Source: Fulvivirga sp.
Lineage (GTDB): Bacteria; Bacteroidota; Bacteroidia; Cytophagales; Cyclobacteriaceae
DNA: 44,013 nucleotides
Assembly: GCA_028280565.1 (NCBI GenBank)
Contig: JANQLQ010000281.1
Coordinates: forward strand, 1-44,013
Direction: 5' to 3'
Part shown: positions 1 through 44,013 of the stretch, piece after piece
Layout of the letters: each line of letters opens with the position of its first letter
Position numbering within the stretch: the stretch's first letter is position 1
Program-made: the position numbers and the translations under genes
The notes under the pieces: model-generated
Told to the model about the DNA's origin: nothing
The model's input: the letters and a program-made list of their open reading frames with translations, nothing else
Databases searched by the model: none

Positions 1-1043
1 GATTTGGAATTAATGTAGCAGCCTCCCTGCTTTTAAGTGTACGATCCAAGGTCATTTACGAGCGGACGCTCTCTTCATTAATTAAGCCGTAGGACCGCTA
101 CGCTTAACCTACGACTAGGGTCAGGATTTGACCGGTTTGCCTGATTCAATCCCGGCCGTCGGTCCAGGGGCCTTTAGCCCCTTCCGACATCTGTTAAACA
201 GCACGTGTAGAATACTTTCTTTCTACACTTTCAGGACGCACAACGAAACAAAAGAAAATGGCGCCAGCAACCAAGCCCATTTTCCGCGCAAAACACACTA
301 CCCATCCCCTATAGGCCGCTTGCCCACAGGCCTCAAATGTGCCGCGCTGTTCCTGGATGTCTCCCTTCCATACGCCACTTGAGTCTTCAATGATGCCCCA
401 TTTTGTCTATTTTAACATGAGCTTTGTTTGGATGAATAAGACATCCCAAAACAACTTGTTCCACTGTAAAGCATTGAAGACCAGCTTTTAACTGCAGAGG
501 GCACAGTGAATACATAGAAGATGCAGGATAATCTCCGCGGCCCTCAGCGGTTCCCTCCGTTTTCTCAGCGGTTAACCAATTGATTCCCTGGAGATCTAAC
601 TCGAAACTCACGTTATTTTGTCGCTTATGAAACCCTAATGCTACAAAATTAACCGTACCTAAGGGACAAATTGTCATTTAGGGCTAATGGCCATCCTGTT
701 GCGTTAGGTCATCCAGGTTTAAGAAAGCCTAATTGACTTTTAGCTGTTACGGGTTCGACTACATTGTCCAAAACGTACAACCTACAATAACAGCCGCCAG
801 GGTTTGTTAATTATAAATATTTGATTTACAATAAGTTAAAAATCCAGCTTATGCCTATCTCTACACTAGCATACTTGGGCGCGAAAGGAAACTTGACAGT
901 GCTCCTTTGGCCGGGAGTAAAAAGGAGCACCCGTTGGTGAAAATCCTTACCAAAAATGGTTTTAATTGTTTTGCTCAAAATTATTCCTTATCATCATAAA
1001 TCCCTCTTGAAAATAAACCAATCTAAAACAAGAACATTTTACT
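1..1043. other. Gene-poor left flank with degenerate repeat-like DNA
   Basis: I see no convincing gene here. Short reading frames on both strands have no recognisable domains and read like decayed DNA. Around 535-585 there are runs of the type CCGCTGAG...CCGCGGAG, and near 490-510 ACTGCAGAGGGCACAGTG. These resemble the dispersed Ser/Arg-rich mini-repeats often found between bacterial genes. A small hairpin (GGGGC...GCCCC type) lies at about 167-183. The last 150 bases are AT-rich and should hold the promoter of the sigma-factor gene, but I could not assign a -33/-7 pair with confidence. Confidence 0.5.
899..930 (+). promoter_or_regulatory. Hairpin upstream of the first sigma-factor gene
   Basis: A perfect 10-bp inverted repeat, GTGCTCCTTT (899-908) and AAAGGAGCAC (921-930), has a 12-base loop and lies about 115 bases before the sigma-factor start. 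No T-run follows, so it is a weak candidate terminator. It could equally be an operator or a leader-RNA structure. Confidence 0.35.
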
Positions 1044-1667
1044 TTGACAAGATCAAGAGAAAGTATCTATTTTTCACATAATGGTCTTTCTGATCGCGAG
1101 ATTTGGAACAGGCTTAGAAATGGCCATAAAGATGCTTTACATCATATTTTCGAACAGTATTCGGGCATGCTGTACAAATATGGCTATAAATTCACCTCTA
1201 ATCATAAACAGGTTGAAGACTGTATCCAAGAAGTGTTCCTCGCCTTATGGGAAAAGAGAGACACCCTCGGCCAAACGGATTGTATAAAACCATACTTGTT
1301 GGTCACCTTTAGAAGGAAACTAATAAAAGAGCTGTCAGGCAATCATATTATCATTAAAAACAACTTTGAAATCGCCAATTATAGCTTTTGTTTGGAGGCG
1401 AGCCAGGAGGAAGAGATCATCAAAAAGGAGACGGAAAAGGAATTGATCAGCAAAGTGACCCGGCATTTATCCAAACTTTCAAAGAAAAAACGCGAAGTGG
1501 TTTACTTACGCTATTACTGCGAGCTTGACTATGACCAGGTCGCAGCCGTCATGGATATTTCATACCAGTCTGCCCGTAACCTCATGTACAAGGCATTGAA
1601 GACCTTGAAAGAACAATTGACTTCCTCACCACTCTCCCTGTTCATTACCTTGTTTACTTTTTTTTGA
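1044..1667 (+). CDS. ECF RNA polymerase sigma factor, FecI/PUL type
   Basis: This is a 207-residue sigma-70 family protein of extracytoplasmic-function type. Region 2 spans about residues 30-97 and contains DCIQEVFLALWEKR, the usual core-binding helix. Region 4 spans about 142-192 and has the helix-turn-helix YDQVAAVMDISYQSARNLMYKAL. A short hydrophobic C-terminal tail (SLFITLFTFF) is seen in many Bacteroidota PUL sigma factors. The frame opens at 1017 and the first plausible start is TTG at 1044; there is no ATG until well inside region 2, so the exact start is uncertain. It is followed 100 bases later by its FecR partner and then by a SusC with an STN domain. By analogy with FecI, it should activate the SusC/D operon when the transporter senses its glycan. 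Confidence 0.92.
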   Translation: MTRSRESIYFSHNGLSDREIWNRLRNGHKDALHHIFEQYSGMLYKYGYKFTSNHKQVEDCIQEVFLALWEKRDTLGQTDCIKPYLLVTFRRKLIKELSGNHIIIKNNFEIANYSFCLEASQEEEIIKKETEKELISKVTRHLSKLSKKKREVVYLRYYCELDYDQVAAVMDISYQSARNLMYKALKTLKEQLTSSPLSLFITLFTFF

Positions 1668-1767
1668 AAAAAAACTTCGTAGTAAGGGGTACAAAAGAAT
1701 AATCCCTCCCTTTCCTTTAGTAAGAACTGGATTGTAAGGTATTGATGTATTCAATTGTAGTGCAGGA

Positions 1768-2820
1768 ATGAAGCAGAAAAACTATACAACGGAAGATTTC
1801 TGCCAGGACCTAAGCTTTTGGAAATGGGTGAAGCAAGGTGATGTTGAAAGCAAACTGTTCTGGGAAAAATGGCTTGAAGAAAATCCCGGCAAAAAGCAAG
1901 AGGTTGAAAAGGCAAAAGAGATCCTGCAAGCTATTCATATAGATGAGAAGGAGCCAAACGATAAAAGGATCCTTGCCCTTTGGAGCAGGATTGACCATGA
2001 AATAGCTGCTTCGGAGAAGACCAGGTACATTCATAAGCCTTTGAAAAAAAGGCCGTTGACTTTTGCCGGATGGGCCGCGATCTTCCTGGCGATCGCTATG
2101 ACGGGTATTGGCCTTTATGCAGTGACCGAGTTTCATACGGCCAAAGAAAAACAAGCCAGCCATAAGACCCGGATGATCGAACGCTCCAATCCTGCAGGCA
2201 GGACCTCCAACATTTCTTTGCCGGATGGGACTAGGATAAAATTAAATTCGTCCAGCACGATCGTTTTCCCCGAGGAGTTTCCCAGCGATATCCGGCAAGT
2301 GTCCCTGGTAGGAGAGGCTTTTTTTGATGTAGCGGAAGAACCGTCCAGGCCATTTATCATTAACACCGGGAGATTTACTACCACCGTGCTGGGGACCAGC
2401 TTTAATATCAGCGCCTATCCTTCATCAGGAGAGGTGAAAGTGGCCGTACTATCCGGGAAAGTGTTTGTGGAGAATCGTGAGGGGACCGAAGGGAAAAGTT
2501 CCTTGGCCATAACACGAGAGGAAATGGCGGTTTTTAATAAGGCTTCCGGGCAATTGGATAAACGCGCCTATGACTATTTAAAAGAAATAGCATGGAAAGA
2601 TAACATCATTCATTTTGAAGATGCTGATTTCGAAGAGATCATCGAAAAGCTGACGCAATGGTATGGCGTGACGTTTGTCATGCACAAAGAGATAACCAGT
2701 GAAAAAGATTACACGGTCACCTATGAGAATAAATCACTCGAAACGGTGCTACAGGGACTGTCTTTTGTTTATGATTTTGAATTTACGATCGATAATAAAG
2801 TGGTAACGATTAAAGAATAA
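1768..2820 (+). CDS. FecR-family anti-sigma factor
   Basis: A 350-residue inner-membrane regulator. Residues 1-90 are the cytoplasmic sigma-binding part. One membrane segment lies at about 96-120 (FAGWAAIFLAIAMTGIGLY). The periplasmic FecR domain, about 140-240, contains the typical run SLPDGTRIKLNSSSTIVFPE and later VLGTSFNISAYP. A C-terminal DUF4974-type domain (about 275-350), related to STN, should contact the SusC STN domain. Known FecR proteins hold their sigma factor until the outer-membrane transporter signals. Here the gene sits between its sigma factor and SusC, which supports that assignment. The ATG start at 1768 gives a full-length domain order. Confidence 0.93.
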   Translation: MKQKNYTTEDFCQDLSFWKWVKQGDVESKLFWEKWLEENPGKKQEVEKAKEILQAIHIDEKEPNDKRILALWSRIDHEIAASEKTRYIHKPLKKRPLTFAGWAAIFLAIAMTGIGLYAVTEFHTAKEKQASHKTRMIERSNPAGRTSNISLPDGTRIKLNSSSTIVFPEEFPSDIRQVSLVGEAFFDVAEEPSRPFIINTGRFTTTVLGTSFNISAYPSSGEVKVAVLSGKVFVENREGTEGKSSLAITREEMAVFNKASGQLDKRAYDYLKEIAWKDNIIHFEDADFEEIIEKLTQWYGVTFVMHKEITSEKDYTVTYENKSLETVLQGLSFVYDFEFTIDNKVVTIKE

Positions 2821-2847
2821 TGCCTATGAGATAAAGAACAAGAAAAA

Positions 2848-2891
2848 GCGGTGTCGCACAAATGCATTGGGGAATGACTGGGCAACACCGC
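2848..2891 (+). promoter_or_regulatory. Hairpin in the FecR-SusC gap (PUL 1)
   Basis: GCGGTGT (2848-2854) pairs with ACACCGC (2885-2891) around a 30-base loop, about 50 bases before the susC start. No T-run follows. A hairpin with a similar long loop sits in the equivalent gap of PUL 2 (27406-27443), so it may be a shared leader or attenuation element between the regulatory and transport genes. Confidence 0.4.
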
Positions 2892-2940
2892 GTAACAAAC
2901 CGAAAAATGATAAAATAAATGTTTTACCAAAGTTTTCAGT

Positions 2941-5900
2941 ATGAAGTCAAATTTACTCAGAAAATTACTGGTTATGTCAAGATACGGTCTAATTGTGTTT
3001 TTGCTACAGGTAGTTTTCTATACCTTTCTTTTGGCGGAACCGTCAAAAGGGCAAAAAAGCCTGGAAAACATCACCGTGACTGTCGAATTTCAGCAATCAA
3101 AATTAAAGAACGTTTTTACCAGGATCGAAAAGCTCACGGATTTCCAGTTTGCCTACCAGAAAAGTGAGATCAGGGATAAACAGTCGTTTAGCATTTCACG
3201 CCGCAACATTACCATGGCTAATTTGCTAAGAGAGATCGCCAGGGAAACCAACTTGCAGTTCAGGCGGGTGAATGAGATCATTCATGTAAAAGGAGACGGG
3301 GCTGTCGCAGTTTCAGTTTCAGAATTGCTCTTGCAGGACCGTCCAGTCACGGGAAGGGTTATTGATGAAAATGGAGAGGGGTTGCCGGGTGTAAGTGTAC
3401 TGGTGAAGGGGACCACACAGGGTACGGTTACAGATATGGAAGGGAACTATGCTTTGAATGTTCCTGGTAATGCTACTACACTTATATTTTCTTACTTGGG
3501 TTATGTATCCGAAGAAGTAGAAATTTCAGGCCGTTCTGTAGTGGATATTTCCCTTGTTCCCGATATTACCGCACTTTCAGAAATAGTAGTGGTAGGGTAT
3601 GGGGTGCAGAATAAGGCTACACTGGCAGGCTCTGTGGCTACCATAGACGCATCAGCCTTTGAAGCCCGGCCTGTTACCGATGCTCGTAGCGCCTTACAAG
3701 GTACAGTGCCTGGTCTTATAGTTACACAGTCTTCCAGCCAGCCTGGTAATGAAGGTCTGAATTTGCAACTCAGGGGACTAAGCTCCATTAACGGTGGTAA
3801 TTCACCCTTGGTATTGGTAGACGGTATACAGTCGAGTTTTGCCACGTTAAATCCAGATGACATAGAAAGTATTTCGGTGGTGAAAGATGGGGCCGCCGCC
3901 ATATATGGAAACCAGGCCGCCAACGGGGTGATCTTGATCACTACCAAAAAGGGAACGAGAAATGCTGCGCCAGTAGTGAGCTATAATTTCAATTATGGTC
4001 TCAACAGGCCTACCTACACCGCTGAGAAATTTACTACCCGCGAATACATGGAAGTGGTGAATGCCGGTTTTGTAAACGATGGGGATGCGCCGTTGTACGG
4101 TGATATTTTTTTCGATGCTTTAGGTACAGACCAGGTACTTAACTTTAACCAGACCAGCCTGGGCGGTGCAGCAAGGGAAGACAGTTGGTTGGTTTTTAAC
4201 CAGGAAGACAACCAGTTCATCGATGAGTTTTTCGAAACCGGTATTCGTCAAAATCATAACCTTAGTATTGCAGGAGGAGGTGAAAACTCCACTTACCGTT
4301 TATCATTAGGCTATTTAAATGAAGACGGTGTCATCAATACCCGTTTTGATGGTTTTGAAAGATACAATGTACGGCTCAATAATACTTTTGACCTGGGGGA
4401 TAAGCTGAAGATCACGACTCAAAATGTGTTGGAGGTCGGGGACCGCTCAAGTAGTACAGAGCTTAATACCGCACTCGGCAGGGTTCCGCTTAATTGGACC
4501 ATGGCCCCGATCAGGCGGCCAGATGGCGAGTTTTATACCTTCCGGGGATTTGTCAATCCTTTGGATCTATTGGCACAGGGAGGAGAAGCGGAAAGGATTA
4601 CCACCCGCTTGATCTCCAATGCCAAAATAGATTATGACGTCACCGACGGGCTAACGGCAACGGTTAACGTTGGGGTGAATCGTCATACCATTCAAACTAG
4701 GAACGAAGTGCCCACCATTCGACTGATCAATGAATGGACCATCGACGATACACCCGGGGTAAGAGTGCAAAACAACACAAATCCCAACCGGCTGGTTGAA
4801 AGCAATGAAACTGAAAACTATGCCAATTTCCAAGGTTATTTGACCTATAACAAAACATTTGCCGATATACACAATGTAACCTTCACCGGGGGATTCTCAC
4901 ATGAACAACGCCGGGATAACCTTATAAGAGCAGAATCCAGGGATTTTCCTACCAACGACCTTTTTGCCCTGGCACTTGGTGATATCGATGAAGCCAGGGT
5001 GGGTTCAGATGGGTTTGACTGGACTTTACGTTCGTGGTTTGGCAGGATTAATTACGCCTTTAAGGACAAATACATCGCCGAGGCTAATTTTCGCTACGAC
5101 GGTTCCTCGAGGTTTACCCCGGATAACCGGTGGGGATTCTTTTCGGGGTACTTGCTGGCATGGAGGGTTTCGGAAGAGAATTTTATCAGGGAACTGGGAA
5201 TTTTTGATAACCTGAAATTCAGGGCATCCTATGGCGAAACGGGGAACCAGCAGGGAATTGGCTTTTACGATTACCTGGCACTGGTCAATACCGGTAACCC
5301 TGTCATCTTTGGCTCCCCTGGTGGCATGTTCGGTCAGCAGACGGAAAACCAGGTCTACCAGGAAGCAGGGGCAGTTAGCCTGGATAGGTCATGGGAAACC
5401 ATTGCTACTACTAATTTTGGCGTTGATATTGGCGTATTGGACACCCGCCTGAATTTATCTTTTGATTATTTCATTAGACGCAATAGCGATCTTTTAGTAG
5501 AGGTGGAAGTACCCGTGGTGCTAGGTATCGGGGCACCGGCATTGAACCAGGGCGAGATGGAAACCAAAGGATGGGAAATTTTGGTCGGGTGGAAAGACAA
5601 AATTGGTGATTTCAATTATTACGTAACGGGGACTTTGTTCAATGACAGGAACGAACTGGTATCCTTACAAGGATCTGGAGGTGTACGGCAGCAAGGCATT
5701 AACAATCGCCTGGTGGGCTATTCCGTAGGGACCTATTTCGGCTGGCAATTTGATGGGATCATTCAAAACCAGGAAGAATTGGATGCGTATACTTCGGCAG
5801 TTACGGCCGGCTTGCCAGGTGCTATAGGGATTGGTGACGTACGTTACACGGATGTAGACGGTAATGGCGAATTAAGTGCTTTGGGTAACCCGGCGAACGG

Positions 5901-6435
5901 GGATACCGGGGACTTGGTAGAGCTGGGCAATATCAGGCCACAATATAGTTTTAGCCTGGACCTGGGAGGAGATTACAAAGGTTTTGATTTCAGGATGCTT
6001 TTCCAGGGAGTAGGGAGGCGAACATTGTTCAGGGAGGGACAGTTCTCAGCGCCTATTCTTGCAGATCAGTGGTTTTTCCAGGGGGCCAGTTTCTTCTATG
6101 GACAAACCTGGACGCCGGAAAATACAGGAGCGCAATTCCCAGAGTTAAGTGTAAATGCCCAGGTAAACAATTACAATTACCGTCCTTCGGTCAACAACGA
6201 GGTAAATGCAGCCTATGTTAGACTAAAAAACCTGCAGGTAGGTTATAACCTTCCTCCCGGGTTGTTATCAAAGCTACATATCAACCAATTGCGGGTGTTT
6301 TTGAGTGGGGAGAATTTATTCGAATTGCAATCTGAATTAGCTCGGGAACTAAACTTTGACCCCGAAGCAGGGACCTCGTCATCGGCTTATCCATTTGTAA
6401 GGACATATTCTATAGGAGCCCAGGTTACCTTTTAA
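2941..6435 (+). CDS. SusC/RagA-type TonB-dependent transporter with STN domain
   Basis: A 1164-residue outer-membrane transporter that would import oligosaccharides with its SusD partner, powered by TonB. An N-terminal signal sequence (about 1-32) is followed by an STN signalling domain (about 50-108). Next come a carboxypeptidase-D-regulatory-like domain (about 116-200, GRVIDENGEGLPGVSVLVKG) and the TonB-box/plug entry EIVVVGYG. The plug includes NPDDIESISVVKDGAAAIYG, a SusC hallmark, and the rest is a 22-stranded-type barrel ending in an aromatic residue (VTF). The STN domain is the feature expected of transporters that signal through FecR/FecI, which lie immediately upstream. SusD follows after 18 bases. 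Length and domain order are normal for the family. Confidence 0.97.
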   Translation: MKSNLLRKLLVMSRYGLIVFLLQVVFYTFLLAEPSKGQKSLENITVTVEFQQSKLKNVFTRIEKLTDFQFAYQKSEIRDKQSFSISRRNITMANLLREIARETNLQFRRVNEIIHVKGDGAVAVSVSELLLQDRPVTGRVIDENGEGLPGVSVLVKGTTQGTVTDMEGNYALNVPGNATTLIFSYLGYVSEEVEISGRSVVDISLVPDITALSEIVVVGYGVQNKATLAGSVATIDASAFEARPVTDARSALQGTVPGLIVTQSSSQPGNEGLNLQLRGLSSINGGNSPLVLVDGIQSSFATLNPDDIESISVVKDGAAAIYGNQAANGVILITTKKGTRNAAPVVSYNFNYGLNRPTYTAEKFTTREYMEVVNAGFVNDGDAPLYGDIFFDALGTDQVLNFNQTSLGGAAREDSWLVFNQEDNQFIDEFFETGIRQNHNLSIAGGGENSTYRLSLGYLNEDGVINTRFDGFERYNVRLNNTFDLGDKLKITTQNVLEVGDRSSSTELNTALGRVPLNWTMAPIRRPDGEFYTFRGFVNPLDLLAQGGEAERITTRLISNAKIDYDVTDGLTATVNVGVNRHTIQTRNEVPTIRLINEWTIDDTPGVRVQNNTNPNRLVESNETENYANFQGYLTYNKTFADIHNVTFTGGFSHEQRRDNLIRAESRDFPTNDLFALALGDIDEARVGSDGFDWTLRSWFGRINYAFKDKYIAEANFRYDGSSRFTPDNRWGFFSGYLLAWRVSEENFIRELGIFDNLKFRASYGETGNQQGIGFYDYLALVNTGNPVIFGSPGGMFGQQTENQVYQEAGAVSLDRSWETIATTNFGVDIGVLDTRLNLSFDYFIRRNSDLLVEVEVPVVLGIGAPALNQGEMETKGWEILVGWKDKIGDFNYYVTGTLFNDRNELVSLQGSGGVRQQGINNRLVGYSVGTYFGWQFDGIIQNQEELDAYTSAVTAGLPGAIGIGDVRYTDVDGNGELSALGNPANGDTGDLVELGNIRPQYSFSLDLGGDYKGFDFRMLFQGVGRRTLFREGQFSAPILADQWFFQGASFFYGQTWTPENTGAQFPELSVNAQVNNYNYRPSVNNEVNAAYVRLKNLQVGYNLPPGLLSKLHINQLRVFLSGENLFELQSELARELNFDPEAGTSSSAYPFVRTYSIGAQVTF

Positions 6436-6453
6436 CTAATTAAAAAGAAAGAG

Positions 6454-8088
6454 ATGAAAAAGTTCATATTTATATTCCTTGCAGTTTTGATAGTATTTGG
6501 TTGCCAGGAACTTGATCTCGTTCCTGAAAACCAATTGTCAGATGGAAGCCTATGGAACAGGTCTGAAGATTTTGAAATTGGGGTGAATCTCCTATATCCG
6601 AGTATTGGCGTACATCAAAACGATTGGGACTCGGATATTGCCTTTGCAGATGGTCCTAATTCTACTAGTAATGGTTCCCGTGTAGCCCCTGCTACCAGCA
6701 ATTTCTATAATAATTCCTACAGGGACATTAGGAGGTGTAACTTCCTCATTGACCGTGCGATAGCCAACGGTTTTGAGGATGACCGTTTTGTAGCAGAAGC
6801 CCGCTGGTTCAGGGCGTTGTTTTATTCACGGTTAATAGCAGCTTACGGAGATGTCCTCTTTTACACTGTTACGCTAGACCCTACTTCAGGCGCCCTTTTT
6901 AATGCAAGGACCTCCAGGGCGATCATTGTGGATTTTCTTATCCAAGAACTGAAAGAGATCGCTCCTTTGCTACCTTTACAAAGTGAGCTTCCGGGCGCAG
7001 AACTAGGACGTATTACCAGGGGAGCAGCCGATGCCTTACGGGCCAGGATAGCCTTATTTGAAGGTACGTGGATTAAATACCATGGTTCACCGGGTGATGC
7101 TAATGAAAGACTGGATGAGGCTATCAGTGCTTCGTTGGCAGTAATCAATAGTGGTGAGTATGAGTTGTTTAATTACGGACCGAATAGGGATCAATCGTAC
7201 CGGTTTTTATTTATGGAGGTGGGAAATGACTCAAGGGAACAAATTGTTGCCAGGAGGTACGATGAATTACGTTCAATTGAACAAGTAGCTGGTGATTCAC
7301 GATATACCATCACTCGTAAAATGGCAGATATGTACCTCTGTACAGACGGGCTACCTATTGACCAGTCACCCTTATTCGGGGGAAGAGCCTTGATGACCAG
7401 TGAATTCCAAGATCGTGATCCAAGAATGGGCATGACAATAATTATTCCCGGTTCGTTTACCATTGACCGATTGGACCAGGATGGAACAGGCCAGGATTTT
7501 CCACAAATAGTTTGGGATGAAAGCTTATATGATAATTACAAATATATAACTGAGTTTTATGCTGATGCCACTGGGCAGATAGCTGTATACTTTTACCATA
7601 TGCTGCGATATGCTGAAATTTTGCTGATCTATGCGGAAGCAATATATGAAAGAAATGGTATGATCACGGATGTCGAACTGGATAGATCAATTAATATCAC
7701 AAGGGCCCGGGCCGGCATGCCGTCATTGACTAATGCTCATGTGAGCAGCAATGGCCTTGATATGATTACGGAGATCAGGAGAGAACGGACAATCGAGTTT
7801 GTACATGAGGGATTCAGGCGTGATGACCTTCGGCGGTGGAGAATTGCCGAGGTAGAAATGCCCATGGCGTTGATGGGAGTGCAATTTGCTGGGACTGAAT
7901 TTGAGACCGCGACACTTCCCGATGGGAGTTTACGCTATCCGGACCCTCCGGCAATGGATATAGATGGAAATATCATCGTTGAGCCCGCAAGCCAGAGGTC
8001 CTTTAATCCTGCCAGGGATTATTTAGAGCCACTGCCAGCAGAGGAATTAGTAATAAATCCTAACTTAAGGCAAAATCCGAATTGGTAG
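6454..8088 (+). CDS. SusD/RagB-type surface glycan-binding lipoprotein
   Basis: A 544-residue outer-membrane lipoprotein that caps the SusC barrel and binds glycans. The signal peptide ends in a lipobox (LIVFGCQE, lipidated Cys at residue 17). The N-terminal part has the usual SusD tetratricopeptide-like helices, for example VAEARWFRALFYSRLIAAYGDV. The C-terminal part carries RYAEILLIYAEA, IRRERTIEFVHEGFRRDDLRRW and the closing PLPAEELVINPNLRQNPNW, all typical of SusD. It is separated from susC by only 18 bases and so is co-transcribed. Confidence 0.96.
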   Translation: MKKFIFIFLAVLIVFGCQELDLVPENQLSDGSLWNRSEDFEIGVNLLYPSIGVHQNDWDSDIAFADGPNSTSNGSRVAPATSNFYNNSYRDIRRCNFLIDRAIANGFEDDRFVAEARWFRALFYSRLIAAYGDVLFYTVTLDPTSGALFNARTSRAIIVDFLIQELKEIAPLLPLQSELPGAELGRITRGAADALRARIALFEGTWIKYHGSPGDANERLDEAISASLAVINSGEYELFNYGPNRDQSYRFLFMEVGNDSREQIVARRYDELRSIEQVAGDSRYTITRKMADMYLCTDGLPIDQSPLFGGRALMTSEFQDRDPRMGMTIIIPGSFTIDRLDQDGTGQDFPQIVWDESLYDNYKYITEFYADATGQIAVYFYHMLRYAEILLIYAEAIYERNGMITDVELDRSINITRARAGMPSLTNAHVSSNGLDMITEIRRERTIEFVHEGFRRDDLRRWRIAEVEMPMALMGVQFAGTEFETATLPDGSLRYPDPPAMDIDGNIIVEPASQRSFNPARDYLEPLPAEELVINPNLRQNPNW

Positions 8089-8123
8089 ACTTAAAAAAAT
8101 GACCGGCCACTTAGCCAGGTCAA

Positions 8124-8157
8124 AAGACCTTCCAGGTTTATGAGCCTGGAAGGTCTT
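8124..8157 (+). terminator. Strong hairpin after susD (partial terminator or processing site)
   Basis: AAGACCTTCCAGG (8124-8136) and CCTGGAAGGTCTT (8145-8157) form a perfect 13-bp stem with an 8-base loop, between susD and the GH117-like gene. Only a short, interrupted T-rich stretch follows, so it may reduce rather than stop transcription. That would give more susCD than enzyme transcript. Confidence 0.55.
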
Positions 8158-8183
8158 GTAGTTTGTATTCAAAATTCTAAATC

Positions 8184-9191
8184 ATGAAATTAAAAATATA
8201 CCTGTTATTCCTGGCCTGTTTAATGACTTACCATAGTTTCCATGCTCAAAAACTTCCCAGGCCTGTAAAAAAACACTTTTCAAAAATTGAATTTAAGTAC
8301 GACAAAGTGCTGGGCATCGGCCACGAAAAAGGCGTGACCCGTCGTGACCCCAGCGATGTTATTAAGGTAGGAGATACGTATTATGTGTATTATACTAAAG
8401 TATACGGCCGTTCCCCGGGCTATTGGGGTACGATATGGTATGCCACTTCTACGGATGCAGGTTACAACTGGAAAGAACAAGGCGAAATTTTGGGGTTGGG
8501 TAAAAAGGGGGCTTTCGACTCACAAGCCACTTTTACCCCAAATGTTCTTTACGCCCGTGATAAATACTACCTTTATTACACAGGAGTAAAACCTACCCCG
8601 GGCAATGAAAAAGATGAATTTGAAAACAATTCAACCACTGATATCACAGCCATCGGGTTAGCCGTCTCGGATTCGCCAGGTGGCCCCTTTGAGAGGGTAA
8701 CAGGGGAGCCCATTCTCAAAGTAAGCGTGGAATCGGAAAAATTTGACAGTTACCGGGTGGATGATGCTTCCCTGCTTTACAGGAACGGCTTATACTGGCT
8801 TTATTACAAAGGAAGAAGCAGAAGCCACGGAAAAGGAGGTCCCGGTCATACACAGATGGGGGTAGCTTTTTCAAAAGATCCGGAAGGCCCCTTTACAAAA
8901 TATGATCGACCTTTACTGCCGGGTAGCCATGAAGTAATGATCTGGCCGCAGGATACCGGTGTAGGGGCCATTGCCTCCCTGGACAATACCTTGGAATATG
9001 CACCCGATGGCATCGATTTTCTAGGTGAGAGGCTGGGCGTGCCTATGCGGGATCTTCCCAAGGCCCCCGGTCTCTTCAGAAAAGACCTTACTAACCATAT
9101 CATTACAGGAGAAGACATCCATTGGGGCATATCCATGATCCACAATGGGGATGAAGCCTATTTGATCCGGTATGAAGTGAAAACCAATTAA
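8184..9191 (+). CDS. GH117-like exo-glycosidase (five-bladed beta-propeller)
   Basis: A 335-residue secreted enzyme with a signal peptide (about 1-21, ending in FHAQ). It has the beta-propeller pattern shared by GH43/GH117-type hydrolases: RRDPSDVIKVGDTYYVYYTK (about 53-72), RVDDASLLYRNGLYWLYYKG (about 191-210) and GSHEVMIWP (about 247-255). From memory, GH117 catalysis uses two aspartates plus an adjacent His-Glu pair. Here D55, D194 and H249-E250 have matching spacing, which favours GH117 over GH43. Characterised GH117 enzymes release 3,6-anhydro-L-galactose from neoagaro-oligosaccharides, but related enzymes have other activities, so the substrate is not proven. A decayed sister gene lies at 16396-17400 and a scrap at 39.0 kb. 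Confidence 0.72.
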   Translation: MKLKIYLLFLACLMTYHSFHAQKLPRPVKKHFSKIEFKYDKVLGIGHEKGVTRRDPSDVIKVGDTYYVYYTKVYGRSPGYWGTIWYATSTDAGYNWKEQGEILGLGKKGAFDSQATFTPNVLYARDKYYLYYTGVKPTPGNEKDEFENNSTTDITAIGLAVSDSPGGPFERVTGEPILKVSVESEKFDSYRVDDASLLYRNGLYWLYYKGRSRSHGKGGPGHTQMGVAFSKDPEGPFTKYDRPLLPGSHEVMIWPQDTGVGAIASLDNTLEYAPDGIDFLGERLGVPMRDLPKAPGLFRKDLTNHIITGEDIHWGISMIHNGDEAYLIRYEVKTN

Positions 9192-9290
9192 CTTTATCCG
9201 CTCTATGCGAATACTGTTTCCCGGGAACAGGGGATCAATAAGTAGGATCTAAAGTATTCACGCACGGCGTGGAGGATGGTAAGCCGGGAG
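9122..9290 (+). repeat. 169-bp direct repeat, copy 1
   Basis: This segment matches 17331-17499 with five mismatches by eye. It begins inside the last 22 codons of the GH117-like gene, runs past the stop codon, and ends inside a sulfatase-derived remnant. The two GH117-like genes are far more diverged upstream of this segment, so it was recently copied or homogenised. Confidence 0.85.
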
Positions 9291-9420
9291 GTAGTTTTAT
9301 ACGATAATGTGAATGATCCGTATCAATTGGTAAAATTAAAACTGACTGATCGACCGGAAGTAGCGGGGAAAATGTTGAAAGAACTTGGGCAATTATTGGC
9401 TAGAACCAATGACCCTTGAT
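9246..9420 (+). pseudogene. C-terminal remnant of an S1-type sulfatase
   Basis: Reading from 9246 in one frame gives a sulfatase-like tail: SREVVLYDNVNDPYQLVKL, then about 30 residues to a TGA at 9418-9420. The YD..NDPYQL motif is the usual closing section of S1 sulfatases. Nothing upstream belongs to a sulfatase, since the GH117-like gene ends at 9191, so this is an orphan 3' end left by a deletion or rearrangement. Its first 45 bases lie inside the 169-bp direct repeat. Confidence 0.6.
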
Positions 9421-9513
9421 ACCAAGTGAAAAAGTTTAGCGACACAATCGGGTACCCAAGGTAATATTGTATTTTGAAAAAAAGATACAATTGACTGTAC
9501 AAAAGATATATAA

Positions 9514-9654
9514 CTTGTCTATATTGACCAATCTTTCAGGTCAGGAAAATTCAACCGTCAATTTGATTTGATAAAAGTTGTGGTATGGATGGGTATTCAG
9601 CTTAGTATACCCAATTTGCAGCAAGGAATGTACATTATGCAACTAGAAAAGTAG
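9514..9654 (+). pseudogene. Possible remnant of a T9SS sorting-domain tail
   Basis: An open frame with no start ends in SIPNLQQGMYIMQLEK and a TAG at 9652-9654. The pattern [hydrophobic]-x-N-L-x-x-G-M-Y-I-[MV]-Q-L matches the last strands of type A type-IX-secretion sorting domains. The rest of the protein is absent and the upstream part of the frame does not look conserved. This is a plausible but weak call. Confidence 0.35.
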
Positions 9655-9856
9655 TGGGATTAACACGAGTCGAGAGATCCTGGTTAAAGGAGAATAGAGA
9701 TACCTTTCTGAGTAGGTAGCAGGGCTTATCTCAAAAGGTGAAATTGAAATTTGAACATTATAAATTCTACTGGTTATGATATGAGGGGGTCCGAACTGTC
9801 GTAATACCCCTCTCTCAACACCTGTAAATAGTAACATATCCGAATTGATTACGCTA
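9655..9856. other. Non-coding gap before the first GH29 gene
   Basis: AT-rich sequence of about 200 bases with no gene or clear motif seen. Any promoter for the following GH29 gene would lie here, but none could be assigned. Confidence 0.4.
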
Positions 9857-11217
9857 ATGAGAACTTTTTACATATTTTGTATTTTATTTATTCCAGTTCA
9901 AATAGCCTGCGTGGAAGCACAATCATTATCCGGCCAGGACAGAATGGACTGGTGGAATGAGGCACGTTTTGGCATGTTTATCCATTTTGGTATATATTCT
10001 GTGCCCTCCGGTGTTTATAACGGTGAAATTATGGGACGCAATTGGTATGCCGAATGGATCCACATGCAGGGAAATTGGCCCAACGGTATTCCTGAAAAAG
10101 AATATAAAAAGTTTGCAAAGCAGTTCAATCCCAAAAGTTTTAATGCCGATGAGTGGATACGCATGGCCAAAGAAGCCGGTATGAAGTACTTTTTAATCAC
10201 AGCGAAACACCACGATGGATTTGCCCTTTGGCCAACTAAAGTTTCCAAATATAATGTAGTAGACGCCACACCTTTTAAAAGAGATATCTTAGGTGAGCTG
10301 GCATCGGCCTGCAAAAATATGGTGTCAAACTTGGGTTTTATTACTCGCATTGGCAGGACTGGGGGCATAAAGGGGGAGCAATGCCTCCCTGGCCGTCCAA
10401 TGAATTGGGTACAGAACCTAAAATGCCACAGCCAACCAAGGCTCAGTTCAATGATTATTGGAACAAAATCTGTTTGCCACAAGTACACGAATTAATTGAA
10501 AATTATGACCCACATTTTTTTTGGTTTGATACATGGGGAAAATCAGAACAAATCACCGATGAAAAAGTGGATGAGCTTATCGCCCATGTGCGAAAGTTAA
10601 GCGACAAATGCCTGATCAATAGCCGCATTGCTTTTGAATATGAGGGAATCGACAACAAAGTAGACTATCTTTCGATGATGGATAATTCTTTTCCTGATGG
10701 CTACATCGAGAAGCCATGGGAAACATCAGGTACCATGAATCGTTCCTGGGGATACCACCTGCTTGATTATGGATGGAAACCTACCGGGGAATTGTTACGA
10801 AACTTGGTAGCCAACGCTTCGCGAAATGGAAATTATCAATTGAATATTGGTCCAATGGCCGATGGCACTTTTCCGAAGCCAAGTATCAAGAGGTTGAAGG
10901 AAATTGGCGCATGGATGGATATCAACGGCGAGGCTATTTATGGAGCAAAGCCTAACCCCGTGGCCGAACAGGAATGGGGATACATCACAGCAAAAGAGAT
11001 GAAAAAGGGCACCAAACTCTATCTTTTCGTTTTTGACTGGGATAAATCGGGCAAAATAAAGGTGGAAAAACTCTTAAAAATACCCACTAAAATTCAGGTG
11101 CTTGAAACAGGTGAGGTTTTAAAGGGTACCAATTTAAAGGATGGACTGGAGATAATATTACCCGAATTTCGTCCCGACTTTAACTGCACGGTTATTACGG
11201 TCGACTTCAATAAGTAG
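9857..11217 (+). pseudogene. GH29 alpha-L-fucosidase interrupted by a one-base frameshift
   Basis: Two overlapping frames together make one GH29 enzyme of about 453 residues. The first frame has a signal peptide (about 1-22, starting MRTFYIF at ATG 9857), then WWNEARFGMFIHFGIYS and TAKHHDGFALWP. It breaks after CK at residue 153. In the other frame the protein resumes as KYGVKLGFYYSHWQDWGHK. The break is at the run of five A at 10313-10317; six would restore the frame. The second part carries FFWFDTWGK, whose Asp (about D225) is the expected GH29 nucleophile, and SRNGNYQLNIGPMADG. All key motifs survive, so this is either a very recent mutation or a homopolymer sequencing error. If intact, it would remove alpha-L-fucose from the ends of imported glycans. 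Confidence 0.85.
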
Positions 11218-11251
11218 CCGGTTGTTGGTTCGAACCAGTTGACCAACCGGC
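11217..11251 (+). terminator. Palindromic hairpin after the first GH29
   Basis: GCCGGTTG (11217-11224) pairs with CAACCGGC (11244-11251), enclosing a second palindrome TGGTTCGAACCA (11226-11237). It starts on the last base of the GH29 stop codon. There is no T-run, so it may be an RNA-stability or processing structure. Confidence 0.4.
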
Positions 11252-11386
11252 CTGTTGTGCGGGCGGGAAAAATGTCCTTAGAGGCAATGGTTCCTGCTCC
11301 TGTATGATCAAGATAAATAAAGAATGAGGTGATTTAAATTTGTACTAACAAAAACGTTTAATCAGATACGTATAAAAATACAAATA

Positions 11387-12075
11387 ATGAAAAAGAACAT
11401 TTTATATTACTAACGATAATCATTTTGGGCATTACGGGTGGTTTTTATTTCGCGGCAAAAGGAGGATATAATAATGAAAGTCATAATCACAACGATGCAG
11501 GCTCTTTTGTTTTGTATTATGATAGTAAACCGTGCATTGTGGATGCAGGAGTGGGAACTTACACCAAAAAGATGTTTGGCCCCTAACGATACGATATTTG
11601 ACCATGCAATCGCAGTATCATAACCTGCCTAAAATAAACGGGCAGGATCAGCAATATGGCAGTGCATATAAGCAAAAGATTGCAGGTTTTCTACCAATTC
11701 GAATGTGATAAATTTCAGCACTGAAATTGCCGCTGCCTGTCCTCCAGAAGTCGGGGTCAGGTCATGGAGGAGATCGTATCAGTTAAAGAGAGGAAAATCG
11801 TTCAAAATCTCGGATAAATTTCAACTTACGTCGAATAGCGGGGAAACATCCATTAATTTTCTTACCTCTTGCTGTGTGGACACTACCACTCCCGGCAGGG
11901 TAGAACTGGGTGGAGAAGGTTTTGCGCTATGGTTATCATACAATTCTCCAGGTATGACAGTGTCCGAAGAACCCATTGATATCCGGGAGAACAAGTTAAA
12001 AAGATCGTGGCCAGGGGGCCTCACCCGGCTTGTTTTTTCTTTTAAGAAAATGAAATTGTCCGGCGAAAAACATTT
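11387..12075 (+). pseudogene. Decayed heparinase II/III-family lyase: signal peptide joined to the C-terminal domain
   Basis: Read through its lesions, this region begins with a signal-peptide-like MKKNILY-LLTIIILGI and passes directly into AAKGGYNNESHNHNDAGSF and VLYYDSKPCIVDAGVGTYTK. That is the conserved beta-sandwich part of heparinase II/III-type polysaccharide lyases (PL12/PL15/PL17-like). The large N-terminal alpha/alpha-barrel is missing, so an internal deletion fused start and end. I also see a one-base loss near 11407, a TAA replacing a codon near 11584, a one-base loss near 11598 (GATATTTG-ACC, expected Trp-Thr), and a further frame change near 11675. The last frame, open to 12148, continues RSWRRSYQL...LSGEKHLTI. 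The gene is certainly dead. It shows that the locus once encoded a uronic-acid-cleaving lyase. Confidence 0.72.
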
Positions 12076-12144
12076 GACGATAATAAATTTGGGATGTTTA
12101 TCCACTGGGGATCATATGCCATTCCTGCAGCTGATAAAAAATAA
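12076..12144 (+). pseudogene. N-terminal scrap of another GH29 fucosidase
   Basis: In a frame different from the lyase remnant, the sequence encodes KFGMFIHWGSYAIPA, the diagnostic N-terminal GH29 motif, and then stops. It abuts the end of the lyase remnant without a gap. This marks a recombination junction between a lyase gene and a GH29 gene that is otherwise gone. The intact GH29 at 12191 has the related but different KFGMFMHWGLYSKTA, so this is not a shadow of it. Confidence 0.65.
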
Positions 12145-12190
12145 ATAAGGAAAAACGGGCTATTAACCCGGTTCAATAAAATATAACAAT

Positions 12191-13624
12191 ATGAGTAAAA
12201 CCAAATTTTTAACAATGGTGATGTGGATTTTTCTGCTCATGCCATTGTACAAAATGAACGCTCAGGAATTAAGCGGCGACGAATTAAAATTGAAAGAAAA
12301 GATGGCTTGGTGGAAAGATGCCAAATTCGGGATGTTTATGCACTGGGGGTTGTATTCTAAAACTGCCGGTTTCTGGAAAGGAAAAAAAGCCAAAGGGAAC
12401 GAACACTTTATGCTCCACGAGCGTATTCCGTGGAAAGAATATGCCAAAATAGCCGATAAGTTCAATCCGGTTAAGTTTAATGCAGACCAATGGATAAAAA
12501 CGGCTCGTGATGCAGGTATGAAATATTTTGTGATTACCACCAAGCACCACGATGGCTTTGCTATGTTTAACTCGCCATCGAGCGATTATGATATTGTAGA
12601 CCGCACACCGTATGGCAAAGACCCCATGAAAGAGCTAGCCCGTGCCTGCCGCAAATACGGAGTTAAATTAGGGTTCTATTACTCATTGGGGCGTGACTGG
12701 CAAGACCCCGATGCACCGACAAACTGGCCTGTCAAAGCAGGACGGAGCAATACCTGGGATTACCCGGATGAAGATGCGAAAGTCTTTGCCCGCTATTTTG
12801 AACGAAAAGTCAAACCCCAGGTAAAAGAGATCATGACCCAATATGCCCCGGTTGATATTTTATGGTTCGACACACCGGGTATGATCAGTGAACCCGAGAG
12901 CCGGGAGTTACGGGAGTACGTACTGAGTTTTAATCCCGATTGCATCATCAATAGCCGCGTGGGTCATAGCATGGGCGATTACCTGGTGCTTGAGCAGAAT
13001 ATTTCGGAAAAAAGCATTTCAAAGCCCTGGGAATCGTGCATAACCATGGGCCGAAACTGGGGGTATATCGAGTACGATACAGTGTATAAATCTCCTGAAG
13101 TATTGGTACGGCAGCTATTGGACATTGTCAGTAAAGGGGGCAACTATTTGTTGAATAATGGTCCCAAACCGGACGGTACAATGACTGAGAAGGCCATTGA
13201 AAATTTAAAAATTGTTGGCAAATGGATGCGTAAAAACGCAGAAGGAATATACGGGACTTCTCCATGGAAACAGGCAAGTGAAATTCCACAACCTGAACAA
13301 ACACAAAAGGAGAGCAACACAAAGTCTGAAAAGAACACCATGAAAGATACCGACAATGATGCTACCTCAAAAAAAATCTTTCCACAAGTGTTTTTCACGC
13401 AAAAAGAAGGAGCTGTATATGCCTTTGTCAGCAGTTGGGATGGCAAAACAGCGTTAATAAAATCCTTGGCAACAGGTCGATTTAAGAAGATCAAAAAGGT
13501 TGAACTTGTGGGTACTTCCAAAACTGTTGAATGGAAACAAACGCCAGGGGGGTTAAGCCTTAGCCTCCCTAAATATAAAAGAAATAAAATCCCGATATCA
13601 GGATTTAAGATTAACGCAGAATAA
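12191..13624 (+). CDS. GH29 alpha-L-fucosidase
   Basis: A 477-residue secreted enzyme that hydrolyses alpha-L-fucosyl linkages with retention of configuration. A signal peptide spans about 1-24 (ending KMNAQ). GH29 motifs follow in order: WWKDAKFGMFMHWGLYS (about 40-56), TKHHDGFAMF (about 117-126), KYGVKLGFYYSLGRDW, and VDILWFDTPGM with the presumed nucleophile D227. Next come the WESCITMGRNWGY region and GGNYLLNNGPKPDG. The linker around residues 368-395 is rich in Glu, Lys and Thr (QPEQTQKESNTKSEKN) and leads to a C-terminal beta-sandwich. No lipobox is seen, so it is probably periplasmic. It sits between the decayed lyase/GH29 scrap and the first GH95. Confidence 0.93.
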   Translation: MSKTKFLTMVMWIFLLMPLYKMNAQELSGDELKLKEKMAWWKDAKFGMFMHWGLYSKTAGFWKGKKAKGNEHFMLHERIPWKEYAKIADKFNPVKFNADQWIKTARDAGMKYFVITTKHHDGFAMFNSPSSDYDIVDRTPYGKDPMKELARACRKYGVKLGFYYSLGRDWQDPDAPTNWPVKAGRSNTWDYPDEDAKVFARYFERKVKPQVKEIMTQYAPVDILWFDTPGMISEPESRELREYVLSFNPDCIINSRVGHSMGDYLVLEQNISEKSISKPWESCITMGRNWGYIEYDTVYKSPEVLVRQLLDIVSKGGNYLLNNGPKPDGTMTEKAIENLKIVGKWMRKNAEGIYGTSPWKQASEIPQPEQTQKESNTKSEKNTMKDTDNDATSKKIFPQVFFTQKEGAVYAFVSSWDGKTALIKSLATGRFKKIKKVELVGTSKTVEWKQTPGGLSLSLPKYKRNKIPISGFKINAE

Positions 13625-14035
13625 ACGAAAAAGACGCATAATAGAATGAAAAGATAGAACCCTAACCGTTACTAAGGTGGGAAAAATGTTCTTGTATCTT
13701 GAAGTTGGGTGTAATTACAAAAGCTTAGAATAATCATTGATAATAATGTACATGAACCAGGTAATTAGAATATAGAGCAAAGCGAGAATTTTATAATGAT
13801 TAACCTTCTGAACATGGTATTGATTTCGAAAGGCTATTCGAAAATTAGATGAAGAATGAATAAAGGCACCTGGCAAAATAATAAGAATAATAGCTGTGAA
13901 AATAACAAATTCAAAGGTTGTAGCCTGCTTCAACTTTCCAGTAGCTTGACAGGGATGCAACATGCTCTCGGCTGTTATTCTTGTACGAAACCGTTGACCA
14001 GGCTAAATAAAATAGATTTTAAAATAAGCTACGAT
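13625..14035. other. Gap between GH29 and GH95
   Basis: There are about 410 bases without a convincing gene. The plus-strand frame of the GH95 gene stays open back to 13856, but those 60 residues are Asn/Lys-rich and lack any signal peptide, so I treat them as untranslated. On the minus strand, 13963-13715 could encode 82 residues with two hydrophobic stretches (FVIFTAIILIILPGAF and ILALLYILITWFMYIII). I do not recognise it, and AT-rich DNA often yields such frames by chance. Confidence 0.4.
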
Positions 14036-16381
14036 ATGCCGTATTTTCCAATAAAGATCAAATTCAAAAGGCGCTTCATTGTACTACTTTTTTTGTTTTT
14101 GATCACTACTTCCGTTTATGCCTCCTATAAAGATTCACTTACCCTTTGGTACCGCCAGCCTGCACAAATATGGGACGAAGCATTGCCCATAGGTAATGGC
14201 CGCCTGGGCGCTATGGTGTTTGGAGGCGTGATTACCGAACGCCTTCAGCTTAACGAAGAAAGTATCTGGAGCAAAGGAGACGAATACAAAGACAAGCCCG
14301 GAGGGTATAAATATGTAAAAAAGATCCGCAGTTTACTGTTTCAAGGCAAATACCTGGAAGCCGAAACAATGGCCAAAGAAAAGCTGATGACCGAGCGGTT
14401 GCCCAGTGGCACGAACACTTATCAAACATTGGGAGACCTCCATATCAAGTTTGAGGGTGTTGACAATTACAAGAACTACTACCGTGACCTTGACCTTAAC
14501 AGGGCTATGGCCACCACCCGTTTTACCTCTGAAAACGTACAACATCAACGTACCGTGTTTTCAACGGCCAAAGACCAGGCCATTGTAATGCGCGCTACAG
14601 CAAACCGACCCGGAAACATCACGGCCACACTGGCGCTTTCACGTCCGGGTGAAGGTGAGACCGTTACAGCTAATGGTAATAAAATCATCCTTAAACACCA
14701 TCTTAGCGATGGCAATGGCGTTCAGTTTGAAGCGCGGGTCGTCGTTATGACTGATGGGGGAACGATTACCGTGGAAGGCCAGCAACTCAGGGTAAACAGG
14801 GCCAATAGTATAGAGATCCGTATAGTGGCGGGTACCGACTACTCTCAAGGAAACCCTGCCACTATTTGCGACACGTACGAGCAATCGCTTAGTGGCAAAA
14901 ACTATCAAAGCATTTTAAAAGACCATATCACCGATTATCAACGCCTGTTCAATAGGGTAAGCATTGAACTGCCTGCTACCGAAGCGGCCAAATTTGCTAC
15001 TGATGAGCGTATAGCCGCACAAGCCAATGGAGCCTATGACCCTTCCCTGGCAGCCCTCTATTTTCAATTCGGGCGTTACCTGTTGATCAGCAGTTCGCGC
15101 AAAGGCAATTTACCTGCCAATTTACAGGGTATTTGGGCCGATGGTCTTGCCCCGCCCTGGAATTCCGATTATCACATCAATATTAATATACAAATGATGT
15201 ATTGGCCCGCCGAAATCACCAACCTTTCGGAGTGTCATGTTCCTTTTTTAGAATTTATAGGGAAGCTACGTGAAAATGGTAGAAAAACGGCTAAAGAACT
15301 CTATGGGGCCAAAGGTTTTACCGCCCACCATACTACCGATGCCTGGCATTTTACCACCTCTCTTGGTTTGCCCAAGTATGGCTTGTGGCCTATGGGCGCT
15401 GCCTGGTCGGCCACTCATATCTGGGAGCATTACCTTTTCACCGAAGACAAAACCTTCCTGGCAAATTACGGTTACCCGGTGATGAGGGAAGCAGCCGAAT
15501 TCCTGTCTTCGTTTTTAGTAAAACACCCGGGAACAGGCAAACTGGTTACGGGACCTTCTATGTCACCTGAAAATGTGTTTGTCGTGCCAGGCGGTGCACA
15601 GGCATCCATTGTTATGGGCCCGGCTATGGACTTACAAATCACAAAGCATCTCTTTGAAAATGTGATAAGTGCTTCAGAGGTGTTGAACGCCGATGAGGCA
15701 TTTAGGAACAAACTGAAAGCACAATTGGCAAAACTCACCCCCAGTATGATTGGTAAGGACGGCTTGATTTTGGAGTGGTCCTCGGAAGAATTGAAACAAG
15801 CCCTGCCTGGTCATCGTCATATTTCTCACCTTTACGGATTATATCCTGCCGGTGAATTCAACTGGAACGATACCCCTGAATACATGACAGCTTCCGAAAA
15901 AGTAATTAAAGACCGGCTGTCAAAGGGAGGAGGGCATACCGGGTGGAGTCGTGGATGGATTATGAATTTTTATGCACGTTTATTGGATGGCGACAAAGTA
16001 TGGGACAACCTGGCCGACCTTTGGGCAAAGAAAACCTATCCCAACCTTTTTGATGCCCATCCTCCTTTCCAAATGGATGGAAATATGGGGGCTACCGCAG
16101 CATTGGCAGAAGTTTTGCTACAATCCCATGCCAACGAAATCAACCTCCTGCCCGCATTGCCCGGTGCCCTGCCTTCTGGAAAAATATCCGGTTTGGTGGC
16201 ACGAGGCGGTTTTATAGTGGATATGGAATGGGACAACAACCAGCTGCTAAAAGCAACCATTACCTCTCAACTGGGTAATAATGCCCGTATACGGTATGGC
16301 TCAAAAGTGGTAACATTTAAGATGGAGAAAGGCGAAAGCATAACGTTGGACAAAACATTAAAGCATCAAGGTAATGAGTAA
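14036..16381 (+). CDS. GH95 alpha-L-fucosidase (first copy)
   Basis: A 781-residue inverting fucosidase, normally specific for terminal alpha-1,2-L-fucose (some members act on alpha-L-galactose). I place the start at ATG 14036 because the residues after it form a clear signal peptide (FIVLLFLFLITTSVYAS). Family motifs are WYRQPAQIWDEALPIGNGRLGAMVFGG, then WNSDYHININIQMMYWPAE with the NxN pair, SMSPENVF with the conserved Glu (about residue 512), LEWSSEE, GHRHISHLYGLYP and HPPFQMDGNMG with the conserved Asp. These correspond, from family knowledge, to the Asn/Asn/Asp water-activating set and acid Glu of characterised GH95 enzymes. It is followed 14 bases later by the broken GH117-like gene. 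Confidence 0.93.
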   Translation: MPYFPIKIKFKRRFIVLLFLFLITTSVYASYKDSLTLWYRQPAQIWDEALPIGNGRLGAMVFGGVITERLQLNEESIWSKGDEYKDKPGGYKYVKKIRSLLFQGKYLEAETMAKEKLMTERLPSGTNTYQTLGDLHIKFEGVDNYKNYYRDLDLNRAMATTRFTSENVQHQRTVFSTAKDQAIVMRATANRPGNITATLALSRPGEGETVTANGNKIILKHHLSDGNGVQFEARVVVMTDGGTITVEGQQLRVNRANSIEIRIVAGTDYSQGNPATICDTYEQSLSGKNYQSILKDHITDYQRLFNRVSIELPATEAAKFATDERIAAQANGAYDPSLAALYFQFGRYLLISSSRKGNLPANLQGIWADGLAPPWNSDYHININIQMMYWPAEITNLSECHVPFLEFIGKLRENGRKTAKELYGAKGFTAHHTTDAWHFTTSLGLPKYGLWPMGAAWSATHIWEHYLFTEDKTFLANYGYPVMREAAEFLSSFLVKHPGTGKLVTGPSMSPENVFVVPGGAQASIVMGPAMDLQITKHLFENVISASEVLNADEAFRNKLKAQLAKLTPSMIGKDGLILEWSSEELKQALPGHRHISHLYGLYPAGEFNWNDTPEYMTASEKVIKDRLSKGGGHTGWSRGWIMNFYARLLDGDKVWDNLADLWAKKTYPNLFDAHPPFQMDGNMGATAALAEVLLQSHANEINLLPALPGALPSGKISGLVARGGFIVDMEWDNNQLLKATITSQLGNNARIRYGSKVVTFKMEKGESITLDKTLKHQGNE

Positions 16382-16395
16382 AAAAGACATTAGAA

Positions 16396-17400
16396 ATGAG
16401 AAAATCAATTATAGTTCTTGCGATAATTTACGGATTGATTTCAAATTTATTTGCGTAGCAGAATATAGACGTAGTAAAGGGAATATATTCCAACATTGAA
16501 TTTAAATATGATGAGGTTGAAGGCATAGGCCATGAAAAGGGTTGTACCCGGCGGGATCCCAGTGATGTCATTAAGATTGGAGATACTTGGTACGTAGATT
16601 ATACGAAAGTATATGGTCGGTCCCCAGGCTATTGGGGAACGATTTGGTATGCTACTTCCACTGATGAAGGCTATTCCTGGAAAGAGCAAGGAGAGCTCCT
16701 TGGAACAGGGCAAAAAGGTACATTCGACTCCCAAGCCACTTTTACCCCCAACATTCTTGAATCAGGAGGGAAATATTACCTCTATTACACTGGAGTAAAG
16801 CCTACCCCAGGCAATGAAAAAGGCGAATTTGAAAACAATTCTCTAAACGATATTACCGCTATTGGCGTAGCAATAGCAGATTCCCCGGGCGGTCCTTTTG
16901 TTCGGCATAGCGAAGAACCTATTCTGAAAGTGAGTGTAGAACCAGGGAAGTTTGATAGTTTTAGAGTAGATGATGCGGTATTGCTATAGAGAAACGGGTT
17001 GTATTGGTTGTACTACAAAGGAAGGAGTAGAGTACATAAAGCAAACGGGCCAGCCCATACTGAAATGGGGGTGGCCTTCTCTAAATACCCTGGAGGGCCT
17101 TACACTAAAATGGACGCTCCCCTGCTCGACGGAAGTCATGAGGTTATGCTGTGGCAGGAAGGAACGGGCATTGCCGTACTTGCATCGCTCAGCAATACCT
17201 TCCAATATGCGTCGGATGGAATTGATTTCACAAGTAATCCTTTAAACGTTAAAGTTACGGGCAGACCGAACGCACCGGGCATATTCAGACAAGACCTCAC
17301 CGATCCGAAAGTAAAAGGAGAGGGCCTTAATTGGGGCATATCCATGATCCACAATGGGGATGAGGCCTATTTGATCCGGTATGAAGTGAAAACCAATTAA
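16396..17400 (+). pseudogene. GH117-like gene with two in-frame TAG stops
   Basis: A 334-codon frame, starting MRKSIIVLAIIYGLISNLFA at ATG 16396, aligns end to end with the intact GH117-like gene at 8184. Two TAG codons interrupt it: 16456-16458, right at the signal-peptide cleavage site, and 16987-16989, where the sister gene has Tyr (LLYRNGLYWLYY). There are no indels. The catalytic-type residues persist in RRDPSDVIK, RVDDAVLL and GSHEVMLW, but a conserved Tyr became Asp in YVDYTK. Intact genes in this window end in TAG (6454, 17631 and 25462), so general TAG recoding is unlikely and this looks like a recent nonsense pseudogene. An internal restart would give only the C-terminal 133 residues, which lack the first catalytic Asp. 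Confidence 0.85.
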
Positions 17401-17499
17401 CTTTATCCGCTCTATGCGAATACTGTTTCCCGGAAACAGGAGATCAATAAGTAGAATCTAAAGTATTCACGCAAGGCGTGGAGGATGGTAAGCCGGGAG
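17331..17499 (+). repeat. 169-bp direct repeat, copy 2
   Basis: Partner of 9122-9290. It covers the end of the broken GH117-like gene plus about 100 bases downstream, including the start of the same sulfatase-like frame (KYSRKAWRMVSRE). After CCGGGAG the two copies diverge completely. Here the frame runs on as MYSDKDLALADPGKE and stops, without the YD..NDPYQL motif. Confidence 0.85.
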
Positions 17500-17580
17500 A
17501 TGTATTCGGACAAGGACCTGGCCCTAGCTGATCCAGGCAAAGAATGAGGAATGTTTGGGTAACCTAGTATTTGTGTTCGC

Positions 17581-17634
17581 ATGAAAAGGGCATTATTTTT
17601 AGCAAGTTTGATTCTTTTGCTAATAAACCCATGA
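17581..17634 (+). other. Signal-peptide-like mini-ORF overlapping the sulfatase start
   Basis: ATG 17581 begins a 17-codon frame, MKRALFLASLILLLINP, whose TGA overlaps the sulfatase ATG as ATGA. It looks like an orphan signal peptide left by a lost gene. A leader peptide giving translational coupling is the alternative. The sequence alone does not decide between them. Confidence 0.35.
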
Positions 17635-19166
17635 ATAAAAGTATCGTCACTTTCTTGCTCCTATTTACACTGCTCTGTTGTTCCCGGGAACAGCAGGAAA
17701 ACGTCACTTCTCAAAGCAAGCCTAACATTATTTTGTTTTTCGTGGATGATATGGGCTGGCAGGATACATCGGTACCTTTCTGGCATAAGAGAACCCGTTC
17801 CAACGACCGTTATGGCACCCCCAATATGGAGCGATTGGCGGCTGAAGGGATGAAATTTACACAGGCTTACGCTACCCCGGTTTGCTCTCCTACCCGGGTA
17901 AGTCTCATGACCGGGATGAATGCTGCCCGCCATCGTGTTACCAACTGGACCTTGCGCAAAGATGCCCTGCAGCCTATGGAGACGAACCACAAGGAGTTGA
18001 CCTTTCCCCGTTGGAATGTTAACGGCCTGTGTCCTGTGCCCGGCTTGGGCTATTCCGTTCATGCCGATGCTTTGCCCAAGCTGCTCAAAGCAGCCGGCTA
18101 TTTTACCATCCATGCAGGAAAAGCGCACTTTGGGGCGATCGATACGCCGGCGGAAGATCCAAGAGCTATCGGGTTTGATGTAAATATTGCGGGTCATGCC
18201 GCGGGTGGGCCCAAAAGCTATTTGGGTACGGAGAATTTCGGAAATACCGAAGAGTTCAAGGATTCTCCTTGGCCTGTGCCTGGCCTGGAAAAATATCATG
18301 GAAAGGACATTTTTCTTACCGAAGCATTGACCCTCGAAGCAAAATCGGCAATGGACAGTGCATTGAAAAGTGATGCCCCGTTTTTTTTATACATGTCACA
18401 TTATGCGGTACATGTACCCATCATGGGGGACAACAGGTATTTGCAGAAGTACCTGGATGCCGGGTTAGATACGATCGAGGCCAAATACGCCACACTCATC
18501 GAAGGGATGGACAAAAGCCTGGGAGATATTATGGATTACCTGCAGGAAAGGCAGCTGGCAGATAATACGGTTATCTTATTCATGTCCGATAACGGGGGCC
18601 TCAGTGCGCACGGCAGGGGAGGCAGACCACATACCCATAATAAACCCCTGGCCAGCGGCAAAGGATCTATATACGAAGGAGGCATAAGAGAGCCCATGAT
18701 CGTCAAATGGCCGGGGGTGGCAGCGCCCGGTTCCTCCAATCACAATTATCTCATCATAGAAGATTTCTTTCCTACTATCCTGGAAATGGCCGGTGTTGGA
18801 GAATACAAAACCGTACAGGCCATTGACGGGCAAAGCTTTGTCTCCCTTTTAAAGGATACTACTTCCGGGCAAACAACCGAAAGACCACTTTTCTGGCACT
18901 ATCCAAACCATTGGGGCCCGAATGGTCCCGGCATTGGTGCGTTCAGCGCGGTACGTTTAGGGGACTGGAAGCTGATCTACTATCATCTGGACGAAAGCTA
19001 TGAATTGTTTAATATCGCTGACGATATTGGAGAGCAACAGGACCTGGCACAAGCTAACCCGGCTAAAAAGGCTGAATTATCAAAAATACTCGGGAGTTTT
19101 CTGAAGAAGGTGGGTGCACAGTTGCCCTGGCATAAACCGACCGGTAAAAAGGTCGCTTATCCGTAG
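17631..19166 (+). CDS. S1-family sulfatase (Cys-type), lipoprotein
   Basis: A 511-residue arylsulfatase-superfamily enzyme that would remove sulfate esters from a glycan. I chose ATG 17631 because it begins a lipoprotein signal (MNKSIVTFLLLFTLLCCSRE). Metal-binding Asp residues lie in FFVDDMGWQD (about 37-45). The formylglycine signature is TPVCSPTRVSLMTG with C85, which must be oxidised to formylglycine before the enzyme works. Further family motifs are HAGKAHFG, FLYMSHYAVHVPI, LFMSDNGG (second metal site) and GGIREPMIVKWPG. The C-terminal DWKLIYYHLDESYELFNI is intact. It is the first of three sulfatases, 29 bases before the next. Subfamily and sulfate position cannot be read from sequence alone. 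Confidence 0.94.
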   Translation: MNKSIVTFLLLFTLLCCSREQQENVTSQSKPNIILFFVDDMGWQDTSVPFWHKRTRSNDRYGTPNMERLAAEGMKFTQAYATPVCSPTRVSLMTGMNAARHRVTNWTLRKDALQPMETNHKELTFPRWNVNGLCPVPGLGYSVHADALPKLLKAAGYFTIHAGKAHFGAIDTPAEDPRAIGFDVNIAGHAAGGPKSYLGTENFGNTEEFKDSPWPVPGLEKYHGKDIFLTEALTLEAKSAMDSALKSDAPFFLYMSHYAVHVPIMGDNRYLQKYLDAGLDTIEAKYATLIEGMDKSLGDIMDYLQERQLADNTVILFMSDNGGLSAHGRGGRPHTHNKPLASGKGSIYEGGIREPMIVKWPGVAAPGSSNHNYLIIEDFFPTILEMAGVGEYKTVQAIDGQSFVSLLKDTTSGQTTERPLFWHYPNHWGPNGPGIGAFSAVRLGDWKLIYYHLDESYELFNIADDIGEQQDLAQANPAKKAELSKILGSFLKKVGAQLPWHKPTGKKVAYP

Positions 19167-19195
19167 GTTTCTAGCGTTTCAATCCTCACTTTGCA

Positions 19196-20668
19196 ATGGA
19201 GTTTAGAATAATAATATTACGTTCCGTCATGTGGGCAAAGCTTTGGAAGGTTACATATTTCCGTCAATTTTCATGTAGGGTGAAAACTGCACTATCACTG
19301 GTCATTATATTTTTGCATACGTACGATCTTGGCGCACAGGCCCGGGGACCTTCTAATAAGCCCAATTATGTACTGATCGTAGCAGATGACCTGGGGTTTG
19401 CCGACTTAAGCATCCATGGCAGTCAACAGATCAAGACCCCTAACATTGATGCGTTGGCCCAGGAAGGAGCTCGTTTTACGGAAGGCTATGTGTCATCCCC
19501 TGTCTGTAGCCCTTCGAGGGCAGGGTTGCTTACCGGGCGAAACCAGGTCGAGTTCGGTCACGACAATAACATAGGAGACAATCAACCGGGATTTGATCCT
19601 CAATATTTGGGTCTTCCTGTTACTGAAAAAACCATTGGAGATCATTTAAAGCCATTGGGCTATGTCAGTGGCTTGGTGGGGAAATGGCACTTGGGCTACG
19701 GATCGCAATTCCACCCGTTGAACAGGGGTTTTGATGAGTTTTGGGGCTATACCGGCGGAGGTCATGACTATTTTAGATCGTTACCCGATGGCCAGGGCTA
19801 CCTGTCACCCATAGCATGTAATTACAAAACCCCCGGGCCGATCACCTACATTACCGATGATAAGGGGGACGAATGTGTCGGTTTTATTGAAAGACACAAA
19901 AACCGGCCTTTCTTCCTGTATGCCTCTTTCAACGCTCCGCATACACCCATGCAGGCTACGGAAGAGGACCTGCAACGCTACCGGCATATTCCCGGTAAAA
20001 AACGAAGGGCTTACGCCGCCATGGTACACCGGCTCGACGTGAATGTAGGTAAGATCGTGAAGGCCATCGAAGAAAATGGCTTGAAAGAAAACACGATCAT
20101 CGTTTTCATTAGCGATAACGGCGGACCAGTGGAATCCAATGCGTCTGTTAATGCGCCCTACAACGGCCAAAAGGGGATTTTATTGGAAGGAGGTATCCAT
20201 GTGCCGTTCATCATCCATTGGCCGGGGACTATTCCGGCAGGGGTGGTCTATGACAAGCCGGTTTCTACACTGGACCTGGCGCCTACCTTTGTGGAGCTGT
20301 CCGGTGGTGAAAGCAACCAGGCAAAATTTAGTGGTGTAAACCTTATGCCCTATATTTTGAGTAGCAAGAGTACGGCGCCTCATGAAGAGCTGAAATGGCG
20401 TTTTACCATCAGTGCGGCCATCCGGCAGGGCGATTGGAAATTGGTGCGGGTACCCGATCGCTTGCCCATGCTGTATCATTTGCCATCGGATGTTTCGGAA
20501 CAAAAGAATGTCGCTTTAATGAATATCGAAAAAACCGAAGAGCTTTTAAAAAAACTGGGCCAGTGGGACGTAACACTGCCACACCCGGTATTTTTGGAGG
20601 GAGCGGTATGGAAAAAGCGGCAACTTGATCTGTACGATATGACGTATCCACTAGTACAACCGGAATAA
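19196..20668 (+). CDS. S1-family sulfatase (Cys-type)
   Basis: A 490-residue secreted sulfatase. Motifs are LIVADDLGFADLS (about 60-72), SPVCSPSRAGLLTG with the formylglycine Cys C104, GLVGKWHLGYG, FLYASFNAPHTPM, VFISDNGGPVE and LLEGGIHVPFIIHWPG. The N-terminus before the hydrophobic segment TALSLVIIFLHTYDLGAQ is long and basic. ATG 19229 (MWAKLWK) is an equally possible start giving a 479-residue protein. No clear lipobox is visible. It is tightly packed with sulfatases on both sides, so probably one transcript. It differs strongly from its neighbours, so the three sulfatases likely act on different sulfate positions or sugars. Confidence 0.93.
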   Translation: MEFRIIILRSVMWAKLWKVTYFRQFSCRVKTALSLVIIFLHTYDLGAQARGPSNKPNYVLIVADDLGFADLSIHGSQQIKTPNIDALAQEGARFTEGYVSSPVCSPSRAGLLTGRNQVEFGHDNNIGDNQPGFDPQYLGLPVTEKTIGDHLKPLGYVSGLVGKWHLGYGSQFHPLNRGFDEFWGYTGGGHDYFRSLPDGQGYLSPIACNYKTPGPITYITDDKGDECVGFIERHKNRPFFLYASFNAPHTPMQATEEDLQRYRHIPGKKRRAYAAMVHRLDVNVGKIVKAIEENGLKENTIIVFISDNGGPVESNASVNAPYNGQKGILLEGGIHVPFIIHWPGTIPAGVVYDKPVSTLDLAPTFVELSGGESNQAKFSGVNLMPYILSSKSTAPHEELKWRFTISAAIRQGDWKLVRVPDRLPMLYHLPSDVSEQKNVALMNIEKTEELLKKLGQWDVTLPHPVFLEGAVWKKRQLDLYDMTYPLVQPE

Positions 20669-20741
20669 GAACAGGATGTCAATACAAGCAAAAGCAGGTT
20701 TTGAATATGTTATATCGATGAACAGATGGTTTTGAATTAAA

Positions 20742-22289
20742 ATGATCAATAGAATGCGAATCGTATACCCCCGTGTTTGTATTATTCAATGGTTGGCCGT
20801 ATTGCTATGTGCTGGCTGTCAACCAAAAGTCGGCGGGGAAGAGACACAAAACAAGCCCAACATCCTGTTCCTGTTTGCTGATGACCATACCTATGATGCC
20901 ATCCATGCTTTTGGTAATCACATTATCCATACACCTAATCTCGACAGGCTAGCGGGGGCAGGCGTTTCCTTTACTCATTCCTACAATATGGGGAGCTGGA
21001 CAGGAGCAGTATGCCTGTCTTCCCGGGCCATGATCATGTCAGGCAGGTCGGTTTGGGATGCAAAGGTACACTCCGAGCGGTGGGAACAAAGCGATGATAT
21101 CGCTGCATCTCAAAACTGGGGGCAGCTCATGCGTGAACAAGGTTATAATACCTACATGACAGGAAAATGGCATATAAAACATCCTGCTGACCAGGTTTTT
21201 GACGTTGTAAAGCACGAAAGGCCGGGAATGCCCAAAGACCATTGGGATTCGAAAAAAATCGGTGAAATGAAAAAACTGCTGGCAGAAGACAAGGACATCC
21301 AGTCTTTAATGCCTGTTGGATACTCTCGTCCCGTTAGCTCTACCGACACGTCCTGGTCGCCCACCGACACACGACATGGCGGTTATTGGAAAGGTGGCAA
21401 ACACTGGAGTGAGGTAGTCAAAGAAGACGCGCTGGAATTTATTGCAGATGCTGCGCAAAAAGAAGACCCTTTTTTCATGTACGTGGCATTTAATGCACCC
21501 CATGATCCCAGGCAGGCCCCACGGGAGTTTTTAGATCGTTATCCGCTGGAAAACATCCCCTTACCTAGCAATTGGCTCCCGGAATATCCCTATCACAATG
21601 AAATAGGGTGTTCGCGATTCCTAAGAGATGAAATGCTGGCGCCCTTTCCTCGTACATCCCACGCCACCAGGACACATCTCAAAGAATATTACGCCATCAT
21701 CACCCATCTCGATGCACAGATCGGCGACATCCTGGATGCGCTTGAAGCGTCTGGCAAAGCAGGGAATACGTATATCTTCTTTACAGCCGACCACGGGCTG
21801 TCGGTGGGCCGTCATGGGCTGCTGGGTAAGCAGAACCTTTTCGACCACAGTATCCGGGTGCCACTTATTGTAACCGGTCCAGGGATTCCCGTCAACCAAA
21901 AGAGGCCTGTCGATATCTACTTGCAGGATATCATGGCCACAAGCCTTGAGCTGGCAGGTGTGCCAAAGCCGGGTTATCTTTTCTTTAATAGCTTCCTGGA
22001 CGTAGCCAAAGGAAAAGCGGCAGAAGGAGCTTACGACGAAGAGGGTATCTACGGCACTTACATTGATTTTCAACGCATGATCAGGAAGGATGACTTCAAG
22101 CTGATCGTTTATCCCAAAATAAAAAAAGTCTTGCTGTTTGATATGAAAAATGATCCCGGGGAAATGAATGACCTCGCATCGCTTCCGCAATACCGGGAAC
22201 GTACCAAGTCTATGTTCGCAAGCTTACTTAAACTGCAGGCTAAAATGAATGATCCGCTGGATTTAAGATCAATGTATAATGAACTGTAA
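20742..22289 (+). CDS. S1-family sulfatase (Cys-type, C-x-S-x-R), lipoprotein
   Basis: A 515-residue sulfatase. The signal peptide ends in a lipobox, LLCAGCQP (lipidated C26). Metal-site motif LFLFADDHTYDAIH (about 42-55) is followed by the formylglycine signature GAVCLSSRAMIMSG with C91; Ser replaces the more usual Pro at the third position, which is known for active sulfatases. Later motifs are MTGKWHIKH, FMYVAFNAPHDPRQAP, FFTADHGLSVGRHGLLGKQN and DHSIRVPLIVTGPG. The ATG at 20742 or the one at 20754 (MRIVYP) could start the protein. It lies 73 bases after the second sulfatase and 98 bases before GH95. Confidence 0.93.
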   Translation: MINRMRIVYPRVCIIQWLAVLLCAGCQPKVGGEETQNKPNILFLFADDHTYDAIHAFGNHIIHTPNLDRLAGAGVSFTHSYNMGSWTGAVCLSSRAMIMSGRSVWDAKVHSERWEQSDDIAASQNWGQLMREQGYNTYMTGKWHIKHPADQVFDVVKHERPGMPKDHWDSKKIGEMKKLLAEDKDIQSLMPVGYSRPVSSTDTSWSPTDTRHGGYWKGGKHWSEVVKEDALEFIADAAQKEDPFFMYVAFNAPHDPRQAPREFLDRYPLENIPLPSNWLPEYPYHNEIGCSRFLRDEMLAPFPRTSHATRTHLKEYYAIITHLDAQIGDILDALEASGKAGNTYIFFTADHGLSVGRHGLLGKQNLFDHSIRVPLIVTGPGIPVNQKRPVDIYLQDIMATSLELAGVPKPGYLFFNSFLDVAKGKAAEGAYDEEGIYGTYIDFQRMIRKDDFKLIVYPKIKKVLLFDMKNDPGEMNDLASLPQYRERTKSMFASLLKLQAKMNDPLDLRSMYNEL

Positions 22290-22387
22290 CTCGTTCCCGG
22301 AATACCGACAAGAATATATAAAAACTATACCAATAAGCTGTATCCGATTTTTAGATCATTTTTCAGACTCAAGACAGGTTTTCAATT

Positions 22388-24766
22388 ATGAATACTAGTA
22401 CGATCAAATTACTAACTACAATTTTATTGTCATCCGTCCTCTTTTCCTGTGAGCCGCCAAATGATACTACGGGATCACCCCCTAACCGGCTATGGTATGC
22501 CCAGCCGGCTACTGGGTGGGATCACGCCTTGCCCGTAGGAAATGGCAGGATGGGGGCAATGGTATTTGGTGATCCAAATACCGAGAGGATACAGCTAAAC
22601 GAAGATTCCTTGTGGCCGGGAGGCCCGGATTGGGGAGATGCCAAGGGCTCCCCGGAAGACCTGGAAGAACTTCGTCGTCTCCTCGGCGATGGAAAAGTAC
22701 ACCAGGCTGACAGGTTTATCGTGGACAAGTTTTCCATGGGGCAGATCATCCGGTCACATCAGACCATGGGCGATCTGTACATTGACTTCCAGGATGAAAC
22801 GCCGGTAGAAAAGTATACGAGGGCGCTAAGCCTGGATTCTGCACTGGTCACAGTAAGGTATACAAAAAGAGGCGCCCAAATCACTCAACGGGTTTTTTCT
22901 TCTGCTCCCGATAATGTTATGGCAATATCCTTGACCACCACGGCTACGGGAGGAATGAATTTTGAACTCCGGTTGGACAGGCCCGCAGATCATGGCCATC
23001 CCACGGTCATAACCTCCAACCTTTCCGAAAATGAGATCAGCATGAAAGGGACCGTGACCCAGTATGGCGGAAAATTGAACGCGCAGTCTGTACCTTTGGA
23101 TTATGGGGTGAATTTTGAGACCAGGCTGAAAGTTAAGCATTCGGGGGGTAGCATAACAGCATCCAATGGCCGCTTGAGCCTTGAAGGAGTGCGCCAAGCG
23201 GAAATTTACCTGGTAAGCGCTACCTCTTTTTATCATGAAGACTATGAACAAAATAATGCTGAAACCCTGCTGGCCTTGGATAAGAGTACCTTTGAACAGC
23301 TATTGAAACGGCATGTAGAGGACTACCAGCCCCTGTTCCAAAGGGTAACGTTCGACCTGGGAGAAAATACCTTGGATTCACTGCCCACAGATCTTCGTCT
23401 CGAGCGAGTGAAAATGGGGACCTATGACCCGGGCTTGGTCGACAGGATGTTCTCTTACGGTCGTTACTTGCTGATATCCAGCTCAAGGCCCGGCACTAAT
23501 CCCGCTAACCTGCAAGGGATATGGAACGAACATATTGAGGCTCCCTGGAATGCAGATTATCACCTGAATATCAACCTGCAAATGAATTACTGGCCGGCAG
23601 AGGTGACCAACCTTTCCGAGTGCCATGAACCCCTGTTCGATTATGTGGAAAGACTGGTAGAGCGGGGACGTATCACAGCCCGGGAGCAATATGGATGCCG
23701 GGGGGCGGTGATCCATCATGCTACTGACTTGTGGGCGCCGGCATGGATGCGGGCCGCACAACCCTATTGGGGAGGCTGGGTGCATGGCGGAGGCTGGCTG
23801 GTGCAGCATTTTTGGGAACATTATCTTTTTAACAAAAACCGGGAGTTTCTTGGGCAAAAAGCCTATCCTGCGATGAAAGCCATCGCCCTGTTCTACCTGG
23901 ATTGGCTGATCAAACATCCCGGGGATGGCAAATGGGTAGCCGCTCCCTCCACTTCTCCCGAAAACTCGTATCTCGCGAAAGACGGAGAGCGGGCTGCTGT
24001 TTCGTTAGGTACCGCTATGGGGCAGCAAATTGTAGCCGAAGTATTTGACCATACGCTCAAGGCGGCTGAAGAACTGGACATTTCAGATGAATTTACCAAA
24101 GCGATCCGGGAAAAGCTCGACAACCTTCGATCCGGCGTGGTGATCGGGGAAGATGGCAGGATACTGGAATGGGATCAGCCCTATGATGAGCCGGAAAAAG
24201 GACATAGGCATATGTCGCACCTCTACGCTTTACACCCCGGTCATGTGATCACAAAACAAGGCACCCCAGCGCTGTTTGCAGCCGCCAGGAAAACGCTGGA
24301 CTACCGGCTGGACCATGGTGGCGCCGGTACGGGATGGAGCAGGGCCTGGTTGATCAATTTTTCTGCCAGGTTACTGGATGGGGAGATGGCAGATGAACAC
24401 ATCCGGCTATTCTTGCAGAAGTCTACGGCTTTGAACCTGTTTGACCTGCACCCCCCGTTCCAGATCGACGGAAACTTCGGCTTTACCGCGGGGGTGGCCG
24501 AAATGCTCCTTCAATCTCACACCGATGTGCTCGAAATACTTCCGGCGCTGCCAAAGGCATGGTCGGAAGGTAAAGTGACCGGTTTGAAAGCCCGGGGCGA
24601 TTTTGAAGTGGACCTGGCATGGGAAAATGGTAAATTGAGCCAAGCAGAGATCCGGTCCTTTGTCGGAGGCCAGCAAAAGGTTCGCTATGGTGGCAAGATG
24701 GTATCCCTGGATTTTACCGAAAACCCGGTAATACGGTTGAATCATGACCTAAGGACAGTGAATTGA
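22388..24766 (+). CDS. GH95 alpha-L-fucosidase (second copy), lipoprotein
   Basis: A 792-residue enzyme of the same family as the gene at 14036 but clearly diverged from it. The N-terminus is a lipoprotein signal, [13 protein letters not shown] (lipidated C21). GH95 motifs are [19 protein letters not shown] (about 44-62), [19 protein letters not shown] (N394 and N396), STSPENSY (E525), [22 protein letters not shown] and [15 protein letters not shown] (D694). These are the positions expected to carry catalysis. Membrane anchoring, compared with the apparently soluble first copy, suggests the two act in different compartments or on different chain ends. It is the last intact gene of PUL 1. Confidence 0.94.
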
Positions 24767-25461
24767 CGGTTAGGTTACATGATGAATTATATTTGCGGTA
24801 GTGGGAAGCTCTCGATCAGTCAGCAATAGGCTTGATTCTTTGGCCAGACCCTTGCCATAATTTAAAATCCCTTAGAATGATCTTATTTTGTAAAATGAGT
24901 ACGATGTCCTTGTTAATGCTACTAAGGAAACCTCGGCTCGTGTGATATAATTACGATCACGCACGGAAGTTAAACTATAACTCTTCCTCGATATTTCGCT
25001 GTGATCCGCCTCCGGTATGTTGACCCACAGTGTATGGCCTATGCTGGCTGGTGCAGCATTTTTGGGATATTCTTTGGCATAGGCTATAATTTCTTTGATA
25101 CTCTCTTGGATACAAAACGACCTTATTGCATGTCATCATATTTTTTAGAATATGATCGGTTATTGTCGGAAAGGTCTCCGCTACTTAAAATTACGAGCAA
25201 TGAGCATAATCTAGGGTGTAAGAAGATACACAAATTTGATGCAATTGAACGTTTACGGATTCTTAAAACCATACTCTTATTGTTTCAATTCCCAGGGACA
25301 TTCTGTAAACCCTATGTGATTGAGACCACACATCTTTTGAGGATTTCTATTTTTAGTCAGACGCCATTATTTTAGCAATATTTAAAAATATTCTTTAACT
25401 TGAATGTTTAGCCGAATTTCAGGGCGCTTAAAAATTAGGTCCAATTTAACTCTTGTTATAA
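24767..25461. other. Boundary between PUL 1 and PUL 2
   Basis: No convincing intact gene is present in about 700 bases. On the minus strand, from about 25130 down to 24880, an open frame without a start reads ESIKEIIAYAKEYPKNAAPA and then GHTLWVNIPEADHSEI and SLVALTRTSYSFYKIRSF to a stop. Its composition is protein-like but I do not recognise it, so it could be a gene scrap. A palindrome AATATTTAAAAATATT lies near 25377. The promoter for the second sigma-factor gene should be near 25380-25450. Confidence 0.4.
25043..25067 (+). repeat. 25-bp exact copy of a segment of the second GH95
   Basis: GCTGGCTGGTGCAGCATTTT plus TGGGA (25043-25067) is identical to 23793-23817 inside the GH95 gene. The flanks do not match. 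An exact 25-mer is unlikely by chance in 44 kb, so this looks like a small insertion or repair scar. Confidence 0.6.
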
Positions 25462-26133
25462 TTGCAAGTCACTCCTAACAGTCTGAATTACGGGAAATCA
25501 GGTTCAGAACAGTCATTTAATAGTGAATCTAAAAAATCGGCATTACTTTCAAAGAGCCTGTCACACCAGGAAATTATACAGGGCCTTGAGCATGGCAATG
25601 AGTCTGTTTTGGGTTATGTATATCATAAATATGTCCAGGACCTGTTTGGCTTCGGCTCGCAGTTTACACGCGACACGGAACTTGTAAAGGACAGCATCCA
25701 CGAGGTTTTTGTTTCATTAATTACCAAACGGCAATCACTGGGAAAGATCCGGTCGCTTAAGTCCTACCTTTTTGCCTCGGTTTATCACAGGATAATTTAT
25801 AATATTAAAAAGAACAACGTTTTTAAGGCTGAAAAACAAACGGTCGGCTACCTCGATTTCAACATTGAGTTTTCAGTCCAAAGCCGTTTGATCATGGATG
25901 AGTCAAAACAGGAAATGTTGAAGAAAATCACATCAGCCATTAAAAAGATACGGCCGAAACAAAGGCAGGCGATCCTTCATTATTATTATGATGGCTTTAT
26001 CCATGAAGAAATCGCATCGATCATGGGATTGAAAAATGCTCATTCCGTAACAAAACTTATTTCCAGGGGGTTGCAGGCCATTCGGGAAAGTATTATTGCG
26101 ATGGTTTGGTTAGCTGTTTTAGGCGGGTTATAG
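25462..26133 (+). CDS. ECF RNA polymerase sigma factor, FecI/PUL type (second)
   Basis: A 223-residue ECF sigma factor. Region 2 (about 45-110) has VYHKYVQDLFGFGSQF and VKDSIHEVFVSLITKRQSLG. Region 4 (about 150-210) has IRPKQRQAILHYYYDGFIHE and a helix-turn-helix EIASIMGLKNAHSVTKLISR. The C-terminus is hydrophobic (IIAMVWLAVLGGL), like that of the first sigma factor. The reading frame has no ATG before region 4, so the start is likely the TTG at 25462, which adds a Ser-rich lead of about 35 residues that may not all be translated. It is followed by FecR and SusC in the same order as PUL 1. Confidence 0.92.
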   Translation: MQVTPNSLNYGKSGSEQSFNSESKKSALLSKSLSHQEIIQGLEHGNESVLGYVYHKYVQDLFGFGSQFTRDTELVKDSIHEVFVSLITKRQSLGKIRSLKSYLFASVYHRIIYNIKKNNVFKAEKQTVGYLDFNIEFSVQSRLIMDESKQEMLKKITSAIKKIRPKQRQAILHYYYDGFIHEEIASIMGLKNAHSVTKLISRGLQAIRESIIAMVWLAVLGGL

Positions 26134-26302
26134 CTTAAATTATTCTTACTTTTCTTAAGGTATTTTCTCACAAGGCCTACGGAACAGGTCGGTTTACACT
26201 GGTTTGATATAAAAAGTTTTAGCCAATGGAATAATAGGCAGGTCTTACTACTCATATAGTTAAAGGGGTGGAAGAGTAGATTAATTTCTAAATCAAATTT
26301 TT

Positions 26303-27346
26303 GTGAAGTATAAAGATTTCAGCTCCTGGGAATTGGCAGAGGACCACTATTTTGTCAATTGGGTACTCAGACCAAATAAACATTCCGATAAATTCTGGGA
26401 ACAGTTTCTGGCCGATCATCCGGAGAAATCCGGGGAAGTACTATTGGCACGGGAAATTGTAACCGGTATTCAATATTCAAACAGTCCAAAGTTAAATGAT
26501 ACGGACTATAATGACCTGTTCGAGCGAATAATAAGTACGAAGAGATCAAGGGAGTCATCTTATGCTCCCTTCCTACAAAAAAACAGGTACCGATGGGCTA
26601 AATATGCTGCTGCCGTAGTGGTGCTTACTTTATTGGGTGTTTTTTTGTTTCAAAGAAGTTGGTTGGACTCTTATCAGTCGCAAGAAGAGATCGTCCGGAT
26701 ATTGACTAAAGAAAGTCCCATGGGAAGCAAGCTGACCACTGTTTTAAGTGATGGTTCCAGGGTTAAATTGAATGCAGGCTCAAAAATTGTTTACCCCGAA
26801 GAATTCAGCGATACTTTAAGAAGGGTTTACCTTACTGGCGAAGCCTATTTCGAGGTTGAAAGTGACCCAAGGAGACCCTTTAGGGTAGAAAGCAATAAAG
26901 TGGGGACAGAGGTTTTAGGAACTTCTTTCAACGTGAGAGCCTACCCGGATGATCACAAAATAAGTGTAGCCGTAGCCGAAGGAAAAGTGCGGGTAACGAA
27001 TGCCGGCGGGTCCACCATGAAATTTGAGCATACCTTGCTCCCTTACCAGGAATCCGAAGTAAACATTTTAAATGGCCAGGTGATAAAGCGGGAACTACGG
27101 GATGACATGATCTTCGCCTGGACCAACTGGAAACTTGTGTTCAGAGAAGAACCGTTGTTTTCAATTTTGAAAAAACTGGAACGATGGTATAACGTAGAGT
27201 TCGAGTTTAAAGAAAAGATCGAGACCCTTGATACTTACACAGGAAGCTTCGACAACGATCCTTTAAATGTGGTCTTGGAGGCATTGAAATCCCAGGGTGC
27301 ATTTAACTATGAAATACAAGGTTGGAAAATACAAATCACAAACTAA
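26303..27346 (+). CDS. FecR-family anti-sigma factor (second)
   Basis: A 347-residue regulator with a GTG start at 26303. The cytoplasmic part spans about 1-93 and a membrane segment about 94-116 (WAKYAAAVVVLTLLGVFLF). The FecR domain contains VLSDGSRVKLNAGSKIVYPE and RRPFRVESNKVGTEVLGTSF. The DUF4974-type C-terminus is about 270-347 (FREEPLFSILKKLERWYNVE). It should hold the adjacent sigma factor until the PUL 2 SusC signals. The gene is 170 bases downstream of the sigma factor and 135 bases upstream of susC. Confidence 0.93.
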   Translation: MKYKDFSSWELAEDHYFVNWVLRPNKHSDKFWEQFLADHPEKSGEVLLAREIVTGIQYSNSPKLNDTDYNDLFERIISTKRSRESSYAPFLQKNRYRWAKYAAAVVVLTLLGVFLFQRSWLDSYQSQEEIVRILTKESPMGSKLTTVLSDGSRVKLNAGSKIVYPEEFSDTLRRVYLTGEAYFEVESDPRRPFRVESNKVGTEVLGTSFNVRAYPDDHKISVAVAEGKVRVTNAGGSTMKFEHTLLPYQESEVNILNGQVIKRELRDDMIFAWTNWKLVFREEPLFSILKKLERWYNVEFEFKEKIETLDTYTGSFDNDPLNVVLEALKSQGAFNYEIQGWKIQITN

Positions 27347-27405
27347 ATACCTATGATGACTAACCAAAACAAATCGTTTTTTGATTCAGGTTGAAGGTGG
27401 ATAAA

Positions 27406-27443
27406 ACTCCCCGGTGTTGGCCGCATTACCACATACTACCGAC
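27406..27443 (+). promoter_or_regulatory. Hairpin in the FecR-SusC gap (PUL 2)
   Basis: CTCCCCGG (27407-27414) pairs with CCGGGGAG (27436-27443). The inner bases TGTTGG and CCGACA extend the stem with one bulge and one G-T pair. It lies about 40 bases before susC and mirrors the hairpin at 2848-2891 in PUL 1. The absence of a T-run argues against a simple terminator. Confidence 0.45.
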
Positions 27444-27481
27444 ATCCGGGGAGAAAGTCGTCTTTAATTTTCAATTGTTCT

Positions 27482-30400
27482 ATGAATCAAAAAGTTAAAA
27501 ACAAACCTATGTGTACAAGTTTACAAAAAAACCTTAAGATTGTGTCAAGATGTGCCTTTTTGCTGGTAACCATTCAGTGCATCAGTTGCGCTGTATTGCT
27601 GGCATACAAAAGCCCGGCACAGAGCACAGATAAAGTTTACCTTTCGGTAGACTGGCAAAATGTTCGCCTGAAAAAGGCATTAGCCAATATCGAGGAAAAA
27701 ACCGAATATGAATTTTTCTTCAGGGATAAAGACATCGCCCGTATCTACGTATCCCTACTCGCCGAAAACAAATCACTTAAGGAAATCCTTATTCAACTTT
27801 CGCTGGAAAAGGGTTTAAAATTTAAAAGATTAAATAATGTTATTTCTGTGATCCAATTGCCCGATCCTGAAAAGGATCCCATCATTGAAGAGAAAGATTA
27901 TGATAGGGAAATATCGGGGAAGGTTATCGATGAAAATGGAGAAGGATTGCCCGGCGTAAGTATCTTGGTAAAGGGCACAAATATTGGAACGGTGACAGGT
28001 ATGGATGGTAGTTACTCCCTGGACATCCCGGATGAAGAAACGGTTTTGTTGTTCTCCTATGTTGGATATCGTTCAGAAGAGATTACAGTGGGAGCAAGAT
28101 CGGTTATCGATGTAAGAATGATGGTCGATTTACAATCACTGCAAGAAGTGGTGGTAATTGGATATGGAACACAAAACAAGAAAGATGTAACCGGTTCCGT
28201 GGCTTCGGTCAAAGGTGAGGACTTGGCCAGGCAGGCTACGGTCAATACATCCCAGGCCTTGCAAGGAACCATCCCTGGCGTTTCAGTGGTGAATACCTCA
28301 GGGGCCCCGGGGAGTGGAGCTTCATTGATCATTAGGGGGCAGGGCAGCTTCGCAAATACCCCACCCCTGGTAGTGATCGATGGGACAATAGGTGGTGATC
28401 TGAACTCTATTGATCCCAACAATATCAGTTCTTTGGAAGTGTTGAAAGATGCTTCTGCTGCCGCTATTTATGGTTCACGTGCAGCAAACGGTGTTATCAT
28501 CATAACCACAAAACGCGGAAAAAGTGGCGAATCAAAAATGGATTTTAATGCAACCTATGGCATTCAGAGCCTTGCAAGTCCGTTAGAGATGATGACCGCA
28601 CAGCAGTGGCGTGATACGGAAGTATGGAAACATGAAAATGAGGGAAGGCCAATACCAGTTAATCTACAGGAAGGAAATTTCGACCCATCAAATAGTACCG
28701 ACTGGCAAGACGTGCTTTTTCAAAAAGCCGCTCAGCAACAATACAACCTCTCGTTTACCGATGGCGGTGAGTATTCCAATTACAATTTAGCCGTTGGCTA
28801 TGTCGATCAGCAGGGAATTGTAGTAGAGTCTTATTACGATCGGTTGAACTTAAGGATGAACTCTGACTTCAGAAAAGGGAGGATCCACTTTGGAGAGTCC
28901 TTGGTTGTGAGTCGTGAAAATGCCCGGGGAGGGAATGTTACCTCTATCCGCGCATGGCCGGCACCGGTATTTCCTGCCATCGATGAGAATGGTGATTATG
29001 GCTCGTGGTCGCCGGGCTGGGGAGTAGTAGCTCCGGAATTCCTTATTGTGAATAACCCCTTGGCTAACAGGGAAATTCCTGGAGAAACCAATACATCGGT
29101 AAAGATATTGGCAAATATATTTGGGTCAGCAGAAATAATAAACGGGCTTAACCTGAAAACCAGTGTTGGGGTGAGTACAACTAACTGGCGCAACAAGCGA
29201 TTTACACCGGTGTATGACGTTGGTAATGGATTAAGTACCAACCCAACCGCTGATTTAAACGAGACTCGGGGGGAGGCCCATACCATTTTATGGGAAAATA
29301 CCTTGAATTTCAAGCGGGAATGGGGAAAACATAGCATGGATGCATTGGTGGGTTGGACACGACAGTGGGATATATCGGAAAACTTAAGGATCGTTGGCGA
29401 AGGTTTTCCTCTCGGTATTTCCAATGCAAATGCCGCTGAATCTATACTTCCTTCAAGCGGCGGTTCTGAGACCCGGTCGAACCTGGAGTCATATCTTGGA
29501 CGGATCAATTATTCATATGCCGGTAAGTATCTGCTTACGGCCTCTATTCGTCGCGACGGTTCCAGCAGGTTCAGGGAAGACCTGAGATGGGGGAATTACC
29601 CGTCCTTTGCAGTGGGTTGGGTCATGAGTGAGGAGTCCTTTTTCCCAGACACACGAGTCGTTCAGTATTTGAAATTACGTGGTGGATATGGTGAGCTTGG
29701 GTCACAGAATGCAGTAGGCGCATACCAGGTCCAAACTGTCCTTTCTATCGGAGGTGGAGGTGTTGACTATATTTTGGGGATCCCTCAACAATTTGTCAAC
29801 GGAGTGGCCCAGTTGAATTTTACTAATTCCGGTCTTTTGTGGGAAGTGTCCCAATCTACCAATATTGGCCTGGAAGCAAATTTATTTGAAGATAGATTTA
29901 CTTTGGTAGCCGAATATTTCAAGCGAAATACAAAGCGTTTGCAATTTAATGCTCCAATACCTACCCATGTAGGGCTGGGGCAGTGGAATTCTTCCGTCCT
30001 GGTTAATGCAGGAGATATCCAGAATAAAGGCTTCGAATTTACATTGACATACCACAAAAGAAAGGGAGATTTCACCTTTGATATTGGAACAAACATATTT
30101 GTGCTGAACAACGAGGTCTTAAAACTCAATACCGATGGCGATGTGCTGGTTGGAGGGCAATATGGTGTGAGCGGCGAGCTGGCCAACCAAACGGAGGTCG
30201 GGAGGAGTTTGGCTAACTTCTATTTATTGGAGACCGACGGTATTTTCCAGTCCGTTGAGGAGGTGAATGCTCATTCTAAAGACGGAGAACTTATCCAGCC
30301 CAATGCAAGCCCCGGCGATCTTCGATTTAAAGATCTCAATGACGACGGGGTGATTAACGACCAAGACAGGCGGTACTTTGATGGAAACTTGCCTGATCTT

Positions 30401-30865
30401 GAGTTTGGGATCAACTTCTCTGCCAGGTATAAGAGGTTCGATCTGAATATGTTGTTGCAGGGGAATGTTGGGAGCAAGATATTCAATGGTGTGGAGCGTG
30501 TGCAAGATGGCACCCTGGCAAAATATACGGACCATTGGAGAGAAGACAATAGAGACTCCGAAATATTCAGGGCCAGTACTTCAGATCCCAATGGAAACAG
30601 GTCTGCAAGCGATTATTATTTGGAGTCCAGCTCCTACCTGAGATTTAGAAATATCCAGCTTGGATACTCGATCCCTTCCGAACTGTTGACTAAACTGAGC
30701 ATTAGCTCGGTAAGGCTAACGGTTACCGGGCAGAACCTGGTAACTGTCACAGGATTTTCCGGCTATGACCCGGAGAATGTGAGCTTTGGTCTCAACAGGG
30801 GCGTGAATTCGTCCCTCTACCCGCTGGCTAAAGCGATCTTATTCGGATTAAATGTTAGTTTTTAA
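27482..30865 (+). CDS. SusC/RagA-type TonB-dependent transporter with STN domain (second)
   Basis: A 1127-residue outer-membrane transporter. The signal sequence lies within residues 1-47 (FLLVTIQCISCAVLLAY) and may start at MNQKV (27482) or MCTSL (27509). The STN domain is at about 52-125, the carboxypeptidase-regulatory-like domain at about 138-222 (GKVIDENGEGLPGVSILVKG) and the TonB-box-like VVVIGYG next. The plug has DPNNISSLEVLKDASAAAIYGSRAANG, a SusC hallmark, and the barrel ends GLNVSF. It is only moderately similar to the PUL 1 SusC through the barrel, so it probably imports a different oligosaccharide. SusD begins 12 bases downstream. Confidence 0.97.
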   Translation: MNQKVKNKPMCTSLQKNLKIVSRCAFLLVTIQCISCAVLLAYKSPAQSTDKVYLSVDWQNVRLKKALANIEEKTEYEFFFRDKDIARIYVSLLAENKSLKEILIQLSLEKGLKFKRLNNVISVIQLPDPEKDPIIEEKDYDREISGKVIDENGEGLPGVSILVKGTNIGTVTGMDGSYSLDIPDEETVLLFSYVGYRSEEITVGARSVIDVRMMVDLQSLQEVVVIGYGTQNKKDVTGSVASVKGEDLARQATVNTSQALQGTIPGVSVVNTSGAPGSGASLIIRGQGSFANTPPLVVIDGTIGGDLNSIDPNNISSLEVLKDASAAAIYGSRAANGVIIITTKRGKSGESKMDFNATYGIQSLASPLEMMTAQQWRDTEVWKHENEGRPIPVNLQEGNFDPSNSTDWQDVLFQKAAQQQYNLSFTDGGEYSNYNLAVGYVDQQGIVVESYYDRLNLRMNSDFRKGRIHFGESLVVSRENARGGNVTSIRAWPAPVFPAIDENGDYGSWSPGWGVVAPEFLIVNNPLANREIPGETNTSVKILANIFGSAEIINGLNLKTSVGVSTTNWRNKRFTPVYDVGNGLSTNPTADLNETRGEAHTILWENTLNFKREWGKHSMDALVGWTRQWDISENLRIVGEGFPLGISNANAAESILPSSGGSETRSNLESYLGRINYSYAGKYLLTASIRRDGSSRFREDLRWGNYPSFAVGWVMSEESFFPDTRVVQYLKLRGGYGELGSQNAVGAYQVQTVLSIGGGGVDYILGIPQQFVNGVAQLNFTNSGLLWEVSQSTNIGLEANLFEDRFTLVAEYFKRNTKRLQFNAPIPTHVGLGQWNSSVLVNAGDIQNKGFEFTLTYHKRKGDFTFDIGTNIFVLNNEVLKLNTDGDVLVGGQYGVSGELANQTEVGRSLANFYLLETDGIFQSVEEVNAHSKDGELIQPNASPGDLRFKDLNDDGVINDQDRRYFDGNLPDLEFGINFSARYKRFDLNMLLQGNVGSKIFNGVERVQDGTLAKYTDHWREDNRDSEIFRASTSDPNGNRSASDYYLESSSYLRFRNIQLGYSIPSELLTKLSISSVRLTVTGQNLVTVTGFSGYDPENVSFGLNRGVNSSLYPLAKAILFGLNVSF

Positions 30866-30877
30866 GAGAACCCGTAA

Positions 30878-32416
30878 ATGATCAGACAAATGAAATTTAT
30901 AGTATCATACATAAGACAAGTAATCATATCGATCGTTTTACTCCTTGCATCATGCGAAAGTTCTGATAATTTTTTAACAGAAATAAACCCTAATACCGTT
31001 ACTCCCGAATCCTTCTGGCAAAATGAGAGCGATGCGGAAAAGTGGGTTATTTCGTGTTATTCAGCACTTATATACGCTAAAGGGCCTTCGTGGCAAGCGT
31101 CTTTTCCGAGGTTTTTCGCCTGGGCTACGGTCAACAGGTCCGATGAATATAGGACCGACTTTCCTTTCGACTGGGCCATGGCAAATGCTGAGTTTACCTT
31201 AGATGCCACAAATCCCCTTGTTGGTTTTCTCTGGGATCCTTTCTGGATGGCCATTTACCGGTCGAATGTAGCCATACAAAAAATTCCGGAGGTCCCTGGT
31301 ATAAGTGATGAAAAGCGAAAAGAGTTAATGGGAGAAGCCCAGTTCATAAGAGGCGTTTCTTATTTCTACCTCATAAACTTATGGTACAAAGTACCGCTTA
31401 TCACCACCCCGCCAATCGATGACTCTGAATTTTATCCTCCAACAGTAGAGAGGGACCTGGTATGGCAGCAAATTATTGAAGACCTCACAGATGCTAAGGC
31501 CAATTTAAGTGCCGTAAGAACACGTGATGCCTCACAGCACGGTAGAGCAACCTGGGGTGCGGCTGTGGGTCATTTAGGGAAAGCGTACCTTTATCTTGAA
31601 GATTGGTCAACGGCAGCCAGTGGGTTTAAGGAACTGATAGACTCAGATATCTATGACCTGGTAGCGGATTACAACGATAACTGCAATGACCTCAACGAAA
31701 ACAATATAGAATCAATTTTTGAAGCACAAAGCGATGATAGGATCAGCCCGGATTTTAGTTCCTGGAGAGGGAGAGATGGAGGCCCCAAGGATTTTGCTTC
31801 AAACGATGGATTTGTTGAGCCCTGGCTGGTAAGAACTTTCCTGGAAGAAAGGACCATAGGTGGTGAAATTGATCCCAGGGCGTTTGCCACGCTCATTTTC
31901 CCTCATCCTGAATCTACGCTTTATGGCGGTCTTACCTATGAAGAAGCTTATGGAACACTTGATCCTGGTGCACCTGCTTATTGGAGGAAGTACAGGAATG
32001 TTGACACACGGCCTAACGATACGGACGGGTTTCAGAGTGGGATCAATGACAGGATCATGCGTTTTGCTGATGTATTATTAATGTATGCAGAAGCGGAAAA
32101 TGAGGCCAACGGTCCAACGCCAGCAGCCCAGGCTGCTTTCAACCGTGTCAGGGACAGGGTTAACATGTCGAATGTTGATCCTACCATATCAAAAGATAAT
32201 TTTAGGGAAGTTATCAGGCGCGAAAGGGTTTTGGAGCTTAGCGCAGAAGATAACCGTTGGATGGATCTGAAAAGATGGGGCATTTTGGAAGAACGTTTTA
32301 ATGATCCGGAAGTTCTGAGCGGAAAACTTTTTGATATTAACAGGCACGAGTATTATCCAATACCCCAAAGCGATATACTGACAAACCCTAATTTGGAGCA
32401 ATATGCAAACTATTAA
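30878..32416 (+). CDS. SusD/RagB-type surface glycan-binding lipoprotein (second)
   Basis: A 512-residue outer-membrane lipoprotein paired with the upstream SusC. The lipobox is LLLASCESS (Cys near residue 26). SusD features are KELMGEAQFIRGVSYFYLI, GAAVGHLGKAYLYLEDWSTA, then MRFADVLLMYAEAENEANG, FREVIRRERVLELSAEDNRW and the closing YPIPQSDILTNPNLEQYANY. Spacing of 12 bases from susC indicates co-translation or at least one transcript. Confidence 0.96.
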   Translation: MIRQMKFIVSYIRQVIISIVLLLASCESSDNFLTEINPNTVTPESFWQNESDAEKWVISCYSALIYAKGPSWQASFPRFFAWATVNRSDEYRTDFPFDWAMANAEFTLDATNPLVGFLWDPFWMAIYRSNVAIQKIPEVPGISDEKRKELMGEAQFIRGVSYFYLINLWYKVPLITTPPIDDSEFYPPTVERDLVWQQIIEDLTDAKANLSAVRTRDASQHGRATWGAAVGHLGKAYLYLEDWSTAASGFKELIDSDIYDLVADYNDNCNDLNENNIESIFEAQSDDRISPDFSSWRGRDGGPKDFASNDGFVEPWLVRTFLEERTIGGEIDPRAFATLIFPHPESTLYGGLTYEEAYGTLDPGAPAYWRKYRNVDTRPNDTDGFQSGINDRIMRFADVLLMYAEAENEANGPTPAAQAAFNRVRDRVNMSNVDPTISKDNFREVIRRERVLELSAEDNRWMDLKRWGILEERFNDPEVLSGKLFDINRHEYYPIPQSDILTNPNLEQYANY

Positions 32417-32493
32417 TTGATTATTTGGAAGACTTGATCTATATAACTGGGGCAACTAACATTTATCACTATGGCCGTATTGACCACCCCAGA

Positions 32494-32525
32494 ACCCGCC
32501 TGCACTTTAGATAAGACAGGCGGGT
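32494..32525 (+). terminator. Hairpin after the second susD
   Basis: ACCCGCCTG (32494-32502) pairs with CAGGCGGGT (32517-32525). Like the hairpin after the first susD, it lies between the transport pair and the first enzyme gene and lacks a long T-run. It may tune the ratio of transporter to enzyme transcript. Confidence 0.5.
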
Positions 32526-32605
32526 GCTTCCACCTTACCCGTCATTTCAGACGCAACAGGAGACTTATTTATAAAAAGAATTTCTGAAAGATAACTAAGT
32601 AAAAA

Positions 32606-35600
32606 ATGAAAGTTTTTTTTGCAATTTTTATAGCTATCTCATTAGTAACAGCAGGTCATGCTCAAAACCTGTTGACTAACCCAGGTTTTGAAACAGGTAC
32701 CCAGGGCTGGGCCGTAGGCGTTTATGAGTCGGCCACTGCTACACTATCACATACTACAACGGAACCCAATACCGGGCCGGGAGCTGCCAAGGTAGATGTC
32801 ACAGCAACGGACGGAACTCATTGGCATGCCCAGTTTATTGCGGCCGGCACTAATATTATTTCAGTGGTTTCGGGAAAAACCTATGAACTCAGGTTTTGGG
32901 CAAAAAGCAATAGCGCCCGGGATAATGCACTTGAGGTTGCGGTTGCGCAGCCTAATCCATACGAGGCGATCGGTGGCACTTCATCCCTGTCGACAACAAA
33001 TACTTGGACAGAGTATGTGCATACTTTCACCCCATTGGCAACTTATGGAGAAGCGCGGATCACCATAACCTGTGGTAAATTCGTTGAAACCTATTTTTTT
33101 GACGACTTCATACTCCGGGAAGTAAAAGGTGATACCGGTACCGTTGGAGGTCCAAATGCACAGACAAAAGTAAAACTGATCGCCGCACCTTATACGGATA
33201 CCGGGGGTAGCACTATATCCATTCCTGTTAACACTAAATTGGATAGCATTTCAAATAACCCGGGCGCCTTCGGGGTTAAAGCTGATGGGAGTGTTGTCCC
33301 TGTTTCGAATGCATCATTGAATACCACTGGTGATACGGTAAGTGTTTCACTGAGCAACAATGTTTCTTCCGGACAACTTGTTGAACTATCATATGCCGAT
33401 ACCCTTATGGGTGGATTACCCGTTTCCCCTTTTACTTCACCGGTAATAAATTTGGTAAGCGGACCGGATTTACTCACAAACCCTGGATTTGAGGCAGATA
33501 CACAAAATTGGGCACTAGGCGCCTTTGCCTCTGTTACGGCTACATTATCCCGTGTAACGGATCCTCATTCCGGTACAGCATCTGCTAAGGTAGAGGTGAC
33601 TGCCACGGATGGGACCCACTGGCATGCACAGTTTTTAGCAGATGCAGGCAATATTATTCCTGTCAGTTCGGGAAAAACCTATGAGCTCAGGTTTTGGGCG
33701 AAAAGTACCAGCCCAAGAGATGGTTCTTTGGATATCTCGGTGGCACAACCCAATCCATTCGAGGTGATCGGGAGCACCACCACCGTATCCACCACCGGGG
33801 CATGGACGGAATACGTGCATACCTTTACAGCCCAGGCAGACTTCCTGGAAGCCCGGATTACTATAAGCTGTGGTAAATATGTGGGAGCCTATTTTTTTGA
33901 TGATTTCACCTTACGTGATGTGACACCGGAGAAAGGAGCTCATGGCGATATATATTATGTAGCAAATATTGGAGATGATAATAACCCGGGTATAAGATCA
34001 GCTCCGTTCAAGACCATCCAAAAAGCGTTGGAAAAGATGCAGCCCGGTGATGTCGCTAACATTTATCCCGGGATCTATCGTGAAGCGGTTACATCTGTAA
34101 GAAGTGGCACTTCGGCACTCCCGATAAAGCTGGAGGCCGTTCCGGGTGGGGATGTCGTCATTACGGCAACAGACCATATAACCGGCTGGAGTGTTCATCA
34201 AGGGGTTGTTTATAAGGCGCCTGTTAACAATGAAGTAATGCAGCTATTTGTATTTGGATCATCTGCCTATGATTTTTCATTGGCACCACGCTTGGATCCC
34301 GGAGAATTAATGACCGAGGCGAGGTATCCTAACCTTATAACAACCAAGAATGGATTGTTTGAAACCCCTGAGGACGGAAATTTCACGTCTATGGCCAGGT
34401 CAGGTGCTACAATAACGGTTACCGGACTTCCTGCCGGCGATTATACCGGGGCTAAGTTGTATGCGTATGCTACCAATAGCAGTAACCGGTGGTGGTCCCA
34501 TACCGCAGATATCTTATCCAATAGTGGTAATACGGTTACCGGCTCGGCAGAAACACTCGGACCGTGGTTGGCCAACAATATCTCGGGGTATGTGGCAGGG
34601 CCACTTCAGTTGTTAGATGCACCAAAAGAATGGAGCTATGATGGCTCAAGCCTTTACTTTTGGGCAGCCAATGATGGAAATCCAAATGATCTTCATGTCG
34701 AAGCAAAAACACGCGGATATGTAGTTCAGATCAGCCATGACCATATCACCTTAGAGGGTATTAAAACATTTGGCGGAGGTATCTGGATAGCAGGGGGGCA
34801 TAATAAATTAACTAACATGGACATGAGGTACCTGGATAACCAGCTCACCTGGGGGTGGTCACATATAGATAGGGCCAGCCCTCCTTCCAATCCTACTGCC
34901 GGTTTAAGGATTCGAGGGAATAATAATGAATTATCCAATTCAAAACTGTATTACTGCGGCGCAGAAGGAATTACACTAAATGGGAACCATAACATCGTGA
35001 ATAATAATGACATCAGTTATACTTCCTATTATGGTCATTTTATGCATTCCGTTCACCTGGTGGGTGACGATAATACTGTGGTTGGAAACAATATTGCGCA
35101 CGGAGGGAAATCGCACATAAGAATTCATCACGGTGGTGGGAATGCAGCAGAACGTTTTAGGGTACTTTACAACAATATTTCTGAAAATGGGTATGTTAAC
35201 CATGACATAGGAATGATCGTAGCATGGGGTGCCCATACCAAAGGAGCTGAAATTGCTTATAACTGGATCCATGATAATTATTCAACCTCCATCGCCGGTG
35301 GTAATCATGGAATATACCTGGATAATAATAACCAGGGACTATTAATACACCACAATGTGATCTGGAACATCAGGGGAAATAATATAAGGTTTAACTCTCC
35401 ACAATATGATATTCATGTTTACAACAATACACTTGGCAAATGTGATCAGAATATTGGTGACGGCGTGTACTTTAATAATACGCTGGGCTTAAATGATGAA
35501 TTGGTAAACTGCAATTTTAAGAACAACTATATGATCAGGGATATAACATTTGATCCGAAATACCCTGTAGTACGCTCAAATAATGTTAAGAATACGGACG

Positions 35601-36097
35601 AAAGTGCATTTGATCATCCGGCATTTATGATTTCTTCATCTTCAATGGCTGTTGATCAGGGTATATTTCTTGATTCCATTCATTTTGGAGCGGGGGTAAG
35701 CTATCCCCCGGTGACGCGATTCGTGACGGATGGAACTCCTGATGCCGGTGCTTACGAGACAGGAGGAATAAAATGGGAACCCGGCATTGACAGAATAGAA
35801 AATGAAGGAAGTCCTTTGGGGAGTGCAGCCAGTGTATTGAGAATGCCTTATAAGGTGAAACCATTCATATCATACCCTAACCCTGTCTCGGATGTCCTGG
35901 TCATCAGGTTACCTGGCCATACGGATCAGGGTGAGAAGATGATAAGGGTAATGAACATCAATGGCAAAACGATTAAAAGCATCCCTGTGGCCGGAACCAC
36001 TTTCTCCTTGGACATGAGGAATTTTATGAGTGGCATATATTTGATCCGGGTTGAGCAGAAAGGCAGTGTGTTGGTCAGCAGGGTTTTGAAAGAATAA
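32606..36097 (+). CDS. Large secreted beta-helix protein: two CBM-like domains, beta-helix, T9SS tail
   Basis: A 1163-residue protein with a signal peptide (about 1-19). The order is: CBM4/9-like jelly roll (about 22-173), an SwmB/Ig-like spacer (about 183-285), a second CBM-like copy (about 290-447), a right-handed parallel beta-helix (about 450-1030) and a type A type-IX-secretion sorting domain (about 1085-1163; SYPNPVSDVLVIRL...GIYLIRVEQKG). The two CBM-like copies share runs such as VTATDGTHWHAQF, GKTYELRFWAKS and TWTEYVHTFT. The beta-helix begins with DIYYVANIGDDNNPG and PFKTIQKALEKM, has EARYPN, a short motif shared with GH120/GH141-like and lyase-like helices, and many Asn/His-rich turns. 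It is probably exported to the surface as a glycan-active enzyme, either hydrolase or lyase, but I cannot assign a family. Confidence 0.85.
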   Translation: MKVFFAIFIAISLVTAGHAQNLLTNPGFETGTQGWAVGVYESATATLSHTTTEPNTGPGAAKVDVTATDGTHWHAQFIAAGTNIISVVSGKTYELRFWAKSNSARDNALEVAVAQPNPYEAIGGTSSLSTTNTWTEYVHTFTPLATYGEARITITCGKFVETYFFDDFILREVKGDTGTVGGPNAQTKVKLIAAPYTDTGGSTISIPVNTKLDSISNNPGAFGVKADGSVVPVSNASLNTTGDTVSVSLSNNVSSGQLVELSYADTLMGGLPVSPFTSPVINLVSGPDLLTNPGFEADTQNWALGAFASVTATLSRVTDPHSGTASAKVEVTATDGTHWHAQFLADAGNIIPVSSGKTYELRFWAKSTSPRDGSLDISVAQPNPFEVIGSTTTVSTTGAWTEYVHTFTAQADFLEARITISCGKYVGAYFFDDFTLRDVTPEKGAHGDIYYVANIGDDNNPGIRSAPFKTIQKALEKMQPGDVANIYPGIYREAVTSVRSGTSALPIKLEAVPGGDVVITATDHITGWSVHQGVVYKAPVNNEVMQLFVFGSSAYDFSLAPRLDPGELMTEARYPNLITTKNGLFETPEDGNFTSMARSGATITVTGLPAGDYTGAKLYAYATNSSNRWWSHTADILSNSGNTVTGSAETLGPWLANNISGYVAGPLQLLDAPKEWSYDGSSLYFWAANDGNPNDLHVEAKTRGYVVQISHDHITLEGIKTFGGGIWIAGGHNKLTNMDMRYLDNQLTWGWSHIDRASPPSNPTAGLRIRGNNNELSNSKLYYCGAEGITLNGNHNIVNNNDISYTSYYGHFMHSVHLVGDDNTVVGNNIAHGGKSHIRIHHGGGNAAERFRVLYNNISENGYVNHDIGMIVAWGAHTKGAEIAYNWIHDNYSTSIAGGNHGIYLDNNNQGLLIHHNVIWNIRGNNIRFNSPQYDIHVYNNTLGKCDQNIGDGVYFNNTLGLNDELVNCNFKNNYMIRDITFDPKYPVVRSNNVKNTDESAFDHPAFMISSSSMAVDQGIFLDSIHFGAGVSYPPVTRFVTDGTPDAGAYETGGIKWEPGIDRIENEGSPLGSAASVLRMPYKVKPFISYPNPVSDVLVIRLPGHTDQGEKMIRVMNINGKTIKSIPVAGTTFSLDMRNFMSGIYLIRVEQKGSVLVSRVLKE
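32666..33925 (+). repeat. Intragenic duplication of the CBM-like module
   Basis: Segments of about 460 bases, at roughly 32666-33125 and 33466-33925, encode homologous domains that share long identical peptide runs. They are about 800 bases apart, separated by the Ig-like spacer. This is a domain duplication within one gene. Confidence 0.8.
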
Positions 36098-36235
36098 AGG
36101 TATTAAAACAGGGAGCTCCGGGGAAGCTGGGATACATGACTTCATTTAAAAATTCACCTGGTAACAAAAGAGTGATAAAAGATACAGTCCTAGGAGAAAT
36201 TAATACAGATGCTACCTGTGTATAAAATAATAATT

Positions 36236-38446
36236 ATGAATTTCAGTAAGATGAGGTACTTCATTATTTCATTAGGCATATTATCTTTTTTGACATTTGC
36301 CCAATGTTCGCAACATAAGTATAGAGCAGACTTTTATGTGTCAACCAGTGGTAACGATTCCTGGTCCGGAAGGCTCGATGCTCCCAATGAAAATGGCACG
36401 GATGGACCGTTTAAGACATTGACAAAAGCGCGTGACGCAGTTCGTTCCGAAATTCCCAATTCAGAAGGAGATGTTATGGTGATGATACGGGGTGGCAAGT
36501 ACGTACTGGATGAGACCGTTGTATTTGGATTAGAAGATTCCGGAAACGAAAAGTGCCGGATCATTTACAGGAATTACCCCAATGAAAAACCCGTGTTTAC
36601 ATCAGGGTATGCCATTAGAGGTTGGAAAAAAGTGGAGGAGGACATCGATGATTTGCCGGAAAATGCAAAAGGTAAAATATTCGTAGCCCGTTTGCCTGCA
36701 AATTTTCGTCATTTTTCATCGCTTTATGAAGATTCTGTGGCTTTGCCCCGGGCGAGAAGCGAAGGCACCGTACTCCCGTCCAGGCCCGGTGACTGGCAAT
36801 ATGAAGATAAAGGTTCATTTATTTTTGAGAAGGGGACGTTAAGGAACTGGGAAAATATGGGAGATGTGGATGTGGTGATAAGACCGTATTATGCGTGGGT
36901 GATGAATATCCTGCCGCTCAAAAGTATCGACGAAAAAAATAATGTCGCACATACGTCTGTTATAGGTACTTACCCCTTGCGAAAGTTTAGATGGGGCCGG
37001 GGAACCGTCAATATGTGGGTTGAAAATGCATTAAATGAATTGGACAGGCCCGGGGAATGGGTTTATAATAGCAGCTCGGGAAAATTGTACCTGTGGCCAA
37101 AAAACGGCTCACCTGGCGATAAAATTGTATCTCCGCAGCTCATCGAGTTATTCCGTATTGAAGGAGGAATAGACTATGCGGGAAAAACCGATAAAGCTGT
37201 AAAGAACCTGGTTTTTGAAGGATTGAATTTCACCTGTGCAGATTACTTCCGGAGGACAAATGATTGGATCGGAAAAGGTATCCAGCACGATTGGGAGTAC
37301 TTTGATGCCGCCACGGCAATGGTCCGGATGCGCGGAGCCGAGCACTGCGAGGTGAAGAATTGCAGGTTCTCACAAAGTAGTGCCTCTGCCATTCGTTTGG
37401 ATCTGCATTGTCAAAATAATGATATCTCGGGTAACGTCATCAAAAACATGGGGGGTACAGGAATATTGTTAGCGGGCTATGGCCCAGGTACAAAAGATGT
37501 AAATAAAAACAACAGGATAACCCATAACCACATTAGTGATATAGGAAAGGTGTACTGGCACAGCCCGGCCATTTTCCTGTGGCAAAGTGGGAGTAATCTC
37601 GTCTCCAATAACCTCATTTACCGTACGCCATACACCGGGATAGTTGTCAGCGGAAGGATCATATGGGATAAAGCCGGGAAAGGGGAATGTTCGAAGACCG
37701 TTCGCTGGCACGAAGTGGGCACAACTACCGGGAGTAGTACGTGGAAAGAAAGGGAGCCGTTTTTGCACGGCCGTAACAATATTATTGAGAAAAATGATAT
37801 TCACCATGTGATGGAGGTGATGGGAGATGGAAATGGCATCTACATTTCAGGGGCAGGGACAGGTAATATTGTACGGAAAAACTATATACATGATTGTCCT
37901 TCAGCGCATTTTGCAGAAGGCATCCGGTGTGATGATGATCAACATGAAACCACCATTGAGTCTAACATAGTGACACGGTTGGGTGGAATGGCAACGGGTA
38001 TTTGCAGCAAAGGGCGGAATGACATTATTAATAATGTTATTGCCATGCCTCTCAATGCCCCCGCACGAGGCTTGATATCCCTGGAAGGAACTCCAATTGA
38101 TGGAAGTGTGATTGAGCGTAACATTGTGATCGTTGATGATCCAAATAGTCTTGTGTACTATCAACGGCGTACCTCCGGGGCTGGTGGAGATCCAAAACTC
38201 ACAGATTGTAAAGTGGATAAAAACATTTATTACTGCACGGCTGACAAGAATTGGGGCAAAGCCCAATTGGAAGATCGACAGTCAAGGGGTATTGAATTAA
38301 AGAGCCTGGTCTCGGATCCGTTTTTCGTGGATGTCACGAATGATAATTTCAGGCTAAATAAAAATTCTCCGGCACTCCGGCTGGGGTTTAAACAGATAGA
38401 TATGGAGGAAATGGGGTTAAGGAACTGCGAGAATTCCATCCGGTAA
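36236..38446 (+). CDS. Lipoprotein with right-handed beta-helix, GH141-like
   Basis: A 736-residue protein if it starts at ATG 36236 (MNFSKMRYF); a start nine codons upstream is also open. The signal peptide ends in LTFAQCSQ, a plausible lipobox. It opens with DFYVSTSGNDSWSGRLDAPN and DGPFKTLTKARDAVR, the standard entry of large beta-helix glycan enzymes. It then has SVALPRARSEG and repeated turns such as NDISGNVIKNMGGTGILLAG, HNHISDIGKVYWHSPAIFLW and NDIHHVMEVMGDGNGIYISG. This architecture fits GH141, a family with alpha-L-fucosidase and xylanase members that is frequent in fucoidan-degrading loci, but GH120 or a lyase cannot be excluded. It is the last gene of PUL 2, 139 bases after the modular helix protein. 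Confidence 0.75.
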   Translation: MNFSKMRYFIISLGILSFLTFAQCSQHKYRADFYVSTSGNDSWSGRLDAPNENGTDGPFKTLTKARDAVRSEIPNSEGDVMVMIRGGKYVLDETVVFGLEDSGNEKCRIIYRNYPNEKPVFTSGYAIRGWKKVEEDIDDLPENAKGKIFVARLPANFRHFSSLYEDSVALPRARSEGTVLPSRPGDWQYEDKGSFIFEKGTLRNWENMGDVDVVIRPYYAWVMNILPLKSIDEKNNVAHTSVIGTYPLRKFRWGRGTVNMWVENALNELDRPGEWVYNSSSGKLYLWPKNGSPGDKIVSPQLIELFRIEGGIDYAGKTDKAVKNLVFEGLNFTCADYFRRTNDWIGKGIQHDWEYFDAATAMVRMRGAEHCEVKNCRFSQSSASAIRLDLHCQNNDISGNVIKNMGGTGILLAGYGPGTKDVNKNNRITHNHISDIGKVYWHSPAIFLWQSGSNLVSNNLIYRTPYTGIVVSGRIIWDKAGKGECSKTVRWHEVGTTTGSSTWKEREPFLHGRNNIIEKNDIHHVMEVMGDGNGIYISGAGTGNIVRKNYIHDCPSAHFAEGIRCDDDQHETTIESNIVTRLGGMATGICSKGRNDIINNVIAMPLNAPARGLISLEGTPIDGSVIERNIVIVDDPNSLVYYQRRTSGAGGDPKLTDCKVDKNIYYCTADKNWGKAQLEDRQSRGIELKSLVSDPFFVDVTNDNFRLNKNSPALRLGFKQIDMEEMGLRNCENSIR

Positions 38447-39008
38447 GGTCTATGTCTATGGTTGCGTTTGAATCGAGATTTGGTATGAAAATTTAGAAAA
38501 ACTTAGTTGATGAAAATAGAATTGAGCGTAGCTGGGGGTCAAATTGTCACTTGATCTTGTGTAAGATCATTGGTGCTTTATATGTTTCGTATTGTCCGGG
38601 GAGCCGAAAGTTAACCTGTCATTAGCCGGAAGGAAACCACAAATTGTTTAATCATGCCAATGACATTTGAAGAAAATAATCTCGCATGACTTAATACAGG
38701 TTCATAAAAAAATTGTCGAAAATGCTGGGTCAGTTTAATTCAACTCATAGAATGTGCAACTTTCCATGCGTTAATAAGGAGGTTTTATCCATGGCAAATA
38801 TCTCATGATTTTGCTATCGTTATATAACAAACCCCGTTTAGGAACGAAGATCAAAAAACGTAATTATCTTTTGGTAAAGAAACTTCAGCATATTGTCAAT
38901 TTTCGATAATTGAATATTTGTTTGTTTTTGGTCACATCCATAAATAAAAAACACGGTTAACACAAGGTGGTGACAGTGTTGCCGATCCTTTGAGGCCTGT
39001 TTCTCACG
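38447..39008. other. Non-coding gap after PUL 2
   Basis: About 560 bases with no intact gene. A strong ribosome-binding-like AAGGAGG at about 38778 precedes an ATG that opens only a five-codon frame. The rest is AT-rich with no recognised motif. Confidence 0.4.
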
Positions 39009-39167
39009 GAACTGAAAATTTGTCGTAGCAACCCAGGCAATATTATCCGGCATGGAAATAAGTACTCCGTTTGGTACACTAAAATTCATTATGGATATCC
39101 TGGAGGGTGGTGTGGTAGAGTATGGTATGAAACTCATGTTTATTTTAAAAAAACAACATTAAGTTAG
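39009..39167 (+). pseudogene. Third GH117-like scrap
   Basis: In one plus-strand frame, ending at TAG 39165-39167, the sequence reads CRSNPGNIIRHGNKYSVWYT and then KIHYGYPGGWCGRVWYETH. This aligns with RRDPSDVIKVGDTYYVYYTK and GRSPGYWGTIWYATS of the GH117-like enzyme at 8184, at about half identity over some 40 residues. The first catalytic Asp position has become Asn. Nothing before or after belongs to the family, so it is an old, isolated fragment about 30 kb from the intact gene. Confidence 0.55.
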
Positions 39168-39281
39168 GATAATAAGAAAAACAATTGTCTTTTTGAGTAT
39201 AGATAAGCCATTCGCTGCCAGTCAGCACATTGACCTTTAACACTGGGGAAGACATTGGAAGGTCGATGAAGGCTTTTGTGT

Positions 39282-39336
39282 AAACTGCGCATACCCTGGT
39301 AATCACTGCCGATTACTGGGTATGCGCAGTTTTTTT
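39282..39336 (+). terminator. Strong intrinsic terminator
   Basis: AAACTGCGCATACCC (39282-39296) pairs perfectly with GGGTATGCGCAGTTT, which ends at 39332. The stem continues through GTAATC and GATTAC, and seven T close the structure. This is the best rho-independent terminator in the window. It could end transcription from PUL 2, or act as a leader structure, because the next gene starts only about 27 bases later. Confidence 0.8.
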
Positions 39337-39362
39337 ATGTATGAATTTGAAAATGAATGATC

Positions 39363-39968
39363 ATGAAAAAGAGAGTAAAATTAGGAGTGTTTTTTGTCGT
39401 TGTAGGGTTTACCTTTTCAGCATGTTCAAAAGAGGATAGCCCTCCAGTAGATGAGCGGACGTTTGGTATTTTCACCGTGCAGGACGATGGGGTAACAGTG
39501 TTGGCCAATGGGGACATCCGGACCCGGACCTTGGCTGATTTTAACAAAATGATAGAAGCCTTTCCGAATATCGGGCAGATCCACATAAAAGAGATGCCAG
39601 GGTCTTTGGATGATGAGACCAACGTACAAATAGGAAGACTTATTTATGGCAGGAACATCGATACGCATTTGCTCGATGGAGGGCTCATCGCCTCCGGGGG
39701 TGTGGACTTTTACCTGGCCGGGAAAGCGAGAACATTGGGGAATGAGGTAATGGTAGGGGTACATTCATGGTCAGACGGTAACAAGGAAGCAACGGATTTC
39801 CCCGAGAATGCACCGGAACACGACCTGTTCATCGATTACTACAAGGCTATTGGGTTTGGTGATCAGTTTGCCAGGGATTTTTACTTCTTTACCATAAATG
39901 CCGCCGCTGCTGATGATATCCATTACATGAGTTCGTCCGAGATTGAAAAATTCCAGTTGGAAAGGTGA
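39363..39968 (+). CDS. Small lipoprotein with ClpP/crotonase-like fold and possible Ser-His-Asp triad
   Basis: A 201-residue protein beginning MKKRVKLGV; ATG 39357 two codons earlier is possible. The lipobox is GFTFSACSK (C21). The core follows the ClpP pattern: a strand and PGS loop (HIKEMPGSLDDETNVQIGRL) where ClpP has the SPGG oxyanion loop, then LIASGGVDFYLAGK with S111 where ClpP has its nucleophile, VGVHSWSDG with H134, and DDIHYMSSSEIEKFQL, matching the RDxFMSAEEAxEYGL end of ClpP that carries the Asp. This suggests a periplasmic or surface ClpP-class hydrolase, distantly like COG3904 proteins. It ends soon after that motif. Its function and any link with the PULs are unknown. Confidence 0.6.
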   Translation: MKKRVKLGVFFVVVGFTFSACSKEDSPPVDERTFGIFTVQDDGVTVLANGDIRTRTLADFNKMIEAFPNIGQIHIKEMPGSLDDETNVQIGRLIYGRNIDTHLLDGGLIASGGVDFYLAGKARTLGNEVMVGVHSWSDGNKEATDFPENAPEHDLFIDYYKAIGFGDQFARDFYFFTINAAAADDIHYMSSSEIEKFQLER

Positions 39969-40264
39969 GATGGTACTCAAAAGCAGTGTTTTATAACATT
40001 GGATTTTAATTATTTGAGCAACCTTAATGGTCGTGAGTGACAATGTTGAGAGCACTACTGGGCAAAATAGTGTTGACCTAGCTCTATATAAAAATAATTA
40101 AAGAGTAAAGAATATCCCTTAGTGATTCTTTGAGCTTTGGTGCCTTGGTGGCAAAGCTTCCTCGGCCACCAAGGCACAAATGCACTAAGGTCCACCAAGC
40201 TTAGGAGCCAAAACTATCCTGTACAATATAAAAGTGATAAATGATTATTGAGTTGAGATTTCAA
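39969..40264. other. Intergenic gap with a dispersed-repeat hairpin
   Basis: No gene seen. GTGCCTTGGTGG (40140-40151) and CCACCAAGGCAC (40166-40177) form a perfect 12-bp stem. The surrounding text (CACCAAGGCACAAATGCACT) is the kind of short dispersed repeat found between genes in many bacteria. It may also serve as a terminator for the lipoprotein gene, though it lies about 170 bases downstream. Confidence 0.5.
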
Positions 40265-40495
40265 GGATTTGTAATCCGGGTGCTCTCGTTTATGACTAAT
40301 GACCAAAGTACGCTCTTACTAATCCTCCCCGGGAGTGCTTAAAGAAGGCAGAAAACATCCAACGAGTACCACCCCTGGTTGTGTATGGCTGTCAAAGTAA
40401 ATGGTTCGAAGCGCATTACAAATGCGCAGGGAGGAAAGCGATTTACGACCGAATGTGTTGAAGATGGGTACGCTTTATAAAAGCGCGCCAGGTAG
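40265..40495 (+). repeat. About 230-bp direct repeat A, copy 1
   Basis: Nearly identical to 43190-43418, with a few mismatches and one- or two-base indels. It contains several small palindromes: GGATTTGTAATCC, CTCCCCGGGAG, GCGCATTACAAATGCGC and CGCTTTATAAAAGCG. No open frame crosses it. With its partner it brackets the minus-strand FGE-like/GH29 gene. Confidence 0.85.
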
Positions 40496-40656
40496 TAGAG
40501 TAAATGGTTGAAGTAGGCGAAGGTAATGTAGAAACTTGCATTATTTTTCTCATCATTGTCAGAGTGCTGAACTTGGTTCGCCAACTTACCTCAAACACGT
40601 TCTATGGATGAGAAACGAGGAATATACACTCAAGTATTAAAGGTAAGAGAGTTTTT

Positions 40657-40688
40657 AACCAAAGTATTACCAAGTTATTACTTTGGTT
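40657..40688 (-). terminator. Hairpin downstream of the FGE-like/GH29 gene
   Basis: AACCAAAGTA (40657-40666) and TACTTTGGTT (40679-40688) form a 10-bp stem about 70 bases past the minus-strand stop codon. On the minus strand it is followed by A rather than T residues, so it is a weak terminator candidate. Confidence 0.35.
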
Positions 40689-40760
40689 TTGGTTTCATGG
40701 ATTCAGATACAAATAACTTAAATAACCCAAACCACCTTCAATGCTCAATAGATAGTGCAC

Positions 40761-42923
40761 CTATTCCTCTGTTGTGGATAAAGCCATATTTTTTATACTT
40801 GGCTTGCCTTTGAGTTCAACGGACACAACCCAACCAAAACTATCTGTTTTTTCTTTAGGTAAGTCAATGTTTAATTTGTTCTCATCAGTATTAAAATCAA
40901 GTGCTTGCTTTGATGCACTTAAATAAGCTTTTGATACTTTATTATTGACACCTTCAATTACAAGTTTGCCATCTTTCGGATAACTGTAAACAAAGAAATT
41001 CAAGCGTGAACGACTCCCATTACTCAATACGGTATTTGATTTTCCATCAAACAGTAAGTTGCTGAATTTTGATGCGCTGGTACCAAAAATTTCAGATTTA
41101 TATTTCTGCACCATATCACCAAACTCATTGAGAATATCAACGGCTACGACAGGGACATTGCCTTTGGCATCGGGGCCAATATTAAGCAATAAGTTACCCC
41201 CTTTGCTGTTGACATCTACAAGAATTTTAAACAACTGTTCGGAAGATTTCCAATGTGTATCGTGTGCACTATAACCGAAACTCTCATTCATAGTATGGCA
41301 AACTTCCCAAGCATTACTGGCGAACCCTGTTGCTGGTACGTATTTTTCTGGTGTTACATAATCACCATAGGGGTTCTCTATGCCATTCCAAAAGCGATTG
41401 CTAACTACAATACCTGGCTGTTCTTGGGCAATCATTTCCAATAACCCCTTAGTATTCCATGTTTTGCCTTGCTTACTTGCACTGCTGTAATCTGACCATA
41501 ATAAATCAATTTTTCCGTAGTCGGTCATGAGTTGTTTGATATGACTGTGGCAATAGTCCAAGTAATCAGCGGTATTATCGGTACGTTTTGAATTGTTCAG
41601 TTCATAATGGAAAGGTGAATCCGGGTGTTGCCAATCGATCAGTGAATAATAGAGTCCAACTTTTATGTCTTCTTCCCTAAAAGCTTCAACATATTCTCCT
41701 AAGAGATCCCGGCCTTCCGGCGAAATGCTAACATCTACACCATATGGATTGTTCTTCTTTTTAGCATAGGGGTGCTTTGTGTTGAACAAAGTAAAACCGT
41801 CATGATGTTTGGAAGTCAAAACCGCATAGCGTGCACCAATATGTTTGGCCAATTTTGCCCACTTCTTAGGGTCGTAATCTTCAGCGATGAAACCGGGTCT
41901 CAATTGTTCCGCATAATCCTTTGTGTCGGCCTGTGACCATACTTGTATCCATTCGGCATAATGTTGTCCATAACGCTTTCCTTTATAATAACCGCCGCCT
42001 GCACTGTACAATCCCCAATGAATAAACATTCCCAATTTGGCTTCTTTGAACCACCGGGTACGTGTTTCTTTTGTTTTGGTGAAATGTTCAACACCTTCAT
42101 AGGGCAATTGGCGCATTAAGGTGGTGTCAGCGCTGGTTTTAATAGGAGTACTTACTTTCGGCGGTTTATTGTTTTCAGTTTCGTAGACCACTCGAAAGCC
42201 AACATCATGCATGTTATACCAAGGCATATAGCTACTGCGATCTGCCACACGAGAATAAGGCGCATCATCGTTTAAATAGCTGCCACCACGTACCGCATAA
42301 AAAGAACCGCTGTTTGGACCAAGCGGATTTACTTGTGCTTCCGTGGGGTAATCGCCATACCAACTGCGGCACCATTCCCAAACATTTTCGCTCATATCAT
42401 ATAGGCCCAACTCGTTGGGCAACTTAGTGCCAACATGGTGCAATCTTCCGCCATCGCTATTTTTATCAACCTTCATAGCCCCTTTAGCATAACGGTATCC
42501 TTCGCTCTTAAGTCCTCCCCGGGCAGCAAATTCCCACTGCGCTTCTGTGGGCAGTAGTATCTTTTTGCCAAGTTTCTTACTCAGCCATTCACAATACTTT
42601 CTGGCCCTGTGAATATTTACGTATCTAATAGGCTCATTATCATGAGGTGCATCGATATATTCCCTTGGCATTTTATTGTCAGTAGCTTCACAAAATGCAC
42701 GATACTGTCCCACAGTTATTTCCTTTGGGCTAATATAAAAAGTACTTACAGTCACCTCGTATGGTTTTTCATCTAAATCTCCATAGACATCACCCATAAT
42801 AAAAGTGCCACCTTCAACTTCGATAAAACCAGGTATTTGTGAAGCAGAAGCCAAGGCAGGTGCAAATGCTACTATCACAACAAAAGCAAGCAACGGCTGC
42901 AAGGTTTTCTTATTTTTTTTCAT
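40761..42923 (-). CDS. FGE-like (SUMF1-type) domain fused to GH29 alpha-L-fucosidase
   Basis: A 720-residue secreted protein; the signal peptide is about 1-28. Residues about 30-247 form a formylglycine-generating-enzyme-like domain (PF03781 type): VEGGTFIMGD, LPTEAQWEFAARGG, LYDMSENVWEWCRSWYGDYP, VRGGSYLNDDAPYSRVADRS and the closing VGFRVV. In true FGEs the stretch after RGGSW carries the copper-binding cysteines. Here that stretch has none, so this half is probably a binding or structural module. Residues about 285-620 are GH29: RWFKEAKLGMFIHWGLYS, TSKHHDGFTLF, VGLYYSLIDWQHPDSP, KIDLLWSDYS with presumed nucleophile D478, and GGNLLLNIGPDAKG. A C-terminal beta-sandwich follows. It stands alone on the opposite strand between about 230-bp direct repeats, suggesting separate acquisition. 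Confidence 0.92.
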   Translation of the reverse strand: MKKNKKTLQPLLAFVVIVAFAPALASASQIPGFIEVEGGTFIMGDVYGDLDEKPYEVTVSTFYISPKEITVGQYRAFCEATDNKMPREYIDAPHDNEPIRYVNIHRARKYCEWLSKKLGKKILLPTEAQWEFAARGGLKSEGYRYAKGAMKVDKNSDGGRLHHVGTKLPNELGLYDMSENVWEWCRSWYGDYPTEAQVNPLGPNSGSFYAVRGGSYLNDDAPYSRVADRSSYMPWYNMHDVGFRVVYETENNKPPKVSTPIKTSADTTLMRQLPYEGVEHFTKTKETRTRWFKEAKLGMFIHWGLYSAGGGYYKGKRYGQHYAEWIQVWSQADTKDYAEQLRPGFIAEDYDPKKWAKLAKHIGARYAVLTSKHHDGFTLFNTKHPYAKKKNNPYGVDVSISPEGRDLLGEYVEAFREEDIKVGLYYSLIDWQHPDSPFHYELNNSKRTDNTADYLDYCHSHIKQLMTDYGKIDLLWSDYSSASKQGKTWNTKGLLEMIAQEQPGIVVSNRFWNGIENPYGDYVTPEKYVPATGFASNAWEVCHTMNESFGYSAHDTHWKSSEQLFKILVDVNSKGGNLLLNIGPDAKGNVPVVAVDILNEFGDMVQKYKSEIFGTSASKFSNLLFDGKSNTVLSNGSRSRLNFFVYSYPKDGKLVIEGVNNKVSKAYLSASKQALDFNTDENKLNIDLPKEKTDSFGWVVSVELKGKPSIKNMALSTTEE

Positions 42924-43189
42924 AAAATCTATGTTATTCTTGATAAGAGGTTAATAGTTCATTACTTGTTTTTTGCTGCGCCTTCTTTGAAACGTTGTAG
43001 TGCTATTGAATTTTCCTTAAACACTAAGCAGCCACTGCTTGTCATTTTCAACCCGTATTGTAAAACTACTTATCCGGTGTTTTCGATGAAATGTTAGGTT
43101 TAACCAATCTTGTGTATGTTTTGACTTTTAGTAAAATGCTCAACTAGTGCGCATTTAGCGGAACGTAATGCGTACTCATCGAGGCAATA
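42924..43189. other. Upstream region of the FGE-like/GH29 gene
   Basis: About 265 bases without a gene. It should contain the minus-strand promoter. I could not identify a convincing Bacteroidota TTTG / TAnnTTTG pair at standard spacing. Confidence 0.35.
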
Positions 43190-43418
43190 GGATTTGTAAT
43201 CCGGATGCTCTCGTTTATGCCTAATGACCAAAGTAAGCCCTTACTAATCCTCCCCGGGAGTGCTTAAAGAAGGCAGAAAACATCCAACGAGTACCACCCC
43301 TGGTGTGTATGGCTGTTAAAGTAAATGGCTCGAAGTGGATTACAAATGCGCAGGAGGAAAGCGATTTACGACCGAATGTGTTGAAGATGGGCACGCTTTA
43401 TAAAAGCGCGCCAGGTAG
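43190..43418 (+). repeat. About 230-bp direct repeat A, copy 2
   Basis: Partner of 40265-40495, in the same orientation, with the same set of small palindromes. The sequence outside the repeat does not match on either side, so the repeat ends are sharp. Its right end abuts repeat B copy 1. Confidence 0.85.
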
Positions 43419-43597
43419 TTCTACCTTGTCACATTCAATTATTGGATAGGCAGGGATTTAACGATAAGTGAGCCCATTGGATATCCTCGTCAAAAACGAA
43501 AAAGACCTTCTTTATCGTCATTCCTGCCGGCCTTGCCGGGTGAGCAATGCGCGAGAGCAGGAATCTGCTTTGTCGTTGAACGTGAACCCTTTTTTTG
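43419..43597 (+). repeat. About 180-bp direct repeat B, copy 1
   Basis: Matches 43829-44007 with about nine mismatches. It includes the hairpin pair CATTCCTGC...GCAGGAATC with an intervening CCGGCCTTGCCGG palindrome. This resembles the widespread CGTCATTCCTGC-type intergenic repeats. No coding frame is credible. Confidence 0.8.
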
Positions 43598-43828
43598 CGT
43601 ATACTGGGTTTTCGTTTCACGACTTCGCAGATTCCTTGTCACGCCTGGCCCAACGCACAGGCTGCAAGGAATGACGATGTTAGAAAGTTAAGGAATGACG
43701 TTCTTAGGTATGGTTTTGGATGGATTTAGAACAGGATGTGGATCACCCATTCTTTACAACTCGCTGGCACTAAGCTTGAAACTACAAATATCATTATCAA
43801 TTACTTAAACCTGGAAAAGTAGTCCTAT
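43598..43828. other. Spacer between the two repeat B copies
   Basis: No gene. An inverted pair GATTCCTTG and CAAGGAATG (about 43629-43676) is a variant of the hairpin inside repeat B, so the whole 43.4-44.0 kb stretch is one cluster of related repeat units. Confidence 0.5.
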
Positions 43829-44007
43829 TTCTACCTTGTCATATTCAATTGTTGGATAGGCAGGGATTTAACGATAAGTGAGCCCATTGGATATCCTCAT
43901 CAAAAACGAAAAAGACCTTCTTTATCGTCATTCCTGCCGGCCTTGCCGGGTGAGCGATGCGCGAGAGCAGGAATCTGCTGTGTCGTTGGACGTGAACCCT
44001 TTTTTTG
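43829..44007 (+). repeat. About 180-bp direct repeat B, copy 2
   Basis: Second copy of the unit at 43419-43597, in the same orientation. It ends at the T-run six bases before the window edge. The array may continue beyond the window. Confidence 0.8.
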
Positions 44008-44013
44008 ACTGTA

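Follow-up and report, generated by a model that had tools for sequence, protein, structure and literature searches.

In the Fulvivirga sp. contig JANQLQ010000281.1, one reading frame of a 44,013-nucleotide stretch (the whole of the DNA analyzed, hereafter the window) joins a domain of the formylglycine-generating enzyme (FGE) type to a GH29 α-L-fucosidase, and this raises the question of what such a domain does on a glycosidase. Proteins matching PF03781 often carry the FGE name, as do several database entries among the relatives of this protein ("formylglycine-generating enzyme"); for the fusion clade that name would be wrong. The alternative role, recognition of a glycan on a fucosidase, could be assayed with one purified domain.

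Architecture of the fusion protein

The gene is a single intact open reading frame of 720 codons plus a stop, with no internal stops (features are collected in Table 1). Its N-terminal half matches PF03781 (E 9e-41; 140.6 bits against a curated cut-off of 23.3) and its C-terminal half PF01120, the GH29 family (E 1.6e-77). The initial annotation, made from the letters of the sequence, had described a secreted chain with these two parts, and both are indeed found in one frame; secretion is probable, given what reads as an ordinary signal peptide at the N-terminus. One fused orthologue, the metagenome protein P0043, has a lipoprotein-like start (FSSCKK). A gene-model error joining two separate genes is ruled out, as both domains lie in one frame in seven sequences and the linker between them is conserved among the fusions (PIKTS..TTL.RQLPYEGV).

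Table 1. Positions in the window of the fusion gene, its parts and neighboring features
Feature	Position	Strand	Remarks
Left flanking repeat copy, families D2-D4	40264..40496	.	
Right flanking repeat copy, families D2-D4	43189..43419	.	
Whole gene	40761..42923	-	720-aa fusion of predicted FGE-type CLec domain and GH29 fucosidase, probably secreted
Probable signal peptide, ~residues 1-27	42843..42923	-	Sequence read by eye
PF03781 FGE-sulfatase domain, residues 30-246, without copper cysteines	42186..42836	-	Pfam and alignments
Recognition-face equivalent, residues 212-246, RGGSYLNDDAPYSRVADRSSYMPWYNMHDVGFRVV	42186..42290	-	
Stretch matching the cysteine pair of true FGEs, residues 217-229, Cys-free	42237..42275	-	
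Inter-domain linker, residues 247-284	42072..42185	-	
GH29 alpha-L-fucosidase catalytic barrel, residues 285-608	41100..42071	-	
C-terminal beta-sandwich, GH29 type, ~residues 620-711	40791..41066	-	
GH141-like beta-helix protein	36209..38446	+	GH141_M 23.3 bits (cut-off 27); Beta_helix 63.8 bits
Three Cys-type sulfatase genes	17571..22289	+	18-23 kb from fusion

The best solved match of the C-terminal part is the GH29 fucosidase 6gn6 (E 9.2e-77). Asp478, in the stretch LLWSDYS, is invariant in 7/7 fusions and aligned to the LWFDFS Asp of 6gn6, so that by homology it would hold the position of the GH29 nucleophile. Glu540, also invariant in the fusions, is aligned with a Glu in 6gn6 and is a candidate acid/base, although that residue aligns poorly among GH29A enzymes (passages of PMC10154630). 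The GH29 part is a predicted fucosidase.

Structure prediction was one of the checks proposed for this gene. Two AlphaFold models were obtained (pTM 0.71 and 0.58; mean pLDDT 70 in the second); in the first, alignment rows covering only the fucosidase were misplaced into the N-terminal domain, and both are poor around residues 147–159, 179–189 and 217–228. The GH29 part matched GH29 folds, the best 50 matches per model in the fold searches being GH29 enzymes only, while the N-terminal module received no confident model. Because the matches in the fold searches lie at residues 266 onward, the fold of the N-terminal domain is taken from its sequence matches.

The cysteine pair and FGE identity

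In searches of PDB sequences, the N-terminal domain matches the FGEs 6muj (E 1.4e-21) and 2q17 (E 3.1e-21), and its third-best solved match is 2y3c, a Treponema variable protein (E 1.9e-18), identified as TvpA in passages of PMC5006420. Likeness to FGE (SUMF1/FGE) extends through the PF03781 region, where the LPTEAQWE, NELGLYDM and WEWC stretches align, but the fusion protein lacks the catalytic/copper cysteines, has a shorter loop and carries an attached glycosidase. In alignments with the solved FGEs 6muj, 2q17 and 6s07, Asn218 and Tyr223 stand where those enzymes have the cysteines of their S[YF]LCH[DE]SYC motif, and the active-site stretch is two residues shorter here. Five cysteines occur in the whole protein (at 78, 111, 185, 458 and 542), none of them within residues 212–246. 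The observation that no cysteine follows RGGSY (about residues 217–230) is thus borne out by these alignments and by the fused relatives. Shifted catalytic cysteines are ruled out, the 35 residues from RGGSY or RGGGY being free of Cys in 7/7 fused proteins and in the unfused relative P0236; in the fusion of genome L026, Gly replaces the Ser of RGGS.

The near relatives are for the most part not two-cysteine FGEs either, judging from two counts. We aligned 244 PF03781 domains drawn by similarity to the present protein, nine of them being this protein, its fused relatives or duplicates; by the strict criterion of Cys in both columns, only the host's own FGE (C259, added deliberately) has the pair. 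Among the 120 PF03781-only matches listed, P0236 included, the 12 residues after the motif hold one Cys in 62, none in 25, two in 2 and three in 1, and the remaining 30 lack the motif as written. The alignment with characterized FGEs and PF03781 members that the initial annotation had called for finds the pair absent both here and in most near relatives.

A profile search of the 9.05-Mb host genome returned six PF03781 matches. C259, which has both cysteines (GGSFLCNDSYC), scores highest at 259.5 bits; we call it an FGE from its Pfam match and two cysteines only, as it reaches the cut-off of no NCBIfam equivalog model. The others are GldK (C11; 450 bits, cut-off 350), GldJ (C134; 642 bits, cut-off 382.9), EgtB (C49; 556 bits, cut-off 360), the present gene (C18) and a GldJ/GldK-like fragment scoring under the cut-offs (C92). 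Since a two-cysteine protein is encoded elsewhere in the genome, maturation of the host's 71 sulfatase matches need not depend on the fusion gene.

Face conservation and the fused clade

TvpA and its kin have an FGE-type subtype of the C-type-lectin (CLec) fold, and in such variable proteins the β3–β5 region is the putative ligand site, its ligand segment matching the catalytic-triad segment of human FGE (passages of PMC5006420 and PMC6328139). Residues 212–246 of the fusion protein stand at the position of both the FGE active site and the retroelement variable region, and are conserved in the fused clade. By the same sources, TvpA, Mtd and TaqVP, which are variable proteins from diversity-generating retroelements, share with the present domain their sequence family and the RGGS-to-GFR ligand region; here, in contrast, the domain is N-terminal, the face is fixed and no genomic template copy was found. 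A whole-genome search with a 141-base query for a template-like copy of the face DNA returned only the query itself, and no repeats of at least 30 nt occur inside the fusion gene. With the face DNA single-copy and the gene repeat-free, an active diversity-generating retroelement at this gene is ruled out.

We compared identity on the face (residues 218–241) with identity on the scaffold (residues 32–211) in 119 PF03781-only relatives, six of them longer than 330 aa, and in the fused clade, taken as eight proteins including P0236; 118 of the 7,021 relative pairs were dropped for poor coverage. At 60%–70% scaffold identity, the face is 36% identical among relatives (641 pairs), against 59%–70% for seven other 24-residue blocks, and 63% identical within the clade (17 pairs), against 58%–73% for the other blocks. 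Face identity in clade versus relatives is 0.71 (one pair) versus 0.29 (4,320 pairs) in the 50%–60% bin, 0.78 (four) versus 0.46 (418) in the 70%–80% bin and 0.81 (six) versus 0.52 (159) in the 80%–90% bin. The clade mean is reached by 3.9%, 11% and 17% of relative pairs in the 60%–70%, 70%–80% and 80%–90% bins, respectively. These full pair sets overlap and are not independent; for disjoint pairs in the matched bin the clade mean is 0.64 (three pairs) versus 0.41 in relatives (40 pairs). The weakest clade member is P0014, with a face 50%–62% identical to that of every other member. By these sequence comparisons, the face diverges faster than the scaffold in short PF03781-only relatives, but not in the fucosidase-linked clade. 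Within residues 212–246, R212, G213, G214, Y216, P222, Y223, S224, R225, V226, D228, R229, Y232, Y236, D240, G242 and R244 are invariant in the eight clade members, and four of these (Y216, P222, S224 and Y232) are rare (0%–12%) in 40 aligned relatives. Outside the face, E179 takes the place of a glycine that is invariant in the same 40.

A search for other GH29 proteins with this N-terminal domain, also suggested at the outset together with a look at their neighbors, brought to light six further fusions, the three in assembled genomes sitting in fucosidase-rich loci. The architecture recurs at 65%–85% identity in three other assembled genomes, namely L026 (a MAG labeled Croceivirga; 85%), L027 (Prolixibacteraceae; 84%) and L028 (Carboxylicivirga; 81%), and in the metagenome proteins P0006, P0014 and P0043; P0001 duplicates the window's protein (99%), and P0002 appears to be L027's. 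The fusion is rare. Five fusions stand among the best 120 of 7,020 matches, and the identical five among the best 120 of 7,937; no other glycoside-hydrolase domain joined to PF03781 was recognized by Pfam name in the best 120 of 7,020. Four matches were found in 395 sampled genomes of the phylum (E ≤ 1e-80), with both domains in the window's own and GH29 alone in the other three. Among 71 genomes of L028's family only L028 has the fusion, and 395 genomes of the class searched with P0236 (E ≤ 1e-55) yielded two proteins, that of the window's gene and a relative at 44%.

The MAG labels, which may be wrong, fall in Flavobacteriaceae, Prolixibacteraceae and Marinilabiliaceae. This scatter over three families, together with a GC3 of 0.365 in the fusion gene (0.417–0.562 in 16 other window genes compared), suggests that the gene has moved by horizontal transfer. 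It is flanked by near-identical repeats in the same orientation, ~2.92 kb apart, of a sequence with 29 genome-wide matches (itself included; 75%–100% identity, some partial). These may be a small mobile element, and the fusion gene may have come in as a cassette. The window also holds a direct repeat of 182 nt (43416–43597 and 43826–44007; copies 96% identical and 410 bases apart), which shares positions with one arm of an imperfect inverted repeat of 39 nt.

A two-gene version of the fusion probably exists. Among the matches listed, the unfused protein closest to the N-terminal domain is P0236 (294 aa; 65% local identity; 59% over 245 columns), and the one closest to the fucosidase is P0121 (466 aa; 69%). 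The longest contig reported for each is 15,878 bases, which makes it likely that the two are adjacent. The apparent signal peptide of P0121 ends directly before RQLPYEGV, the end of the linker in the fused chain. In a FastTree tree of N-terminal domains, P0236 is sister to the seven fusions (8 of 148 tips, support 0.999; fusions alone 0.90), and in one of fucosidases P0121 and another GH29 protein, P0122, stand beside the fusions (9 of 40 tips, support 1.0; fusions alone 0.17); these supports leave either order possible, fusion then split or split then fusion. That a glycoside hydrolase took over a CLec scaffold, as a neighboring gene first and by fusion later, and that the scaffold thereby became a frozen, dedicated glycan receptor, is a tentative history to which we give somewhat less than an even chance.

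Role of the N-terminal module

We estimate a probability of roughly 50% that the N-terminal module is an accessory recognition domain, similar to a carbohydrate-binding module (CBM), that keeps the fucosidase on its polymer. The module would be an FGE-type CLec fold that lost formylglycine-generating chemistry or never had it, and the site that serves a sulfatase peptide in FGE and changing ligands in retroelement proteins would have become fixed on one ligand. If that ligand is a fucose-containing glycan, as we infer, the catalytic barrel would be held on the polymer. Recruitment of the fold as a binding module, one of the proposals of the initial annotation, is supported by the cysteine loss, by the separate two-cysteine C259, by relatives poor in the cysteine pair and by a face that is conserved here and variable in unfused relatives; the glycan part of that proposal keeps the standing of a conjecture. 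A fucose-containing glycan is the most likely object of the frozen face, and contact with the fucosidase is otherwise to be considered.

Accessory domains are common in GH29 enzymes such as 6gn6, where the known ones are normally C-terminal β-sandwiches, some of them CBM32 or CBM35, with a binding role awaiting validation; the passages of PMC10154630 that describe them make no mention of an FGE-type module. Close parallels in kind are the GH29–sulfatase fusions of Pontiella (PDESU_05015) and Rhodopirellula (RRSWK_03833), which likewise pair GH29 with a sulfatase-related partner in polysaccharide degraders; their partner, however, is the S1 sulfatase itself (passages of PMC6388578), and not a cysteine-less FGE-type domain. 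We found no paper on a GH29–FGE-type fusion in the open-access literature. If binding is confirmed, the modules that tether fucosidases to fucose-rich polysaccharides would gain one of the FGE-type CLec kind; if the frozen-receptor history is also true, carbohydrate-binding modules would have a new type, one in which a variable recognition scaffold has come to a natural fixed endpoint.

Packing against the fucosidase would lead one to expect a conserved face just as much. In this main rival reading, which we hold to be about half as likely, the module would be an intramolecular partner whose face abuts or covers the GH29 active site and shapes aglycone subsites or an oligomer, and would not bind glycan by itself. 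The face is conserved both in the fusions and in unfused P0236, the probable neighbor of a matching GH29, P0121, which fits a heteromeric interface later made covalent; a fixed contact with the fucosidase would also explain the two-gene version, and the conserved linker counts in the same direction, as does active-site complementation in 6gn6, the closest solved GH29 (according to a title cited in PMC10154630). Against such a contact, neither model (pTM 0.71 and 0.58) gives it with confidence, and P0122, a GH29 of the same clade, apparently carries a signal peptide itself, and the best 120 of 7,691 matches include no partner with its longest-contig figure.

Returning to the accessory recognition domain, the neighborhoods point to a fucose-rich polysaccharide such as fucoidan as the likely candidate substrate. 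In the window a SusC/SusD set and the GH141-like gene run opposite to the fusion; a GH29, two GH95 and the three sulfatases lie further off. Next to the fusion, L026 has an MFS protein, two GH141-like proteins, a GH29, a DUF2961 protein, an AraC regulator, a fucose isomerase and an FGGY kinase; L027 has three DUF2961 proteins, a GH29, an MFS and a GH141-like protein; and L028 has a DUF2961 protein, three GH29, a GH43-like protein, FecR, SusC/SusD and a phosphatase. We take DUF2961 to be GH172. Endo-fucanases of family GH141 have been reported (PMC12786026). Two minor features of the window are a 203-aa lipoprotein-like frame between the GH141-like gene and the fusion (39357–39968), with no Pfam match, and a GH29 gene broken into two overlapping frames (9845–11217), either a frameshifted pseudogene or an assembly error.

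The initial annotation had also raised the idea that the domain directs the fucosidase toward sulfated targets, to which docking on the co-encoded sulfatases may be added; we regard this as improbable. Three Cys-type sulfatases are present in the window as it had stated, with Cys in each maturation motif (CSPTR, CSPSR and a non-canonical CLSSR), though they sit past the second SusC/SusD set as seen from the fusion, and PF00884 matches number 71 in the window's host, 16 in L026, 55 in L027 and 101 in L028. Yet within at most ~10 kb on each side of the fusion (353 bases on one side in L027), PF00884 is found in 0/12, 0/6 and 0/11 neighboring frames of at least 200 aa in L026, L027 and L028, respectively, and the nearest sulfatase among the matches listed for L026 is ~33 kb off on the same contig, C40. 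Sulfatase linkage was thus not found as a conserved trait in these three relatives, and the guidance idea is weak; the glycan itself may still be sulfated. The third sulfatase of the window (20742–22289) is the one with CLSSR in place of CxPxR.

Slightly less probable still is a passenger role, in which the N-terminal domain would bind no ligand and serve as a spacer for secretion or folding: P0121 and P0122 do encode the GH29 part without it, but face conservation in the clade is at scaffold level, whereas the face of the relatives decays, and the fusion has been kept in MAGs labeled as three families. Other chemistry on the same fold, as in EgtB, SenA or PvdO, is the least probable reading, for although NCBIfam models of EgtB, SenA, OvoA and PvdO and PDB entries of PvdO, EgtB-IV and OvoA are matched, the NCBIfam scores are all far under cut-off (PvdO 52/500, EgtB 50/360) and there is no extra Pfam domain such as the further N-terminal half that EgtB and OvoA have.

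Many metagenome FGE-type domains among the matches listed are joined to dockerin, PEGA or protein-kinase domains (we take PF00404 to be dockerin and PF08308 to be PEGA), from which it appears that FGE-type domains are widely used as modules.
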